NCBI GenBank assembly: GCA_000961765.1
Contig: LADT01000042.1
Location: forward strand, 1-40,906
Length of the DNA stretch: 40,906 nucleotides
Reading direction: 5' to 3'
Source: Clostridiaceae bacterium BRH_c20a
GTDB taxonomy: Bacteria > Bacillota > Peptococcia > Peptococcales > BICA1-8
Positions 1 to 40,906 of the stretch are shown here, one piece after another. The first letter of the stretch is position 1. Every line of letters begins with the position of its first letter. The position numbers were made by a program, and so were the translations under genes. The notes under the pieces are model-generated. The model searched no databases. It saw only the letters and a list, made by a program, of their open reading frames with translations, and was not told the DNA's origin.

Positions 1-1104
1 CAACAATTTTATAGCTGCCCTATCGAGAGGTCCCACGATCTTTTTAACTTCAACTCCTACCTCATTTTCCATAAAATACTGTTGAGGTATCCAGAGGCAA
101 ATCTCCTTATCAGACTTGCCAAATGAAATAGCTTTTTGCAGACTAGTCCGCCACTGTGACTTGATATTAGTCCAATCAGCTGCCAGCAATATTCTTAGTG
201 AGTTATCTTTCTTTTCTAGGAGAGGCTCAGATAATAAATTAAATTCAGAAATTTTAGTTGGAAAATAATTTTTTTCTCTTAAGTAAGTATTATTCTGAAT
301 GACCTCTCTAAAAGAATGGTGTAATCCATTTTCATTTTCTTTTCCTTTTAGGTTCCATTTAATCATGAATTTGGGGTGATTAGAAATAATTGCAGCAGAA
401 GTAATTTCAGGAATTTTTGCAAAAGTTGCATTTCCAATATGATAGACAAATGAACTCCCTACCACGGCAATTCTAAGCCCAGTAATATTAGCACGAAAGG
501 ACCAATCAGTATCATCAGCCATACCCATGCCAAACCAAAAATCAAAACCGCCGATTAACATTAACATATCCCTTCTAAATGATACACAGGCACTAATCAC
601 ATTATCAACATAAGAAACTTTCTCTTTATTGTTCTGCATAAACTTCTTAGCAAAATTATCGATTTCGTCTATAGAACTAAATAGTACTCCTAAATTTTGG
701 ATAGTAGCAGCATATGATAAATAGGGAGCAGCTACGCCTACCCCATAGTTATTTTCCAAGATTTCAGCTAAACCATTAAACCAATCCTTAGTAAAAATCA
801 AATCGTTATTCATAATTGTTATTATTCTCCCTGTGGTTCTGGCAAGCCCTATATTTAATCCTACAGCATAGCCCATATTTTCCTCTAATCTGATTTCAAT
901 AATTTCAATAGTTCCGGCAGTGTACAATCTCTTTAAATCCTCAATACTAACACCTGTTTCATCTGTTGAACCGTTATTGACAATTATAAGCTCAATCCCT
1001 TTTGTTTTATATTTATCGTCTAAAGAATTAATTAAAGTAGTTATTGCTTGTTTGGAAAGATTCCAGTTATTGTAGCAAACTAAAACAAAGCTGTAATAAG
1101 ACAC
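1..1104 (-). CDS. Family 2 glycosyltransferase, 3' end cut by window edge
   Basis: The frame is open from about 1110 down to base 1, so the C-terminus lies outside the window. The product opens with a GT-A fold: a hydrophobic strand YYSFVLVCYNNW, then IVNNGSTDETG (nucleotide-binding turn) and IMNNDLIF, the NND version of the DxD metal site common in rhamnosyltransferase-like GT2 enzymes. GGFDFWFGMGMADDTDW resembles the acceptor-side ED/DD motif. The start is GTG at 1104 (SD AGGGAG, 10 nt upstream); an in-frame TTG at 1110 is possible but only 4 nt from the SD. It should transfer a sugar from a nucleotide donor; the acceptor is unknown. A sigma-K-like promoter lies just upstream, so spore-surface glycosylation is inferred. 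Confidence 0.85.
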   Translation of the reverse strand, partial: MSYYSFVLVCYNNWNLSKQAITTLINSLDDKYKTKGIELIIVNNGSTDETGVSIEDLKRLYTAGTIEIIEIRLEENMGYAVGLNIGLARTTGRIITIMNNDLIFTKDWFNGLAEILENNYGVGVAAPYLSYAATIQNLGVLFSSIDEIDNFAKKFMQNNKEKVSYVDNVISACVSFRRDMLMLIGGFDFWFGMGMADDTDWSFRANITGLRIAVVGSSFVYHIGNATFAKIPEITSAAIISNHPKFMIKWNLKGKENENGLHHSFREVIQNNTYLREKNYFPTKISEFNLLSEPLLEKKDNSLRILLAADWTNIKSQWRTSLQKAISFGKSDKEICLWIPQQYFMENEVGVEVKKIVGPLDRAAIKLL

Positions 1105-1138
1105 TTTCAACTCACTCCCTATATTTGTGATTGCTATA

Positions 1139-1166
1139 TATTTTATGTAGAGGGTTTACCAGTAGT
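1139..1166 (-). promoter_or_regulatory. Sigma-K-like promoter for the first glycosyltransferase
   Basis: Read on the minus strand, CATAAAATA (plus 1139-1147) fits the sigma-K -10 pattern CATANNNTA, with AC 17 nt upstream. It lies about 35 nt before the GTG start. The motif is seen directly; use by sigma-K is inferred. Confidence 0.55.
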
Positions 1167-1267
1167 TATTTTATTTTTAATATTCTTAAAAATAAGTGTT
1201 TCCTATTGGTTTGAAAAGAATATGCTATTCATATACTGCTTTAAACATCTTTAAAAGGAGGTCTATT

Positions 1268-1804
1268 ATGGAGAATAGTGTTACCCTTGGTGGGTATAAG
1301 ATTACGTTTTTGGGTTCTACAATCAGCAGTGATACCCAAACCTGGAGATATAAAATAACAAAAAATAATACACCAAATCCGCCAATTGTCAACTGGGGCA
1401 TTGAACTAAGCTTTAATCCCAGGCATAAAGTTATTTCCGCTACAGGACCAACTACAGCTAGAGTAGGGATGGGCCAGCCCTGCCTTCCTTTTGCTGCTAA
1501 TGCAGTTATTTGGGAAGGTCTGAATAATGATAGTGTAAATGGATTTTATACTTTTACATTGGAAGGAAATTATCAAGAAGCGCCAAAACAGGTTGCAGTT
1601 TATACCGGTGAATTTTGCCATAAAGCTTTCATAATCGGTCCCGCTTCTGAAATAAAAATTCCAGATCAGGAAATGGAACAAGAGGCTGCTCTATCTAAAA
1701 ATTTGCCAGAGATTGAATTGGACCAAACTATACAACACCAGCAGCCACGACAAAAGTTACAGGAAGAAAATAAATTTATTACTAGGGGAGTTAGGATTTT
1801 TTGA
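1268..1804 (+). CDS. Hypothetical protein, probable beta-sandwich head with Gln-rich tail
   Basis: A 178-residue protein beginning MENSVTLGGYKITF. The ATG at 1268 is chosen over an upstream in-frame start at 1196 because AAAAGGAGG lies 6 nt before it. Residues 1-130 alternate hydrophobic and polar residues with many Gly, Thr and Asn, as in a beta-sandwich; the last 45 residues are acidic, Gln-rich and probably disordered. There are two cysteines, no signal peptide and no membrane helix. I do not recognise a family. It is divergent from the first glycosyltransferase, converges on the beta-propeller gene with one base between them, and shares the sporulation context of this region. A role as a spore-surface structural or substrate protein is only a guess from position. 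Confidence 0.8.
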   Translation: MENSVTLGGYKITFLGSTISSDTQTWRYKITKNNTPNPPIVNWGIELSFNPRHKVISATGPTTARVGMGQPCLPFAANAVIWEGLNNDSVNGFYTFTLEGNYQEAPKQVAVYTGEFCHKAFIIGPASEIKIPDQEMEQEAALSKNLPEIELDQTIQHQQPRQKLQEENKFITRGVRIF

Positions 1805-1805
1805 T

Positions 1806-3251
1806 CTACTTCCACCGTAAAAAAGGGGAAGGAGGATATTCCTTACTTTTAAATTCTTTTGAATTAATTTCATTTTGTTTTAGTTCTCTGGCTTCCTTTT
1901 CTTTTTCTGGAAGCCTTTCTCTTAGTTCATCATTAATTTTTTTAACTGCCTCCAAACTTTGCCTTAATCTATCTATTTCCTGTTCTAGTTCTATCTTTTT
2001 CTCATCAAATTTATTTGTTTTTAAAATATCCTCTTGGTTTTTTTTTAATAACTTATCCTTTAACTCTTTAATTTTTGTCTCCTGAAGTTTTTCATTTTCC
2101 CAAAGAATTTTTATCTTTCTTTTTTGTTCTGAAAGATCAGTTTCTAATCCCTCAATAACAGCTTTTTGCTCCTCAATCTTTTCTTGTAAAAGATTTAAAG
2201 GGTTATTGATTTCCGATATATTACTGTTTTTAAGGACAGAGTTTTCTATAAGTAAAAATAATGTGGTACTTGCCGGTTCAATAGTAATTAAATTAATACC
2301 TGGTATCTTTTCCAAATTTAAAAAAACGGAACTTCCATTTTTGCTGACTAAAATATTTTTTACAGGACATAATTTTTGTTTTGAAATAAGATAACTATAA
2401 ATAAGGTCCTTATCCTGCCAAAAAACTTCTATATCTTCGTCCCACCCGTAAATAACCGGCAACAGATAATTTCCTTCCTGAGGAGATATGCACTGTTCTT
2501 TTGTCCAGCCCGTTCTTAACCAAAACCCTTGTGTTTTAAATTTTCTTATATACATAACTTTAAATTTTAAATCTCCCCGCCTCAGCCATACTAAATGGAG
2601 ATTTCCATTATTATCGATTACAGCAGAAGGGCTAATATTCATACCCTCGGAAACAGTAATAATACTTCTTTCACTCCATTCATTTTCCATGCCCACTTTG
2701 TAAACTAATTGGTACTTACCATTATCATAAACCTGGTAAACTAAATATAGATAATTGTTATGGGCAACAATTGAACATGTTCCCGGGCTATATCCCCAGC
2801 CTTCATCAATAATCTGGATTTTACTCCAAATTCCCTCCTTTTTAAAGCAGTAATAAATTCTCCATTTTTTTGTATGTTCATTTTCGGTAAATGCTATTAA
2901 ATTCACCGTATTCCCAATTAAACAGATCTTTTGGAAGGTCACTTTTTCTAATTCATCTGAAGCCATATTAATTACATCTGCATTTTTTTCACTAAAACAT
3001 CTATAAATTATTTGCTCTTTATTATTTTTATAGCTGAAATGAAGTTCATTGAGTTCATTGTAAGTACAAATATCTAAACTAAATAACCCATTAAAATCTA
3101 TCCCCAACTTCTGAAAATCAATAGTGGACTCCATAAAACTGCTTTCTATACGCCCAAAAAGTAAATTATTTTCTACTTTTAACTTCCACATCTTATCTTT
3201 CTTCTTAATAATTACCTCTTTAAAGCCTAATAGTCCATAATTATCTTCCAT
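1806..3251 (-). CDS. Beta-propeller-like protein with long C-terminal coiled coil
   Basis: 481 residues. Residues about 1-345 are repeated blades with motifs such as LHFSYKNN, NNYLYLVYQVYDNG and NGNLHLVWLRRGDLKF, spaced roughly 45-50 residues apart, as in WD/BNR-like beta-propellers. Residues about 352-465 form a continuous, highly charged heptad-type coiled coil (EEQKAVIEGLETDLSEQ and following), ending in a short PPSPFLRW tail. There is no signal peptide or transmembrane segment. SD GGGGGAGGT lies 5 nt before the ATG. A CATACAGT box resembling a sigma-E -10 lies about 55-60 nt upstream (3306-3313). The function is unrecognised; a propeller head on a coiled-coil stalk suggests scaffolding or binding in the spore layers. 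Confidence 0.8.
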   Translation of the reverse strand: MEDNYGLLGFKEVIIKKKDKMWKLKVENNLLFGRIESSFMESTIDFQKLGIDFNGLFSLDICTYNELNELHFSYKNNKEQIIYRCFSEKNADVINMASDELEKVTFQKICLIGNTVNLIAFTENEHTKKWRIYYCFKKEGIWSKIQIIDEGWGYSPGTCSIVAHNNYLYLVYQVYDNGKYQLVYKVGMENEWSERSIITVSEGMNISPSAVIDNNGNLHLVWLRRGDLKFKVMYIRKFKTQGFWLRTGWTKEQCISPQEGNYLLPVIYGWDEDIEVFWQDKDLIYSYLISKQKLCPVKNILVSKNGSSVFLNLEKIPGINLITIEPASTTLFLLIENSVLKNSNISEINNPLNLLQEKIEEQKAVIEGLETDLSEQKRKIKILWENEKLQETKIKELKDKLLKKNQEDILKTNKFDEKKIELEQEIDRLRQSLEAVKKINDELRERLPEKEKEARELKQNEINSKEFKSKEYPPSPFLRWK

Positions 3252-3313
3252 ACAATACCTCCCCCTTACCTAAGACCTTATCCTATTTCTATTCATAAAA
3301 GGTAAACTGTATG

Positions 3314-3339
3314 AAAAAAAACTGGCTAAGCCAGTTTTT
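3314..3339 (-). terminator. Intrinsic terminator of the 4146-3436 operon
   Basis: A 10-bp perfect stem (AAAAACTGGC, 3317-3326, with 3330-3339) and 3-base loop is followed on the minus strand by a run of seven T. It lies downstream of the two-gene minus operon, past a hexamer repeat. Confidence 0.75.
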
Positions 3340-3398
3340 AGGTTTCGCTTCGCTAGGTTAAGGTTAAGGTTAAAGTTAAGATTAAGATTAAGATTAAG
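3340..3398. repeat. Degenerate GGTTAA/GATTAA hexamer repeat with CGCTTCGCT leader
   Basis: The stretch opens with AGGTTTCGCTTCGCTAGG and continues as about seven tandem hexamers drifting from GGTTAA through AGTTAA to GATTAA. It sits between two hairpins. The same leader and hexamers recur at 18221-18343, 19595-19626 and 22007-22165, with a related element at 25593-25670. Confidence 0.8.
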
Positions 3399-3423
3399 AA
3401 AGGCATCCCAGCAAGATGCCTTT
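3399..3423. terminator. Rho-independent terminator hairpin
   Basis: AAAGGCATC (3399-3407) pairs with GATGCCTTT (3415-3423). On the plus strand it is followed by T's; on the minus strand it is the first hairpin after the stop codon at 3436, with TTTCTT following. Confidence 0.7.
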
Positions 3424-3435
3424 TTTCATTGAAAA

Positions 3436-3729
3436 TTAATCTTCAACAACCTCTTCTTCTATATTTATACTTTCAGGCTTTTTGTGCTCTGCATTTTTTT
3501 GTATAGGCCTAGCAGGCCTTCTAGAGCCGGCAATCATACTTACTAAATTATCTTTACCCTTGGCAACCATCTCTATTGTTGGCGCAAAGTTTTCAATCGA
3601 ATCTAACAGCTGTTCTAAACTATTAGCAAAAGTTCTAATATTATTAGTAACACCCTTTAAATTGGAGACTGTTCTAATTAATGGTTTTGTTCTGCTTAAA
3701 TTGTCAAAATCCTCATTGTATTGCGACAT
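3436..3729 (-). CDS. Hypothetical protein sharing an IRTF...LLDSIE segment with the 5643 gene
   Basis: 97 residues. SD GGAGGA lies 6 nt before the ATG. The central segment (about 25-57: IRTFANSLEQLLDSIENFAP) is predicted helical and aligns residue for residue with IRTFTNDLDKLLSSVESLAP in the protein encoded at 5643-6215, so the two are paralogs over about 35 residues. The C-terminal 35 residues are charged, ending in an acidic IEEEVVED tail. No membrane helix. It lies 21 bp downstream of the 4146-3751 gene in the same operon. The function is unknown; the context (sigma-K-like promoter at the head of the operon) suggests a late-sporulation structural protein. Confidence 0.75.
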   Translation of the reverse strand: MSQYNEDFDNLSRTKPLIRTVSNLKGVTNNIRTFANSLEQLLDSIENFAPTIEMVAKGKDNLVSMIAGSRRPARPIQKNAEHKKPESINIEEEVVED

Positions 3730-3750
3730 CTTCGTCCTCCTTCCTATTAT

Positions 3751-4146
3751 TTAAAGGTTTTTATGGGTGAACCCAAATAACCATTTTAGAAGCCAAAAAA
3801 TAATTACCAGCATTAAAAGTGTTTCAAAGAAAACATTGTTAAATAAAGCCCTATTTTTTACGGGAGCAATAAAAGTAACCGCCTTAGGAGAAGGATTTAT
3901 TTTTACTATTTTTTTGGGTAACTGATTATTGGCTAGCTTTTCTCTAGGCGGCATAAGTGCACCTAGACCATATGTGGTATTAGGCTTTTTAAGGGAAAAG
4001 CTTCCCACAATATTATTGAGGCCTTTAACCAAGCTTTTTAGAGGGTTAGATCGAACATTTTTTTTAGATTCAAGCAAATCCGGCGAACCTTCCCCTGCTT
4101 CGTCTAATTTTTCCGGTAGTGGTCCCTCATCATATATTTCCGGCAT
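3751..4146 (-). CDS. Hypothetical protein with C-terminal FFETLLM membrane segment
   Basis: 131 residues from the ATG at 4146, preceded by AAAGGAGGA at 7 nt; an upstream in-frame ATG (4218) lacks an SD and would swallow the promoter. Residues 1-100 are hydrophilic and rich in Pro, Lys and Asn. The last about 30 residues, containing LFNNVFFETLLMLVIIFWLL, form one transmembrane helix nearly identical to that of the tiny proteins at 14708, 15004 and 15233. So the protein is a long soluble N-terminal region fused to the small-peptide membrane anchor. A sigma-K-like promoter lies at 4185-4193. The function is unknown; membrane or coat anchoring is inferred. Confidence 0.8.
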   Translation of the reverse strand: MPEIYDEGPLPEKLDEAGEGSPDLLESKKNVRSNPLKSLVKGLNNIVGSFSLKKPNTTYGLGALMPPREKLANNQLPKKIVKINPSPKAVTFIAPVKNRALFNNVFFETLLMLVIIFWLLKWLFGFTHKNL

Positions 4147-4184
4147 ATTAATCCTCCTTTCAAAATTTAATCTATTTACACTTA

Positions 4185-4214
4185 TATAATATGAAACAAA
4201 ACATATAGTTGTTT
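4185..4214 (-). promoter_or_regulatory. Sigma-K-like promoter for the 4146-3436 operon
   Basis: Minus-strand CATATTATA (plus 4185-4193) with AC 17 nt upstream, 39 nt before the start codon. Matches AC-N17-CATANNNTA. Confidence 0.55.
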
Positions 4215-4248
4215 GCATTTAGTAGGTGGAGTTTTAAATTCCTCCATC

Positions 4249-5472
4249 TCAATGAAGTTTCATTTTATAATTCGTAATCTTATCCCATCCTTTAAACCTT
4301 AAAAAACTTCGGAAAATATTATCTAATTCTTCATCATCAGCCTGAGTATTGATAACTGTAACAAGGGTCATCAAGGCCTGTAACGGTAAAACAGTCGGTA
4401 CTAATTTAACCTCATATTTTTTTATTAGACCATTATTAAAAATGCCTCCTAAAAGTCGAGGCCACTTATTATTATAAGTAAAGCTGAGATTAAGATAAAA
4501 ACCAGCTAATTTATTTGTTGTTTTTTTCTGAGCTATACCTAAAACCGAACTGTTATGGTTTTTAGCTCTTTTATATATGAGAATTAAGGAATCCAGACCC
4601 CTATAGAGATTTTTTACATTAGCTGCAAGAGGCTCTTCTAAATCCTCTTTTTTTAAAATCTCCTCCAAACTCCATGTATTATATTTATTCGAATCTAAAA
4701 GATACCCAGCTATTTGATTAGACAATCTTTTTATTCTTTCCAGTTTTTTATTTTCAAGTGAAAATACAGCTAGATCTAAATCTAAGTTATCAATTACCTT
4801 CCTCAATATTATGTCAGTATTTAAAAGAGCGTTATCCTCTAAAATAGTTAGAAGTCTATCCATGGGTAAACCTTTAATAGGTCCATACTCTATATAAGTA
4901 AGAACATATTTGACTGTCGGCTGCTTATTATTACCTAGCTCATAAAGTATTTCAACCATGTTCATGTAACATGTATCCATTACTAGAACATCAATCTGGT
5001 CCTTTATGAAATTTAAGGCTTTAGCCATCTCGGGAATACCCATAATATAAGGTAGATCCAAGCTGTAGTCAGTTAGTGTCCCTAGGTACTCAAAACTGTG
5101 CCCGCCTAAAATTAACATATATCTTTCAGCAGGATAATTAACTATTCCCCATTGGATGAAATCATATAAAACCTTAGGGTCAGCCATATTTAAGCATCCC
5201 ATTTCTGCACTAGTCTGAATAATTACTCTATTGTGGTTATTTTTGGTAATTACATACCTTCTTACTCCTGCCCATATTTCTTGATTATTAGAAAAGCTTT
5301 CCCCAGGCCTTAATATCTTTACCATTTCCCTTTCCGCCCTACCCAATAGAACTACTATATTTATCTGTTCATTTGCCGGCATCTTCATGAGATCCATTAA
5401 TAATTGATACATCTCAGGTTCAAATTCATTATTTCCGTTTGCATATATTAAAACAGTCCACTTTTTGATCAT
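4249..5472 (-). CDS. Clostripain-family (C11) cysteine peptidase
   Basis: 407 residues. The N-terminus KKWTVLIYANGNNEFEPEM matches the WTV-(M/L)-(V/I)Y start of peptidase family C11. The catalytic dyad is visible: His125 in MLILGGHSFEYLG and Cys168 in VLVMDTCYMNMVE, both after hydrophobic strands of the caspase-like fold. Family members cut after basic residues. No signal peptide is evident, although many secreted clostripains have one, so it probably acts in the cytoplasm, here presumably the mother cell. A sigma-K-like promoter at 5506-5514 is 34 nt before the start. It may process coat or exosporium precursors; that target is inferred from context only. It is divergent from the 5643 gene. 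Confidence 0.85.
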   Translation of the reverse strand: MIKKWTVLIYANGNNEFEPEMYQLLMDLMKMPANEQINIVVLLGRAEREMVKILRPGESFSNNQEIWAGVRRYVITKNNHNRVIIQTSAEMGCLNMADPKVLYDFIQWGIVNYPAERYMLILGGHSFEYLGTLTDYSLDLPYIMGIPEMAKALNFIKDQIDVLVMDTCYMNMVEILYELGNNKQPTVKYVLTYIEYGPIKGLPMDRLLTILEDNALLNTDIILRKVIDNLDLDLAVFSLENKKLERIKRLSNQIAGYLLDSNKYNTWSLEEILKKEDLEEPLAANVKNLYRGLDSLILIYKRAKNHNSSVLGIAQKKTTNKLAGFYLNLSFTYNNKWPRLLGGIFNNGLIKKYEVKLVPTVLPLQALMTLVTVINTQADDEELDNIFRSFLRFKGWDKITNYKMKLH

Positions 5473-5505
5473 AACATCATTACCTTTTTTAAGAATATTA
5501 TTTGT

Positions 5506-5535
5506 TAGAATATGATTATCACTGTTAAATTGTGA
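5506..5535 (-). promoter_or_regulatory. Sigma-K-like promoter for the C11 peptidase
   Basis: Minus-strand CATATTCTA (plus 5506-5514) with AC 17 nt upstream, 34 nt before the start codon. Confidence 0.55.
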
Positions 5536-5573
5536 ATTATTTTATTTTTTTAATTTATTTTTTAAAAACAGTC

Positions 5574-5600
5574 ACATTTTTAAAAACCTTTCATAAAATA
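5574..5600 (+). promoter_or_regulatory. Sigma-K-like promoter for the 5643 gene
   Basis: CATAAAATA at 5592-5600 with AC at 5574-5575, spacer 16. The ATG follows 43 nt later. Confidence 0.55.
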
Positions 5601-5642
5601 AGGTAGATTATTTAATACGTTTTTTAGAAAGGAGTGTGACAG

Positions 5643-6215
5643 ATGTCCCGCTACAGAAAAATAACACCTATAGATATTGCAGAGAGAGAAAAAATATTGA
5701 AAGGCAAAATGGGTGTTAATAGAGCAATGATGCAGAGACGCCCATTAAACAGGGCCCCTGGCCCCCCTCCCCTTTTATCTCTACTTAATCTCAAAAACGA
5801 TTTATTCCGTTCCTTCGAAAATAAGAGTTCTCAAGAAGTTATTTTTCAAGTCTGCTCAAATGCTCGAGGTATTTGCGGCCAAATTCGTACCTTTACTAAT
5901 GATTTAGATAAGCTGCTCAGTTCGGTAGAATCCCTCGCACCCGTTGTTGAAACCGTTGTTGCTAGCTATGCCCGTTCGACGAAAAACAAGGAAAAAAATA
6001 TTGAACAAGATAAGAATCCAATAAATACAGAAAACTTAATGAGAAATACCGAAGAAAAACCGATAGATAGCGGCAGTACTAAAGCAATAAATAATACTTC
6101 TCCTCCTGTTCCCAGCAAGATGCCATCGGAAGAAGAATTAAAAGAGTTTTTAAATAATCCCCTTGTTTCCATGCTGCTCCAGACTTTGACTCAAAGACTA
6201 GCGGCACCGAAATAG
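5643..6215 (+). CDS. Hypothetical protein, paralogous core with the 3436 gene
   Basis: 190 residues. SD AAAGGAG lies 8 nt before the ATG. A basic N-terminus with a PGPPPLLSLLNL stretch is followed by a helical segment (about 75-115) containing IRTFTNDLDKLLSSVESLAP, matched in the 97-residue protein at 3436-3729. The remainder is low-complexity (Asn, Lys, Glu, Ser, Pro), ending in a short helix (LKEFLNNPLVSMLLQTLTQR). No membrane segment or signal peptide. I recognise no named family. It has its own sigma-K-like promoter and is divergent from the C11 peptidase, suggesting shared timing. Confidence 0.8.
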   Translation: MSRYRKITPIDIAEREKILKGKMGVNRAMMQRRPLNRAPGPPPLLSLLNLKNDLFRSFENKSSQEVIFQVCSNARGICGQIRTFTNDLDKLLSSVESLAPVVETVVASYARSTKNKEKNIEQDKNPINTENLMRNTEEKPIDSGSTKAINNTSPPVPSKMPSEEELKEFLNNPLVSMLLQTLTQRLAAPK

Positions 6216-6239
6216 CTAAAAATGTATATGAATAAACAG

Positions 6240-6261
6240 CCCACCCTTTCCCAAGGGTGGG
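6240..6261. terminator. Bidirectional terminator between convergent genes
   Basis: Perfect 9-bp stem CCCACCCTT (6240-6248) with AAGGGTGGG (6253-6261), loop TCCC. It lies between the stop codons at 6215 (+) and 6287 (-). The T-tracts are weak on both sides. Confidence 0.65.
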
Positions 6262-6286
6262 TATCTTCTAATAATAAAGAATTTTG

Positions 6287-7147
6287 TTATATTTGTTTTA
6301 AAAGCTGAACAATTACTTCTCGAAAATGACTATTTTCTTGATAAATACTGCTTAACTCCATTAACCCTTTTATACCATACTGATAAACCAGCCCTTTCAA
6401 GTTTTTCTCAAAGTCCTGGTTTTTATCAGCTAGACTTGTTCGCTGAGCTAATGTAGCATGATAAACTCTTGTTTTTAAACAGCATTTTGGTTTCCAATTA
6501 TTTTTTGTCCCTAAATAATAACGATAACCAATTAATAGGCTGTCATCTTCATAGCCCTGCTTTCCTTGTAAAAATCTGGTATCATATCCTCCCACCGCTA
6601 ATAGTGCTTCAGCTCTATGTAAAACAGGATGAACAAAGCCTTCTAAAACTTTTTCATAAGTCAGATTGATTAACATATTGTACATATATTCTTGATTACT
6701 TAGGGGTATATCAGTGATTATAGTTCTTTCCTTTTCTTCAGGGTGAAGTTCTCCCCTGGAGGTTAAAATTCCCGGGCATACCATTGGTTCATCATTATTA
6801 TCTTCTAAAAATCTGACTAATTCCGCTAACCAGTCCTTAGGAAAAAACATATCGACATGAACTTCAGAAATAAATTTGGTATCAGGAAGCTGGGTCCAGA
6901 TATATTGGAAACAAGCCATTCTTCCCTGCGAAATACCTATATTTACCGCCTTACCTAATACTATAAACCGCAAATTAAAATTCTTTAGTAAAAATTCTAA
7001 TTCTCCATTGTTAAGAATACCCTGATTATATAAAACAACAATGCCGTTTGGGTCGCTTTGTGTTAAACTCCCCAGGCACATCTTGGCTAATTCAAGGTCA
7101 TTCTGGTTTCTAACCAGAAAAGGAATGGTATGTACTACCTGGTCCAT
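6287..7147 (-). CDS. Glycosyltransferase (GT-A fold, family 2-like)
   Basis: 286 residues. Starts at ATG 7147 with GGGGGC 7 nt upstream. The fold cues are VHTIPFLVRNQNDLELAKMC, then GIVVLYNQG, GKAVNIGISQGRMACFQYIW and SEVHVDMFFPKDWLAEL, where HVD takes the DxD position. Further on, GGYDTRFLQGKQGYEDDSLLIGYRY resembles the C-terminal acceptor/ED motif of GT2 enzymes. No membrane segment. It is divergent from the two-domain glycosyltransferase at 7306, with sigma-K-like boxes for both between them. It is likely a spore-surface sugar transferase; donor and acceptor are unknown. Confidence 0.8.
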   Translation of the reverse strand: MDQVVHTIPFLVRNQNDLELAKMCLGSLTQSDPNGIVVLYNQGILNNGELEFLLKNFNLRFIVLGKAVNIGISQGRMACFQYIWTQLPDTKFISEVHVDMFFPKDWLAELVRFLEDNNDEPMVCPGILTSRGELHPEEKERTIITDIPLSNQEYMYNMLINLTYEKVLEGFVHPVLHRAEALLAVGGYDTRFLQGKQGYEDDSLLIGYRYYLGTKNNWKPKCCLKTRVYHATLAQRTSLADKNQDFEKNLKGLVYQYGIKGLMELSSIYQENSHFREVIVQLLKQI

Positions 7148-7186
7148 TTTAAAAGCCCCCTAATAATACTATTTTTATAGATATCT

Positions 7187-7214
7187 TTTTATATGCTAAA
7201 AAGGGATAGTAGTT
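7187..7214 (-). promoter_or_regulatory. Possible sigma-K-like promoter (imperfect)
   Basis: Minus-strand CATATAAAA (plus 7187-7195) with AC 16 nt upstream. The penultimate T of the -10 pattern is replaced by A. Confidence 0.4.
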
Positions 7215-7237
7215 ACAAAAAATATCCAAAAAAAGTT

Positions 7238-7264
7238 ACATTTTTTTGATTAAATCATAAGATA
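7238..7264 (+). promoter_or_regulatory. Sigma-K-like promoter for the 7306 glycosyltransferase
   Basis: AC at 7238-7239, 16-nt spacer, CATAAGATA at 7256-7264; start codon 42 nt downstream. Confidence 0.6.
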
Positions 7265-7305
7265 ACTTGAAATGATTTTAAAGCCAAAGCATAGGAGGTT
7301 AATAT

Positions 7306-8859
7306 TTGCTTACATATAAAATTTTAATCGGTAGTCCTATCCGTCAAAAACCGGCTATTTTAACTGAGTTTCTACAATCACTGCTCCGTTTGGAAAAGGA
7401 AAATATAAGTGTTGATTTTCTGTTTATTGATGATAATGAACTGGAAGAATCAAGGAAATTATTAAATGACTTTAGCTGTCAACTAGGGAAAATTGAAATC
7501 ATTAAGGGAGATAAAGTAAATCAGTACCTCTGTGATGAAGGCAGTCACCACTGGCAGGAAGCTTTAATTTGGAAAGTAGCTGAATATAAGGACTACATGA
7601 TTAATACAGCTGCAGCAAAAAACTACGATTTTCTCTTTCTTATTGATTCTGATATAATACTACACCCCCGCACACTAATGCACTTAATTTCCACACAAAA
7701 GGATATCATTTCTGAAATCTTTTGGACCAAATGGAAACCTGATGTACCTCCTTTACCCCAGGTATGGGTAAGTGACCAATACAATCTTTTTTATCGAGCC
7801 AGAAACCAGGAACTTTCCCAGGAAGAAGCAAACAGTAGAATAAATGGCTTTTTACATTGCCTGCAAATACCTGGAATATATGAAGTAGGCGGTTTAGGCG
7901 CCTGTACCTTAATAAGCCAAAAGTCTCTCCGGTCAGGAGTCAGTTTTAAAGAAATTAGTAACTTAAGCTTTTGGGGGGAGGACAGACACTTTTGTATCAG
8001 AGCTGAGGCCTTAGGTTTTAAGCTATTTGTAGATACATTTTACCCCGCATTTCATATTTATAGGGAATCAGAGCTAGATGGAGCTCTTAATTATAAAGAA
8101 ACTCTGCAGCGATTCACCTATCCTTATGGTACAATCTCAGCCCGCAGTAATACCAAATCCCAAGGTAATAAATTAACCCTTGCTATGCTGGTGAGAAATG
8201 AGGCAGATCGGTATTTACCCCAGGTTTTAAAGCATATTATTCAATACATAGACGAAGCAGTAATATTAGATGATGCCAGTGAGGATAATACTGTTGATGT
8301 ATGTCGAAATATCCTTCAAGGTATCCCCTTACATCTTGTATCTAATAAATCCCCGGGTTTTCATAATGAAATAATTTTACGCAAACAGCTATGGGATGTA
8401 ACAGTAAGTACAAATCCGGACTGGATTTTATGCTTAGATGCCGATGAAGTGTTTGAGGATAGGGCCAAAAACGAAATAGGTTCATTAATTAATCAACCTT
8501 ATTATGACTATTATGCCTTTAGATTGTACGACTTCTGGAGTCCAACTCACTATAGAGAGGATAAATACTGGGAGGCTCATAAATATTATCGTAATTTTTT
8601 GATTAGACACCAGCCCCATTTTCTATATAAATGGCAGGAATCACCCCTGCACTGCGGGAGATTTCCTGCAAACATAACTGACCTCCCCGGTGCAGTCAGC
8701 AAGTTGAGGGTAAAACACCTGGGCTGGGCAGCTCCAGAAGATAGATTAAAAAAATACCAAAGGTATATGAAACAGGACCCAGAAGGGAAATATGGGATAA
8801 TGGAACAGTACAAGTCAATACTAGATCCTCAGCCCAATTTGGTTGAGTGGGAAAAATAA
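7306..8859 (+). CDS. Two-domain glycosyltransferase
   Basis: 517 residues, TTG start with AGGAGG about 8 nt upstream and no nearby ATG. Domain 1 (about 1-265) has a GT-A core with FLFIDDNELEES and FLIDSDIILHPRTLMHL (DSD as metal site), then GFKLFVDTFYPAFHIYR. Domain 2 (about 285-500) is a canonical GT2 unit: LTLAMLVRNEADRYLPQVL, AVILDDASEDNTVD and DWILCLDADEVFEDR (DAD metal site). Both domains look catalytically complete, so the protein could add two successive sugars. The TTG start and a 16-nt-spaced sigma-K-like promoter suggest timed, modest expression late in sporulation. It ends at a clear intrinsic terminator. Confidence 0.85.
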   Translation: MLTYKILIGSPIRQKPAILTEFLQSLLRLEKENISVDFLFIDDNELEESRKLLNDFSCQLGKIEIIKGDKVNQYLCDEGSHHWQEALIWKVAEYKDYMINTAAAKNYDFLFLIDSDIILHPRTLMHLISTQKDIISEIFWTKWKPDVPPLPQVWVSDQYNLFYRARNQELSQEEANSRINGFLHCLQIPGIYEVGGLGACTLISQKSLRSGVSFKEISNLSFWGEDRHFCIRAEALGFKLFVDTFYPAFHIYRESELDGALNYKETLQRFTYPYGTISARSNTKSQGNKLTLAMLVRNEADRYLPQVLKHIIQYIDEAVILDDASEDNTVDVCRNILQGIPLHLVSNKSPGFHNEIILRKQLWDVTVSTNPDWILCLDADEVFEDRAKNEIGSLINQPYYDYYAFRLYDFWSPTHYREDKYWEAHKYYRNFLIRHQPHFLYKWQESPLHCGRFPANITDLPGAVSKLRVKHLGWAAPEDRLKKYQRYMKQDPEGKYGIMEQYKSILDPQPNLVEWEK

Positions 8860-8863
8860 GAAA

Positions 8864-8892
8864 ATCTCCTCTTTCGAGGAGATCTCTTTTTC
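8864..8892 (+). terminator. Intrinsic terminator after the two-domain glycosyltransferase
   Basis: ATCTCCTC (8864-8871), TTTC loop, GAGGAGAT (8876-8883), then a CTCTTTTTCTT tract. Confidence 0.8.
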
Positions 8893-8911
8893 TTATAATA
8901 CTAGATAGGTA

Positions 8912-9364
8912 TTACAAACAGGTAGTATCATCAACACAGATAACTGTTTGAGCACACAGGTTATTTACTGTGAAAGCAAAAGTTACCGGACCGGAAACAC
9001 TGGTAGATGTTGTGGTAATTGCTGTAGGATCACAGGTTGATGCAGAAACAATGGAAGTAGTTAATCCGCAGCAAGAAGTTGTTCCGGAATCAAAGGTTAT
9101 AGACCTGGATTGATTAAATACGTTACAAAACTCCTCGAATGTTACACCATTTTGCAAAAAAGCATACTTAAACTGAGAGTCAAAGGAATAAGAAATAGTT
9201 GGCACCGGATTGGTAGTAAAAGCTACATTATACAATGCTACATTACATTCTGAGGGATTAGCCTGACCCACCGGTGTATGGGTAGGATTTGTACAGGTCA
9301 CTGTAAATGCATCTGTATTTTCTACATCGGTAATTTCCTGCACACAAATTCTTCTTATTGGCAT
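8912..9364 (-). CDS. Cys-, Ser- and Thr-rich probable spore-surface protein
   Basis: 150 residues from ATG 9364, chosen because AAAGGAGG lies 9 nt upstream; an in-frame start at 9418 lacks this. It begins MPIRRICVQEITD and has ten cysteines, including a CC pair in SGTTSCCGL, and a Thr/Ser-rich stretch AITTTSTSVSGPVTFAF. Alternating small and hydrophobic residues indicate a beta-rich domain. No signal peptide or membrane helix. Placed among glycosyltransferases, its Ser/Thr tract could be their acceptor and its cysteines could cross-link it in the coat; both are inferences. Spore-appendage-type proteins are also Cys-rich and beta-structured, but I cannot establish homology by eye. Confidence 0.8.
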   Translation of the reverse strand: MPIRRICVQEITDVENTDAFTVTCTNPTHTPVGQANPSECNVALYNVAFTTNPVPTISYSFDSQFKYAFLQNGVTFEEFCNVFNQSRSITFDSGTTSCCGLTTSIVSASTCDPTAITTTSTSVSGPVTFAFTVNNLCAQTVICVDDTTCL

Positions 9365-9503
9365 TAATTTAACCTCCTTTTTTATTGAAATCTTATATAG
9401 CTCACCGTAAAAAAGCACTTAACCTTCTATTTCAGTGAAACCTATATCTAATTCTATAATATTCGAGACTGCTTCAAGTGTGCTTTAGTTTAAAATTTTT
9501 GGT

Positions 9504-9530
9504 ACCCTCCCCGACTTTTTTCATAATATA
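9504..9530 (+). promoter_or_regulatory. Sigma-K-like promoter for the TPR-glycosyltransferase pair
   Basis: AC at 9504-9505, 16-nt spacer, CATAATATA at 9522-9530; start codon 33 nt downstream. Confidence 0.6.
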
Positions 9531-9562
9531 AAGCAAAAGTCTTGTTAAGGGGGGGCTATTTA

Positions 9563-11476
9563 TTGAATTCTGAAGGTCCACTAATCAGCCTATGTATGAT
9601 CGTGAAAAATGAAGAAAAAAATATCAGCCGCTGTCTAAAAAGTGTCACACATTATGTTGATGAGATACTAATATTAGATACAGGCTCTATGGATAAAACA
9701 CCTGCCCTGGCCCAACAATTAGGAGCAGAAGTTTATTATGGAACTTGGGAGAATGATTTTAGTAAAGCCCGTAATGAAAGTATTAAACACGCCCGGGGTG
9801 AGTGGATTCTTTTTTTGGATGCCGATGAGGAAATCCCTGAGGAAACAGGCCGGATTTTACGTGGTCTAGCCCAAGAGCAGGAAGTGGAAGCTTATACCTT
9901 CAGCATATTAAACTTCACTACAAAGGACAAAGATTCCCAAAAACAAATAGGCATAAATTTACGCATGTTTAAAAATAACCCTCTCTATACTTTTGAAGGC
10001 AAAGTTCACGAACAGATTAAATCCAGTATTCTAAAGGCTAATTCCGTGGCAAAAATCGTACATTCGGGATTAACTATTATTCACTACGGCTACTGTACCG
10101 ATAACATAAATAGGAAAGAAAAAAACCTCCGCAATATTAGAATGCTAGAGGAAGCAGTAACTGAGAATCCGATGGATGATTTTAGTCATTATAACCTGGC
10201 GGTAAGCTATTATGTCAGCGGACAGCTGGAAATGGCTAAAAAACACTTTCAACCGGCGAAACAACTTGTCTCCCCCAAGGCTAAATACTTACCGGCCTTA
10301 TTCCGTAACTTTACAGTTTGTTTATTTGACCTGGTACACTATGAAGAAGCCTTAAACCTGCTTAATGAAGGTTTGTCCTACTATCCTGATTATCCTGACC
10401 TTTATTACCTTAAGGGGCAAATTTTTACTGCATTAAAATTGTATCCCTATGCTCAGCAATGTTTTGAAAACTGCTTAAAATTCACTAATATTAATCCTGA
10501 GTATATATCTACCTGCGGAGTTGAAAATTTTTTATCCTTAGAATATCTAGCCGATATCCATGCTTACCGGCAAAACTGGCCCCAAGCACTGGAATACCAG
10601 GTGCTGGCTGTTAGTACAGGGGCCAAATCTTATACTTCCGCTCAGAGACTGGCGCTCTTTGCCGGCAAAATATATAAAAATAACAGCAATATGTATTCAT
10701 TTTTACAGGAAAACCTTCCCCATTTACGAAAACAGGAGATGCTCAATATCTTATTTATTACCGGCTGTTATGACCTTGTACTCCAAGAACTTGAAGAAAT
10801 GGGAGAAAAGAATCCAAAGGAATTCCTGCTGGGGGCTAAGGCACAAATGCATTTAAAGGACTGGGCAGGGGCTCAAAGATATCTGCAACTAATACCAAAT
10901 GAAAATACAGATTATCAAGAAGCCCAGGTTTTAGGCTCGATCTGCCGCTATTTGCAGAGTATGGATGCTAGCCCATGGCCACTGATAACTGATTTTAGCG
11001 ACTTTTTACAAGTACCCAATGACTATCTGAACCTTATTTACCAGCTAATGCTCTATGATAGCGAAAGGACCCTAACTTTTAACAAAAATAATTTAGAGGC
11101 TGCAAACTTTGCCTTGCTATGCAGTACAGTAGGTAAAATTGCCTTTAATTCAGGTAATTTAGACCTGGCGAAAAATCTTTTCCTTGAAACTTTTAGCTTT
11201 AATTACCGCTCCCCTGATATTTACCGCATGTTGGGTGAAATACTTTTCCACTCAGGAGAAAAAAAAGAAGGTCTCTATCTTATTAGGCAGGCTGCTTATA
11301 AAGAGCCCAACAATCCAGAAAATTACATCTCCTTATTAAAGCACTTTGTAGATTACTTTACAGAACAATTACGGGGAATTTTAAACATTTATCCTCATTT
11401 GAGCCTTGCTATGCATCATCTTTGTGCCCTAACCACCTTTAGGGCTAATCTGGGAGGAAAGGAGGAATTCTCATGA
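9563..11476 (+). CDS. Family 2 glycosyltransferase with TPR repeats
   Basis: 637 residues. The start is TTG 9563, preceded by AGGGGGGG at about 7 nt; a further in-frame TTG at 9542 has no SD. Residues about 6-100 carry the GT2 core: ISLCMIVKNEEKNISRCL, ILILDTGSMDKT, and WILFLDADEEIPEET with an intact DAD metal site. KVHEQIKSSI and a HYGY motif close the catalytic domain. From about residue 180 to the end, helix pairs such as DDFSHYNLAVSYYVSGQLEM and YPDYPDLYYLKGQIFTALKL are TPR-like repeats, probably for binding a protein substrate. Its last 4 bases overlap the start of the next gene (ATGA), so the two are translationally coupled. Confidence 0.88.
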   Translation: MNSEGPLISLCMIVKNEEKNISRCLKSVTHYVDEILILDTGSMDKTPALAQQLGAEVYYGTWENDFSKARNESIKHARGEWILFLDADEEIPEETGRILRGLAQEQEVEAYTFSILNFTTKDKDSQKQIGINLRMFKNNPLYTFEGKVHEQIKSSILKANSVAKIVHSGLTIIHYGYCTDNINRKEKNLRNIRMLEEAVTENPMDDFSHYNLAVSYYVSGQLEMAKKHFQPAKQLVSPKAKYLPALFRNFTVCLFDLVHYEEALNLLNEGLSYYPDYPDLYYLKGQIFTALKLYPYAQQCFENCLKFTNINPEYISTCGVENFLSLEYLADIHAYRQNWPQALEYQVLAVSTGAKSYTSAQRLALFAGKIYKNNSNMYSFLQENLPHLRKQEMLNILFITGCYDLVLQELEEMGEKNPKEFLLGAKAQMHLKDWAGAQRYLQLIPNENTDYQEAQVLGSICRYLQSMDASPWPLITDFSDFLQVPNDYLNLIYQLMLYDSERTLTFNKNNLEAANFALLCSTVGKIAFNSGNLDLAKNLFLETFSFNYRSPDIYRMLGEILFHSGEKKEGLYLIRQAAYKEPNNPENYISLLKHFVDYFTEQLRGILNIYPHLSLAMHHLCALTTFRANLGGKEEFS

Positions 11477-13872
11477 AAACCAATATAAGCCTATGCATTA
11501 TTGCCAAAAATGAAGCCCAATTAATCGGGCAATGTATTAACAGCGCCCTTCCCTATGTTGATCAAGTAGTGGTGGTAGATACCGGCTCCAGTGACCGAAC
11601 CCGGGAAATTGCCAGAAATCTAGGCGCAGAAGTATGGGAATTCTCCTGGAACAATGACTTTAGTGAGGCTCGTAATTTTTCCTTGGAAAAAGCCCGAGGT
11701 GAGTGGATTTTATTTATGGATTGTGATGAAGAAATTGAAGAGAGTGCAGGAAAAACACTGTTGGAAGCCGTAAAATCCGATTACTACCATGCTTATTATG
11801 TTAATGTCAAGAATATCTTAGCCGGAAATAACCATGTTCTTTTTCACTCCATCAGGGTCTTCAAGAACCTGCCGCAATACAGGTTTAAAGGTAAAATCCA
11901 TGAACAAATTTCTTATTCTATAGTGGAGAACTGTGGGGAAGAAAAAATTGGCCGAATTGGGTTTACCCTTCTCCATCATGGCTATAATCCGGAGAAAGTA
12001 AATATACAGGCTAAAATTGCTAGAAACGTTTTTTTATTAGAAGAACAGCAAGGTAATTTAGAAAATAAAGACGGCTTTTTTCTTTACAATATGGGCATTG
12101 AATACGTAAGACAAGGGAAGTTTCAAGAAGCTTTGGGAAATTTTATTGAATCCCTAAAGCTAACCAAAAATACTGCCGGATATGCACCTTCATTAGTTAA
12201 TAAAACCATTGTTTGTTTAATAGAGATGAAAAGATACCGAGATGCTTTAGAGCAGTTAGCCTATTTTCAAACAGTATATCCTGACTATAGTGATCTCTAT
12301 CTTTTAGAAGCTGCCTGCCATATAAGGTGCGGCCGCTTTAGCTTGGCACGGGAAAATATCGAAAAATCCGCCATGGTTTCCAATAATAACATAAATTTTC
12401 CTGTAGAAGGGACTATTTTCGGACAAAAGCCTCTTCAACTGCTGGAAATTTATCAAAATTTAATGTTATCAGACCAAAAGGAATTCAAGCTGAGTATATG
12501 TATTCTAGCCAACAACGTAGAAAATAATATTGCCAGGTGTCTGGCTGGTATTAATGAACTGGCTGATGAAATAATTTTAGTTACCACTGGATGCAATGAT
12601 AATACTTTGAATATTGCTTACCAGATGGGTGCCTCTATTTACCGGTTAAACTGGGATAACAGCTATGCCAAGCTAAGAAACTTTGCCCTAAAGCAAGCGG
12701 CAGGTGACTGGATACTTTTTTTAAATGGTGAAGAAGAAGTACGACAAACGGACCTAAACACTCTGGTAAATTTTTTAAACAAATCTCAAAAGGCTGCATA
12801 CAAAGTAAAAGTAAGATCATTTTTTGATATAGACAATTGGTCCTTATATCAGGAGGAAGCGGTCTGTAAAATTTTTCTTAATAATAAAGAACTAAATTAT
12901 CAATCATGTTTATTGGAAGATATTGACCAGAGTATTCCCGAGAGCTGCCGTAATAACGACATCAGTTATCTACCCTTAACTATTTATGATTATAGTCCTC
13001 TAATAAAGGCTCCCTTGAAAAAAGATACTTTTAAAAGGAATGTGTCTCTTTTAGTGCGGGATTTTAAGAATAGTGGTAAAAATAGTTCAGTTTATGAAGC
13101 CATGGGAAACGAATTTATGAAAATGAATAAATTTAAAATAGCTTTGGTCCACCTTGAAAAGGCCTTATTAATATCCAACATATCCAACTATCAAGCTCCA
13201 GCTAGTCTATGGTACAAAGCTATAGCCTGTCATTATAAATTAGGCCGTTTCCTTGAAGCTTTAAAACTGGTTAATGGGGCTAGTGAAAACTATCCTGACT
13301 TTACTAACATTGTTTATTTACAAGGTTATTGTTATCTTAAGCTTGATTATTTAGAAGATGCAGAAAAATGTTTTACTAGATGTTTAGAGCTTGGAGAGAC
13401 TCCCTGGGAAAGGTATATTGTTCAGCCAGGAGCCGGCAGTTATTTAGCTCGGTGCGGTCTAGCTGAAGTTTATTTAGCACAAGGTAAATTGGGAAAATGC
13501 CTTCAGCAATATCAAGCTGCCGCCCATTACCCCGAAGGGAAAACCTATGCCCTTCCTTTATTAACTAAGATAATTATTGAAAGTCAGGGGGCGGAAGGTA
13601 TCTTGCATTATTTTAAAGAAAATTCTTTAGTTTCCTGCGAAAATTTATGCTTAGCTGCCGACACAGCGATTAAAAATAGCTGCTTTATAGTAAGCTTGGA
13701 ACTTATAAGCGCAGCAGTAAAAATAATGCAAGAAGAAAAAAAACCTGCCTTATATGAATTAATTTCCAGGCAAATGTTTGACTTTTTAGGTAACCTCTAT
13801 ACTGATGCAATTAAGTATAATTCCCATAAACCCCAACTGCAAAATTTAAAATACTTTTTTAGAGATTCCTAA
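11473..13872 (+). CDS. TPR glycosyltransferase with a second, degenerate GT2 domain
   Basis: 799 residues, ATG in the ATGA overlap with the previous gene, SD GGAGGAAAGGAGG region just before. Domain order is GT2-A (1-about 185; VVVVDTGSSDRT and FMDCDEEIEE intact), TPR-like repeats (about 195-320), GT2-B (about 337-440), then more TPR-like helices to about 780. GT2-B keeps the fold landmarks (LSICILANNVENNIARCL, GDWILFLNGEEEV) but the DTGS Asp is Thr (VTTGC) and the DxD metal site reads NGE, so it is probably non-catalytic. It likely works with its neighbour on the same spore protein; the pseudo-domain may bind an acceptor or dimerise. Confidence 0.88.
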   Translation: MKTNISLCIIAKNEAQLIGQCINSALPYVDQVVVVDTGSSDRTREIARNLGAEVWEFSWNNDFSEARNFSLEKARGEWILFMDCDEEIEESAGKTLLEAVKSDYYHAYYVNVKNILAGNNHVLFHSIRVFKNLPQYRFKGKIHEQISYSIVENCGEEKIGRIGFTLLHHGYNPEKVNIQAKIARNVFLLEEQQGNLENKDGFFLYNMGIEYVRQGKFQEALGNFIESLKLTKNTAGYAPSLVNKTIVCLIEMKRYRDALEQLAYFQTVYPDYSDLYLLEAACHIRCGRFSLARENIEKSAMVSNNNINFPVEGTIFGQKPLQLLEIYQNLMLSDQKEFKLSICILANNVENNIARCLAGINELADEIILVTTGCNDNTLNIAYQMGASIYRLNWDNSYAKLRNFALKQAAGDWILFLNGEEEVRQTDLNTLVNFLNKSQKAAYKVKVRSFFDIDNWSLYQEEAVCKIFLNNKELNYQSCLLEDIDQSIPESCRNNDISYLPLTIYDYSPLIKAPLKKDTFKRNVSLLVRDFKNSGKNSSVYEAMGNEFMKMNKFKIALVHLEKALLISNISNYQAPASLWYKAIACHYKLGRFLEALKLVNGASENYPDFTNIVYLQGYCYLKLDYLEDAEKCFTRCLELGETPWERYIVQPGAGSYLARCGLAEVYLAQGKLGKCLQQYQAAAHYPEGKTYALPLLTKIIIESQGAEGILHYFKENSLVSCENLCLAADTAIKNSCFIVSLELISAAVKIMQEEKKPALYELISRQMFDFLGNLYTDAIKYNSHKPQLQNLKYFFRDS

Positions 13873-13877
13873 AGTTC

Positions 13878-13917
13878 AAGAACCCCCCAACGATTTTTGT
13901 ATCATTAGGGGGTTCTT
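13878..13917. terminator. Bidirectional terminator
   Basis: AAGAACCCCC (13878-13887) pairs with GGGGGTTCTT (13908-13917). It lies between the stop codons at 13872 (+) and 13920 (-). Confidence 0.75.
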
Positions 13918-13919
13918 CA

Positions 13920-14120
13920 TTAAAAGGGTAATCCTATGTTACTTATTAGTTTTTGAGTTAACTGCTCCATCTGCTCCCGATTTTGTATTCCACCAGATGT
14001 TTCTATCTCCGCGATGATATCATTGATTACCTTTCTTTTTTCTTCCGGCAAAAAAATTCCAAATTGGCCGATTAGTGCTTTGAGTTCTTCAAAGCTTTGG
14101 GGTGGCTGAAATTGATTCAT
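13920..14120 (-). CDS. Small hypothetical protein
   Basis: 66 residues, SD AAGGAGGT 6-7 nt before the ATG. Predicted all-helical and soluble: an N-terminal FQPPQSFEELKALI followed by LPEEKRKVINDIIAEIE and REQMEQLTQKLISNIG. No cysteines and no membrane segment. It lies 20 bp after the membrane protein encoded at 14503-14141 and is presumably cotranscribed with it. I do not recognise the family; size and sequence suggest a small oligomeric or adaptor protein. Confidence 0.7.
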   Translation of the reverse strand: MNQFQPPQSFEELKALIGQFGIFLPEEKRKVINDIIAEIETSGGIQNREQMEQLTQKLISNIGLPF

Positions 14121-14140
14121 ACTCTACCTCCTTGTATATA

Positions 14141-14503
14141 TTAATCCTTATCTTTAAGACCTAAGGACCTAGAATAAAGAACATTACAGGACTTTTCTTC
14201 CTTTACCTTTCCCACAGCCCTGGAGTACAGCACTTGCTTCTTATTTCGCGGCTCTTCAGCAACTGCTTCAAGTACCTGTTTCTCCGGCACCTTAGCCTCT
14301 TTACCTATAATTCTGCTGAAAAGTATCTTAACTTCTTTTCCCTCCTCATCCCTCGTATCATCTTCATCTCGTTTATCAGTACCAGTATCCGCTGATCTAA
14401 CAGGCCCAAAATTACCGCCCTTGGAAAAGTATACTAAAACAAAAGCTGCCACTAGTAAGATAATACTGAAGGACCTGCTTCCCCGACCAAACAATCCGAA
14501 CAT
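14141..14503 (-). CDS. Single-pass membrane protein with three LYSR-x-x-G repeats
   Basis: 120 residues from ATG 14503 (SD GGAGGGG, 6 nt); an upstream in-frame start at 14542 lacks an SD. Residues about 9-28 (FSIILLVAAFVLVYFS) form one transmembrane helix after a short basic N-terminus. The rest is acidic and then carries three spaced repeats: ILFSRIIGKEAK, VLYSRAVGKVKE and VLYSRSLGLKDK, consensus (I/V)L(F/Y)SR-x-x-G. The spacing is about 25-32 residues. I know no family with this arrangement. The repeats look like short linear binding motifs or sites of processing, exposed on one side of a membrane. It is operonic with the 66-residue protein. Confidence 0.75.
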   Translation of the reverse strand: MFGLFGRGSRSFSIILLVAAFVLVYFSKGGNFGPVRSADTGTDKRDEDDTRDEEGKEVKILFSRIIGKEAKVPEKQVLEAVAEEPRNKKQVLYSRAVGKVKEEKSCNVLYSRSLGLKDKD

Positions 14504-14658
14504 TGATTTCCCCTCCTTTGCCAGTTTTTGTAACCGTATCAAAAACTCTTTTTAAGTCATTTCATAATATGCAGTTTAACCTCAGGTGTTCCAATTTTTT
14601 TAAAAAAAATCTATATTTTATTTATATATTTTTTCTGGTAGCAGATTTTAGTTTGATA

Positions 14659-14667
14659 CATACGATA
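14659..14667 (+). promoter_or_regulatory. Sigma-K-like -10 box before the first small peptide gene
   Basis: CATACGATA, 40 nt before ATG 14708, identical to the box at 14944. No AC is found at 16-17 nt upstream, so only the -10 half is supported. Confidence 0.4.
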
Positions 14668-14707
14668 TTAGTGTGAAAGAAAAATCCCAAAGAAAGGGGG
14701 CAGAAAT

Positions 14708-14845
14708 ATGGCTGATCAAGCTGTAGGTCAATACGGCGGTGGTGGTCTTTTGTTTAATAACGTGTTTTTTGAAACCCTACTCATGGTTATAATTATTTAC
14801 TGGCTGTTAAGATGGCTCTTTGGTTTTGGTTACTGCGGATACTAG
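14708..14845 (+). CDS. Tiny membrane protein, FFETLLM type (copy 1)
   Basis: 45 residues, SD AAAGGGGG 7-8 nt before the ATG. It begins MADQAVGQYGGGG and continues with LFNNVFFETLLMVIIIYWLL as one transmembrane helix, then RWLFGFGYCGY. The MADxxxGQ(Y/F)G start is shared by the other five small genes here, and the membrane segment matches those at 15004 and 15233 and the C-terminus of the 4146-3751 protein. The short Gly-rich hydrophobic design recalls YjcZ-type sporulation peptides, but it is not a clear member. Probably a spore-envelope peptide. Confidence 0.8.
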   Translation: MADQAVGQYGGGGLLFNNVFFETLLMVIIIYWLLRWLFGFGYCGY

Positions 14846-14852
14846 TTCTACT

Positions 14853-14888
14853 TAAAGGGGTAAAGCTTTATAAAGCTTTACCCCTTTA
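14853..14888. repeat. Perfect inverted repeat (hairpin) after peptide gene 1
   Basis: Two 18-base arms (14853-14870 and 14871-14888; core AAAGGGGTAAAGCTTTA) abut without a spacer. The following plus-strand sequence is A-rich, not T-rich, so this may protect or process the mRNA rather than terminate it. Confidence 0.6.
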
Positions 14889-14924
14889 AAAAAGAAAAAG
14901 GATAAAAATATAAATTACCTTGGA

Positions 14925-14952
14925 ACCAGATTTGCCTGCATTACATACGATA
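14925..14952 (+). promoter_or_regulatory. Sigma-K-like promoter for peptide gene 2
   Basis: AC at 14925-14926, 17-nt spacer, CATACGATA at 14944-14952; ATG 52 nt downstream. Confidence 0.55.
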
Positions 14953-15003
14953 TAACGTAAATCAACCAAATCAGACTGCAGAAACATGAAAGGAGGAATA
15001 AAA

Positions 15004-15138
15004 ATGACAGACAAGGCAGCCGGCAAATACGGTAGTGGTGTACTTTTCAACAACTACTTCTTTGAAACTCTACTTATGATCATAATCATCATCTGGCTTT
15101 TAAGGTGGCTCTTCGGGTTCGGTTATGGCACCTGCTAG
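15004..15138 (+). CDS. Tiny membrane protein, FFETLLM type (copy 2)
   Basis: 44 residues, SD AAAGGAGGA about 6-7 nt before the ATG. MTDKAAGKYGSG is followed by VLFNNYFFETLLMIIIIIW and LLRWLFGFGYGTC: one transmembrane helix, with a basic R/W cluster at its end and a terminal Cys. It differs from copy 1 mainly by conservative changes, so the pair arose by duplication. It has its own sigma-K-like promoter. Confidence 0.8.
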   Translation: MTDKAAGKYGSGVLFNNYFFETLLMIIIIIWLLRWLFGFGYGTC

Positions 15139-15156
15139 AAAAATAATTAATTCTGC

Positions 15157-15184
15157 ACCCGAATATCACAATTTTCATAAGATA
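15157..15184 (+). promoter_or_regulatory. Sigma-K-like promoter for peptide gene 3
   Basis: AC at 15157-15158, 17-nt spacer, CATAAGATA at 15176-15184; ATG 49 nt downstream. Confidence 0.6.
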
Positions 15185-15232
15185 TATCGTAGAGGTCGAT
15201 AATGACCTTTAAATGAAAGGAGGAAATATTAA

Positions 15233-15370
15233 ATGGCTGATAATCTTGCTGGTCAATATGGTGGCGGTGGTGTTTTATTTAACAACTACTTTTTCGAGAC
15301 ACTTTTAATGATTATTATCATTTACTGGTTGTTAAGATGGCTCTTTGGTTTTGGTTACTGTAATTACTAA
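15233..15370 (+). CDS. Tiny membrane protein, FFETLLM type (copy 3)
   Basis: 45 residues, SD AAAGGAGG about 9 nt before the ATG. MADNLAGQYGGGG leads into VLFNNYFFETLLMIIIIYW and LLRWLFGFGYCNY. It is closest to copy 1 (both 45 residues, both ending GYC-x-Y). Single predicted transmembrane helix; Gly-rich N-terminus. The same sporulation-promoter context applies. A hairpin without a clear T-tract follows. Confidence 0.8.
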   Translation: MADNLAGQYGGGGVLFNNYFFETLLMIIIIYWLLRWLFGFGYCNY

Positions 15371-15385
15371 TTACAACCTGAAATG

Positions 15386-15414
15386 GGGTAAAGCTGGCTG
15401 AACCAGCTTTACCT
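15386..15414 (+). terminator. Hairpin after peptide gene 3
   Basis: GGTAAAGCTGG (15387-15397) pairs with CCAGCTTTACC (15403-15413), 5-base loop, followed by TCTTGATTTG. The T-tract is weak. Confidence 0.55.
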
Positions 15415-15497
15415 CTTGATTTGAAAATTAAGCATTTTTAAGAATAAGTTAATTAATATAGCATTGGAAATATTCAGTTAAAAAAGGGGGTTTTCCT

Positions 15498-15626
15498 ATG
15501 ACTGATAACGCAGCTAGACAATTTGGCTATCCATACGCCGGGGGCTACTGGTGGATTTGGATTATCATAGCAGTTCTCTTCTTTATATTCTTCTTCGGCC
15601 GCGGATGTGGTCCTGGCATTTGTTAA
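15498..15626 (+). CDS. Tiny aromatic-rich membrane protein
   Basis: 42 residues, SD AAAAAGGGGG about 7-8 nt before the ATG. MTDNAARQFGYPYAGGYWW is followed by IWIIIAVLFFIFFFG and RGCGPGIC. The N-terminal MxDNxAxQFG signature links it to the neighbouring peptides, but its membrane segment is a different, Phe/Ile-rich type. Two cysteines lie at the C-terminal end. It precedes the 15671 gene by 44 bp and is probably cotranscribed with it; no sigma-K-like box was found here. Confidence 0.75.
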   Translation: MTDNAARQFGYPYAGGYWWIWIIIAVLFFIFFFGRGCGPGIC

Positions 15627-15670
15627 GGAAGTTATTATAGGTTGAAATATCTAAGAAAGGAGGCATTTAA

Positions 15671-15784
15671 ATGGCTGACAATGTAGCTGGTCAATTCGGT
15701 TTTGGTTTTGGTTCTATTTGGTTGGTCTGGGTAGCCATCATTGCCCTGGTAATCTTCGTGTTCTGTATCCCTGGCTGTTTCTAG
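15671..15784 (+). CDS. Tiny membrane protein, FGFGSIWLVW type (copy 1)
   Basis: 37 residues, SD AAAGGAGG about 8 nt before the ATG. MADNVAGQFGFGFGSIWLVW opens the peptide, followed by a single transmembrane helix and the end FCIPGCF. The first 22 residues match the gene at 15928 except Ala/Pro at position 2, a recent duplicate. Function unknown; likely the same class of sporulation membrane peptide. Confidence 0.8.
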   Translation: MADNVAGQFGFGFGSIWLVWVAIIALVIFVFCIPGCF

Positions 15785-15793
15785 GATTGCCAA

Positions 15794-15832
15794 AAATAAA
15801 ATGGTAAGGCTTTTAGCCTTACCATTTTATTT
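15794..15832 (+). terminator. Strong intrinsic terminator
   Basis: A 17-bp perfect stem (15794-15810 with 15816-15832; core AATGGTAAGGC), 5-base loop, with the T-rich arm ending ATTTTATTT. Confidence 0.8.
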
Positions 15833-15852
15833 AATATCAAACATCTAATCTC

Positions 15853-15880
15853 ACAATCTAAGCATTTTTCTCATAGTATA
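15853..15880 (+). promoter_or_regulatory. Sigma-K-like promoter for the last peptide gene
   Basis: AC at 15853-15854, 17-nt spacer, CATAGTATA at 15872-15880; ATG 48 nt downstream. Confidence 0.6.
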
Positions 15881-15927
15881 TTAATGTAAAGAGAATATAG
15901 CCTTATTTGGAAGGGGGTTGAATATAT

Positions 15928-16047
15928 ATGCCTGATAATGTAGCTGGACAATTCGGTTTTGGTTTTGGTTCTATTTGGTTGGTCTGGGTAGCTTTGATAG
16001 CCTTGATCATTTTCGTTTTTTGCTTCCCATATGGCGGATACTGCTAA
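15928..16047 (+). CDS. Tiny membrane protein, FGFGSIWLVW type (copy 2)
   Basis: 39 residues, SD AAGGGGG about 9-10 nt before the ATG. MPDNVAGQFGFGFGSIWLVW is nearly identical to the start of copy 1 at 15671; the helix then diverges and the end is FPYGGYC. It has its own promoter and terminator, so it can be made separately from the upstream peptide cluster. One membrane helix, Gly-rich N-terminus, C-terminal Cys. Confidence 0.8.
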   Translation: MPDNVAGQFGFGFGSIWLVWVALIALIIFVFCFPYGGYC

Positions 16048-16054
16048 AAATAAT

Positions 16055-16088
16055 AAAAAGCGGTGCAGCTTAAGCTGTACCGCTTTTT
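16055..16088. terminator. Bidirectional terminator overlapping the end of the STAS gene
   Basis: A 17-bp stem with one G-U pair (16055-16071 with 16072-16088; AAAAAGCGGT and ACCGCTTTTT at the ends) serves the convergent genes ending at 16047 (+) and 16070 (-). Confidence 0.75.
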
Positions 16089-16444
16089 ATAGCTTTTTTG
16101 TTATTTTTTATGTATTCTATCGCCAGTTCTGCACTATCTGCAATACTGAAGATCTTATCCAACTTGGCAAAGCCAATTATTTTTCTAACATAATCTGTCA
16201 TACCTGTATAAACAATTATGCCTTCTTTTTGGTTAACATGTTTAAACAATGATATCAGCATTCCCAGACCGGAAGAATCCAATAAAGGTACTTGAGAAAG
16301 GTCAAGGACAAGCTTGGTAGTATTTATTCTGGTTAATTCTTCTTTTATTTTCTCTTTTAGTTCATTTGACTGCAGTAGAGTAACTTCACCACTAAGGCTG
16401 ACAATTAAAATTTCTTCCTCGAATTTGAATACAGCATTTGCCAT
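16070..16444 (-). CDS. STAS-domain anti-sigma factor antagonist-like protein
   Basis: 124 residues from ATG 16444 (SD AAGGAGGGG, 7 nt); an in-frame start 13 codons upstream has no SD. The whole length is one STAS domain, the usual size for SpoIIAA/RsbV proteins. LVLDLSQVPLLDSSGLGML contains the D-S-S-G-L site in which the first Ser (Ser57) is phosphorylated by the partner anti-sigma kinase in known members. The partner genes (spoIIAB/sigF or rsbW/sigB) are not adjacent, so this is a stand-alone switch protein. It is divergent from the germination operon; a regulatory link is possible but not shown. Confidence 0.9.
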   Translation of the reverse strand: MANAVFKFEEEILIVSLSGEVTLLQSNELKEKIKEELTRINTTKLVLDLSQVPLLDSSGLGMLISLFKHVNQKEGIIVYTGMTDYVRKIIGFAKLDKIFSIADSAELAIEYIKNNKKAIKSGTA

Positions 16445-16593
16445 TTTTACCCCTCCTTCTAAGGGACATATTTTCTTATTCATTTCTTTTCGCCATTTAT
16501 ATGAAAAACCCTCTAATGCTACATACTTCTACCTTTATTTAGTAATAATACATTAGAGTAGTTAGTTACTAGCCACTAATAATGGGGGATATT

Positions 16594-18219
16594 ATGTTTA
16601 ACCTCAAAAAACTAAAATTCCTGCAGTTTTTAATCAGTCAAAAGCCTTTAAAAGGTCAGCAGTCTGATAAAGGCCAAGGGGACAAGCGCCATGGACTCAC
16701 TGCGAATTTAAAAAGAAATATAACCATCTTGAAAGATAACTTAGGAACCAGCGGTGATATCGTCTATCATGAATTTACCATGGGAACTGAAGGCCGTCCA
16801 GATGCCTCGCTTATCTATGTCGACGGACTAGTAAATAAAACTGTAATTAATGAGTTTATCATCAACCCTTTGATGTTAGAAAGTCGGTCTGTTTCAGAAA
16901 AATGCGGAATTTTCCCTAATTATAACATAGATGTCATAAAAAATACGCTTATTTCCGTTGGTGGAATAGAGAAGGTATCTACCTTTGAGGAGCTAACTGA
17001 TAGTTGTCTATCAGGTGATACTGTCTTATTAATAAATGGTCTGACAGAAGGGCTGGTTATCAGTACCCGTGGCTGGCAAACAAGGGGTGTCACTGAACCA
17101 GATACTGAAGCAGTGGTAAGGGGTCCCCGGGAGGGCTTTACCGAAACACTGCGAACAAATACTGCTTTAATAAGAAGAAGGATTAAAAGTACCAACTTAA
17201 CCATTGAAACTTTTACTATTGGTCAACAAACCAAAACCGATGTAGCTGTAGTCTATATTAAAGGAATTGTCAACCCAGGCTTAGTAAAGGAAATAAAAAA
17301 GCGGCTAAAAAGCATAAATACCGATGCTATTTTAGAATCAGGCTATATTGAGCAGTATATCGAGGATGCTCCCTTTTCCCCTTTTAGCACCATAGGTAAC
17401 AGTGAGCGGCCTGATTCAGTAGCTGCAAAAATTCTAGAAGGTCGAGCGGCAATTATTGTTGATGGAACACCCATGGTTCTAACAGTACCCTTGCTTTTTA
17501 TCGAAAGCTTTCAGTCAGCAGAGGACTACTACTCTCGACCCTATTATGTCAGTATTGTCAGGATACTACGCTTTGTTTCTTTTTTCATTAGTATATTTGG
17601 TCCGGGAGTCTATGTTGCTTTAGTCTCCTTTCATCAGGAGCTTATTCCAACCCCCCTCTTAATAACCTTTGCGGCGGCTAGAGCAGGTACACCTTTTCCG
17701 GCAGTAGTGGAAGCAATCATCATGGGTATTGCCTTTGAAATATTAAGGGAAGCAGGGATCAGGCTCCCCCGACCCGTAGGTACCGCCATAAGTATTGTAG
17801 GGGCTCTGGTCATAGGAGAAGCTGTTGTTTCCGCTGGCCTAATCAGTGCTTCTATGGTTATTGTGGTTGCACTTACCGCTATTGCCTCTTTTGTAGTTCC
17901 GCCCCAGGCCGATGTCGGGGGAATTGCCCGTGTCAGTATGGTATTTCTAGGAGGAACCTTAGGTGCTTTTGGTCTTATGATTGGGTTTTTAGGGGGCTTA
18001 ATCCACCTTTGTACCTTACGCTCCTTTGGCACACCCTACATGTCACCTTTAGCACCCTTAAAGCCTCTGGATTGGAAGGATGTTGTTATTAGGTTCCCCC
18101 TATGGACAATGATTACCCGGCCTTCCAGTATGGGCTGGAATAATCCACAAAGACAGGAAATTGCTATGATGCCTGCACCACCGCAGGATGGGGAGGAAAG
18201 TGGGCCAGCTCAGAAGTAA
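16594..18219 (+). CDS. GerA-family spore germination protein (receptor A subunit)
   Basis: 541 residues from ATG 16594, preceded by GGGGG at 5 nt; the ATG at 16582 has no SD. A hydrophilic N-terminal half (about 1-300) contains the GerA landmarks DASLIYVDGLVNKTVINEF and DVAVVYIKGIVNPGLV. About residues 320-500 hold several transmembrane helices, including FVSFFISIFGPGVYVALVS and the FPAVVEAIIMGIAFEILREA motif typical of the family. The short Pro-rich C-terminus is cytoplasmic. GerA subunits form the germinant channel in the inner spore membrane with GerB and GerC. First gene of the receptor operon; followed by a hexamer-repeat spacer. Confidence 0.95.
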   Translation: MFNLKKLKFLQFLISQKPLKGQQSDKGQGDKRHGLTANLKRNITILKDNLGTSGDIVYHEFTMGTEGRPDASLIYVDGLVNKTVINEFIINPLMLESRSVSEKCGIFPNYNIDVIKNTLISVGGIEKVSTFEELTDSCLSGDTVLLINGLTEGLVISTRGWQTRGVTEPDTEAVVRGPREGFTETLRTNTALIRRRIKSTNLTIETFTIGQQTKTDVAVVYIKGIVNPGLVKEIKKRLKSINTDAILESGYIEQYIEDAPFSPFSTIGNSERPDSVAAKILEGRAAIIVDGTPMVLTVPLLFIESFQSAEDYYSRPYYVSIVRILRFVSFFISIFGPGVYVALVSFHQELIPTPLLITFAAARAGTPFPAVVEAIIMGIAFEILREAGIRLPRPVGTAISIVGALVIGEAVVSAGLISASMVIVVALTAIASFVVPPQADVGGIARVSMVFLGGTLGAFGLMIGFLGGLIHLCTLRSFGTPYMSPLAPLKPLDWKDVVIRFPLWTMITRPSSMGWNNPQRQEIAMMPAPPQDGEESGPAQK

Positions 18220-18220
18220 A

Positions 18221-18343
18221 GGTTTAGGTTTCGCTCGCCCTCAGGCTCACTAGGTTAAGGTTAAGTAAAAAAATCTAGGGTTTTCACCTTAATCTAGCGA
18301 AGCGAAATCTTAAAATCTCAACCTCAACCTCAACCTTAACCTA
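18221..18343. repeat. Inverted cluster of hexamer repeats between gerA- and gerC-type genes
   Basis: The left half holds AGGTTTCGCTCGCC and TAGGTTAAGGTTAAG; the right half holds the complementary CTTAATCTAGCGAAGCGAAA and tandem AACCTC/AACCTT hexamers. The halves can pair in RNA. It ends a few bases before the SD of the gerC-type gene. Confidence 0.8.
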
Positions 18344-18355
18344 TAGGGGTGAAAT

Positions 18356-19513
18356 ATGGAACACCGTAGGAAACTATTTATTACATTAGTTCTCGCAATC
18401 ACTCTCCTGGGGAGTAGCTGCTGGGACCGGAGAGAACTTGATGATTTGGCTATTGCCACAGCTGTAGGAATTGATCAGGCTGAGGATCCTAATAAGCTGC
18501 TAATGACTGTAGAGATAATCCTGCCGCAAAATGTTTCTACCCCAGGAGGTGGAGGCGGCCAGGGTCCAGCCTCCTTAAATATTCAATCCCAGGGCACTAC
18601 ACCCTTTGAGGCTGCAAAAAGATTGACCTTTGAATCAGATAAGAGGATATATTTTGCCCATAATCCTGTTCTTATTTTTAGTGAAGAAATGGCCAAAAAA
18701 GGCATTCTCCCCGCTTTTGATTTTTTTATTAGGGACCCTGAGCCTCGAAGGACAGCCTGGATGCTGGTAGCTGAAGGAAAAGCCCAAGATTTAATTAATG
18801 TCCAAACTATCTTAGACCCAATAACAGGTCTTTATATTGAACAACTAATAGAAAGTACAGGTGCTGCCTCCCAAATAGCCACTCTAATGGTCCAAGGCTT
18901 CCTGGAAAGATTAATGAGTCCAACAACAGCTCCTTACTGCTCTATTATTAGGATAAAAGGGAAAGAAAATAATAAATCCATGGAATTATCGGGTACAGCC
19001 ATATTCAAAAAAGATAAAATGGTTGGTAAATTTGATTATAAGGAAGGGCGGGGTCTCCTTTGGGTTCTCGGGGAGGTAGAAAGTGGAATCATTACTGTAC
19101 CTTGTGAGAAGGAGGGCAATATAGGCCTGGAGATAATCCGAGCTGATGCAAAAATTACTCCCGCTATTATTGATAATACTTTAAAGGTAATTATCAATAT
19201 TACTGAGGAAGGCAATCTTGGTGAACAGGAATGTCCTATTGACTTAACTGCACCCGAAGCCTGGCAGAGTCTAGAGAGAAAACAAGCTGAAGCCATTCGG
19301 CAAGAAGTACTAGCCGCTGTCAAAAAGGCCCAGGAATTAAACGCCGATGTTTTTGGTTTTGGTGAGGCTTTCCACAGAAAATATAAGGCTCTCTGGAAGG
19401 AGCAATTAAAGAATAATTGGGATGAATTTTTCCCCGACCTGGAGGTTGAGGTCTTGGTAGAAGCAAAGTTGCGTAGAACAGGAACAACTACTAAGCCGGC
19501 AGTACCGGAGTAA
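18356..19513 (+). CDS. Ger(x)C-family germination lipoprotein (receptor C subunit)
   Basis: 385 residues, SD AGGGGTG 4-5 nt before the ATG. A signal peptide (RRKLFITLVLAITLLGSSC) ends in a lipobox-like site with Cys22; the following WDRRELDDLAIATAVGID is the family hallmark. The -1 residue is Ser rather than the usual Gly/Ala. The rest matches the three-domain GerC layout, including FAHNPVLIFSEEMAKKG and the C-terminal FGFGEAFHRKYKALWKE. C subunits are lipid-anchored at the outer face of the inner spore membrane. A Gly-rich loop (GGGGGQGP) interrupts domain 1. Confidence 0.95.
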   Translation: MEHRRKLFITLVLAITLLGSSCWDRRELDDLAIATAVGIDQAEDPNKLLMTVEIILPQNVSTPGGGGGQGPASLNIQSQGTTPFEAAKRLTFESDKRIYFAHNPVLIFSEEMAKKGILPAFDFFIRDPEPRRTAWMLVAEGKAQDLINVQTILDPITGLYIEQLIESTGAASQIATLMVQGFLERLMSPTTAPYCSIIRIKGKENNKSMELSGTAIFKKDKMVGKFDYKEGRGLLWVLGEVESGIITVPCEKEGNIGLEIIRADAKITPAIIDNTLKVIINITEEGNLGEQECPIDLTAPEAWQSLERKQAEAIRQEVLAAVKKAQELNADVFGFGEAFHRKYKALWKEQLKNNWDEFFPDLEVEVLVEAKLRRTGTTTKPAVPE

Positions 19514-19594
19514 AAAATCCCCGGTCGTGATTTTTTACAGTCTATACTTTGAGGCTATACAAATCTGTCTGTGGGCGAGTGTGCGAGAAAAATC

Positions 19595-19626
19595 AGGTTA
19601 AGGCTAAGGTTAAGGTTGAGGTTGAG
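19595..19626. repeat. Hexamer repeat AGGTTAAGGCTAAGGTTAAG
   Basis: About five tandem AGGTTA/AGGTTG hexamers downstream of the gerC-type gene, the same family as at 3340 and 22007 but without the CGCTTCGCT leader. Confidence 0.75.
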
Positions 19627-19659
19627 AAAAAAAATAAAATAGACATTCAATGATTGTGT

Positions 19660-19732
19660 CAGACGCAATATTTTGACCAGATAGCTTTACTGGGCACTGG
19701 GCACTGGGCACTGGGCACTGGTCACCGGTCAC
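19660..19732. repeat. Solo CAGACGC element followed by six TGGGCAC heptamers
   Basis: GTGTCAGACGCAATATTTTG (core at 19660-19667) is a single copy of the unit arrayed at 23889-24124. At 19691-19732 lie six exact 7-bp units: TGGGCAC four times, then TGGTCAC and CGGTCAC. The same pairing of the two families recurs at 23663-24124. Confidence 0.85.
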
Positions 19733-19777
19733 GAATATAGTTTGTTCACCAGCCACTAACCAATTGGAGGTAATGCC

Positions 19778-20893
19778 ATGGAGCTTGAAAGGGGAAAAAT
19801 AAATAACCTGCACTTAACCTTTCTTATCATCGGCTTTACCTTTGGCTCATCGGTCATAATTTCACCAGGAAAAGGTGCCGGTCAGGATACCTGGCTTGCT
19901 ATTCTAGCAGGGCTGGCAGAAGGGCTGATTTTTGCCTGGATTTTCTTTACGCTAGCTGTGAAATTCCCGGGGAAGAATATAATTCAGATTAATGAGGTTG
20001 TTTTCGGAGTATTTACAGGGAAAGTAATATCTCTGCTTTATCTATGGTACTTTTTCCACTTGGGCTCCCTGGTCCTCAGGAACTTTGGCGATTTTTTTAC
20101 CAGCCTTATTTATTTTCAAACACCATTGGTCGTTATAATCGGTTTAACAGCAATATTAGCAGCCTCGGCTGTCCGCAACGGCATTGAAGTAATTGCTAGA
20201 TGCAGCCTGGTCCTTGTCCCCATAACTATCTTTGCTTTTATTTTTGATACTGTCTTTCTGCTGCCCGAGACGGAAATTACTAGGCTTCTGCCAATATTAG
20301 AACTTCCTCCCAAGGATTTTCTGAAGTCAAGCCACTCTGCTGCCACCTTCCCTTTTGGGGAAACAGTAGCTTTTCTGATGATCACAAGCTCTCTTAATAA
20401 AAATTCAATATCTTCAATGAAAAAGTTTGCTCTGGGAGGCATTATTATAGCAGCCATATTTTTTATTATGGCTGCTATCAGAAATGCAGCAGTGCTGGGT
20501 GGAACAGCTGAGATAAGCCTCTATCCTTCCTATGTTGCTATTCAGCTTATCGAAGTCGCTGAAATTTTATCCAGGCTGGAGGTAGCAGTTTCATTTCCAA
20601 TATTCATTATGGGATTTTTAAAAATCTCTGTCCTGTATTATAGTGCTGTAGTAGGTAGTGCGCAAATTTTAGGGCTCCGCAGCTATTTACCCTTGGTTCT
20701 ACCCATAGGCACTATTATGGTAGTTTTAAGTATTACCCAATTTGCTACTGCCGTAGAAAACATTATCTGGGCCACCGACATTTATCCCTTTTACAGCCTG
20801 CCATTTCAATTAATATTTCCATTGCTTGCCTTAATTGCAGCCATATTTAAACAAAGTAAAGCAGGCGCTAAAAAGGCGGGTGAGGCACAATGA
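19778..20893 (+). CDS. GerB-family endospore germination permease (copy 1)
   Basis: 371 residues, SD TTGGAGG about 8 nt before the ATG. Ten to eleven predicted transmembrane helices of the APC-superfamily GerAB/ArcD/ProY type. Family cues are LTFLIIGFTFGSSVIISPG at the first helix, the LWYFFHLGSLVLRNFGDF region and VRNGIEVIARCS. GerB subunits bind the germinant (usually an amino acid or sugar). It overlaps the next gene by 4 bp (ATGA), so the two permeases are coupled and may assemble together or offer two specificities. Confidence 0.95.
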   Translation: MELERGKINNLHLTFLIIGFTFGSSVIISPGKGAGQDTWLAILAGLAEGLIFAWIFFTLAVKFPGKNIIQINEVVFGVFTGKVISLLYLWYFFHLGSLVLRNFGDFFTSLIYFQTPLVVIIGLTAILAASAVRNGIEVIARCSLVLVPITIFAFIFDTVFLLPETEITRLLPILELPPKDFLKSSHSAATFPFGETVAFLMITSSLNKNSISSMKKFALGGIIIAAIFFIMAAIRNAAVLGGTAEISLYPSYVAIQLIEVAEILSRLEVAVSFPIFIMGFLKISVLYYSAVVGSAQILGLRSYLPLVLPIGTIMVVLSITQFATAVENIIWATDIYPFYSLPFQLIFPLLALIAAIFKQSKAGAKKAGEAQ

Positions 20894-21990
20894 AATTAGA
20901 AGGCGGTCAAATATCACCAGGGCAAATTATCTTTTTAGTGATTTCTTTTTGCCTAGGTCCAATCCTTCTTAAATCGGTCGCATTGGAAGCAGGACATGCT
21001 AATTGGCTGGCTATATTGTTGGGCTTGGCTGGGGGACTCCTAATTGCTCTTTTATTTACCAGCCTATCCATTAGGTTCCCAGGTAGAACTTTGGTAGAAT
21101 TTAATGAAATAATTTACGGGCCTTTATTAGGTAAGGTGATCTCCTTGACCTATTTATTTTATTTTTTCTTATTACCAACTTTGACTTTGCGGCTTTTTGG
21201 TGATTATCTTACAGGATTAATCTTTCCCCAAACCCCGATGGTTGTAATAATAAGTCTTATAGTCCTGGTTAGTGCTTCTGCAGTTAGAAATGGTATTGAA
21301 GTGATAGCCCGCTGCAGCCAGGTTTTGTTACCCATTACTATTATATTGTTATTCTTGGCCGCTATCTTTAGTATACCTCATATGAAATTTAACCGCTTTT
21401 TTCCAATATTTGAAGTGCCGGTGGCTGAGTTTTTAAGAGTCAGCCTATTCACCTCAACCTTTCCCTTTGGTCAAAGTATAGCCTTTTTAATGATTCTTGC
21501 ATTTATCGGGATAGACTCTAAGAAGGTAAAAATGGCCCGTGTTTCTGTTATGATAGGGTTAATTGGGGTAGGCTTAATATTAAATTTACTGGTCCTTCGT
21601 AATAGAGGCTTACTAGGTGCAACTCAGTTTATCGAAGTTTATACCTCCCATCAGGCACTTGGACTCATAGATGTAGGGGGTGTATTAACCCGTTTGGAAA
21701 TTGTAGTAACGATTAATTTTCTTAGTATGGGTTTTATCGCCATCTCTCTACTCTACTATAATACCGCATTGGGAATGGCTCAAATTCTAAAGCTCCGTAC
21801 CTACCTGCCCCTGGTCTTGCCCATAGGTATCTTAATGATTTGCACTAGTATCACCCAGTTTGAGAATGTCTTTGAATACCAGCACTTTAGTGGAGATATT
21901 ACTCCCCTTTTTGCCTTACCCTTACAGATTGGTATACCTATACTTTCTTTGATTATATGTAAAATAAGGGACTTACCGAAAAAGGAATAG
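20890..21990 (+). CDS. GerB-family endospore germination permease (copy 2)
   Basis: 366 residues, ATGA overlap with copy 1; the SD (AAAGGCGGG) lies inside the end of copy 1. It shares ordered motifs with copy 1 such as SASAVRNGIEVIARCS, LRTYLPLVLPIGILM (LRSYLPLVLPIGTIM in copy 1) and the FPFG helix, so the two arose by tandem duplication and have diverged. Ten to eleven transmembrane helices. Receptor operons with two B subunits are known, and the different binding pockets may widen germinant range. Substrate unknown. Confidence 0.95.
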   Translation: MKLEGGQISPGQIIFLVISFCLGPILLKSVALEAGHANWLAILLGLAGGLLIALLFTSLSIRFPGRTLVEFNEIIYGPLLGKVISLTYLFYFFLLPTLTLRLFGDYLTGLIFPQTPMVVIISLIVLVSASAVRNGIEVIARCSQVLLPITIILLFLAAIFSIPHMKFNRFFPIFEVPVAEFLRVSLFTSTFPFGQSIAFLMILAFIGIDSKKVKMARVSVMIGLIGVGLILNLLVLRNRGLLGATQFIEVYTSHQALGLIDVGGVLTRLEIVVTINFLSMGFIAISLLYYNTALGMAQILKLRTYLPLVLPIGILMICTSITQFENVFEYQHFSGDITPLFALPLQIGIPILSLIICKIRDLPKKE

Positions 21991-22006
21991 GGCTGCAATA
22001 TAAGTC

Positions 22007-22165
22007 ATAGGCTAAGGTTTCGCTTCGCATTTGCTTCGCTAGGCTAAGGTTCCGCTTCGCTAGGCTAAGGTTGAGAAAGGACTTTAAACCTTAACCTTAA
22101 CCTTAACTTAACCTTAACCTCAGCCTTAACCTTAACCTTAACCTTAACCTTAACCTCAGCCTTGA
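22007..22165. repeat. Long inverted array of AGG(C/T)TA / CCTTAA hexamers
   Basis: The left part has two AGGCTAAGGTTTCGCTTCGC-type leaders; the right part (22088-22163) is about a dozen CCTTAA/CCTCAG hexamers in the opposite orientation, so the region can fold into a long imperfect hairpin. It ends just before the SD of the 22185 gene. Confidence 0.85.
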
Positions 22166-22184
22166 TCTTAAGGAGTGAATTGAT

Positions 22185-22409
22185 ATGAAAATTTTCTTTT
22201 TACTTGCTATTTTTTCGGGAATAGTAATTTTTGAGGCACCGGGCCTTATTTATCGAAAATACTGGAAGGAACTGATTGTATTTTTCCTTTTCCTAGGCTT
22301 TGCCTTTACAATCAGCCTACTGGCTGTCTTAGGAGTCCCCCTCCCCAGCCCTGCCAAAGGAATAGAAACAGTAGTTAATTTTATAATTAAGTTAATTACG
22401 GGGAAATGA
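22185..22409 (+). CDS. Two-helix small membrane protein, possible germinant-receptor D subunit
   Basis: 74 residues, SD AAGGAGTG 6-8 nt before the ATG. Two hydrophobic segments (about 2-20, FFLLAIFSGIVIFEAPGLI; about 29-50, ELIVFFLFLGFAFTISLLAV) are separated by a short charged turn YRKYWK, then LGVPLPSPAKGIETVV and an amphipathic end. Small two-helix D-subunit proteins of about 75 residues are encoded next to many germinant-receptor operons and modulate receptor function; size, topology and position fit. The identification is inferred, not proven by a diagnostic motif. Confidence 0.75.
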   Translation: MKIFFLLAIFSGIVIFEAPGLIYRKYWKELIVFFLFLGFAFTISLLAVLGVPLPSPAKGIETVVNFIIKLITGK

Positions 22410-22412
22410 AAG

Positions 22413-22430
22413 AACGGGCTTCCGCCCGTT
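22413..22430 (+). terminator. Hairpin ending the germination operon
   Basis: AACGGGC (22413-22419), TTCC loop, GCCCGTT (22424-22430), starting 3 bases after the stop at 22409. The T-tract is poor. Confidence 0.55.
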
Positions 22431-22511
22431 TACGCAGTTCAGGGACGGTTCTTGACTTGCTCGAAATTAGTCTTTCCCAAAGCAAAAAAGCCGGTTTACT
22501 AAAACCGACCT

Positions 22512-22645
22512 TTCAAATTTCTTATGTAGCAATTAAGCTAATCACTGGCTGGCTTTAGTTATTAGAGGCTAGTTGTTAGTTGTTAGTAAGGTTTTCAGTG
22601 CAAGTCTGAAATCATAACCGACTTTTCTCAAGTTTCTTATGTATT
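22512..22645. repeat. Imperfect direct repeat pair in the gap after the germination operon
   Basis: AACCGACCTTTCAAATTTCT at about 22512 and AACCGACTTTTCTCAAGTTT at about 22617, both followed by CTTATGTA-like ends, are two copies about 104 bp apart. Between them are TAGTTGTTAG tandem repeats (about 22556-22588). TTTCACT repeats lie at about 22670-22695. The 22410-22682 gap otherwise shows no gene. Confidence 0.6.
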
Positions 22646-22682
22646 TTTTATAATCTTTACACTTTTACACTTTTTCACTATT

Positions 22683-23084
22683 TCACTGTTTCACTAACCT
22701 AATTGCTTCCTTAATCAGCTCATTGAGAGGTCGAGATTCAAATCCCACCAGTTCAACATGGGGCTGATTGACAGGCAAAAGAATTTTGCGACAATTGAGA
22801 GTAGAAATTATTTCGGCAATTTCAGGAGTTATTTCCCCCATTAAAGCATTAGGAACAATAATACCCAGAGGGCCCATAATCACCTGGGCATCCTTAGTAC
22901 TAATTCTTATCGCATTTGTTCCGGTTGCACCTTTAGAGGCTCCCGCCTTCACCATAGCAGCAGTTGCAATGGCATTAGTGCCTAAAGCCCATATTACCAC
23001 ATCAGTGCCTAACTCCCTAACTAGGCCTTGAATTAGTTGGGCTCCCATACCTCCACCCATTCCATCGATTACGACAATTCTCAT
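22683..23084 (-). CDS. DUF3842 family protein
   Basis: 133 residues, SD AAAGGAG 7-8 nt before the ATG. It matches the DUF3842 pattern: MRIVVIDGMGGGMGAQLI (glycine-rich nucleotide-binding-like loop after a first strand), WALGTNAIATAAMVKAGA, KGATGTNAIR, IMGPLGIIVPNALMGEITPE and the end KILLPVNQPHVELVG. A small Rossmann-like cytoplasmic protein of unknown activity. It follows the ECF S-component gene by 26 bp, an arrangement that suggests a joint role, perhaps in handling the imported cofactor; that link is inferred. Confidence 0.9.
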   Translation of the reverse strand: MRIVVIDGMGGGMGAQLIQGLVRELGTDVVIWALGTNAIATAAMVKAGASKGATGTNAIRISTKDAQVIMGPLGIIVPNALMGEITPEIAEIISTLNCRKILLPVNQPHVELVGFESRPLNELIKEAIRLVKQ

Positions 23085-23110
23085 CTTATTTGCTCCTTTT
23101 TGCTAATAAA

Positions 23111-23575
23111 TCACTCATTTTCCGGTAGGTATTTTAAAATCATCACAGCAATAACTCCCCCTATCAATGCTGTTATTAACTGGGGGAAACTTAGAGCCTG
23201 GGCTACCTTAGGCGGTACCTGTATAATAAAGTTTACAGCTAGCGATAAAAAGCTGAATTTAACAATAGCACCTACAGTAATACCTACCAAATTATTAACC
23301 TTTCTAGCCCAATAAAATCCCAAACACAATAAAGCATTCCCTACCATTATTACCGGCACAGCAATAGCTAAGGGCATTATCCCCTGTAAAAAGGCCATGA
23401 CTGGAGAAAATATTCCAATGATAATGCCTGTTAAAATACCCGTATATCCGGTAGCTAGAATTAAAATTGCATTGATAGCAGGACCTGTTAACCACTGAAC
23501 CTTCATTTGCTGAACAGCAATAGTCAAAGCCAAAAGAATAGCGGTACGAGTAATTATTTTTGCAGTTATTTTCAT
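23111..23575 (-). CDS. ECF transporter S component (substrate-binding subunit)
   Basis: 154 residues from ATG 23575 (SD GAGGTG, 6 nt); the in-frame GTG at 23584 lies inside the SD. Five to six hydrophobic helices, with the N-terminal RTAILLALTIAVQQMKVQWL and the early helix motif ILILATGYTGILTGIIIGIF typical of S components, then a Pro/Gly-rich PVIMVGNALLC. S components bind a vitamin or metal and share the EcfAAT module, which is encoded elsewhere. The substrate cannot be read from the sequence. Its SD is sequestered in a hairpin (23584-23614), suggesting translational control. Confidence 0.85.
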   Translation of the reverse strand: MKITAKIITRTAILLALTIAVQQMKVQWLTGPAINAILILATGYTGILTGIIIGIFSPVMAFLQGIMPLAIAVPVIMVGNALLCLGFYWARKVNNLVGITVGAIVKFSFLSLAVNFIIQVPPKVAQALSFPQLITALIGGVIAVMILKYLPENE

Positions 23576-23581
23576 AATAAA

Positions 23582-23614
23582 CACCTCAAAATCATTTTAG
23601 GCCATATTTTGAGG
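23582..23614 (-). promoter_or_regulatory. Hairpin sequestering the Shine-Dalgarno of the ECF S component
   Basis: In the minus-strand RNA, CCUCAAAAU (plus 23606-23614) pairs perfectly with AUUUUGAGG (plus 23584-23592); the latter contains the GAGG of the SD. The loop is 13 nt and includes ATG GCC TAA, a two-codon mini-ORF. Confidence 0.55.
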
Positions 23615-23662
23615 CAAATCAATAGTTAATAGTTAATACTTAATACTTATGGGTTAAGCTTT

Positions 23663-23799
23663 TGCGTCTGACATTTACTTATACTGATAGAATTTTGCGT
23701 CTGCATTTACTTATACTGCTAGATTATCGGGTCTGACATACTCACAGGTCAAGCTTTTGCGTCTGACAATACTTATACTGTCATTTTTACCCGTCTGAT
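23663..23799 (-). repeat. Left CAGACGC array, five units, minus orientation
   Basis: Cores TGCGTCTG at about 23663, 23696, 23728 (CGGGTCTG), 23758 and 23789 (CCCGTCTG), spaced 30-33 bp. Read on the minus strand each unit is CAGACGCAA, a variable middle, and AGTATAAGTAAATGT-like ends. It is inverted relative to the array at 23889. Confidence 0.85.
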
Positions 23800-23824
23800 A
23801 AGAACTTTTAATTCTTGATTTTTC

Positions 23825-23879
23825 TGGGCACAGGGCACTGATCACTGGGCACTGATTATTTGTATTTATCACTGAGCAC
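23825..23879. repeat. TGGGCAC heptamer cluster at the centre of the two arrays
   Basis: Exact 7-bp steps at 23825-23852: TGGGCAC, AGGGCAC, TGATCAC, TGGGCAC; a further TGAGCAC at 23873-23879. The same heptamer as at 19691-19732. Confidence 0.8.
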
Positions 23880-23888
23880 AGTTTTTAT

Positions 23889-24124
23889 CAGACGCATAAT
23901 TTTCACCCATTAGTTATGTCAGACGCAATATCTTTACCCAGTAGTATTGTCAGACGCAGCAAATTGTCCCCAAAGTAGATATCAGACGCAACAAACTGAC
24001 CTCAAAGTAAATGTCAGACGCGTAATCTTAGCCAAGTAGCAATTGTCAGACGCAATAAACTGTCCCCAAAGTAATTGTCAGACGCAACAAATTATCCTGG
24101 CAACAATTATCAGACGCAAAATGT
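23889..24124 (+). repeat. Right CAGACGC array, eight units of 31-32 bp
   Basis: CAGACGC cores start at 23889, 23920, 23951, 23983, 24015, 24047, 24079 and 24111 (steps 31, 31, 32, 32, 32, 32, 32). Each unit has a degenerate middle, often TGTCCCCAAAGTA or TTACCCAGTAGTA, and ends in TTGT. The last unit abuts the stop codon of the MFS gene. Together with the left array it fills most of the 549-base gene-free gap. Confidence 0.9.
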
Positions 24125-25519
24125 TCACTCATTTGCATCCTTTTTACTTCCCGCATATTCAGCTTCTGCTATTTTCTTTTTTTTACTAATCTTTTTAAGT
24201 TTTGGCTTTAAGGCGGGCCTTATTAAAATTTTACCCAAAGTGTTACGAAGGCTTATGGTATCAAAAACTATTTCTCCCCAGGTTGGATGGTCTATTTCTT
24301 CCGTTTCCGGGTTTTTTTCCTGTTCTTTATAAAACTCCTGCTTAATTCCCAAAAACGCCAGTATGGCGGCAGTCACCGCCAATCCACCGGTAGTGCCAAA
24401 GGTTAATAAATTACTTTTTTCCATAAGAATACCAAAAACAGGAGGGCCAATTGCAACTCCAAAAAAGCGTACAGCACCATAGAGAGCGGTTATCATTCCT
24501 CGCTCAGCCATGACTACAGTACTAGTTATTATTGTATTTAGAGAGGTTAAAACTAATCCACCGCCTATACCTCCTATTACTAGAGCGCCAATAAAAATAT
24601 AAGTATTGTTAATAAAAAAAGGTATAATAAAATTCGATGACCCCAATAACATCACACCAATCACAACGAATATTTTATAATTAGGGTTTTTATTTTGAGT
24701 TATTATTCCCGTTAACAAAGATGTAACAGAAATAGCCAACACAGGAATAGCCAGCACTAAACCTTTTATAACTCCTTCTAATCCATATTTTTTTTCCAGA
24801 TAATCTGATAGATAAAACAAAGTTCCAAAAAGAGCATACAATGCAACTGAACCTGCAAAAAAAGCACTAAGTAAATGAAAGCCTTTGCCTTTAAAAATTC
24901 TTTTGAGAGCAGACAAATATTCTTGTACGGTTTGTGCTTTTTTATTAGTAGTTGGATCTTTAACTAAAAACCAGACAGCTAAAGCAATAGGAATACAAAG
25001 AACGGGAAAAACAAAAAATGTTGCATACCAAGCTATCAGACCAACTAATGAACCTAAAATTGGACTAACTACTTTTCCTAAACCATTGGAGGCTTCTAAT
25101 ACTCCAAGGGCTTTACTCCTTTCGCCTGATACAAATATATCACTGGAAAGAGCCATTGCTATAGGAGCAGTACCGGCAGCACCTATGCCCTGTAAAACTC
25201 TACCGGCCATTATAACTAGGTAAGAGTTATTTAAAATTAGGATTCCTAGTAAAGATACCACTCCCCCGAGACCATACAAGATTAAAGAAGGCACTATTAT
25301 CATTTTTCTACTTATTCTATCAGAGAGAAAACCGGCAATAGGAATAACTAACCCTGCCGGAACAGAAAATAAGGTTATAACCAAGCTGACTTTAAACTGG
25401 GAAATATTTAGTGCTGATTTCATTTGGGGTAAAATAGGAATAAGCATCGAATTTCCCAAAACCATAATTAAGGGTACACCAGCTAAAGCCGCTAAAGTGA
25501 CTCGAGTTTTTGCCTTCAA
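24125..25519 (-). CDS. MFS transporter, drug:H+ antiporter (DHA1)-like
   Basis: 464 residues from TTG 25519, 8 nt after AAGGAG; a GTG three codons upstream overlaps the SD. Twelve predicted helices. SVPAGLVIPIAGFLSDRISRK holds the MFS motif A (G-x-L-S-D-R-x-x-R-K) between helices 2 and 3, and GRVLQGIGAAGTAPIAMAL resembles the motif around helix 4 of efflux pumps (here A-x-x-A-x-A rather than GxxxGPxxG). A hydrophilic C-terminal extension of about 65 residues ends in a Lys-rich KPKLKKISKKKKIAEAEY tract. Probable efflux of small organic compounds; the substrate is unknown. Confidence 0.88.
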   Translation of the reverse strand: MKAKTRVTLAALAGVPLIMVLGNSMLIPILPQMKSALNISQFKVSLVITLFSVPAGLVIPIAGFLSDRISRKMIIVPSLILYGLGGVVSLLGILILNNSYLVIMAGRVLQGIGAAGTAPIAMALSSDIFVSGERSKALGVLEASNGLGKVVSPILGSLVGLIAWYATFFVFPVLCIPIALAVWFLVKDPTTNKKAQTVQEYLSALKRIFKGKGFHLLSAFFAGSVALYALFGTLFYLSDYLEKKYGLEGVIKGLVLAIPVLAISVTSLLTGIITQNKNPNYKIFVVIGVMLLGSSNFIIPFFINNTYIFIGALVIGGIGGGLVLTSLNTIITSTVVMAERGMITALYGAVRFFGVAIGPPVFGILMEKSNLLTFGTTGGLAVTAAILAFLGIKQEFYKEQEKNPETEEIDHPTWGEIVFDTISLRNTLGKILIRPALKPKLKKISKKKKIAEAEYAGSKKDANE

Positions 25520-25567
25520 TAGATCCACTCCTTTTTATTGTGCCAAAGATATTTTACCCGTAAATGC

Positions 25568-25594
25568 AAAAAAAAAACGTGTTCACGTTTTTTT
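25568..25594. terminator. Terminator-like hairpin with A and T flanks
   Basis: AAAAAACGTG and CACGTTTTTT flank a 2-base loop within 25568-25594, an A/T-flanked hairpin that can act on either strand; on the minus strand it would end the UPF0756 transcript before the MFS gene. Confidence 0.65.
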
Positions 25595-25670
25595 TAGATT
25601 ACGCTTCGCTAGATTTCCCTGTTTGAATCTAGCGCAGCGGAATCTAGCGAACTAAGTGAGCGAAATCTAA
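25593..25670. repeat. Inverted CGCTTCGCT / AGCGAAATCT element
   Basis: TTTAGATTACGCTTCGCTAG on the left and complementary AATCTAGCG and AGCGAAATCTAAA on the right give an imperfect inverted repeat. The CGCTTCGCT core is shared with the hexamer-repeat leaders at 3340 and 22007, but here no GGTTAA array follows. Confidence 0.7.
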
Positions 25671-25678
25671 ATACTATA

Positions 25679-25706
25679 GCATTAATATTTAAAGAAATAT
25701 TAATGC
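25679..25706. terminator. Perfect AT-rich hairpin at the end of the UPF0756 gene
   Basis: GCATTAATATTT (25679-25690) and AAATATTAATGC (25695-25706) form a 12-bp perfect stem with a 4-base loop, touching the stop codon. No strong T-tract. Confidence 0.5.
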
Positions 25707-26161
25707 TATTTTACAAAATACTCAATTATTTTAATAAAACCTGCGGCTAGACCTGCTGCCATCAGTGGCCCTACCGGAATTCCTTTAAATACAACGATAC
25801 CAATGATTGAGCCTACAACTAAACCTGACATAAGCTCTGGTTGGATCTTTAGCATATTTAAGCCGGCACCATTCATATATGTGGCTAAAGCACCACCGGC
25901 AGCACACATCAAACCCTGCCAAGTTAAAATCCCTTTCATTAAATCCCGGAAAGTCATCTGCTCACTTGCAAAAGGTACTAAAACAGATAAGAGTAAAAAC
26001 AGCAAACCAATTTCTAACCCCCTGCGTTCTATAAGAGGGAAATAATGTTGCAGCCTGCTAAGCTTTAATACAAGGAGAATGCAGGCTGAAGTTGCTAATA
26101 AACTGGATTTCCCGATTATTCCTATCAGTATTAAAACCAGTAAAAGTCCTTCACCCCACAT
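25706..26161 (-). CDS. UPF0756 (DUF441) membrane protein
   Basis: 151 residues, the normal family length; SD GGAG 8 nt before the ATG. Four predicted helices. Family markers are ILIGIIGKSSLLATSACILLVLK, the LLLLSV-LVPFASEQMTF region and the C-terminal LVVGSIIGIVVFKGIPVGPL followed by MAAGLAAGFIK. B. subtilis YtwI is in the same family. Integral membrane protein of unknown function, common across Firmicutes. Single-gene unit ending at an AT-rich hairpin. Confidence 0.92.
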   Translation of the reverse strand: MWGEGLLLVLILIGIIGKSSLLATSACILLVLKLSRLQHYFPLIERRGLEIGLLFLLLSVLVPFASEQMTFRDLMKGILTWQGLMCAAGGALATYMNGAGLNMLKIQPELMSGLVVGSIIGIVVFKGIPVGPLMAAGLAAGFIKIIEYFVK

Positions 26162-26366
26162 GAAATCAACTCCGTTATACTAGCTATTTGGTGAAAATAT
26201 TAAGATCTATTTTTTCATTAAAATATATTCAAAAAATCAACTAGTATGCTTTAAGTTTATTTCTATATAGAAGCATTAAAAATTCAACTATTTCTTATGA
26301 CTAAGTTTATATTTTCTGCATAATTATTACTTAGGAAGAAATAAGGAACTAGGTGGAACTTTATCT

Positions 26367-26630
26367 ATGCTAAGAATAGTACTGGGTATGGGAATTTTAA
26401 GAATAATATCAGGCCTGATTGAATTATCCGCAGCCTTTTTAATGCTATATTTTAATAAGGTAGAAACGGCATTTAAAATTAATGCTTGTCTGGCTGTTAT
26501 AGGACCAATTATTATGATTTCTGTTACTTCTTTAGGATTAGTTGGTTTAGCAGGAAAGATAGGCATTAAGCAGCTAGTATTTATCTTTTCAGGGGTTAGT
26601 TTAATATTTATTGGTTTAAATAAAATTTAA
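26367..26630 (+). CDS. YqhV-like (DUF2619) small membrane protein
   Basis: 87 residues. ATG at 26367 with a weak SD (AGGTGG, about 10 nt). Three predicted helices. LRIISGLIELSAAFLMLYFN, then VETAFKINACLAVIGPIIM, matches the R(V/I)xSxxIELxAAxxML and (V/I)N-x-x-LA-x-xGP signatures of B. subtilis YqhV, whose gene lies next to the spoIIIA operon. Function unknown, linked to sporulation by that neighbourhood in other species; here it stands alone ahead of the DUF1657 gene. Confidence 0.85.
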   Translation: MLRIVLGMGILRIISGLIELSAAFLMLYFNKVETAFKINACLAVIGPIIMISVTSLGLVGLAGKIGIKQLVFIFSGVSLIFIGLNKI

Positions 26631-26707
26631 TAAAAAATTTAAAATTTTCCAATCATAATTATCTTCCTTTAGAGCAAACTATAAATGTAATTATGAAGGA
26701 GACAAAA

Positions 26708-26722
26708 ATGTCTTCAAATTAA
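26708..26722 (+). other. Four-codon leader ORF (MSSN)
   Basis: GAAGGAG then ATG TCT TCA AAT TAA; the stop codon sits immediately before the AAAGGAGG of the DUF1657 gene. It could couple translation or be a relic of a former gene start. Confidence 0.4.
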
Positions 26723-26737
26723 AAGGAGGATAAATAA

Positions 26738-27046
26738 ATGACAATTGGTACCAAGATGCACACTACATTAGCTAGTATAGAAAATGCAGCATCTACCATG
26801 AAGACCTTTGCCTTAGAAACAGAAGATAAAACAGCCAAGCAGATGTTTGCTCAATATGCTCAGCAGCTTGACAGTATCTCTCAAGGAATGGCTTCCCGTT
26901 GTAACTATATTGAACAGCAAGAGCCTCAATATAAAGTTTTCCAAAATATGATGCAACCGCAACAGCAACAGCAGCAGCAACAATTACAACAACAACAGCA
27001 GCCAATTCCAACAAAACCAACTACAACTACAACTCAACTAAAATAG
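26738..27046 (+). CDS. DUF1657 protein with poly-Gln tail
   Basis: 102 residues, SD AAAGGAGG about 8 nt before the ATG. Residues 1-66 match DUF1657: MTIGTKMHTTLASIENAAST, TFALETEDKTAKQMFAQYAQ and the end EQQEPQYKVFQ, a helical domain found in small proteins of spore formers. The C-terminal 35 residues are a Gln-rich tail (blocks of up to nine Gln) ending in PTKPTTTTTQ, probably disordered and prone to length variation because of CAG/CAA runs. The gene is preceded by a 4-codon ORF with its own SD (26708-26722). Confidence 0.9.
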   Translation: MTIGTKMHTTLASIENAASTMKTFALETEDKTAKQMFAQYAQQLDSISQGMASRCNYIEQQEPQYKVFQNMMQPQQQQQQQQLQQQQQPIPTKPTTTTTQLK

Positions 27047-27068
27047 TCAACTAAATACAATTCCCTCT

Positions 27069-27112
27069 GAAAAGAGGAGTGCCAAAATTGGCACTCCTCT
27101 TTTCAAATTTTT
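27069..27112 (+). terminator. Strong intrinsic terminator after the DUF1657 gene
   Basis: A 16-bp perfect stem (27069-27084 with 27089-27104; core AGAGGAGTGCCA), loop AAAT, followed by AAATTTTTTT. Also placed to end the convergent gene at 27113. Confidence 0.85.
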
Positions 27113-27367
27113 TTAAATTTGGATTCCTTCTAATAATACATTTTCATCATAGCTTGATATATCATATTCCGGCAAGCTATCTTTTAAGTATTTAGGTGAC
27201 CACACTAGACTTAAGGAATCTAAATCAGCAAATTTTGCTTTTGTTGAGCACTTGCATAATTCTTCTAAAATGGCTATTTTTCTACCTTCCTTACCATTTA
27301 TAATTCCCTGTAACCTAAATAAACCATCATTATCATTTGCTGTCTTAACAATAGCGCCATTTTTCAT
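27113..27367 (-). CDS. Small hypothetical protein
   Basis: 84 residues. ATG 27367 with GGGGGT about 10 nt upstream. Soluble, mixed composition: KNGAIVKTANDNDGLFRLQG, then KIAILEELCKCSTKAKFADL (two nearby Cys) and an acidic end SSYDENVLLEGIQI. No membrane helix and no recognised domain. It converges with the DUF1657 gene and shares its terminator. The gene lies about 90 bp downstream of the membrane nuclease-like gene and could be in the same transcript. Confidence 0.65.
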   Translation of the reverse strand: MKNGAIVKTANDNDGLFRLQGIINGKEGRKIAILEELCKCSTKAKFADLDSLSLVWSPKYLKDSLPEYDISSYDENVLLEGIQI

Positions 27368-27458
27368 TATTCAGTACCCCCAAATAAAGTTCATCCTATA
27401 TAATAATTTATGTATCTTTCTGATTTTTGTTAACAGAAATCCCCAAAAGCGGTTCCTA

Positions 27459-28433
27459 TTATAGCTTGTCCTGCCATCCGGAATTTGTAATTCCTTTATT
27501 GTCTTTAAAGGTAAAAACTATTCCAATAACCCCTAATAAGTAAAGGCCTCCAGCCCCAAAATAATATAAATATTTTGGACTTAGATCTATCAATAACCCA
27601 AAAATAAGCAAAACTGTCCCATAGAGGAAATAAGGCATTAGCCTAGGCTTTGCAAACACCCTTTGCCGTGCACCTTGAAAAGTCCTAGCTTGATGTTCAA
27701 TCTTTTTCAAAAGCAAATCTTTGATTTCCTCTTCTCTAGGGTATTTACCAGCATCCTTAGCCATTTGGATTAATTCCTTTTGTCCTAAAAGGATTATTCT
27801 CCTCTTTTCTCTGATCAAATTACAGAAATAGCTTGTATCATCACGAAAATCGGTTGTTGAGATAATAATTCCTTTATCATATTTTCTTCTGCTCATGGCT
27901 TTAGATAATTCCCTGGCTGAACGGGATTCAACTGCATTTTCCCCAGCTAAAGAATGACACTGAATAGCTACTAGTTCACCCTGATATTTTGCTATTAGGT
28001 CTATTCCTTCACTCTCTAGATGTTCTGTAATTTCTACTTGAGAAAATTCCCCTATATTAGTTAGTAAATCCTGTATAAAGATTACAAAGCTTTCTTTTTC
28101 CATAGAATTAACTCTTACTGAAAACTCTTCCTGGGCTAACCTTTCACCTACCTCTCTTTTAACATACTCCAATTTTTTATTAGTAATATAGAGAGCCGCA
28201 AGGTGATAAATAACTAATACTGATACAGCCGTAATAAACACAAATAATATATGTTCTCCCTCAGTAAAATATAGAAAAAATATAAAAGCCGCAGCCAATA
28301 CTAAAACCCTATAGCATAAATAGTTAAAAGCTCTCCCATAGAAGGACTGACCTTGATATAAGTGACTAAGATAATAACCTTTAATTCGGTTTTTTTGTCT
28401 ACTTCTAGTGATATTTAAAAAGGTCCTTTTCAC
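27459..28433 (-). CDS. Membrane protein with an Mrr-like nuclease fold
   Basis: 324 residues from GTG 28433, 7 nt after GGAGGG; the in-frame TTG at 28448 lies in the SD. Two helices at about 40-85, a soluble core (about 100-240), then two helices at about 265-310. The core has restriction-endonuclease-like signs: ESEGIDLIAKYQGELVAIQC followed by His, and KYDKGIIISTTDF. In Mrr-type nucleases this reads GID...(E/Q)-x-K; here Asp145 and Gln158 are kept but the usual catalytic Lys is His160. It is either an altered enzyme or a non-catalytic DNA/RNA binder anchored in the membrane. Confidence 0.75.
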   Translation of the reverse strand: MKRTFLNITRSRQKNRIKGYYLSHLYQGQSFYGRAFNYLCYRVLVLAAAFIFFLYFTEGEHILFVFITAVSVLVIYHLAALYITNKKLEYVKREVGERLAQEEFSVRVNSMEKESFVIFIQDLLTNIGEFSQVEITEHLESEGIDLIAKYQGELVAIQCHSLAGENAVESRSARELSKAMSRRKYDKGIIISTTDFRDDTSYFCNLIREKRRIILLGQKELIQMAKDAGKYPREEEIKDLLLKKIEHQARTFQGARQRVFAKPRLMPYFLYGTVLLIFGLLIDLSPKYLYYFGAGGLYLLGVIGIVFTFKDNKGITNSGWQDKL

Positions 28434-28560
28434 TTTATTGCCCTCCAATTCTTATTCCTTTTAAAAGCTTAACCAAAAAAGGTTTCCTTAAATCAAATAA
28501 ACTTTGCAAAGTTCCTTAGTTTAAGATATAGCTCCCGGGACAGGTAGCTATTGACCTATA

Positions 28561-28587
28561 ACAACTTTTACTATAATATTAAGTTGT
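28561..28587 (+). promoter_or_regulatory. Inverted repeat upstream of dapB
   Basis: ACAACTT (28561-28567) and AAGTTGT (28581-28587), 7-bp arms with a 13-base spacer, 24 bases before the start codon. Could be an operator or an mRNA hairpin; no lysine riboswitch was recognised. Confidence 0.35.
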
Positions 28588-28610
28588 TGGAAATAAAAGG
28601 AGGTGTAGCT

Positions 28611-29387
28611 ATGTTAAGGCTTGGAATTAGCGGGCTCGGTCGAACAGGTCTAGAGACGGCCCGCTTAATCTTAGAGCAAGCTGATATTAAATTAGTTTGC
28701 GGCTTTTGTAGTCCTCGCAGCACAAAAAGAGGTAAAGATTTAGGTGAAATGTTGGGCTTATGGGAATTAGACATACCTATTGTTTCTGTTTTGGATATTA
28801 AACAACTCAAAGTTCTTCCTCAAGTAATAATCGACTTTTCTCCCCATGAGGCCGCTTCAAAAAATTTACCCGTATTTTTCGAAAATAGGATAAATGTTGT
28901 ATTAGCCAGTACAGGCTTTAGTGAAATCGAGCTTAAAAAAATTACCAATTTAGCATTGAGGCTTAATCGGGGATTAGTAGCAGCACCTAATATTACTGTG
29001 GGTGTTAATGTTTTAATGCTCCTTTCCCAAATAGCTGCCGATCTTCTCAATAGTTATGATATAGAAATCATTGAACACCATCATAATAAAAAGGTTGATG
29101 TCCCTTCTGGAACTGCTATAAAACTCGCTGACCAATTACCGGGTGAACCATTGATACATGCTATAAGGGCAGGTGGTATTGTTGGTTTGCATAAGACTAT
29201 GTTAGTGGGCCAGAATGATAAAATCGAAATATCCCATGAATCCTTCTCCCGTTCTGTTTTTGCTGAAGGTGCCTTACAAGCGGCAAGATGGATTAATAAT
29301 AAATCAGGAGTTTTTGAAATGAGTCATGTATTAGATTTAAATAGGATACTTAGTAAATATTTTAAAAAGGATATTACAGCCGTATAA
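28611..29387 (+). CDS. dapB: 4-hydroxy-tetrahydrodipicolinate reductase
   Basis: 258 residues from ATG 28611 (SD AAAGGAGG, about 7-8 nt); the reading frame continues upstream without an SD. DapB reduces hydroxy-tetrahydrodipicolinate with NAD(P)H in the diaminopimelate/lysine and dipicolinate branch. The N-terminal Rossmann loop is GISGLGRTG (residues 5-13), and the catalytic signature IIEHHHNKKVDVPSGTAIK (about 153-171) holds the catalytic His and Lys and the SGT substrate loop. The N-terminal GLGRTG departs slightly from the usual GAxGRMG, and APNITVGVNV replaces APNFSIGV. Monocistronic, with a good terminator. Dipicolinate supply to spores is a plausible link to the rest of the window. Confidence 0.9.
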   Translation: MLRLGISGLGRTGLETARLILEQADIKLVCGFCSPRSTKRGKDLGEMLGLWELDIPIVSVLDIKQLKVLPQVIIDFSPHEAASKNLPVFFENRINVVLASTGFSEIELKKITNLALRLNRGLVAAPNITVGVNVLMLLSQIAADLLNSYDIEIIEHHHNKKVDVPSGTAIKLADQLPGEPLIHAIRAGGIVGLHKTMLVGQNDKIEISHESFSRSVFAEGALQAARWINNKSGVFEMSHVLDLNRILSKYFKKDITAV

Positions 29388-29400
29388 TGGTTGCTCTAGA

Positions 29401-29439
29401 AAAAAACCTGCCGTTTCACAGTTTCCGCAGGTTTTTTTT
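29401..29439 (+). terminator. Intrinsic terminator of dapB
   Basis: AAAAAACCTGC (29401-29411) pairs with GCAGGTTTTTT (29427-29437), then further T's. Confidence 0.85.
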
Positions 29440-29538
29440 ATGGGTTATTAACCATTTTTCTTTCCTCCACGTATTGTATAAAAATAAATATTAATACTCA
29501 AAATAAGAACTATACAATTAGATTGGAGGAAAAGACTA

Positions 29539-29724
29539 ATGGATAAAGATTATCGGAAACGGGGACTGTGGGATCATCAAGGAAAAATGATGGCCTATCA
29601 AATGTATACCTATGGTTATGATGACCCTATTACTGCTTACCAAATTTTGACCGGTGAAGAAAGTCCCGATATAGAGGCAGAAGAAGAACAAATGGATTTC
29701 GAAGGAATTGATGGGGAAGAATAA
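29539..29724 (+). CDS. Small acidic hypothetical protein
   Basis: 61 residues, SD TTGGAGG about 9 nt before the ATG. The N-terminal half is basic and aromatic (YRKRGLWDHQGKMMAYQMYT, YGYDDPITAYQILTG); the last 20 residues are almost all Glu/Asp. No cysteine and no membrane segment. A charge-split design of this kind is common in small sporulation or nucleic-acid-associated proteins, but I do not recognise the family. Confidence 0.7.
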   Translation: MDKDYRKRGLWDHQGKMMAYQMYTYGYDDPITAYQILTGEESPDIEAEEEQMDFEGIDGEE

Positions 29725-29805
29725 CGCTTTAATAATTCAATCTGCGGCTATTTTCAAAAGCCAAAGTGTTACAATTTAGACAAGGAAATATATAATTTAA
29801 AATCT

Positions 29806-29836
29806 GCCTGGAGGAAAAAATCCTCTAGGCTTTTAT
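29806..29836 (+). terminator. Intrinsic terminator
   Basis: GCCTGGAGGA (29806-29815) with TCCTCTAGGC (29821-29830), one G-U pair, then TTTTATTTTA. Confidence 0.75.
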
Positions 29837-29923
29837 TTTAAAGGAAAAACTTTATTTTAGATAATTATTTTTGACCAATTCCCTAGCATAGTTTATGAAT
29901 GAAAGCCTTTTGTAAAAATATCT

Positions 29924-29932
29924 CATAAAATA
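29924..29932 (+). promoter_or_regulatory. Sigma-K-like -10 box
   Basis: CATAAAATA 35 nt before the ATG at 29967. No AC at 16-17 nt upstream, so only a half match. Confidence 0.35.
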
Positions 29933-29966
29933 AACTATGACTACCTAAAGAAAGGAGGATACCTAA

Positions 29967-30200
29967 ATGCAAACCTTCCAAAAGCCAAGTCAAGAGTGCC
30001 CACAATTGCCGGGAACACTTTTACGTATTAATATTCCCGCCGGTGCAGTAATAAACCTATTAAACCTTCTGGAAATTACTTCACCAAGTGGTATATGTCT
30101 AATTGTAAGAGTTCCTGCATTAGGAGGGACATCGGTTACTAATGCATTAGTCAATGCTATAAAAGATGCCGGAGGTAAGATTGAGTTTGTAACAAACTAA
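29967..30200 (+). CDS. Small hypothetical protein
   Basis: 77 residues, SD AAAGGAGG about 7-8 nt before the ATG. After a polar N-terminus (MQTFQKPSQECPQLPG) the rest is a compact alpha/beta-looking chain: TLLRINIPAGAVINLLNLLE, SPSGICLIVRVPALGG and ALVNAIKDAGGKIEFVTN. Two cysteines. No obvious membrane helix, although residues 24-36 are hydrophobic. I do not recognise the family. It ends at a strong terminator and is monocistronic. Confidence 0.75.
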   Translation: MQTFQKPSQECPQLPGTLLRINIPAGAVINLLNLLEITSPSGICLIVRVPALGGTSVTNALVNAIKDAGGKIEFVTN

Positions 30201-30202
30201 AT

Positions 30203-30228
30203 AAAAGGGTAGGGAAACCTACCCTTTT
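30203..30228. terminator. Bidirectional terminator
   Basis: AAAAGGGTAGG (30203-30213) with CCTACCCTTTT (30218-30228). It lies between the convergent genes ending at 30200 (+) and 30264 (-). Confidence 0.8.
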
Positions 30229-30263
30229 GCACTTTAAAATAATTTCAAATTATACCAGAGTTT

Positions 30264-31007
30264 TTACACACTATTCAATTTACCTTTCGTCCCCACATGC
30301 ACAGTAACTGCTCCGGCCCCTAAACCAAAATACTGAACCTGTACTAAGCCTGCTGCCCAGAAAATAGCCTTGAGCTTTTCCTGGTCGGGGAAGGCCTTTA
30401 AAGATTCAGGAAGCCAGGTATAGGCTGGGTATTTATCATCGATAGCCTTACCTTTATCAACTATTCGGCCAATAATGGGTACAATTTTAAAAAAATAAAT
30501 GTTGAATCCTAGACGCAAAAGGGGATTAAGAGGACGGGAAACCTCTAAGCATACTACTTTCCCCCCCGGTTTTACTACCCTAGCCATTTCTCTGATAGCT
30601 TTAGGAATATCCGTTACATTTCTTAGGGCAAAACCATTAGTTGCGGCATCAAAGGAATTATCCTCAAAAGGCAGCTCTAGGGCATCGCCCTGTACAAAGT
30701 TTATATTTTTGGCATCGGAAACAGCCAGTTTTTCCTTAGCAACAGCCAGCATATTTTCAGAGAAATCCAATCCGCTGATATTGCCCGTTTTTCCAACCAA
30801 TTTTGCCATTTTAAATGCTAGCTCACCGGTACCACAGCAGACATCAAGACCATGTCCCCCTTCTTTTAATCCGGTTTTATTTAGCATAAAGCTTTGCCAG
30901 CGAGGCAGCATACCCCAAGTCATAAGTAAATTCATTCTATCATAATCCGCAGCAATGGAGTTAAAAAGCTCGTGCACATAACGATCTTTATTTGTAAACT
31001 GATTCAT
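30264..31007 (-). CDS. menG: Demethylmenaquinone / UbiE-type C-methyltransferase
   Basis: 247 residues, close to the usual 230-250. SAM-dependent methyltransferase of the UbiE/MenG family: VHELFNSIAADYDRMNLLMT (family N-terminal motif), GLDVCCGTGELAFKMA (SAM motif I), SGLDFSENMLAVAKEKL, and the UbiE-specific DAATNGFALRNVTDI and ARVVKPGGKVVCLEVSRP. It methylates demethylmenaquinone in the last step of menaquinone synthesis, at the membrane. Start ATG 31007 has GGAAGGG 6 nt upstream. No other men genes are adjacent. The family also includes relatives acting on other quinone-like rings. Confidence 0.92.
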   Translation of the reverse strand: MNQFTNKDRYVHELFNSIAADYDRMNLLMTWGMLPRWQSFMLNKTGLKEGGHGLDVCCGTGELAFKMAKLVGKTGNISGLDFSENMLAVAKEKLAVSDAKNINFVQGDALELPFEDNSFDAATNGFALRNVTDIPKAIREMARVVKPGGKVVCLEVSRPLNPLLRLGFNIYFFKIVPIIGRIVDKGKAIDDKYPAYTWLPESLKAFPDQEKLKAIFWAAGLVQVQYFGLGAGAVTVHVGTKGKLNSV

Positions 31008-31111
31008 AGCAAACCCTTCCTTTCATCCAATCAATATTGAGTTTAACACTACTAAAGAAATCAGTCTATGGTTAACATATAATTAATAGCCCCCAAAAAG
31101 AGGTGGATTTT

Positions 31112-31276
31112 TTGCAAACTATTTTAGCAGGTGGAATAATATTGGCTTTTGTAGGTCTTCTCTATATCCTGCCCATTGGGATAATCTTCATAAATAATAA
31201 ATCCCTGTCACGTATAACAGGGATTATCTTACTGATCTTGGGAATATATTTGATTTTTAGAGCACTCACTCTTTAG
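31112..31276 (+). CDS. Small two-helix membrane protein
   Basis: 54 residues from TTG 31112, with AGAGGTGG 6 nt upstream. Two hydrophobic segments, ILAGGIILAFVGLLYILPIG and ITGIILLILGIYLIFRA, joined by the polar turn FINNKSLSR. Its stop overlaps the stop of the sensor kinase by 4 bases on the other strand. It is divergent from menG (104-bp gap). The good SD, sensible topology and clean frame support a real gene, but I know no homolog. Confidence 0.6.
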   Translation: MQTILAGGIILAFVGLLYILPIGIIFINNKSLSRITGIILLILGIYLIFRALTL

Positions 31277-32853
31277 TTTTTAGCAAATGCCACTTTTACC
31301 TTTGTGCCTTCACCTATCTTGCTGGTAATCTCTAATTTGGCATTATGCCCTTCTGCTATCCGTTGACAAACAGAAATCCCTAAACCAGTGCCATCTTTTT
31401 TAGTGGTCAAGAAGGGTGTACCTATTTTGTCAATAATCCCCTCAGGAATGCCCTCACCCTCATCCTGTATTTCTAAAAGAACATTCTCCATTGTATTTTT
31501 AAGGCTAATAAAAAGATTTCCGCCTTCCGGCATAGCTTCAAGAGCATTATGGGTTAGGTTTAAGAAAAGCTGCTTTATTTCATTTTCGTTTACACTAAGG
31601 TATACTTCTTCATCCATATCTACCTGGAGCACAACATTAGCCAAAATAGCATCCCGTTCTATTAAAATAAGTTGCATATCAAGGATATTTTTTAAGTTGG
31701 TCATGGTCTTATTTTTATTGGATTTTTTAGAAACTGAAAGGAAATCAGTAATAATTTCATTACATCTTTCAATTTCGGAAATCAACAGCTCTAATTGGTT
31801 CTCCGTTAACTTCTCATTTGACTTTTTAGATAGCTGAAGGAAGCCCTTAATTGTTGTCAATGGGTTCTTGATTTCATGGGCGATACTGGCACCCATTTGA
31901 CCTACTAAAGTAAGCCTCTCTAAACTTCTCAGCCTCTCGTTGATCAACTCTTCTGCCGTAATATCATAAAAAATACCCATTGCATAAATAATATTATCAT
32001 TGGAATCATAAATTGGGTTAAAAATGGTTTCGATCAGCTTATTATCCCGAATTACTTTTTCCTTAAAATAAGATTTACCATTATGTAGTGTATCTAATAT
32101 TAACAGCTCCTGATAAGTATAATTCTTAAACAACACATCCATATAATTCCTATAGGGAGCACCAATAAATTCCTCGGGCAGTTTATCTTGTATACCGGCA
32201 TAGTCTATGGCTACCTGATTAATGTGCACAATATTTTCCTGTTTATCAATGACAACAACACATAATGGCATTTCATTAATTAGATTTTTCAACAATGAAC
32301 TCTGTTTAGTCAGCTTTTCCTGAGTATCAAACAGATTATTACGGGTAGTACTCTCAATTTTCACAAAATTACCTATTAGCCACCCAATTAATATATAAAT
32401 TATTAAAAAAATCAAATCGGTTTCAATACTATAGCCTACCGGAAGATTATTAATATATATTAAATCCAAAACAAGATTGATAATACCTACAAGAGCTGGA
32501 AAAACAATACTTACCATCAAGTTGAATCTAATGGCAGTAATTATGATGGGAATTAAGTACAAAAATCTCAATTCTAAATAGCCTGTGATCAAAAATAAAA
32601 AGGTAATTAGACTAAAATCTAATAGGATTAATGTAAAATCAATAGTTTTGCTCTGTTTATTCAAAAGGATACTATAATAGCTTATGCCAATAAGGAAAAA
32701 AATAAAAATTAGGGTGACAATAATGGCCTGAGACAAATTATAATTTTCAAATTCGAAATATTTAAGGATAATTATCATAGCCATTAGGCTAAAGAGGACC
32801 TGGGCCGTAAAAATATAGTTATTTATGGTCGCTTCTCTTTTTGTGTTGAGCAT
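31273..32853 (-). CDS. PAS-containing sensor histidine kinase (orphan, sporulation-kinase type)
   Basis: 526 residues from ATG 32853, with GAGGG 10-11 nt upstream; the TTG at 32886 has no SD. Five to six transmembrane helices (about 12-165) are followed by a PAS domain (about 190-300), the HisKA H-box LVGQMGASIAHEIKNPLTTI (His326) and an HATPase_c domain with LFLNLTHNALEAMP (N box), EIQDEGEGIPEG and TKKDGTGLGIS. The H-box followed by KGFLQLS is the form found in phosphorelay kinases that feed Spo0F/Spo0A. No response regulator lies next to it, as is usual for those kinases. It may sense a membrane or quinone-related signal; the ligand is unknown. Confidence 0.9.
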   Translation of the reverse strand: MLNTKREATINNYIFTAQVLFSLMAMIIILKYFEFENYNLSQAIIVTLIFIFFLIGISYYSILLNKQSKTIDFTLILLDFSLITFLFLITGYLELRFLYLIPIIITAIRFNLMVSIVFPALVGIINLVLDLIYINNLPVGYSIETDLIFLIIYILIGWLIGNFVKIESTTRNNLFDTQEKLTKQSSLLKNLINEMPLCVVVIDKQENIVHINQVAIDYAGIQDKLPEEFIGAPYRNYMDVLFKNYTYQELLILDTLHNGKSYFKEKVIRDNKLIETIFNPIYDSNDNIIYAMGIFYDITAEELINERLRSLERLTLVGQMGASIAHEIKNPLTTIKGFLQLSKKSNEKLTENQLELLISEIERCNEIITDFLSVSKKSNKNKTMTNLKNILDMQLILIERDAILANVVLQVDMDEEVYLSVNENEIKQLFLNLTHNALEAMPEGGNLFISLKNTMENVLLEIQDEGEGIPEGIIDKIGTPFLTTKKDGTGLGISVCQRIAEGHNAKLEITSKIGEGTKVKVAFAKN

Positions 32854-32980
32854 TTTGAGCACATCCCTCAACAAATTATCAGCCAAATTTAATAAACCAA
32901 TTTAATTATTCTTCATAATTGCTATTTTTCCTTTTTTTGCTATCCAAATATTCAAATATATGTATGTTAAATCGGATATT

Positions 32981-33006
32981 AAAAAAGAGAGCATATCTTT
33001 GCTCTC
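32981..33006 (-). terminator. Intrinsic terminator of the DUF1540 gene
   Basis: On the minus strand GAGAGC (plus 33001-33006) pairs with GCTCTC (plus 32987-32992), followed by TTTTTT. Confidence 0.75.
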
Positions 33007-33025
33007 CCTTTACTAATAATTAATT

Positions 33026-33181
33026 TTATTTTTGTTCAAAAGTATGGCATTGTGTCTGCTTAGAGTTTTGTGCCCTTTTACCGCCTTCATCGACATTAAC
33101 TTCAATAGCAGTAGCTTGACAATTTTCATTTTGCCAATACCTGCAGTTATCTACTGTACATTTAACATTTGATAGACTCAT
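33026..33181 (-). CDS. DUF1540 zinc-finger-like small protein
   Basis: 51 residues, SD AAAGGAGG 7-8 nt before ATG 33181. Four cysteines at 8, 13, 21 and 45 in the DUF1540 arrangement: VKCTVDNCRYWQNENCQATA, then EVNVDEGG and TQCHTFEQK. DUF1540 proteins are common in spore-forming clostridia, often as tandem copies, and are thought to bind metal through these cysteines; their function is unknown. It is a single copy here, with its own terminator. Confidence 0.9.
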   Translation of the reverse strand: MSLSNVKCTVDNCRYWQNENCQATAIEVNVDEGGKRAQNSKQTQCHTFEQK

Positions 33182-33276
33182 TAAGCCACCTCCTTTCCAC
33201 ACTAATAGTATGGATAGAGGTGACCCTAGATATACAAATTATCTATGCCAAAAAATTTGGTATTTTAAAAATTTTT

Positions 33277-34218
33277 TTAACTAATCTCTATATTATTTTG
33301 GGGGCTATAGGGTTGAAAGAGTGCTTTTTCTACTTGAAAATCGTCTTTATCAACTATAACAGTAGCATGATGCAAAAATCTATTTCTGACAAAATACCGC
33401 ATATCAGTAAATTTGCCAATCAACTTATTGTCTTCAATATAATAATCAATATGAAAGAATGGTGTGAAATCTTTAAATAGTTTGCCAATCTTAGTTTTTT
33501 CCAAATTTTCTTTAATTTCCTCTGAGATGAGCTTTAGTTTTTTGTGAATAATGATTTTACAGCTAAAAAGGTTTATTTGCCCAACTATATTTTTTTTCTG
33601 TACCCTAACAATGAAATCCCATTTAGCAAGACCAATAAAAGCAGGCATTACAATAAGCTTGTCTAAATGCCCTGCATAGTAATCCCTGATAAGCTTTTCA
33701 GCCCTTCTTCTCATAAAAAGCCGTAATAATAAATAACTAAAAACAAGTCCTAATACCGGATAAGCTAAATTTAGACCTTGATAACCAAAGTAAATAACAG
33801 CCATACTGCTTATAAGAAGCACCGGATCGGAAATCATTAATAAATTCAGGGTGTATTTTTTTCTGCTAAAGGGATATAGAAGCATAACCCCATAAGAATT
33901 AAGTAAATCTAAAAAAGTATGACTCAGGGCACCTAAAAAAGCCGAGAAAAAAAGCATAACAAACCCTAACTCGGGAAATAAGAAGCTTAAGACGCCACCT
34001 ATAACTACTGCGAAACCCAAAAGCCCCGGCAGGGAATGGGAAAAGCCCCGATGATGCCTCAGGTAAACATGGTCACCCCAATACTGATATATTATATCTA
34101 GGTCAGGAGAGACGGCTCCCAAAAGAGCTGCCATAATGGCCGGATTAGTCAAGGAAACATCTGCACCTACCGCCACAGCAGCAGCTACCCCAACAACAGC
34201 GTGGGTAATCGGATCCAT
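33277..34218 (-). CDS. Membrane-bound metal-dependent hydrolase (YdjM/DUF457 family)
   Basis: 313 residues. ATG 34218 is preceded by GAGGAGGTGGGAGG. Family motifs are DPITHAVVGVA, the LLGAVSPDLDIIYQYWGDHV metal site, LRHHRGFSHSLPGL and GALSHTFLDLLNSYG, with His/Asp residues in the usual order. Four to five helices lie in the first 190 residues; the last 100 are soluble and Lys-rich, possibly a separate nucleotide- or lipid-facing domain. The family is integral to the membrane; substrates are unproven. The terminator for this transcript is not evident; a 26-bp hairpin lies upstream at 34311-34370. Confidence 0.88.
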   Translation of the reverse strand: MDPITHAVVGVAAAVAVGADVSLTNPAIMAALLGAVSPDLDIIYQYWGDHVYLRHHRGFSHSLPGLLGFAVVIGGVLSFLFPELGFVMLFFSAFLGALSHTFLDLLNSYGVMLLYPFSRKKYTLNLLMISDPVLLISSMAVIYFGYQGLNLAYPVLGLVFSYLLLRLFMRRRAEKLIRDYYAGHLDKLIVMPAFIGLAKWDFIVRVQKKNIVGQINLFSCKIIIHKKLKLISEEIKENLEKTKIGKLFKDFTPFFHIDYYIEDNKLIGKFTDMRYFVRNRFLHHATVIVDKDDFQVEKALFQPYSPQNNIEIS

Positions 34219-34310
34219 CCTCCCACCTCCTCATCTAAGATATTCACACATTAACCAGTATAACATGGATTTACTCACTCCTCAGCAAGAAAAAAATGTC
34301 AAAGGGACGA

Positions 34311-34370
34311 GTGTCAAAGGGACGGAGCATTTGACACTAACTATTGTCAAATGCTCCGTCCCTTTGACAC
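34311..34370. repeat. Perfect 26-bp inverted repeat
   Basis: Arms 34311-34336 and 34345-34370 pair over all 26 bases with an 8-base loop; the core is AAAGGGACGGAGCATTTG. A partial copy (TGTCAAAGGGACGA) precedes it at 34297. It ends just before the stop of the amidohydrolase gene and could terminate that operon. A related GGGACGG word is at 22441 (CAGGGACGGTTCTTGAC). Confidence 0.8.
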
Positions 34371-34377
34371 TCCGTAT

Positions 34378-35805
34378 CTAAAACAACGCCTTTTGTAGAA
34401 AGCTCTCCTGTTTCTTAACATTTTCTTGGAAACTCAAAAACTTTTCATTTATTCTATCAGCTCGCCCATTGACCTCGTTATATACCTTCTTTTCATCAAT
34501 AGTCAAGATTTTTCCATCTTCTAGTACTACCTTCCCTTGGATTAAAACAGTTTCAACGGCGGCACCAGATTCGGCGTATACTATTTGCCAAATTGGTTTT
34601 TGTATTGGAAGCAGTGCTGGTGACTTTTCAGGGTTTAAAATTACAACATCCGCCCGTTTTCCAACTTCTAACGAACCAATTTTCTTATCCTGCAAAGATA
34701 CTTTTGCTCCATTAAGGGTAGCCATTTTTAAAGCCTCTTTAGCAGTAACCCATTTTTCCGGGTTTGCTTCAGAAAACTTATGCATCATAGCAGCCAGCTT
34801 TATGGCCTCAAACATGTTCAAATTACCACCACAATTAGCACCATCAGTTCCCAAGGCCACTGTTAAACCAAGGTTACGGTACATATTAACAGGAGCAATA
34901 CCACTTCCGAGAATTAAGTTACTGGCTGGATTATGGACTATTACAGCTCCTCGGTGGGCAGCTATCTCAGCTTCTTCTCTAGTAAGCCAAACACTATGAA
35001 CCAGTGACCAGCGTTCATTGAGACAGCCCAGTTCATCTAGGTGTATTAACATGGGTTTGCCATAAAGATGCAGAGCTGTGTCGGCTTGTATTTTTGTTTC
35101 TAATATATGGGAATGGATTCCAGTGTCATATTCCTCAGCCAGTTTTGAACATTGTATAAGAAGCTCATCACTACAGCGCTGAGGACCTGAAGGCCCAAAC
35201 ATTATTCCCAGCCGTTCACCTTTACCGTGCCATTTATTTAAAAGTGTAATATTAGTATTCATTAGGGATTCAACAGAAGGATTTGTGTTCTCCTTAAATT
35301 CTTCAGGTATTTCTGAATTTTTTATGGGCAGGGTTTCAAAATACGATTTATCACTGATCATTGGTGCCAAAGCAGCCCGCATACCTATATCATAATAAGC
35401 CTGAAGAGCTGCTTCTAAACCCTCTAAGCTTTGGGCTAAGTGGTCCACGCATGACGTTGTACCTGTCTTAATCATTTCAATAGATCCTAAAAGAGCATTA
35501 TAATAAACATCCTCGGGGTCCATACACTTACCCTGGGCCATAATATACAGCATCCATATTTCCAGAGGGATATTCTCTGTAGTTGCCTTCACCATATTGG
35601 CATATGAATGGGTATGGGCATTAATTAAACCAGGCATAACAAATTTTCCTGCAGCATCAATAACTTTATCGAACCGTTCTTGACCTGAAACTTCACCCAT
35701 TGTAATTTCCCTAATTACTCCATCTTGGATAATAAGATTACCTTGTTTAAATTCATTTTTACTATTGTCACAAGTAATAATCCAGCCATTTTTTATGAGT
35801 AGCAT
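34378..35805 (-). CDS. TRZ/ATZ-type amidohydrolase (probable nucleobase or related deaminase)
   Basis: 475 residues from ATG 35805 (SD AGAGGTGG, 4-5 nt); the frame extends upstream without an SD into pyrD. Metal-site motifs of the amidohydrolase superfamily are present: INAHTHSYANM (His64, His66), IHSHILETK (His), and LGTDGANCGGNLNMFEA (Asp), with HNPASNLILGSG between them. This pattern is found in cytosine/guanine deaminases, SAH/MTA deaminases and atrazine chlorohydrolase relatives. As last gene of the pyrD operon it might deaminate a purine or pyrimidine or open a related ring; the substrate cannot be fixed from sequence. Confidence 0.85.
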   Translation of the reverse strand: MLLIKNGWIITCDNSKNEFKQGNLIIQDGVIREITMGEVSGQERFDKVIDAAGKFVMPGLINAHTHSYANMVKATTENIPLEIWMLYIMAQGKCMDPEDVYYNALLGSIEMIKTGTTSCVDHLAQSLEGLEAALQAYYDIGMRAALAPMISDKSYFETLPIKNSEIPEEFKENTNPSVESLMNTNITLLNKWHGKGERLGIMFGPSGPQRCSDELLIQCSKLAEEYDTGIHSHILETKIQADTALHLYGKPMLIHLDELGCLNERWSLVHSVWLTREEAEIAAHRGAVIVHNPASNLILGSGIAPVNMYRNLGLTVALGTDGANCGGNLNMFEAIKLAAMMHKFSEANPEKWVTAKEALKMATLNGAKVSLQDKKIGSLEVGKRADVVILNPEKSPALLPIQKPIWQIVYAESGAAVETVLIQGKVVLEDGKILTIDEKKVYNEVNGRADRINEKFLSFQENVKKQESFLQKALF

Positions 35806-35819
35806 ATTACCACCTCTTT

Positions 35820-36731
35820 TTAAATTATTACGCCACCTACCAGGTGTTGAATGTCTTCTATTTTCTCCTGTTCTAACCACATTTTTAGCCCATCAATTAC
35901 TTCTACGGCAACCATAGGATTAGATAGATTTGCCGCACCTATTGCCACTGCATTTGCACCAGCTAGGAAAAACTCAATAGCATCTTCTGCCTTAGCAATT
36001 CCGCCCATCCCTATGATGGGAACGCTGACCGCTTGAGCAACCTGCCAAACCATCCTGACAGCTAAAGGTTTAACCGCAGGACCTGAGAGACCTCCAACTA
36101 CATTAGACAAGGCTGGTCTTCTGGTCTTAATATCAATAGCCATAGCTAATACTGTATTAATCAAGGAGACTGCATCTGCTCCCGCAGCTTCAACAGCTTT
36201 GGCAATTTCTGCAATATCAGTTACATTTGGTGAAAGCTTCACGATTAGAGGTAAATCAGTTTTTGCCCTAACCCTTTTAACCACTTCACCGGCCATAACA
36301 GGGTCAGTTCCGAAAAACATTCCTCCATTTTTGACATTTGGGCAAGAAATATTCACTTCTAAAGCACTTATCCCGGAAACTCCGGCTAATCGGTCGGTAA
36401 TCTCAGCAAACTCTTCATAGGAGTGACCATTAATATTAGCAATGACCGGTACATCATACTGTTTGAGCCAAGGCAGCTCATTTTTAATAAAACCTTCGAC
36501 TCCTGGATTTTGTAATCCCACACTATTTAACATACCTGCAGGTGTTTCGGCAATTCTAGGAGGAGGATTACCTATGCGTGGTTCTAAAGTAAGTCCTTTT
36601 ACCATAATTGCTCCCAGTAAATTTAAATCATAAAAATTGCTAAACTCCCGCCCAAAACCATAACATCCTGATGCCACCATTACTGGATTTTTAAATTTTA
36701 TACCGGCAATTTCCACTGATAGATTAATCAT
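35820..36731 (-). CDS. pyrD: Dihydroorotate dehydrogenase (class 1B, catalytic subunit)
   Basis: 303 residues from ATG 36731, the correct family length; the longer frame (36800) overlaps pyrK heavily. SD GAGGTGG 6-7 nt upstream. FMN-binding TIM barrel: MINLSVEIAGIKFKNPVMVA, GLQNPGVEGF, EVNISCPNVKNGG with catalytic Cys130 (class 1B uses Cys), PLIVKLSPNVTDI and VPIIGMGGIAKAEDAIEF with the phosphate-binding turn. With PyrK it interconverts dihydroorotate and orotate using NAD. It overlaps pyrK by 8 bp and precedes the amidohydrolase by 14 bp. Confidence 0.95.
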   Translation of the reverse strand: MINLSVEIAGIKFKNPVMVASGCYGFGREFSNFYDLNLLGAIMVKGLTLEPRIGNPPPRIAETPAGMLNSVGLQNPGVEGFIKNELPWLKQYDVPVIANINGHSYEEFAEITDRLAGVSGISALEVNISCPNVKNGGMFFGTDPVMAGEVVKRVRAKTDLPLIVKLSPNVTDIAEIAKAVEAAGADAVSLINTVLAMAIDIKTRRPALSNVVGGLSGPAVKPLAVRMVWQVAQAVSVPIIGMGGIAKAEDAIEFFLAGANAVAIGAANLSNPMVAVEVIDGLKMWLEQEKIEDIQHLVGGVII

Positions 36732-37518
36732 CAAAGACCACCTCACTACTGGTAAAGACTGGGCCATCATGGCATACTTTTTTATAATCGATGGTGCCAT
36801 CCTCCCGTCTTACCTTGGTAACACAACCTATGCAAGCTCCTATCCCACAGCCCATCCGCTCTTCTAGAGATATCTGACAAGGAATAAATGCCTTTTTGGT
36901 TATTTGCACGACGGCCTTAGTCATCGGTAAGGGGCCACAGCAATATACCTGGTCTATTCTTTTTTTCTGACTGAGTTCATCAAGTAACTCTGTTACAAAC
37001 CCTCGCCTTCCATAAGAGCCATCATCAGTTGCTACCATAACGGTGCAGCCTAATTCTTTAAACTCATCTTCACCTAATAATTTTTCCTTACACTGACTTC
37101 CCAAGAGAACAAACACCTCTTTGCCGGTTTGAACCAGAGCCTCAGCCAAAGCTACTAAAGGGGCAATGCCACAACCGCCGCCTACCAATACTATTGTCTT
37201 ATCCTGCTCAGACCAGCAAAAACCCTTACCCAAAGGTCCGATAATTTGAATTTCTTCACCTGCATTTTTCTTGGTTAAAAGCCTGGTTCCTTTGCCAACT
37301 ATCTGATATATCAGAGAAATAGTTCCTTTTTCTTGATCAATTCTATTGACACTAATAGGTCTCTTTAAAAAAGGATCTAACGTATCCGAAGTATTTATCA
37401 TCAAAAATTGCCCCGGAACTGCTTCTTTGGCTACCATTGGAGCAGCTAAAACCATGCGGAAAAAATCCGGCAGAACCTGTTTATTTTCCAGTATCTTTAC
37501 TTTAAGCATCTGTACCAT
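36724..37518 (-). CDS. pyrK: Dihydroorotate dehydrogenase electron-transfer subunit
   Basis: 264 residues from ATG 37518 (SD GGAAGGTG, 5-6 nt), overlapping the end of the dihydroorotase gene by 17 bp. Ferredoxin-reductase-like: KRPISVNRID (FAD binding), VGGGCGIAPLVALAEAL (NAD binding), CCGPLPMTKAV, and a C-terminal [2Fe-2S] ligand set Cys224, Cys229, Cys232 and Cys249 in MGCGIGACIGC and KKVCHDGP. It passes electrons between NAD and the FMN of PyrD. Intact ligands and spacing indicate a working subunit. Confidence 0.95.
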   Translation of the reverse strand: MVQMLKVKILENKQVLPDFFRMVLAAPMVAKEAVPGQFLMINTSDTLDPFLKRPISVNRIDQEKGTISLIYQIVGKGTRLLTKKNAGEEIQIIGPLGKGFCWSEQDKTIVLVGGGCGIAPLVALAEALVQTGKEVFVLLGSQCKEKLLGEDEFKELGCTVMVATDDGSYGRRGFVTELLDELSQKKRIDQVYCCGPLPMTKAVVQITKKAFIPCQISLEERMGCGIGACIGCVTKVRREDGTIDYKKVCHDGPVFTSSEVVFDD

Positions 37519-38818
37519 TAGAAACACCTTCCAAATTAAAATTTTCCTCAGCCCAAACTACCTTCCCAGCAACCATAGTTAGTATAGCTTTCCCTTTAAG
37601 TTTGCATCCATCAAAGGGGGTATTTTTCCCTTTGGAATAAAAAAGTTCTGTATCTACAGTCCAATCTTTATCTAAGTCAATAATAGTAATATCGGCATCA
37701 AATCCCTCGGCTAACCTGCCTTTAGTTTCCATGCCAAATATTTGGGCTGGTTTGTACGTCCAGGCAGCTAGTGCATTTTCTATGCTTATTATCCCCGGAT
37801 GAACTAAATAGGTCAAGATTAACCCAACAGCAGTCTCTAACCCAACAATGCCGTTAGCTGCATTAAGAAGTCCCACATTTTTTTCTTCTACAGCGTGGGG
37901 GGCATGATCTGTAGCTATACAATCTATTGTTCCATCGGCCAGGCCCTGCCTCAATGACTCCATATCCCTTTTGGTTCTTAAGGGGGGTCTCATTTTGCAA
38001 TTCGCCCCCAATTTTAATACATCTTCATCAGTCAGCAGCAAATGATGGGGAGTCACCTCTGCTGTCACTTTTGTTCCTTTTGCTTTAGCTTCCCGAATCA
38101 TTGCAACCGTTGCCTCAGAACTAATATGCTCTATGTGAATATGGCCCCCTGTATGGGCAGCTAATAAAATATCTCGAGCCACAATAATGCTCTCCGATAG
38201 ATCAGTGTCACCTTTAACCCCTAACCTAAAGGCTATCTCACCATCATTAATCACTGTTCCAGAAGAGAGGTAAAGATCCTCCGCATGCTGGCTGATTGGC
38301 AAACCTAATTCCTTGGACCTAATAAGGGCACGGTACATTAGCTCTGCATTTTGCACAACCTTACCATCATCAGAAAAAGCTATAACACCTGCTTTCTTTA
38401 AGGCTCTAAAATCGGTTAAAGCCCTGCCTTCTGATTCCAGGGTAATTGCACCCATAGGAAGAATATTAACACAGGCTACTTTTTCGATTTGTTTAATTAG
38501 ATTATTAACCTTTTCAGGGGAATCAATGACAGGGATAGTATTGGGCATACAAGCTATAGTCGTGAAGCCTCCTTGAGCAGCTGCTTTTGCCCCTGAAGCA
38601 ATGTCTTCTTTATAGGTTTGGCCCGGATCACGTAAATGAACATGGACATCAATTAAACCGGGAACAACTAACTTACCCCGTGCATCTATAACTATTTCTC
38701 CGTCTGTTAAATCGGGTCCAATGGCAATGATTTTATTTTGATCAATCAAAATATCGGTAATATTATTAAATTTACTGGCAGGGTCAATTAATCTTCCCCC
38801 TTTTATTAATGTCTTCGT
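37502..38818 (-). CDS. pyrC: Class I dihydroorotase, probable ACG start codon
   Basis: 438 residues if translation starts at 38818. Metal site DVHVHLRDP (His59, His61), FSDDGK (the Asp that replaces the carboxylated Lys in this class), QHAED, EHIS and IATDHAPH (Asp304). TIACMPNTIPVIDSP and KMRPPLRTKRD are dihydroorotase landmarks. The true N-terminus is expected to be MKTLIKGGRLIDP, but the first codon reads ACG; SD GGGGTGG lies 6 nt upstream and no ATG, GTG or TTG is available before residue 24, which would cut off the first strands. It interconverts dihydroorotate and carbamoyl-aspartate. One base separates it from the carbamoylase gene. Confidence 0.9.
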   Translation of the reverse strand, partial: TKTLIKGGRLIDPASKFNNITDILIDQNKIIAIGPDLTDGEIVIDARGKLVVPGLIDVHVHLRDPGQTYKEDIASGAKAAAQGGFTTIACMPNTIPVIDSPEKVNNLIKQIEKVACVNILPMGAITLESEGRALTDFRALKKAGVIAFSDDGKVVQNAELMYRALIRSKELGLPISQHAEDLYLSSGTVINDGEIAFRLGVKGDTDLSESIIVARDILLAAHTGGHIHIEHISSEATVAMIREAKAKGTKVTAEVTPHHLLLTDEDVLKLGANCKMRPPLRTKRDMESLRQGLADGTIDCIATDHAPHAVEEKNVGLLNAANGIVGLETAVGLILTYLVHPGIISIENALAAWTYKPAQIFGMETKGRLAEGFDADITIIDLDKDWTVDTELFYSKGKNTPFDGCKLKGKAILTMVAGKVVWAEENFNLEGVSNGTDA

Positions 38819-38819
38819 T

Positions 38820-40070
38820 TTAATCCACCCCTTCAGCGGAAAATTTTCTTACTGTTTCATATAGAACCTGTGTGCCAATATAAACATCATCTAAATCAAT
38901 CATTTCCTGGGGATTATGACTGACTCCACTTATATTTCTGATAAAAAACAAACCAGATGGCACAACTGAAGCCATAGCCATACAATCATGACCAGCAGGA
39001 CTATTCATAAATTGGTAGGGTACTCCTATTTTCTGACAGGCTGTCTTTATTTGGGCTATTATTTTTTTATCTAAATTAACAGGCTCTTCCTCACTTAGCA
39101 CATTAATTTCCATCTTAATCCCTTCTCTAGCCAGGCAAATTCCTTTTATCTCTTCTTTTAGCTCTGCTAAAACACGTTTTTTACTAAAGGAATTAATGCT
39201 TCTAATATCCACAAACATACTGACTGTTCCGGGAATGACGTTCATATTCCCAGGGTCTACTTTTAAAGAAGTCACTGTTGCTACTGTTTGTGCCGCAGCT
39301 TCAGAACGACCCAGCTTCTCAATTAAAAGAATAACCTCCGCCGCAGCGGCCAAAGCATCTTTTCTGTCAAACATAGGGGCTGCGCCAGAATGGGCGGCCT
39401 CTCCGGTTACAACTATTTTTAGTCTAGTTGGTGCAGCAATATTTTCGATAATCCCAATAGCTAAACCTGATTTTGCTAGTGTATCATGCTGTTCAATATG
39501 AAGTTCAATAAAGCCTTTAACATTTTCGGGGATAAATGTTGTTCTCGCTAAGGTGTTATTATAAATAAATCCTTTTTGTTGTAACGAACTAATAATAGAA
39601 GTATTTTCTTCATCATGATAGGTTTCTAGCTTTTCTGGTAATAAACTCCCTGTTAGATACTTGCTTCCTACTAAAGAACATCCAAAGCGGCTTGATTCTT
39701 CACAGGCAAAAACAACTAATTCTACAGGTAATATATCGGAGATGTTATCTTCAATCAGTACTTGCAAAACTTCCAAAGCTGAAATTACTCCTAATGTACC
39801 ATCAAAAGCTCCTCCATTGGTAACGGTATCTAAATGGGAACCAATCATTACTACCGGTCCATTTTTATTTCCCTGTCTTTTAGCAAAAATATTACCCACT
39901 CCGTCAATATGAACATCCAGTCCTATCTGTATTATCCAGTTGGATAATAGCTCCCTTGCTTCTAGATCAGAATCGGTGTAGGCAAGTCTAGTAATTCCAT
40001 TTTCTTTGTTTTTTCCGATTTGGGCCATTTCCTTTAATCGTTCTTCCAACCTGGATAAGGATATAGGCAT
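38820..40070 (-). CDS. M20-family Zn-dependent carbamoylase / ureidosuccinase candidate
   Basis: 416 residues, the usual length for N-carbamoyl-L-amino-acid hydrolases, beta-ureidopropionases and allantoate amidohydrolases. Di-metal site: MIGSHLDTV (His79, Asp81), GGAFDGTLGV (Asp90), ACEESSRFG (Glu124, Glu125), ELHIEQ (His191) and GVSHNPQE (His385). DIRS (Arg290) and PAGHDCM match the substrate-carboxylate region of the family. First gene of the dihydroorotase-PyrK-PyrD operon, 1 bp before pyrC. Co-location with dihydroorotase suggests N-carbamoyl-aspartate as substrate, giving aspartate, CO2 and ammonia; allantoate is the main alternative. Confidence 0.88.
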   Translation of the reverse strand: MPISLSRLEERLKEMAQIGKNKENGITRLAYTDSDLEARELLSNWIIQIGLDVHIDGVGNIFAKRQGNKNGPVVMIGSHLDTVTNGGAFDGTLGVISALEVLQVLIEDNISDILPVELVVFACEESSRFGCSLVGSKYLTGSLLPEKLETYHDEENTSIISSLQQKGFIYNNTLARTTFIPENVKGFIELHIEQHDTLAKSGLAIGIIENIAAPTRLKIVVTGEAAHSGAAPMFDRKDALAAAAEVILLIEKLGRSEAAAQTVATVTSLKVDPGNMNVIPGTVSMFVDIRSINSFSKKRVLAELKEEIKGICLAREGIKMEINVLSEEEPVNLDKKIIAQIKTACQKIGVPYQFMNSPAGHDCMAMASVVPSGLFFIRNISGVSHNPQEMIDLDDVYIGTQVLYETVRKFSAEGVD

Positions 40071-40189
40071 AAAAAGTGCTCTCCTTTTTCTTACCTGTCA
40101 GGATATTATATTTAAGTCCATATAATATACTTTTCAATATTCTCTAACAAATTCCCTTTGCGTTTATATGAGAAACATAGGCTCATATT

Positions 40190-40239
40190 TTATCCAAAAA
40201 GGATAAGAGAGGAAGTTGCTCTTAACAACTTCCTCTCTT
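40190..40239 (-). terminator. Terminator of the PucR-type regulator gene
   Basis: A 14-bp perfect stem (40205-40218 with 40226-40239; AAGAGAGGAAGTTG) overlaps the last codons of the gene; a second small palindrome TTATCCAAAAAGGATAA follows on the minus strand (40190-40206). Together they separate the regulator from the operon beginning at 40070. Confidence 0.65.
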
Positions 40240-40906
40240 ACTACAAATATCTAATATTTTTAAACCCAGATGAAGTTCTAATCTACTTTCCCCCGAATTC
40301 AAATCCATTCCTGAAATTTCATTTATACGCTCTAAGCGATATTGCAATGTTTTATAGTGAATAAACATTTCAGCAGCTGTTTTTTTGGAATTCCCGGCAT
40401 TTTTTAAGTATTTTTCCAAGGTCTTTAATAATTCGGTATTTTGTTCTGTATCATACTTTTTTAATTGCAGTAACCCTTGGGGAATATAATGTTCGAGTTC
40501 GGCATTGTCTTTGATAATCCAAAGCAACCGGTAAATACCTATATCCGAAAAAAAGGTACAGGAACCTTCTCCCCAGAATTCAATGCCAAACTCCAAGGCT
40601 TCGGTGGCTTCTAAAAAGCTTTTACGGGTTTCTATCAGGTTAGTAAATATTTCACCAATTCCCATAGTAAAGGCTCCAAAACGAATATCCTTTAATATAG
40701 CCTGAAGTTCAATTAAGTTCGTAGTAAATTCCTCAACTTTTTTTAAATGTACTAAAAGAACAATATTTTTCCCTTCTATTGCTTCTACTATTGTAAGTTT
40801 CTCATCGTTAAATATGGAGTCCAGATTTTGCATAAATTTGTGCTGAAAATTCATTATCTGTTTTTCATTTAGCTTTGGCTCCCGAGAAATTACAACAATA
40901 AGAAAA
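40222..40906 (-). CDS. PucR/CdaR-family transcription regulator, 5' end outside window
   Basis: The frame is open to the right window edge; 227 residues are visible, including the C-terminus. The last about 60 residues (LKTLEKYLKNAGNSKKTAAE, MFIHYKTLQYRLERINEISG, MDLNS) are the helix-turn-helix typical of PucR/CdaR proteins. The upstream part (VEAIEGKNIVLLVHLKKVEE and FGAFTMGIGEIFTNLIETRK) resembles their degenerate GGDEF-like middle domain. Such regulators activate catabolic operons for purines, sugar acids or amino acids in response to the substrate. It sits directly before the operon starting at 40070 on the same strand, so it is the likely regulator. Confidence 0.85.
   Translation of the reverse strand, partial: FLIVVISREPKLNEKQIMNFQHKFMQNLDSIFNDEKLTIVEAIEGKNIVLLVHLKKVEEFTTNLIELQAILKDIRFGAFTMGIGEIFTNLIETRKSFLEATEALEFGIEFWGEGSCTFFSDIGIYRLLWIIKDNAELEHYIPQGLLQLKKYDTEQNTELLKTLEKYLKNAGNSKKTAAEMFIHYKTLQYRLERINEISGMDLNSGESRLELHLGLKILDICSKRGSC

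Follow-up and report, generated by a model that had tools for sequence, protein, structure and literature searches.

The pair of outward-facing repeat arrays located between positions 23643 and 24132 of the window (the whole 40,906-nucleotide stretch of DNA analysed here) belongs to a family dispersed over the same genome. In the reading to which we give about an even chance, an ancient two-armed intergenic element has one of its copies here; its rows of sites would be occupied by a putative DNA-binding protein, and it would play a structural or topological role resembling that of BIMEs. Insertions of ~300 bp in compact operons (mraZ|rsmH, cdaR|glmM|acpS, etfB|etfA, split transketolase) ought to be costly, but they were kept at the same sites in different genera, and the long-standing question of whether the host gains anything from dispersed bacterial intergenic repeats becomes directly testable in this system.

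The array of the window and its repeat unit

The left arm (23643–23800, minus strand) consists of five inverted units of ~31 bp, whose cores are exact at 23664, 23697 and 23759 and degenerate at 23729 (GGGTCTG) and 23791 (CCGTCTG). The centre (23801–23885) contains a cluster of GGGCACTG-type heptamers (23829–23856) and has at its right end the B-type start TTTTTAT|CAGACGC. In the right arm (23886–24132, plus strand) eight units of ~31–32 bp carry exact CAGACGC cores at 23889, 23920, 23951, 23983, 24015, 24047, 24079 and 24111, and the row stops at the 3′ end of an MFS transporter gene (24125–25528, minus strand; PF07690). On the other side the element is flanked by an open reading frame of 157 amino acids (23111–23584, minus strand) with no match in Pfam or NCBIfam. 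All eight right-hand cores described in the earlier note, with steps of 31, 31, 32, 32, 32, 32 and 32 bp, were found again exactly, and its five inverted cores are present with steps of 33, 32, 30 and 32 bp. Since the window contains 12 exact cores against 0.71 expected (0/100 shuffles), the array is not a product of chance. This copy is atypical: it has a B-like appearance at both inner ends and a mixture of sub-types in its right arm.

The consensus unit is TGTCAGACGCAATATGTTCACCCAGAAGTA followed by a linker of 1–4 bases; within about 28 bp, the site core TGTCNGAC, mostly TGTCAGACGC, is followed first by a fixed A, then by T, C and G, which are conserved as well. Among 95 distinct units, picked for intact cores only, A13 is present in 95/95 and C21, A27 and G28 in 94/95 each, while the positions between them are conserved at only 35–45%. 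In the shared arrays of relatives T2, C3, G5, A6, C7, A13 and T16 reach 92–98%. HMM matches are biased to resemblance, and the slots skipped by the HMM (8% in own arrays and 18% in relatives) were therefore inspected, being aligned on TGTC alone. In own and relatives’ slots, respectively, they preserve A6 in 19/21 and 19/21, C7 in 20/21 and 19/21, and A13 in 20/21 and 19/21, with position 4 variable, so that the core can be defined as GTC-N-GAC plus A13. Overall, GTCNGAC and the A six bases downstream are 90–98% conserved with adjoining bases free to vary, and this includes slots unselected by the search. No covariation was detected within the unit, and segments of two and three units did not outperform shuffles in folding (z +0.2 and +0.6).

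According to the earlier note, the period corresponds to three helical turns, which would place every core on the same face of DNA. This idea found no support. The mean step is 31.2 bp in this genome and 30.6 bp in relatives, the standard deviation of spacing rises over one to five units (1.1, 1.8, 2.5, 3.0 and 3.6 bp), and the resultant for 10.5 bp, initially 0.86, is down to 0.26 at four units. Phase is thus lost within about four units and, as the check in relatives indicated, is no conserved property of the family; the small drift in the window array is happenstance. A packed site of ~31 bp with a flexible linker is enough to explain the period. Degeneracy of the units, taken previously as a sign that recent slippage did not occur, keeps this meaning for the window locus only, since at some other loci there are higher-order repeats of 95 bp and adjacent units that are identical. 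The unit at 19660 lies where it was reported, but it is not solo: it is part of a composite remnant in the spore-germination operon (19583–19735, plus strand), which includes AGGTTA hexamers (19595–19626), an A-type leader (about 19643–19656), one unit (19657–19684, 22 bits) and heptamers (19689–19732), and a two-armed array occupies the same gap in another genus (G003).

Dispersal and placement in the genome

The draft genome containing the window (G000, 4.5 Mb, 92 contigs; all genomes used for comparison are also drafts) has 119 adjacent core pairs with 20–30 bp between them and none for the reversed control pattern. The genome-wide count of CAGACGC arrays proposed in the earlier note revealed a dispersed family: 67 arrays were registered in the 46 regions fetched, and further loci in the list of model matches bring the total to about 70–80, with about 340 units recognised by the unit HMM. 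A link to oriC was not found: dnaA is on contig C23, where no array is present among the pattern matches listed. No similarity to phages or plasmids was found either, and viral contigs gave one exact pattern match, the number that chance would give. A description of this repeat was not found in the literature searched. Across the five genera of this family of spore-forming bacteria, model R1 matches 173, 105, 57, 6 (E about 1e-3) and 0 times, and it finds nothing in 41 further genomes of the class; besides G000, arrays are abundant in G003 and G004, while the family was represented by four other genera in all. Two G000 loci (C29:31590 and C56:31) share 942 bp, identical as far as a contig end, and are probably a single locus that was assembled in duplicate where a repeat broke the assembly.

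At 55 two-armed loci the minus block lies on the left and the plus block on the right, so that the units face outward from the centre; the sole exception of “+−” type is a weak match at the start of a coding region. Arms commonly start as ACATGCAATGMTTGTGT|CAGACGC on the A side and as TTTTTAT|CAGACGC on the opposite B side. The distance across the centre is 22–24 bp in about half of the cases in relatives, and centres in the own genome often also contain GGGCACTG-type heptamers, AGGTTA hexamers or REP-like repeats. In most elements the two arms are composed of different unit sub-types with G/A versus T at position 14 (p 1.5e-5 for the difference between A and B arms), and similarity of units from opposite arms of one locus is 0.655 versus 0.680 across loci (sd 0.006; 0/20000 permutations as low). 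A 253-bp segment, both ends of which are inside other repeats, occurs at two loci with 95% identity, which shows some mobility or gene conversion. Tracts of the GGGCACTG-type heptamer, found in the window at 19689–19732 and 23829–23856 and at many other loci, adjoin outer or inner ends of arrays and flank them in another genus too (L188), as though all this were one composite. On contig C50 of G000 (L180; 4671, 5747 and 7533) three single arrays of one direction with a common leader follow each other at distances of about 1.1 and 1.8 kb; small ORFs lie in between, and the series resembles a local tandem amplification.

With genes assigned by simple longest-ORF calls, 43 of 46 two-armed copies are located between genes of the same direction, three between convergent genes and none between divergent genes, and a median of 31 bp is left to the gene on each side. 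Enrichment is modest, as 84% of adjacent genes in the same regions are already codirectional. Among single arrays 16 are sense and 25 antisense to transcription, which is no significant preference for a strand (p 0.21); the 23:11 split of polarity against transcription is borderline (p 0.058). The neighbours identified are housekeeping genes: etfB|etfA, tsaD, halves of the split transketolase, mraZ|rsmH, minE|rodA, htrA|rlmH, alaS, gcvPB, serine hydroxymethyltransferase, dapF and rapZ. The mraZ|rsmH gap with an array is 338 bp in G000, 277 bp in G003 and 313 bp in G004, against 10–24 bp in the 14 outgroup genomes measured and 18 bp in G002, while in G001 it is 94 bp with hexamers and no more than a remnant. 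The trend is similar in cdaR|glmM|acpS, whose array-bearing gaps are 262–402 bp against mostly <60 bp in genomes outside the family (a few are 66–354 bp). In this comparison the automatic upstream neighbour in G000 is a spurious ORF inside the array, and the names GlmM, CdaR and AcpS are based on sequence and gene order rather than on family search.

Conservation across genera

Of 39 arrays compared from the two array-rich relatives, 14 share their gap with an array of the own genome under the strict rule and 18 do so if an intervening ORF call is allowed, whereas chance would give approximately one such coincidence (a rough estimate for about 75 arrays and some 4000 gaps). Polarity is kept in 18 of 19 pairs of orthologous arms, and these arms are slightly more similar than permuted pairs (p 0.0008). 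At the same time the identity at fourfold-degenerate sites has fallen to 0.41 in glmM and 0.36 in rsmH, with 0.25–0.29 expected at full saturation. Positions of arrays, their polarity and constrained bases would thus most likely have been maintained for a long time by selection for sequence-specific recognition, most likely by a putative DNA-binding protein. The earlier proposals that selection acts on the core and that the arrays are not debris of one amplification are supported both by the conservation of positions across genera and by the constraint in the HMM-skipped slots. Motifs may also have been homogenised through gene conversion from other copies.

Since recognisable arrays are missing in G001 and G002 at the two gaps examined, the element is dispensable in part of the family. 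As the five-genus tree is only partly resolved (G000 groups with G004, support 94/95), the absence from G002 may mean either loss or a later insertion. These two relatives provide a natural comparison, helping to narrow the candidates for the binding protein.

Possible function, origin and known counterparts

One can suggest that a putative sequence-specific protein, probably a dimer, binds the GTC-N-GAC palindrome and fills close-packed rows of sites cooperatively, so that a bulky nucleoprotein complex would be formed between genes. The role of this complex would be structural or topological, as for E. coli BIMEs, rather than regulation of a single pathway. Probably, insertions spread the element in the ancestor of the family, and selection preserved it afterwards. 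A role at the DNA level is favoured because single arrays have no significant strand preference, and protein recognition at this level is supported by the absence of unit folding and covariation and by the arms avoiding complementarity. An array of protein-binding type, as proposed in the earlier note, is supported, while selection on its helical phase is not. A more ambitious version, which we regard as possible though doubtful, assumes a chromosome-wide system, where a dedicated putative protein would read GTCNGAC-N5-A rows in essential operons and build outward nucleoprotein clusters in set positions, serving as a bacterial chromatin landmark untied to the origin, the terminus or a single regulon.

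The same architecture could belong to a selfish foldback-type transposon similar to the Drosophila FB, Galileo and Tetris elements. Its arms would then be terminal inverted repeats in which a transposase supplied in trans finds its binding sites in tandem, and the intercistronic positions would only reflect tolerated insertions. Inverted arms of short tandem units around a variable middle, insertion of ~300 bp where the gap was ancestrally 10–24 bp, and the recent 253-bp copy at a second locus fit this scheme, as does the presence of multiple transposase-binding sites in the tandem repeats of the long terminal inverted repeats of Galileo (PMC3688188). However, resident copies have retained their constrained bases and polarity since the split of the genera, no transposase was found in the centres examined, and the outer ends examined gave no clear target-site duplication, with flanks too diverged for an empty-site comparison. 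The 253-bp copy is equally likely to be gene conversion, because it ends inside other repeats. RAYT genes, expanded to 19 in this genome, have no units beside them, and rve transposase counts do not follow the abundance of arrays, so both were rejected as mobilisers. Foldback origin is plausible, but selfishness as the whole explanation is rather unlikely, and the way in which resident copies stayed constrained through nearly saturated divergence speaks for use of the arrays by the host.

Transcribed arms might alternatively form a long intercistronic hairpin in operon mRNA, important for its processing or stability. The window array indeed folds far better than shuffles (z −8.0) and same-direction gene pairs flank most copies, but any inverted array would give such a score, the unit lacks covariation and Rfam at gathering thresholds has no match within the window. 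Moreover, arms of one locus are less alike than arms of different loci, which is the opposite of selection for pairing, so that arms as a complementary hairpin were rejected and the RNA-level explanation is quite improbable, even if, given the borderline polarity, RNA may contribute to some extent. The explanation we believe least is that the arrays are neutral, satellite-like debris which slippage and ectopic recombination have spread. Higher-order repeats of 95 bp and identical neighbouring units at some loci, and other repeat types nested in the centres, would fit it, but position-specific constraint in the HMM-skipped slots, conserved polarity and persistence of arrays despite nearly saturated synonymous sites speak against it, and decay in G001 and G002 demonstrates what unconstrained arrays look like.

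Among the closest counterparts of the element are the BIME/REP sequences of enterobacteria and pseudomonads, also present in dozens to hundreds of extragenic copies, often intergenic and composite with other repeats (PMC2817692). BIMEs are reported to bind several proteins, and their chromosome-organising role was suggested (PMC2817692). In contrast to REP units, which are palindromic hairpins of alternating orientation mobilised by RAYT, units of the arrays do not fold and stand head-to-tail in two outward arms, always as a minus block followed by a plus block; no array unit was found inside 12 Y1_Tnp loci, where RAYT flanked by inverted units would be expected. Foldback elements FB, Galileo and Tetris share inverted arms, variable numbers of short tandem repeats and a variable middle (PMC4079207, PMC3688188), but they are eukaryotic, Tetris having longer arms and units, whereas here the arms are unlike each other and the position is kept across genera. 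TAACTGA heptamers of Beggiatoaceae and cyanobacteria are abundant intergenic direct repeats near start codons, also beside essential genes (PMC4679880); as seven-base units of one direction they resemble only the heptamer component of our composites.

In plasmid iterons, and in partition sites like R1 parC, short direct repeats are lined up in rows that can bind a protein cooperatively. The arrays differ from them in having 70–80 chromosomal loci, and those examined have no neighbouring gene for replication or partition. A plasmid-type iteron origin was rejected, as there is no single locus with an initiator gene and unphased sites are dispersed beside housekeeping genes. A CRISPR array does not fit either: instead of being unique spacers, the intervals have conserved A, C and G positions in common and are found again at other loci.

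Several other repeats were noticed in the course of this analysis. In the window, 31-nt arms with 97% complementarity and a 2-nt loop lie at 34309–34372 (GAGTGTCAAAGGGACGGAGCATTTGACACTA). Since similar GTGTCAAAGGACCGTCCC-like motifs are found directly downstream of a Y1 transposase gene (L265), this hairpin may be a RAYT-mobilised REP pair. G000 has 19 Y1_Tnp (RAYT-like) matches (e.g. on contigs C22, C46, C17 and C62) while the other four genera of the family have 0–1; this expansion is lineage-specific and unlinked to the arrays. Hexamer tracts AGGTTA/AACCTT (in the window at 3355–3398, 18317–18342, 19595–19626 and 22087–22171) are tied to GCTTCGCTAGG motifs; they are dispersed genome-wide and frequently nest within array centres. 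Finally, at 14708–15372 and 15665–16028 of the window there are diverged direct repeats of 140 nt in three copies and 107 nt in two copies; they lie in a region devoid of long ORFs and have an inverted relative at 3770–3847.
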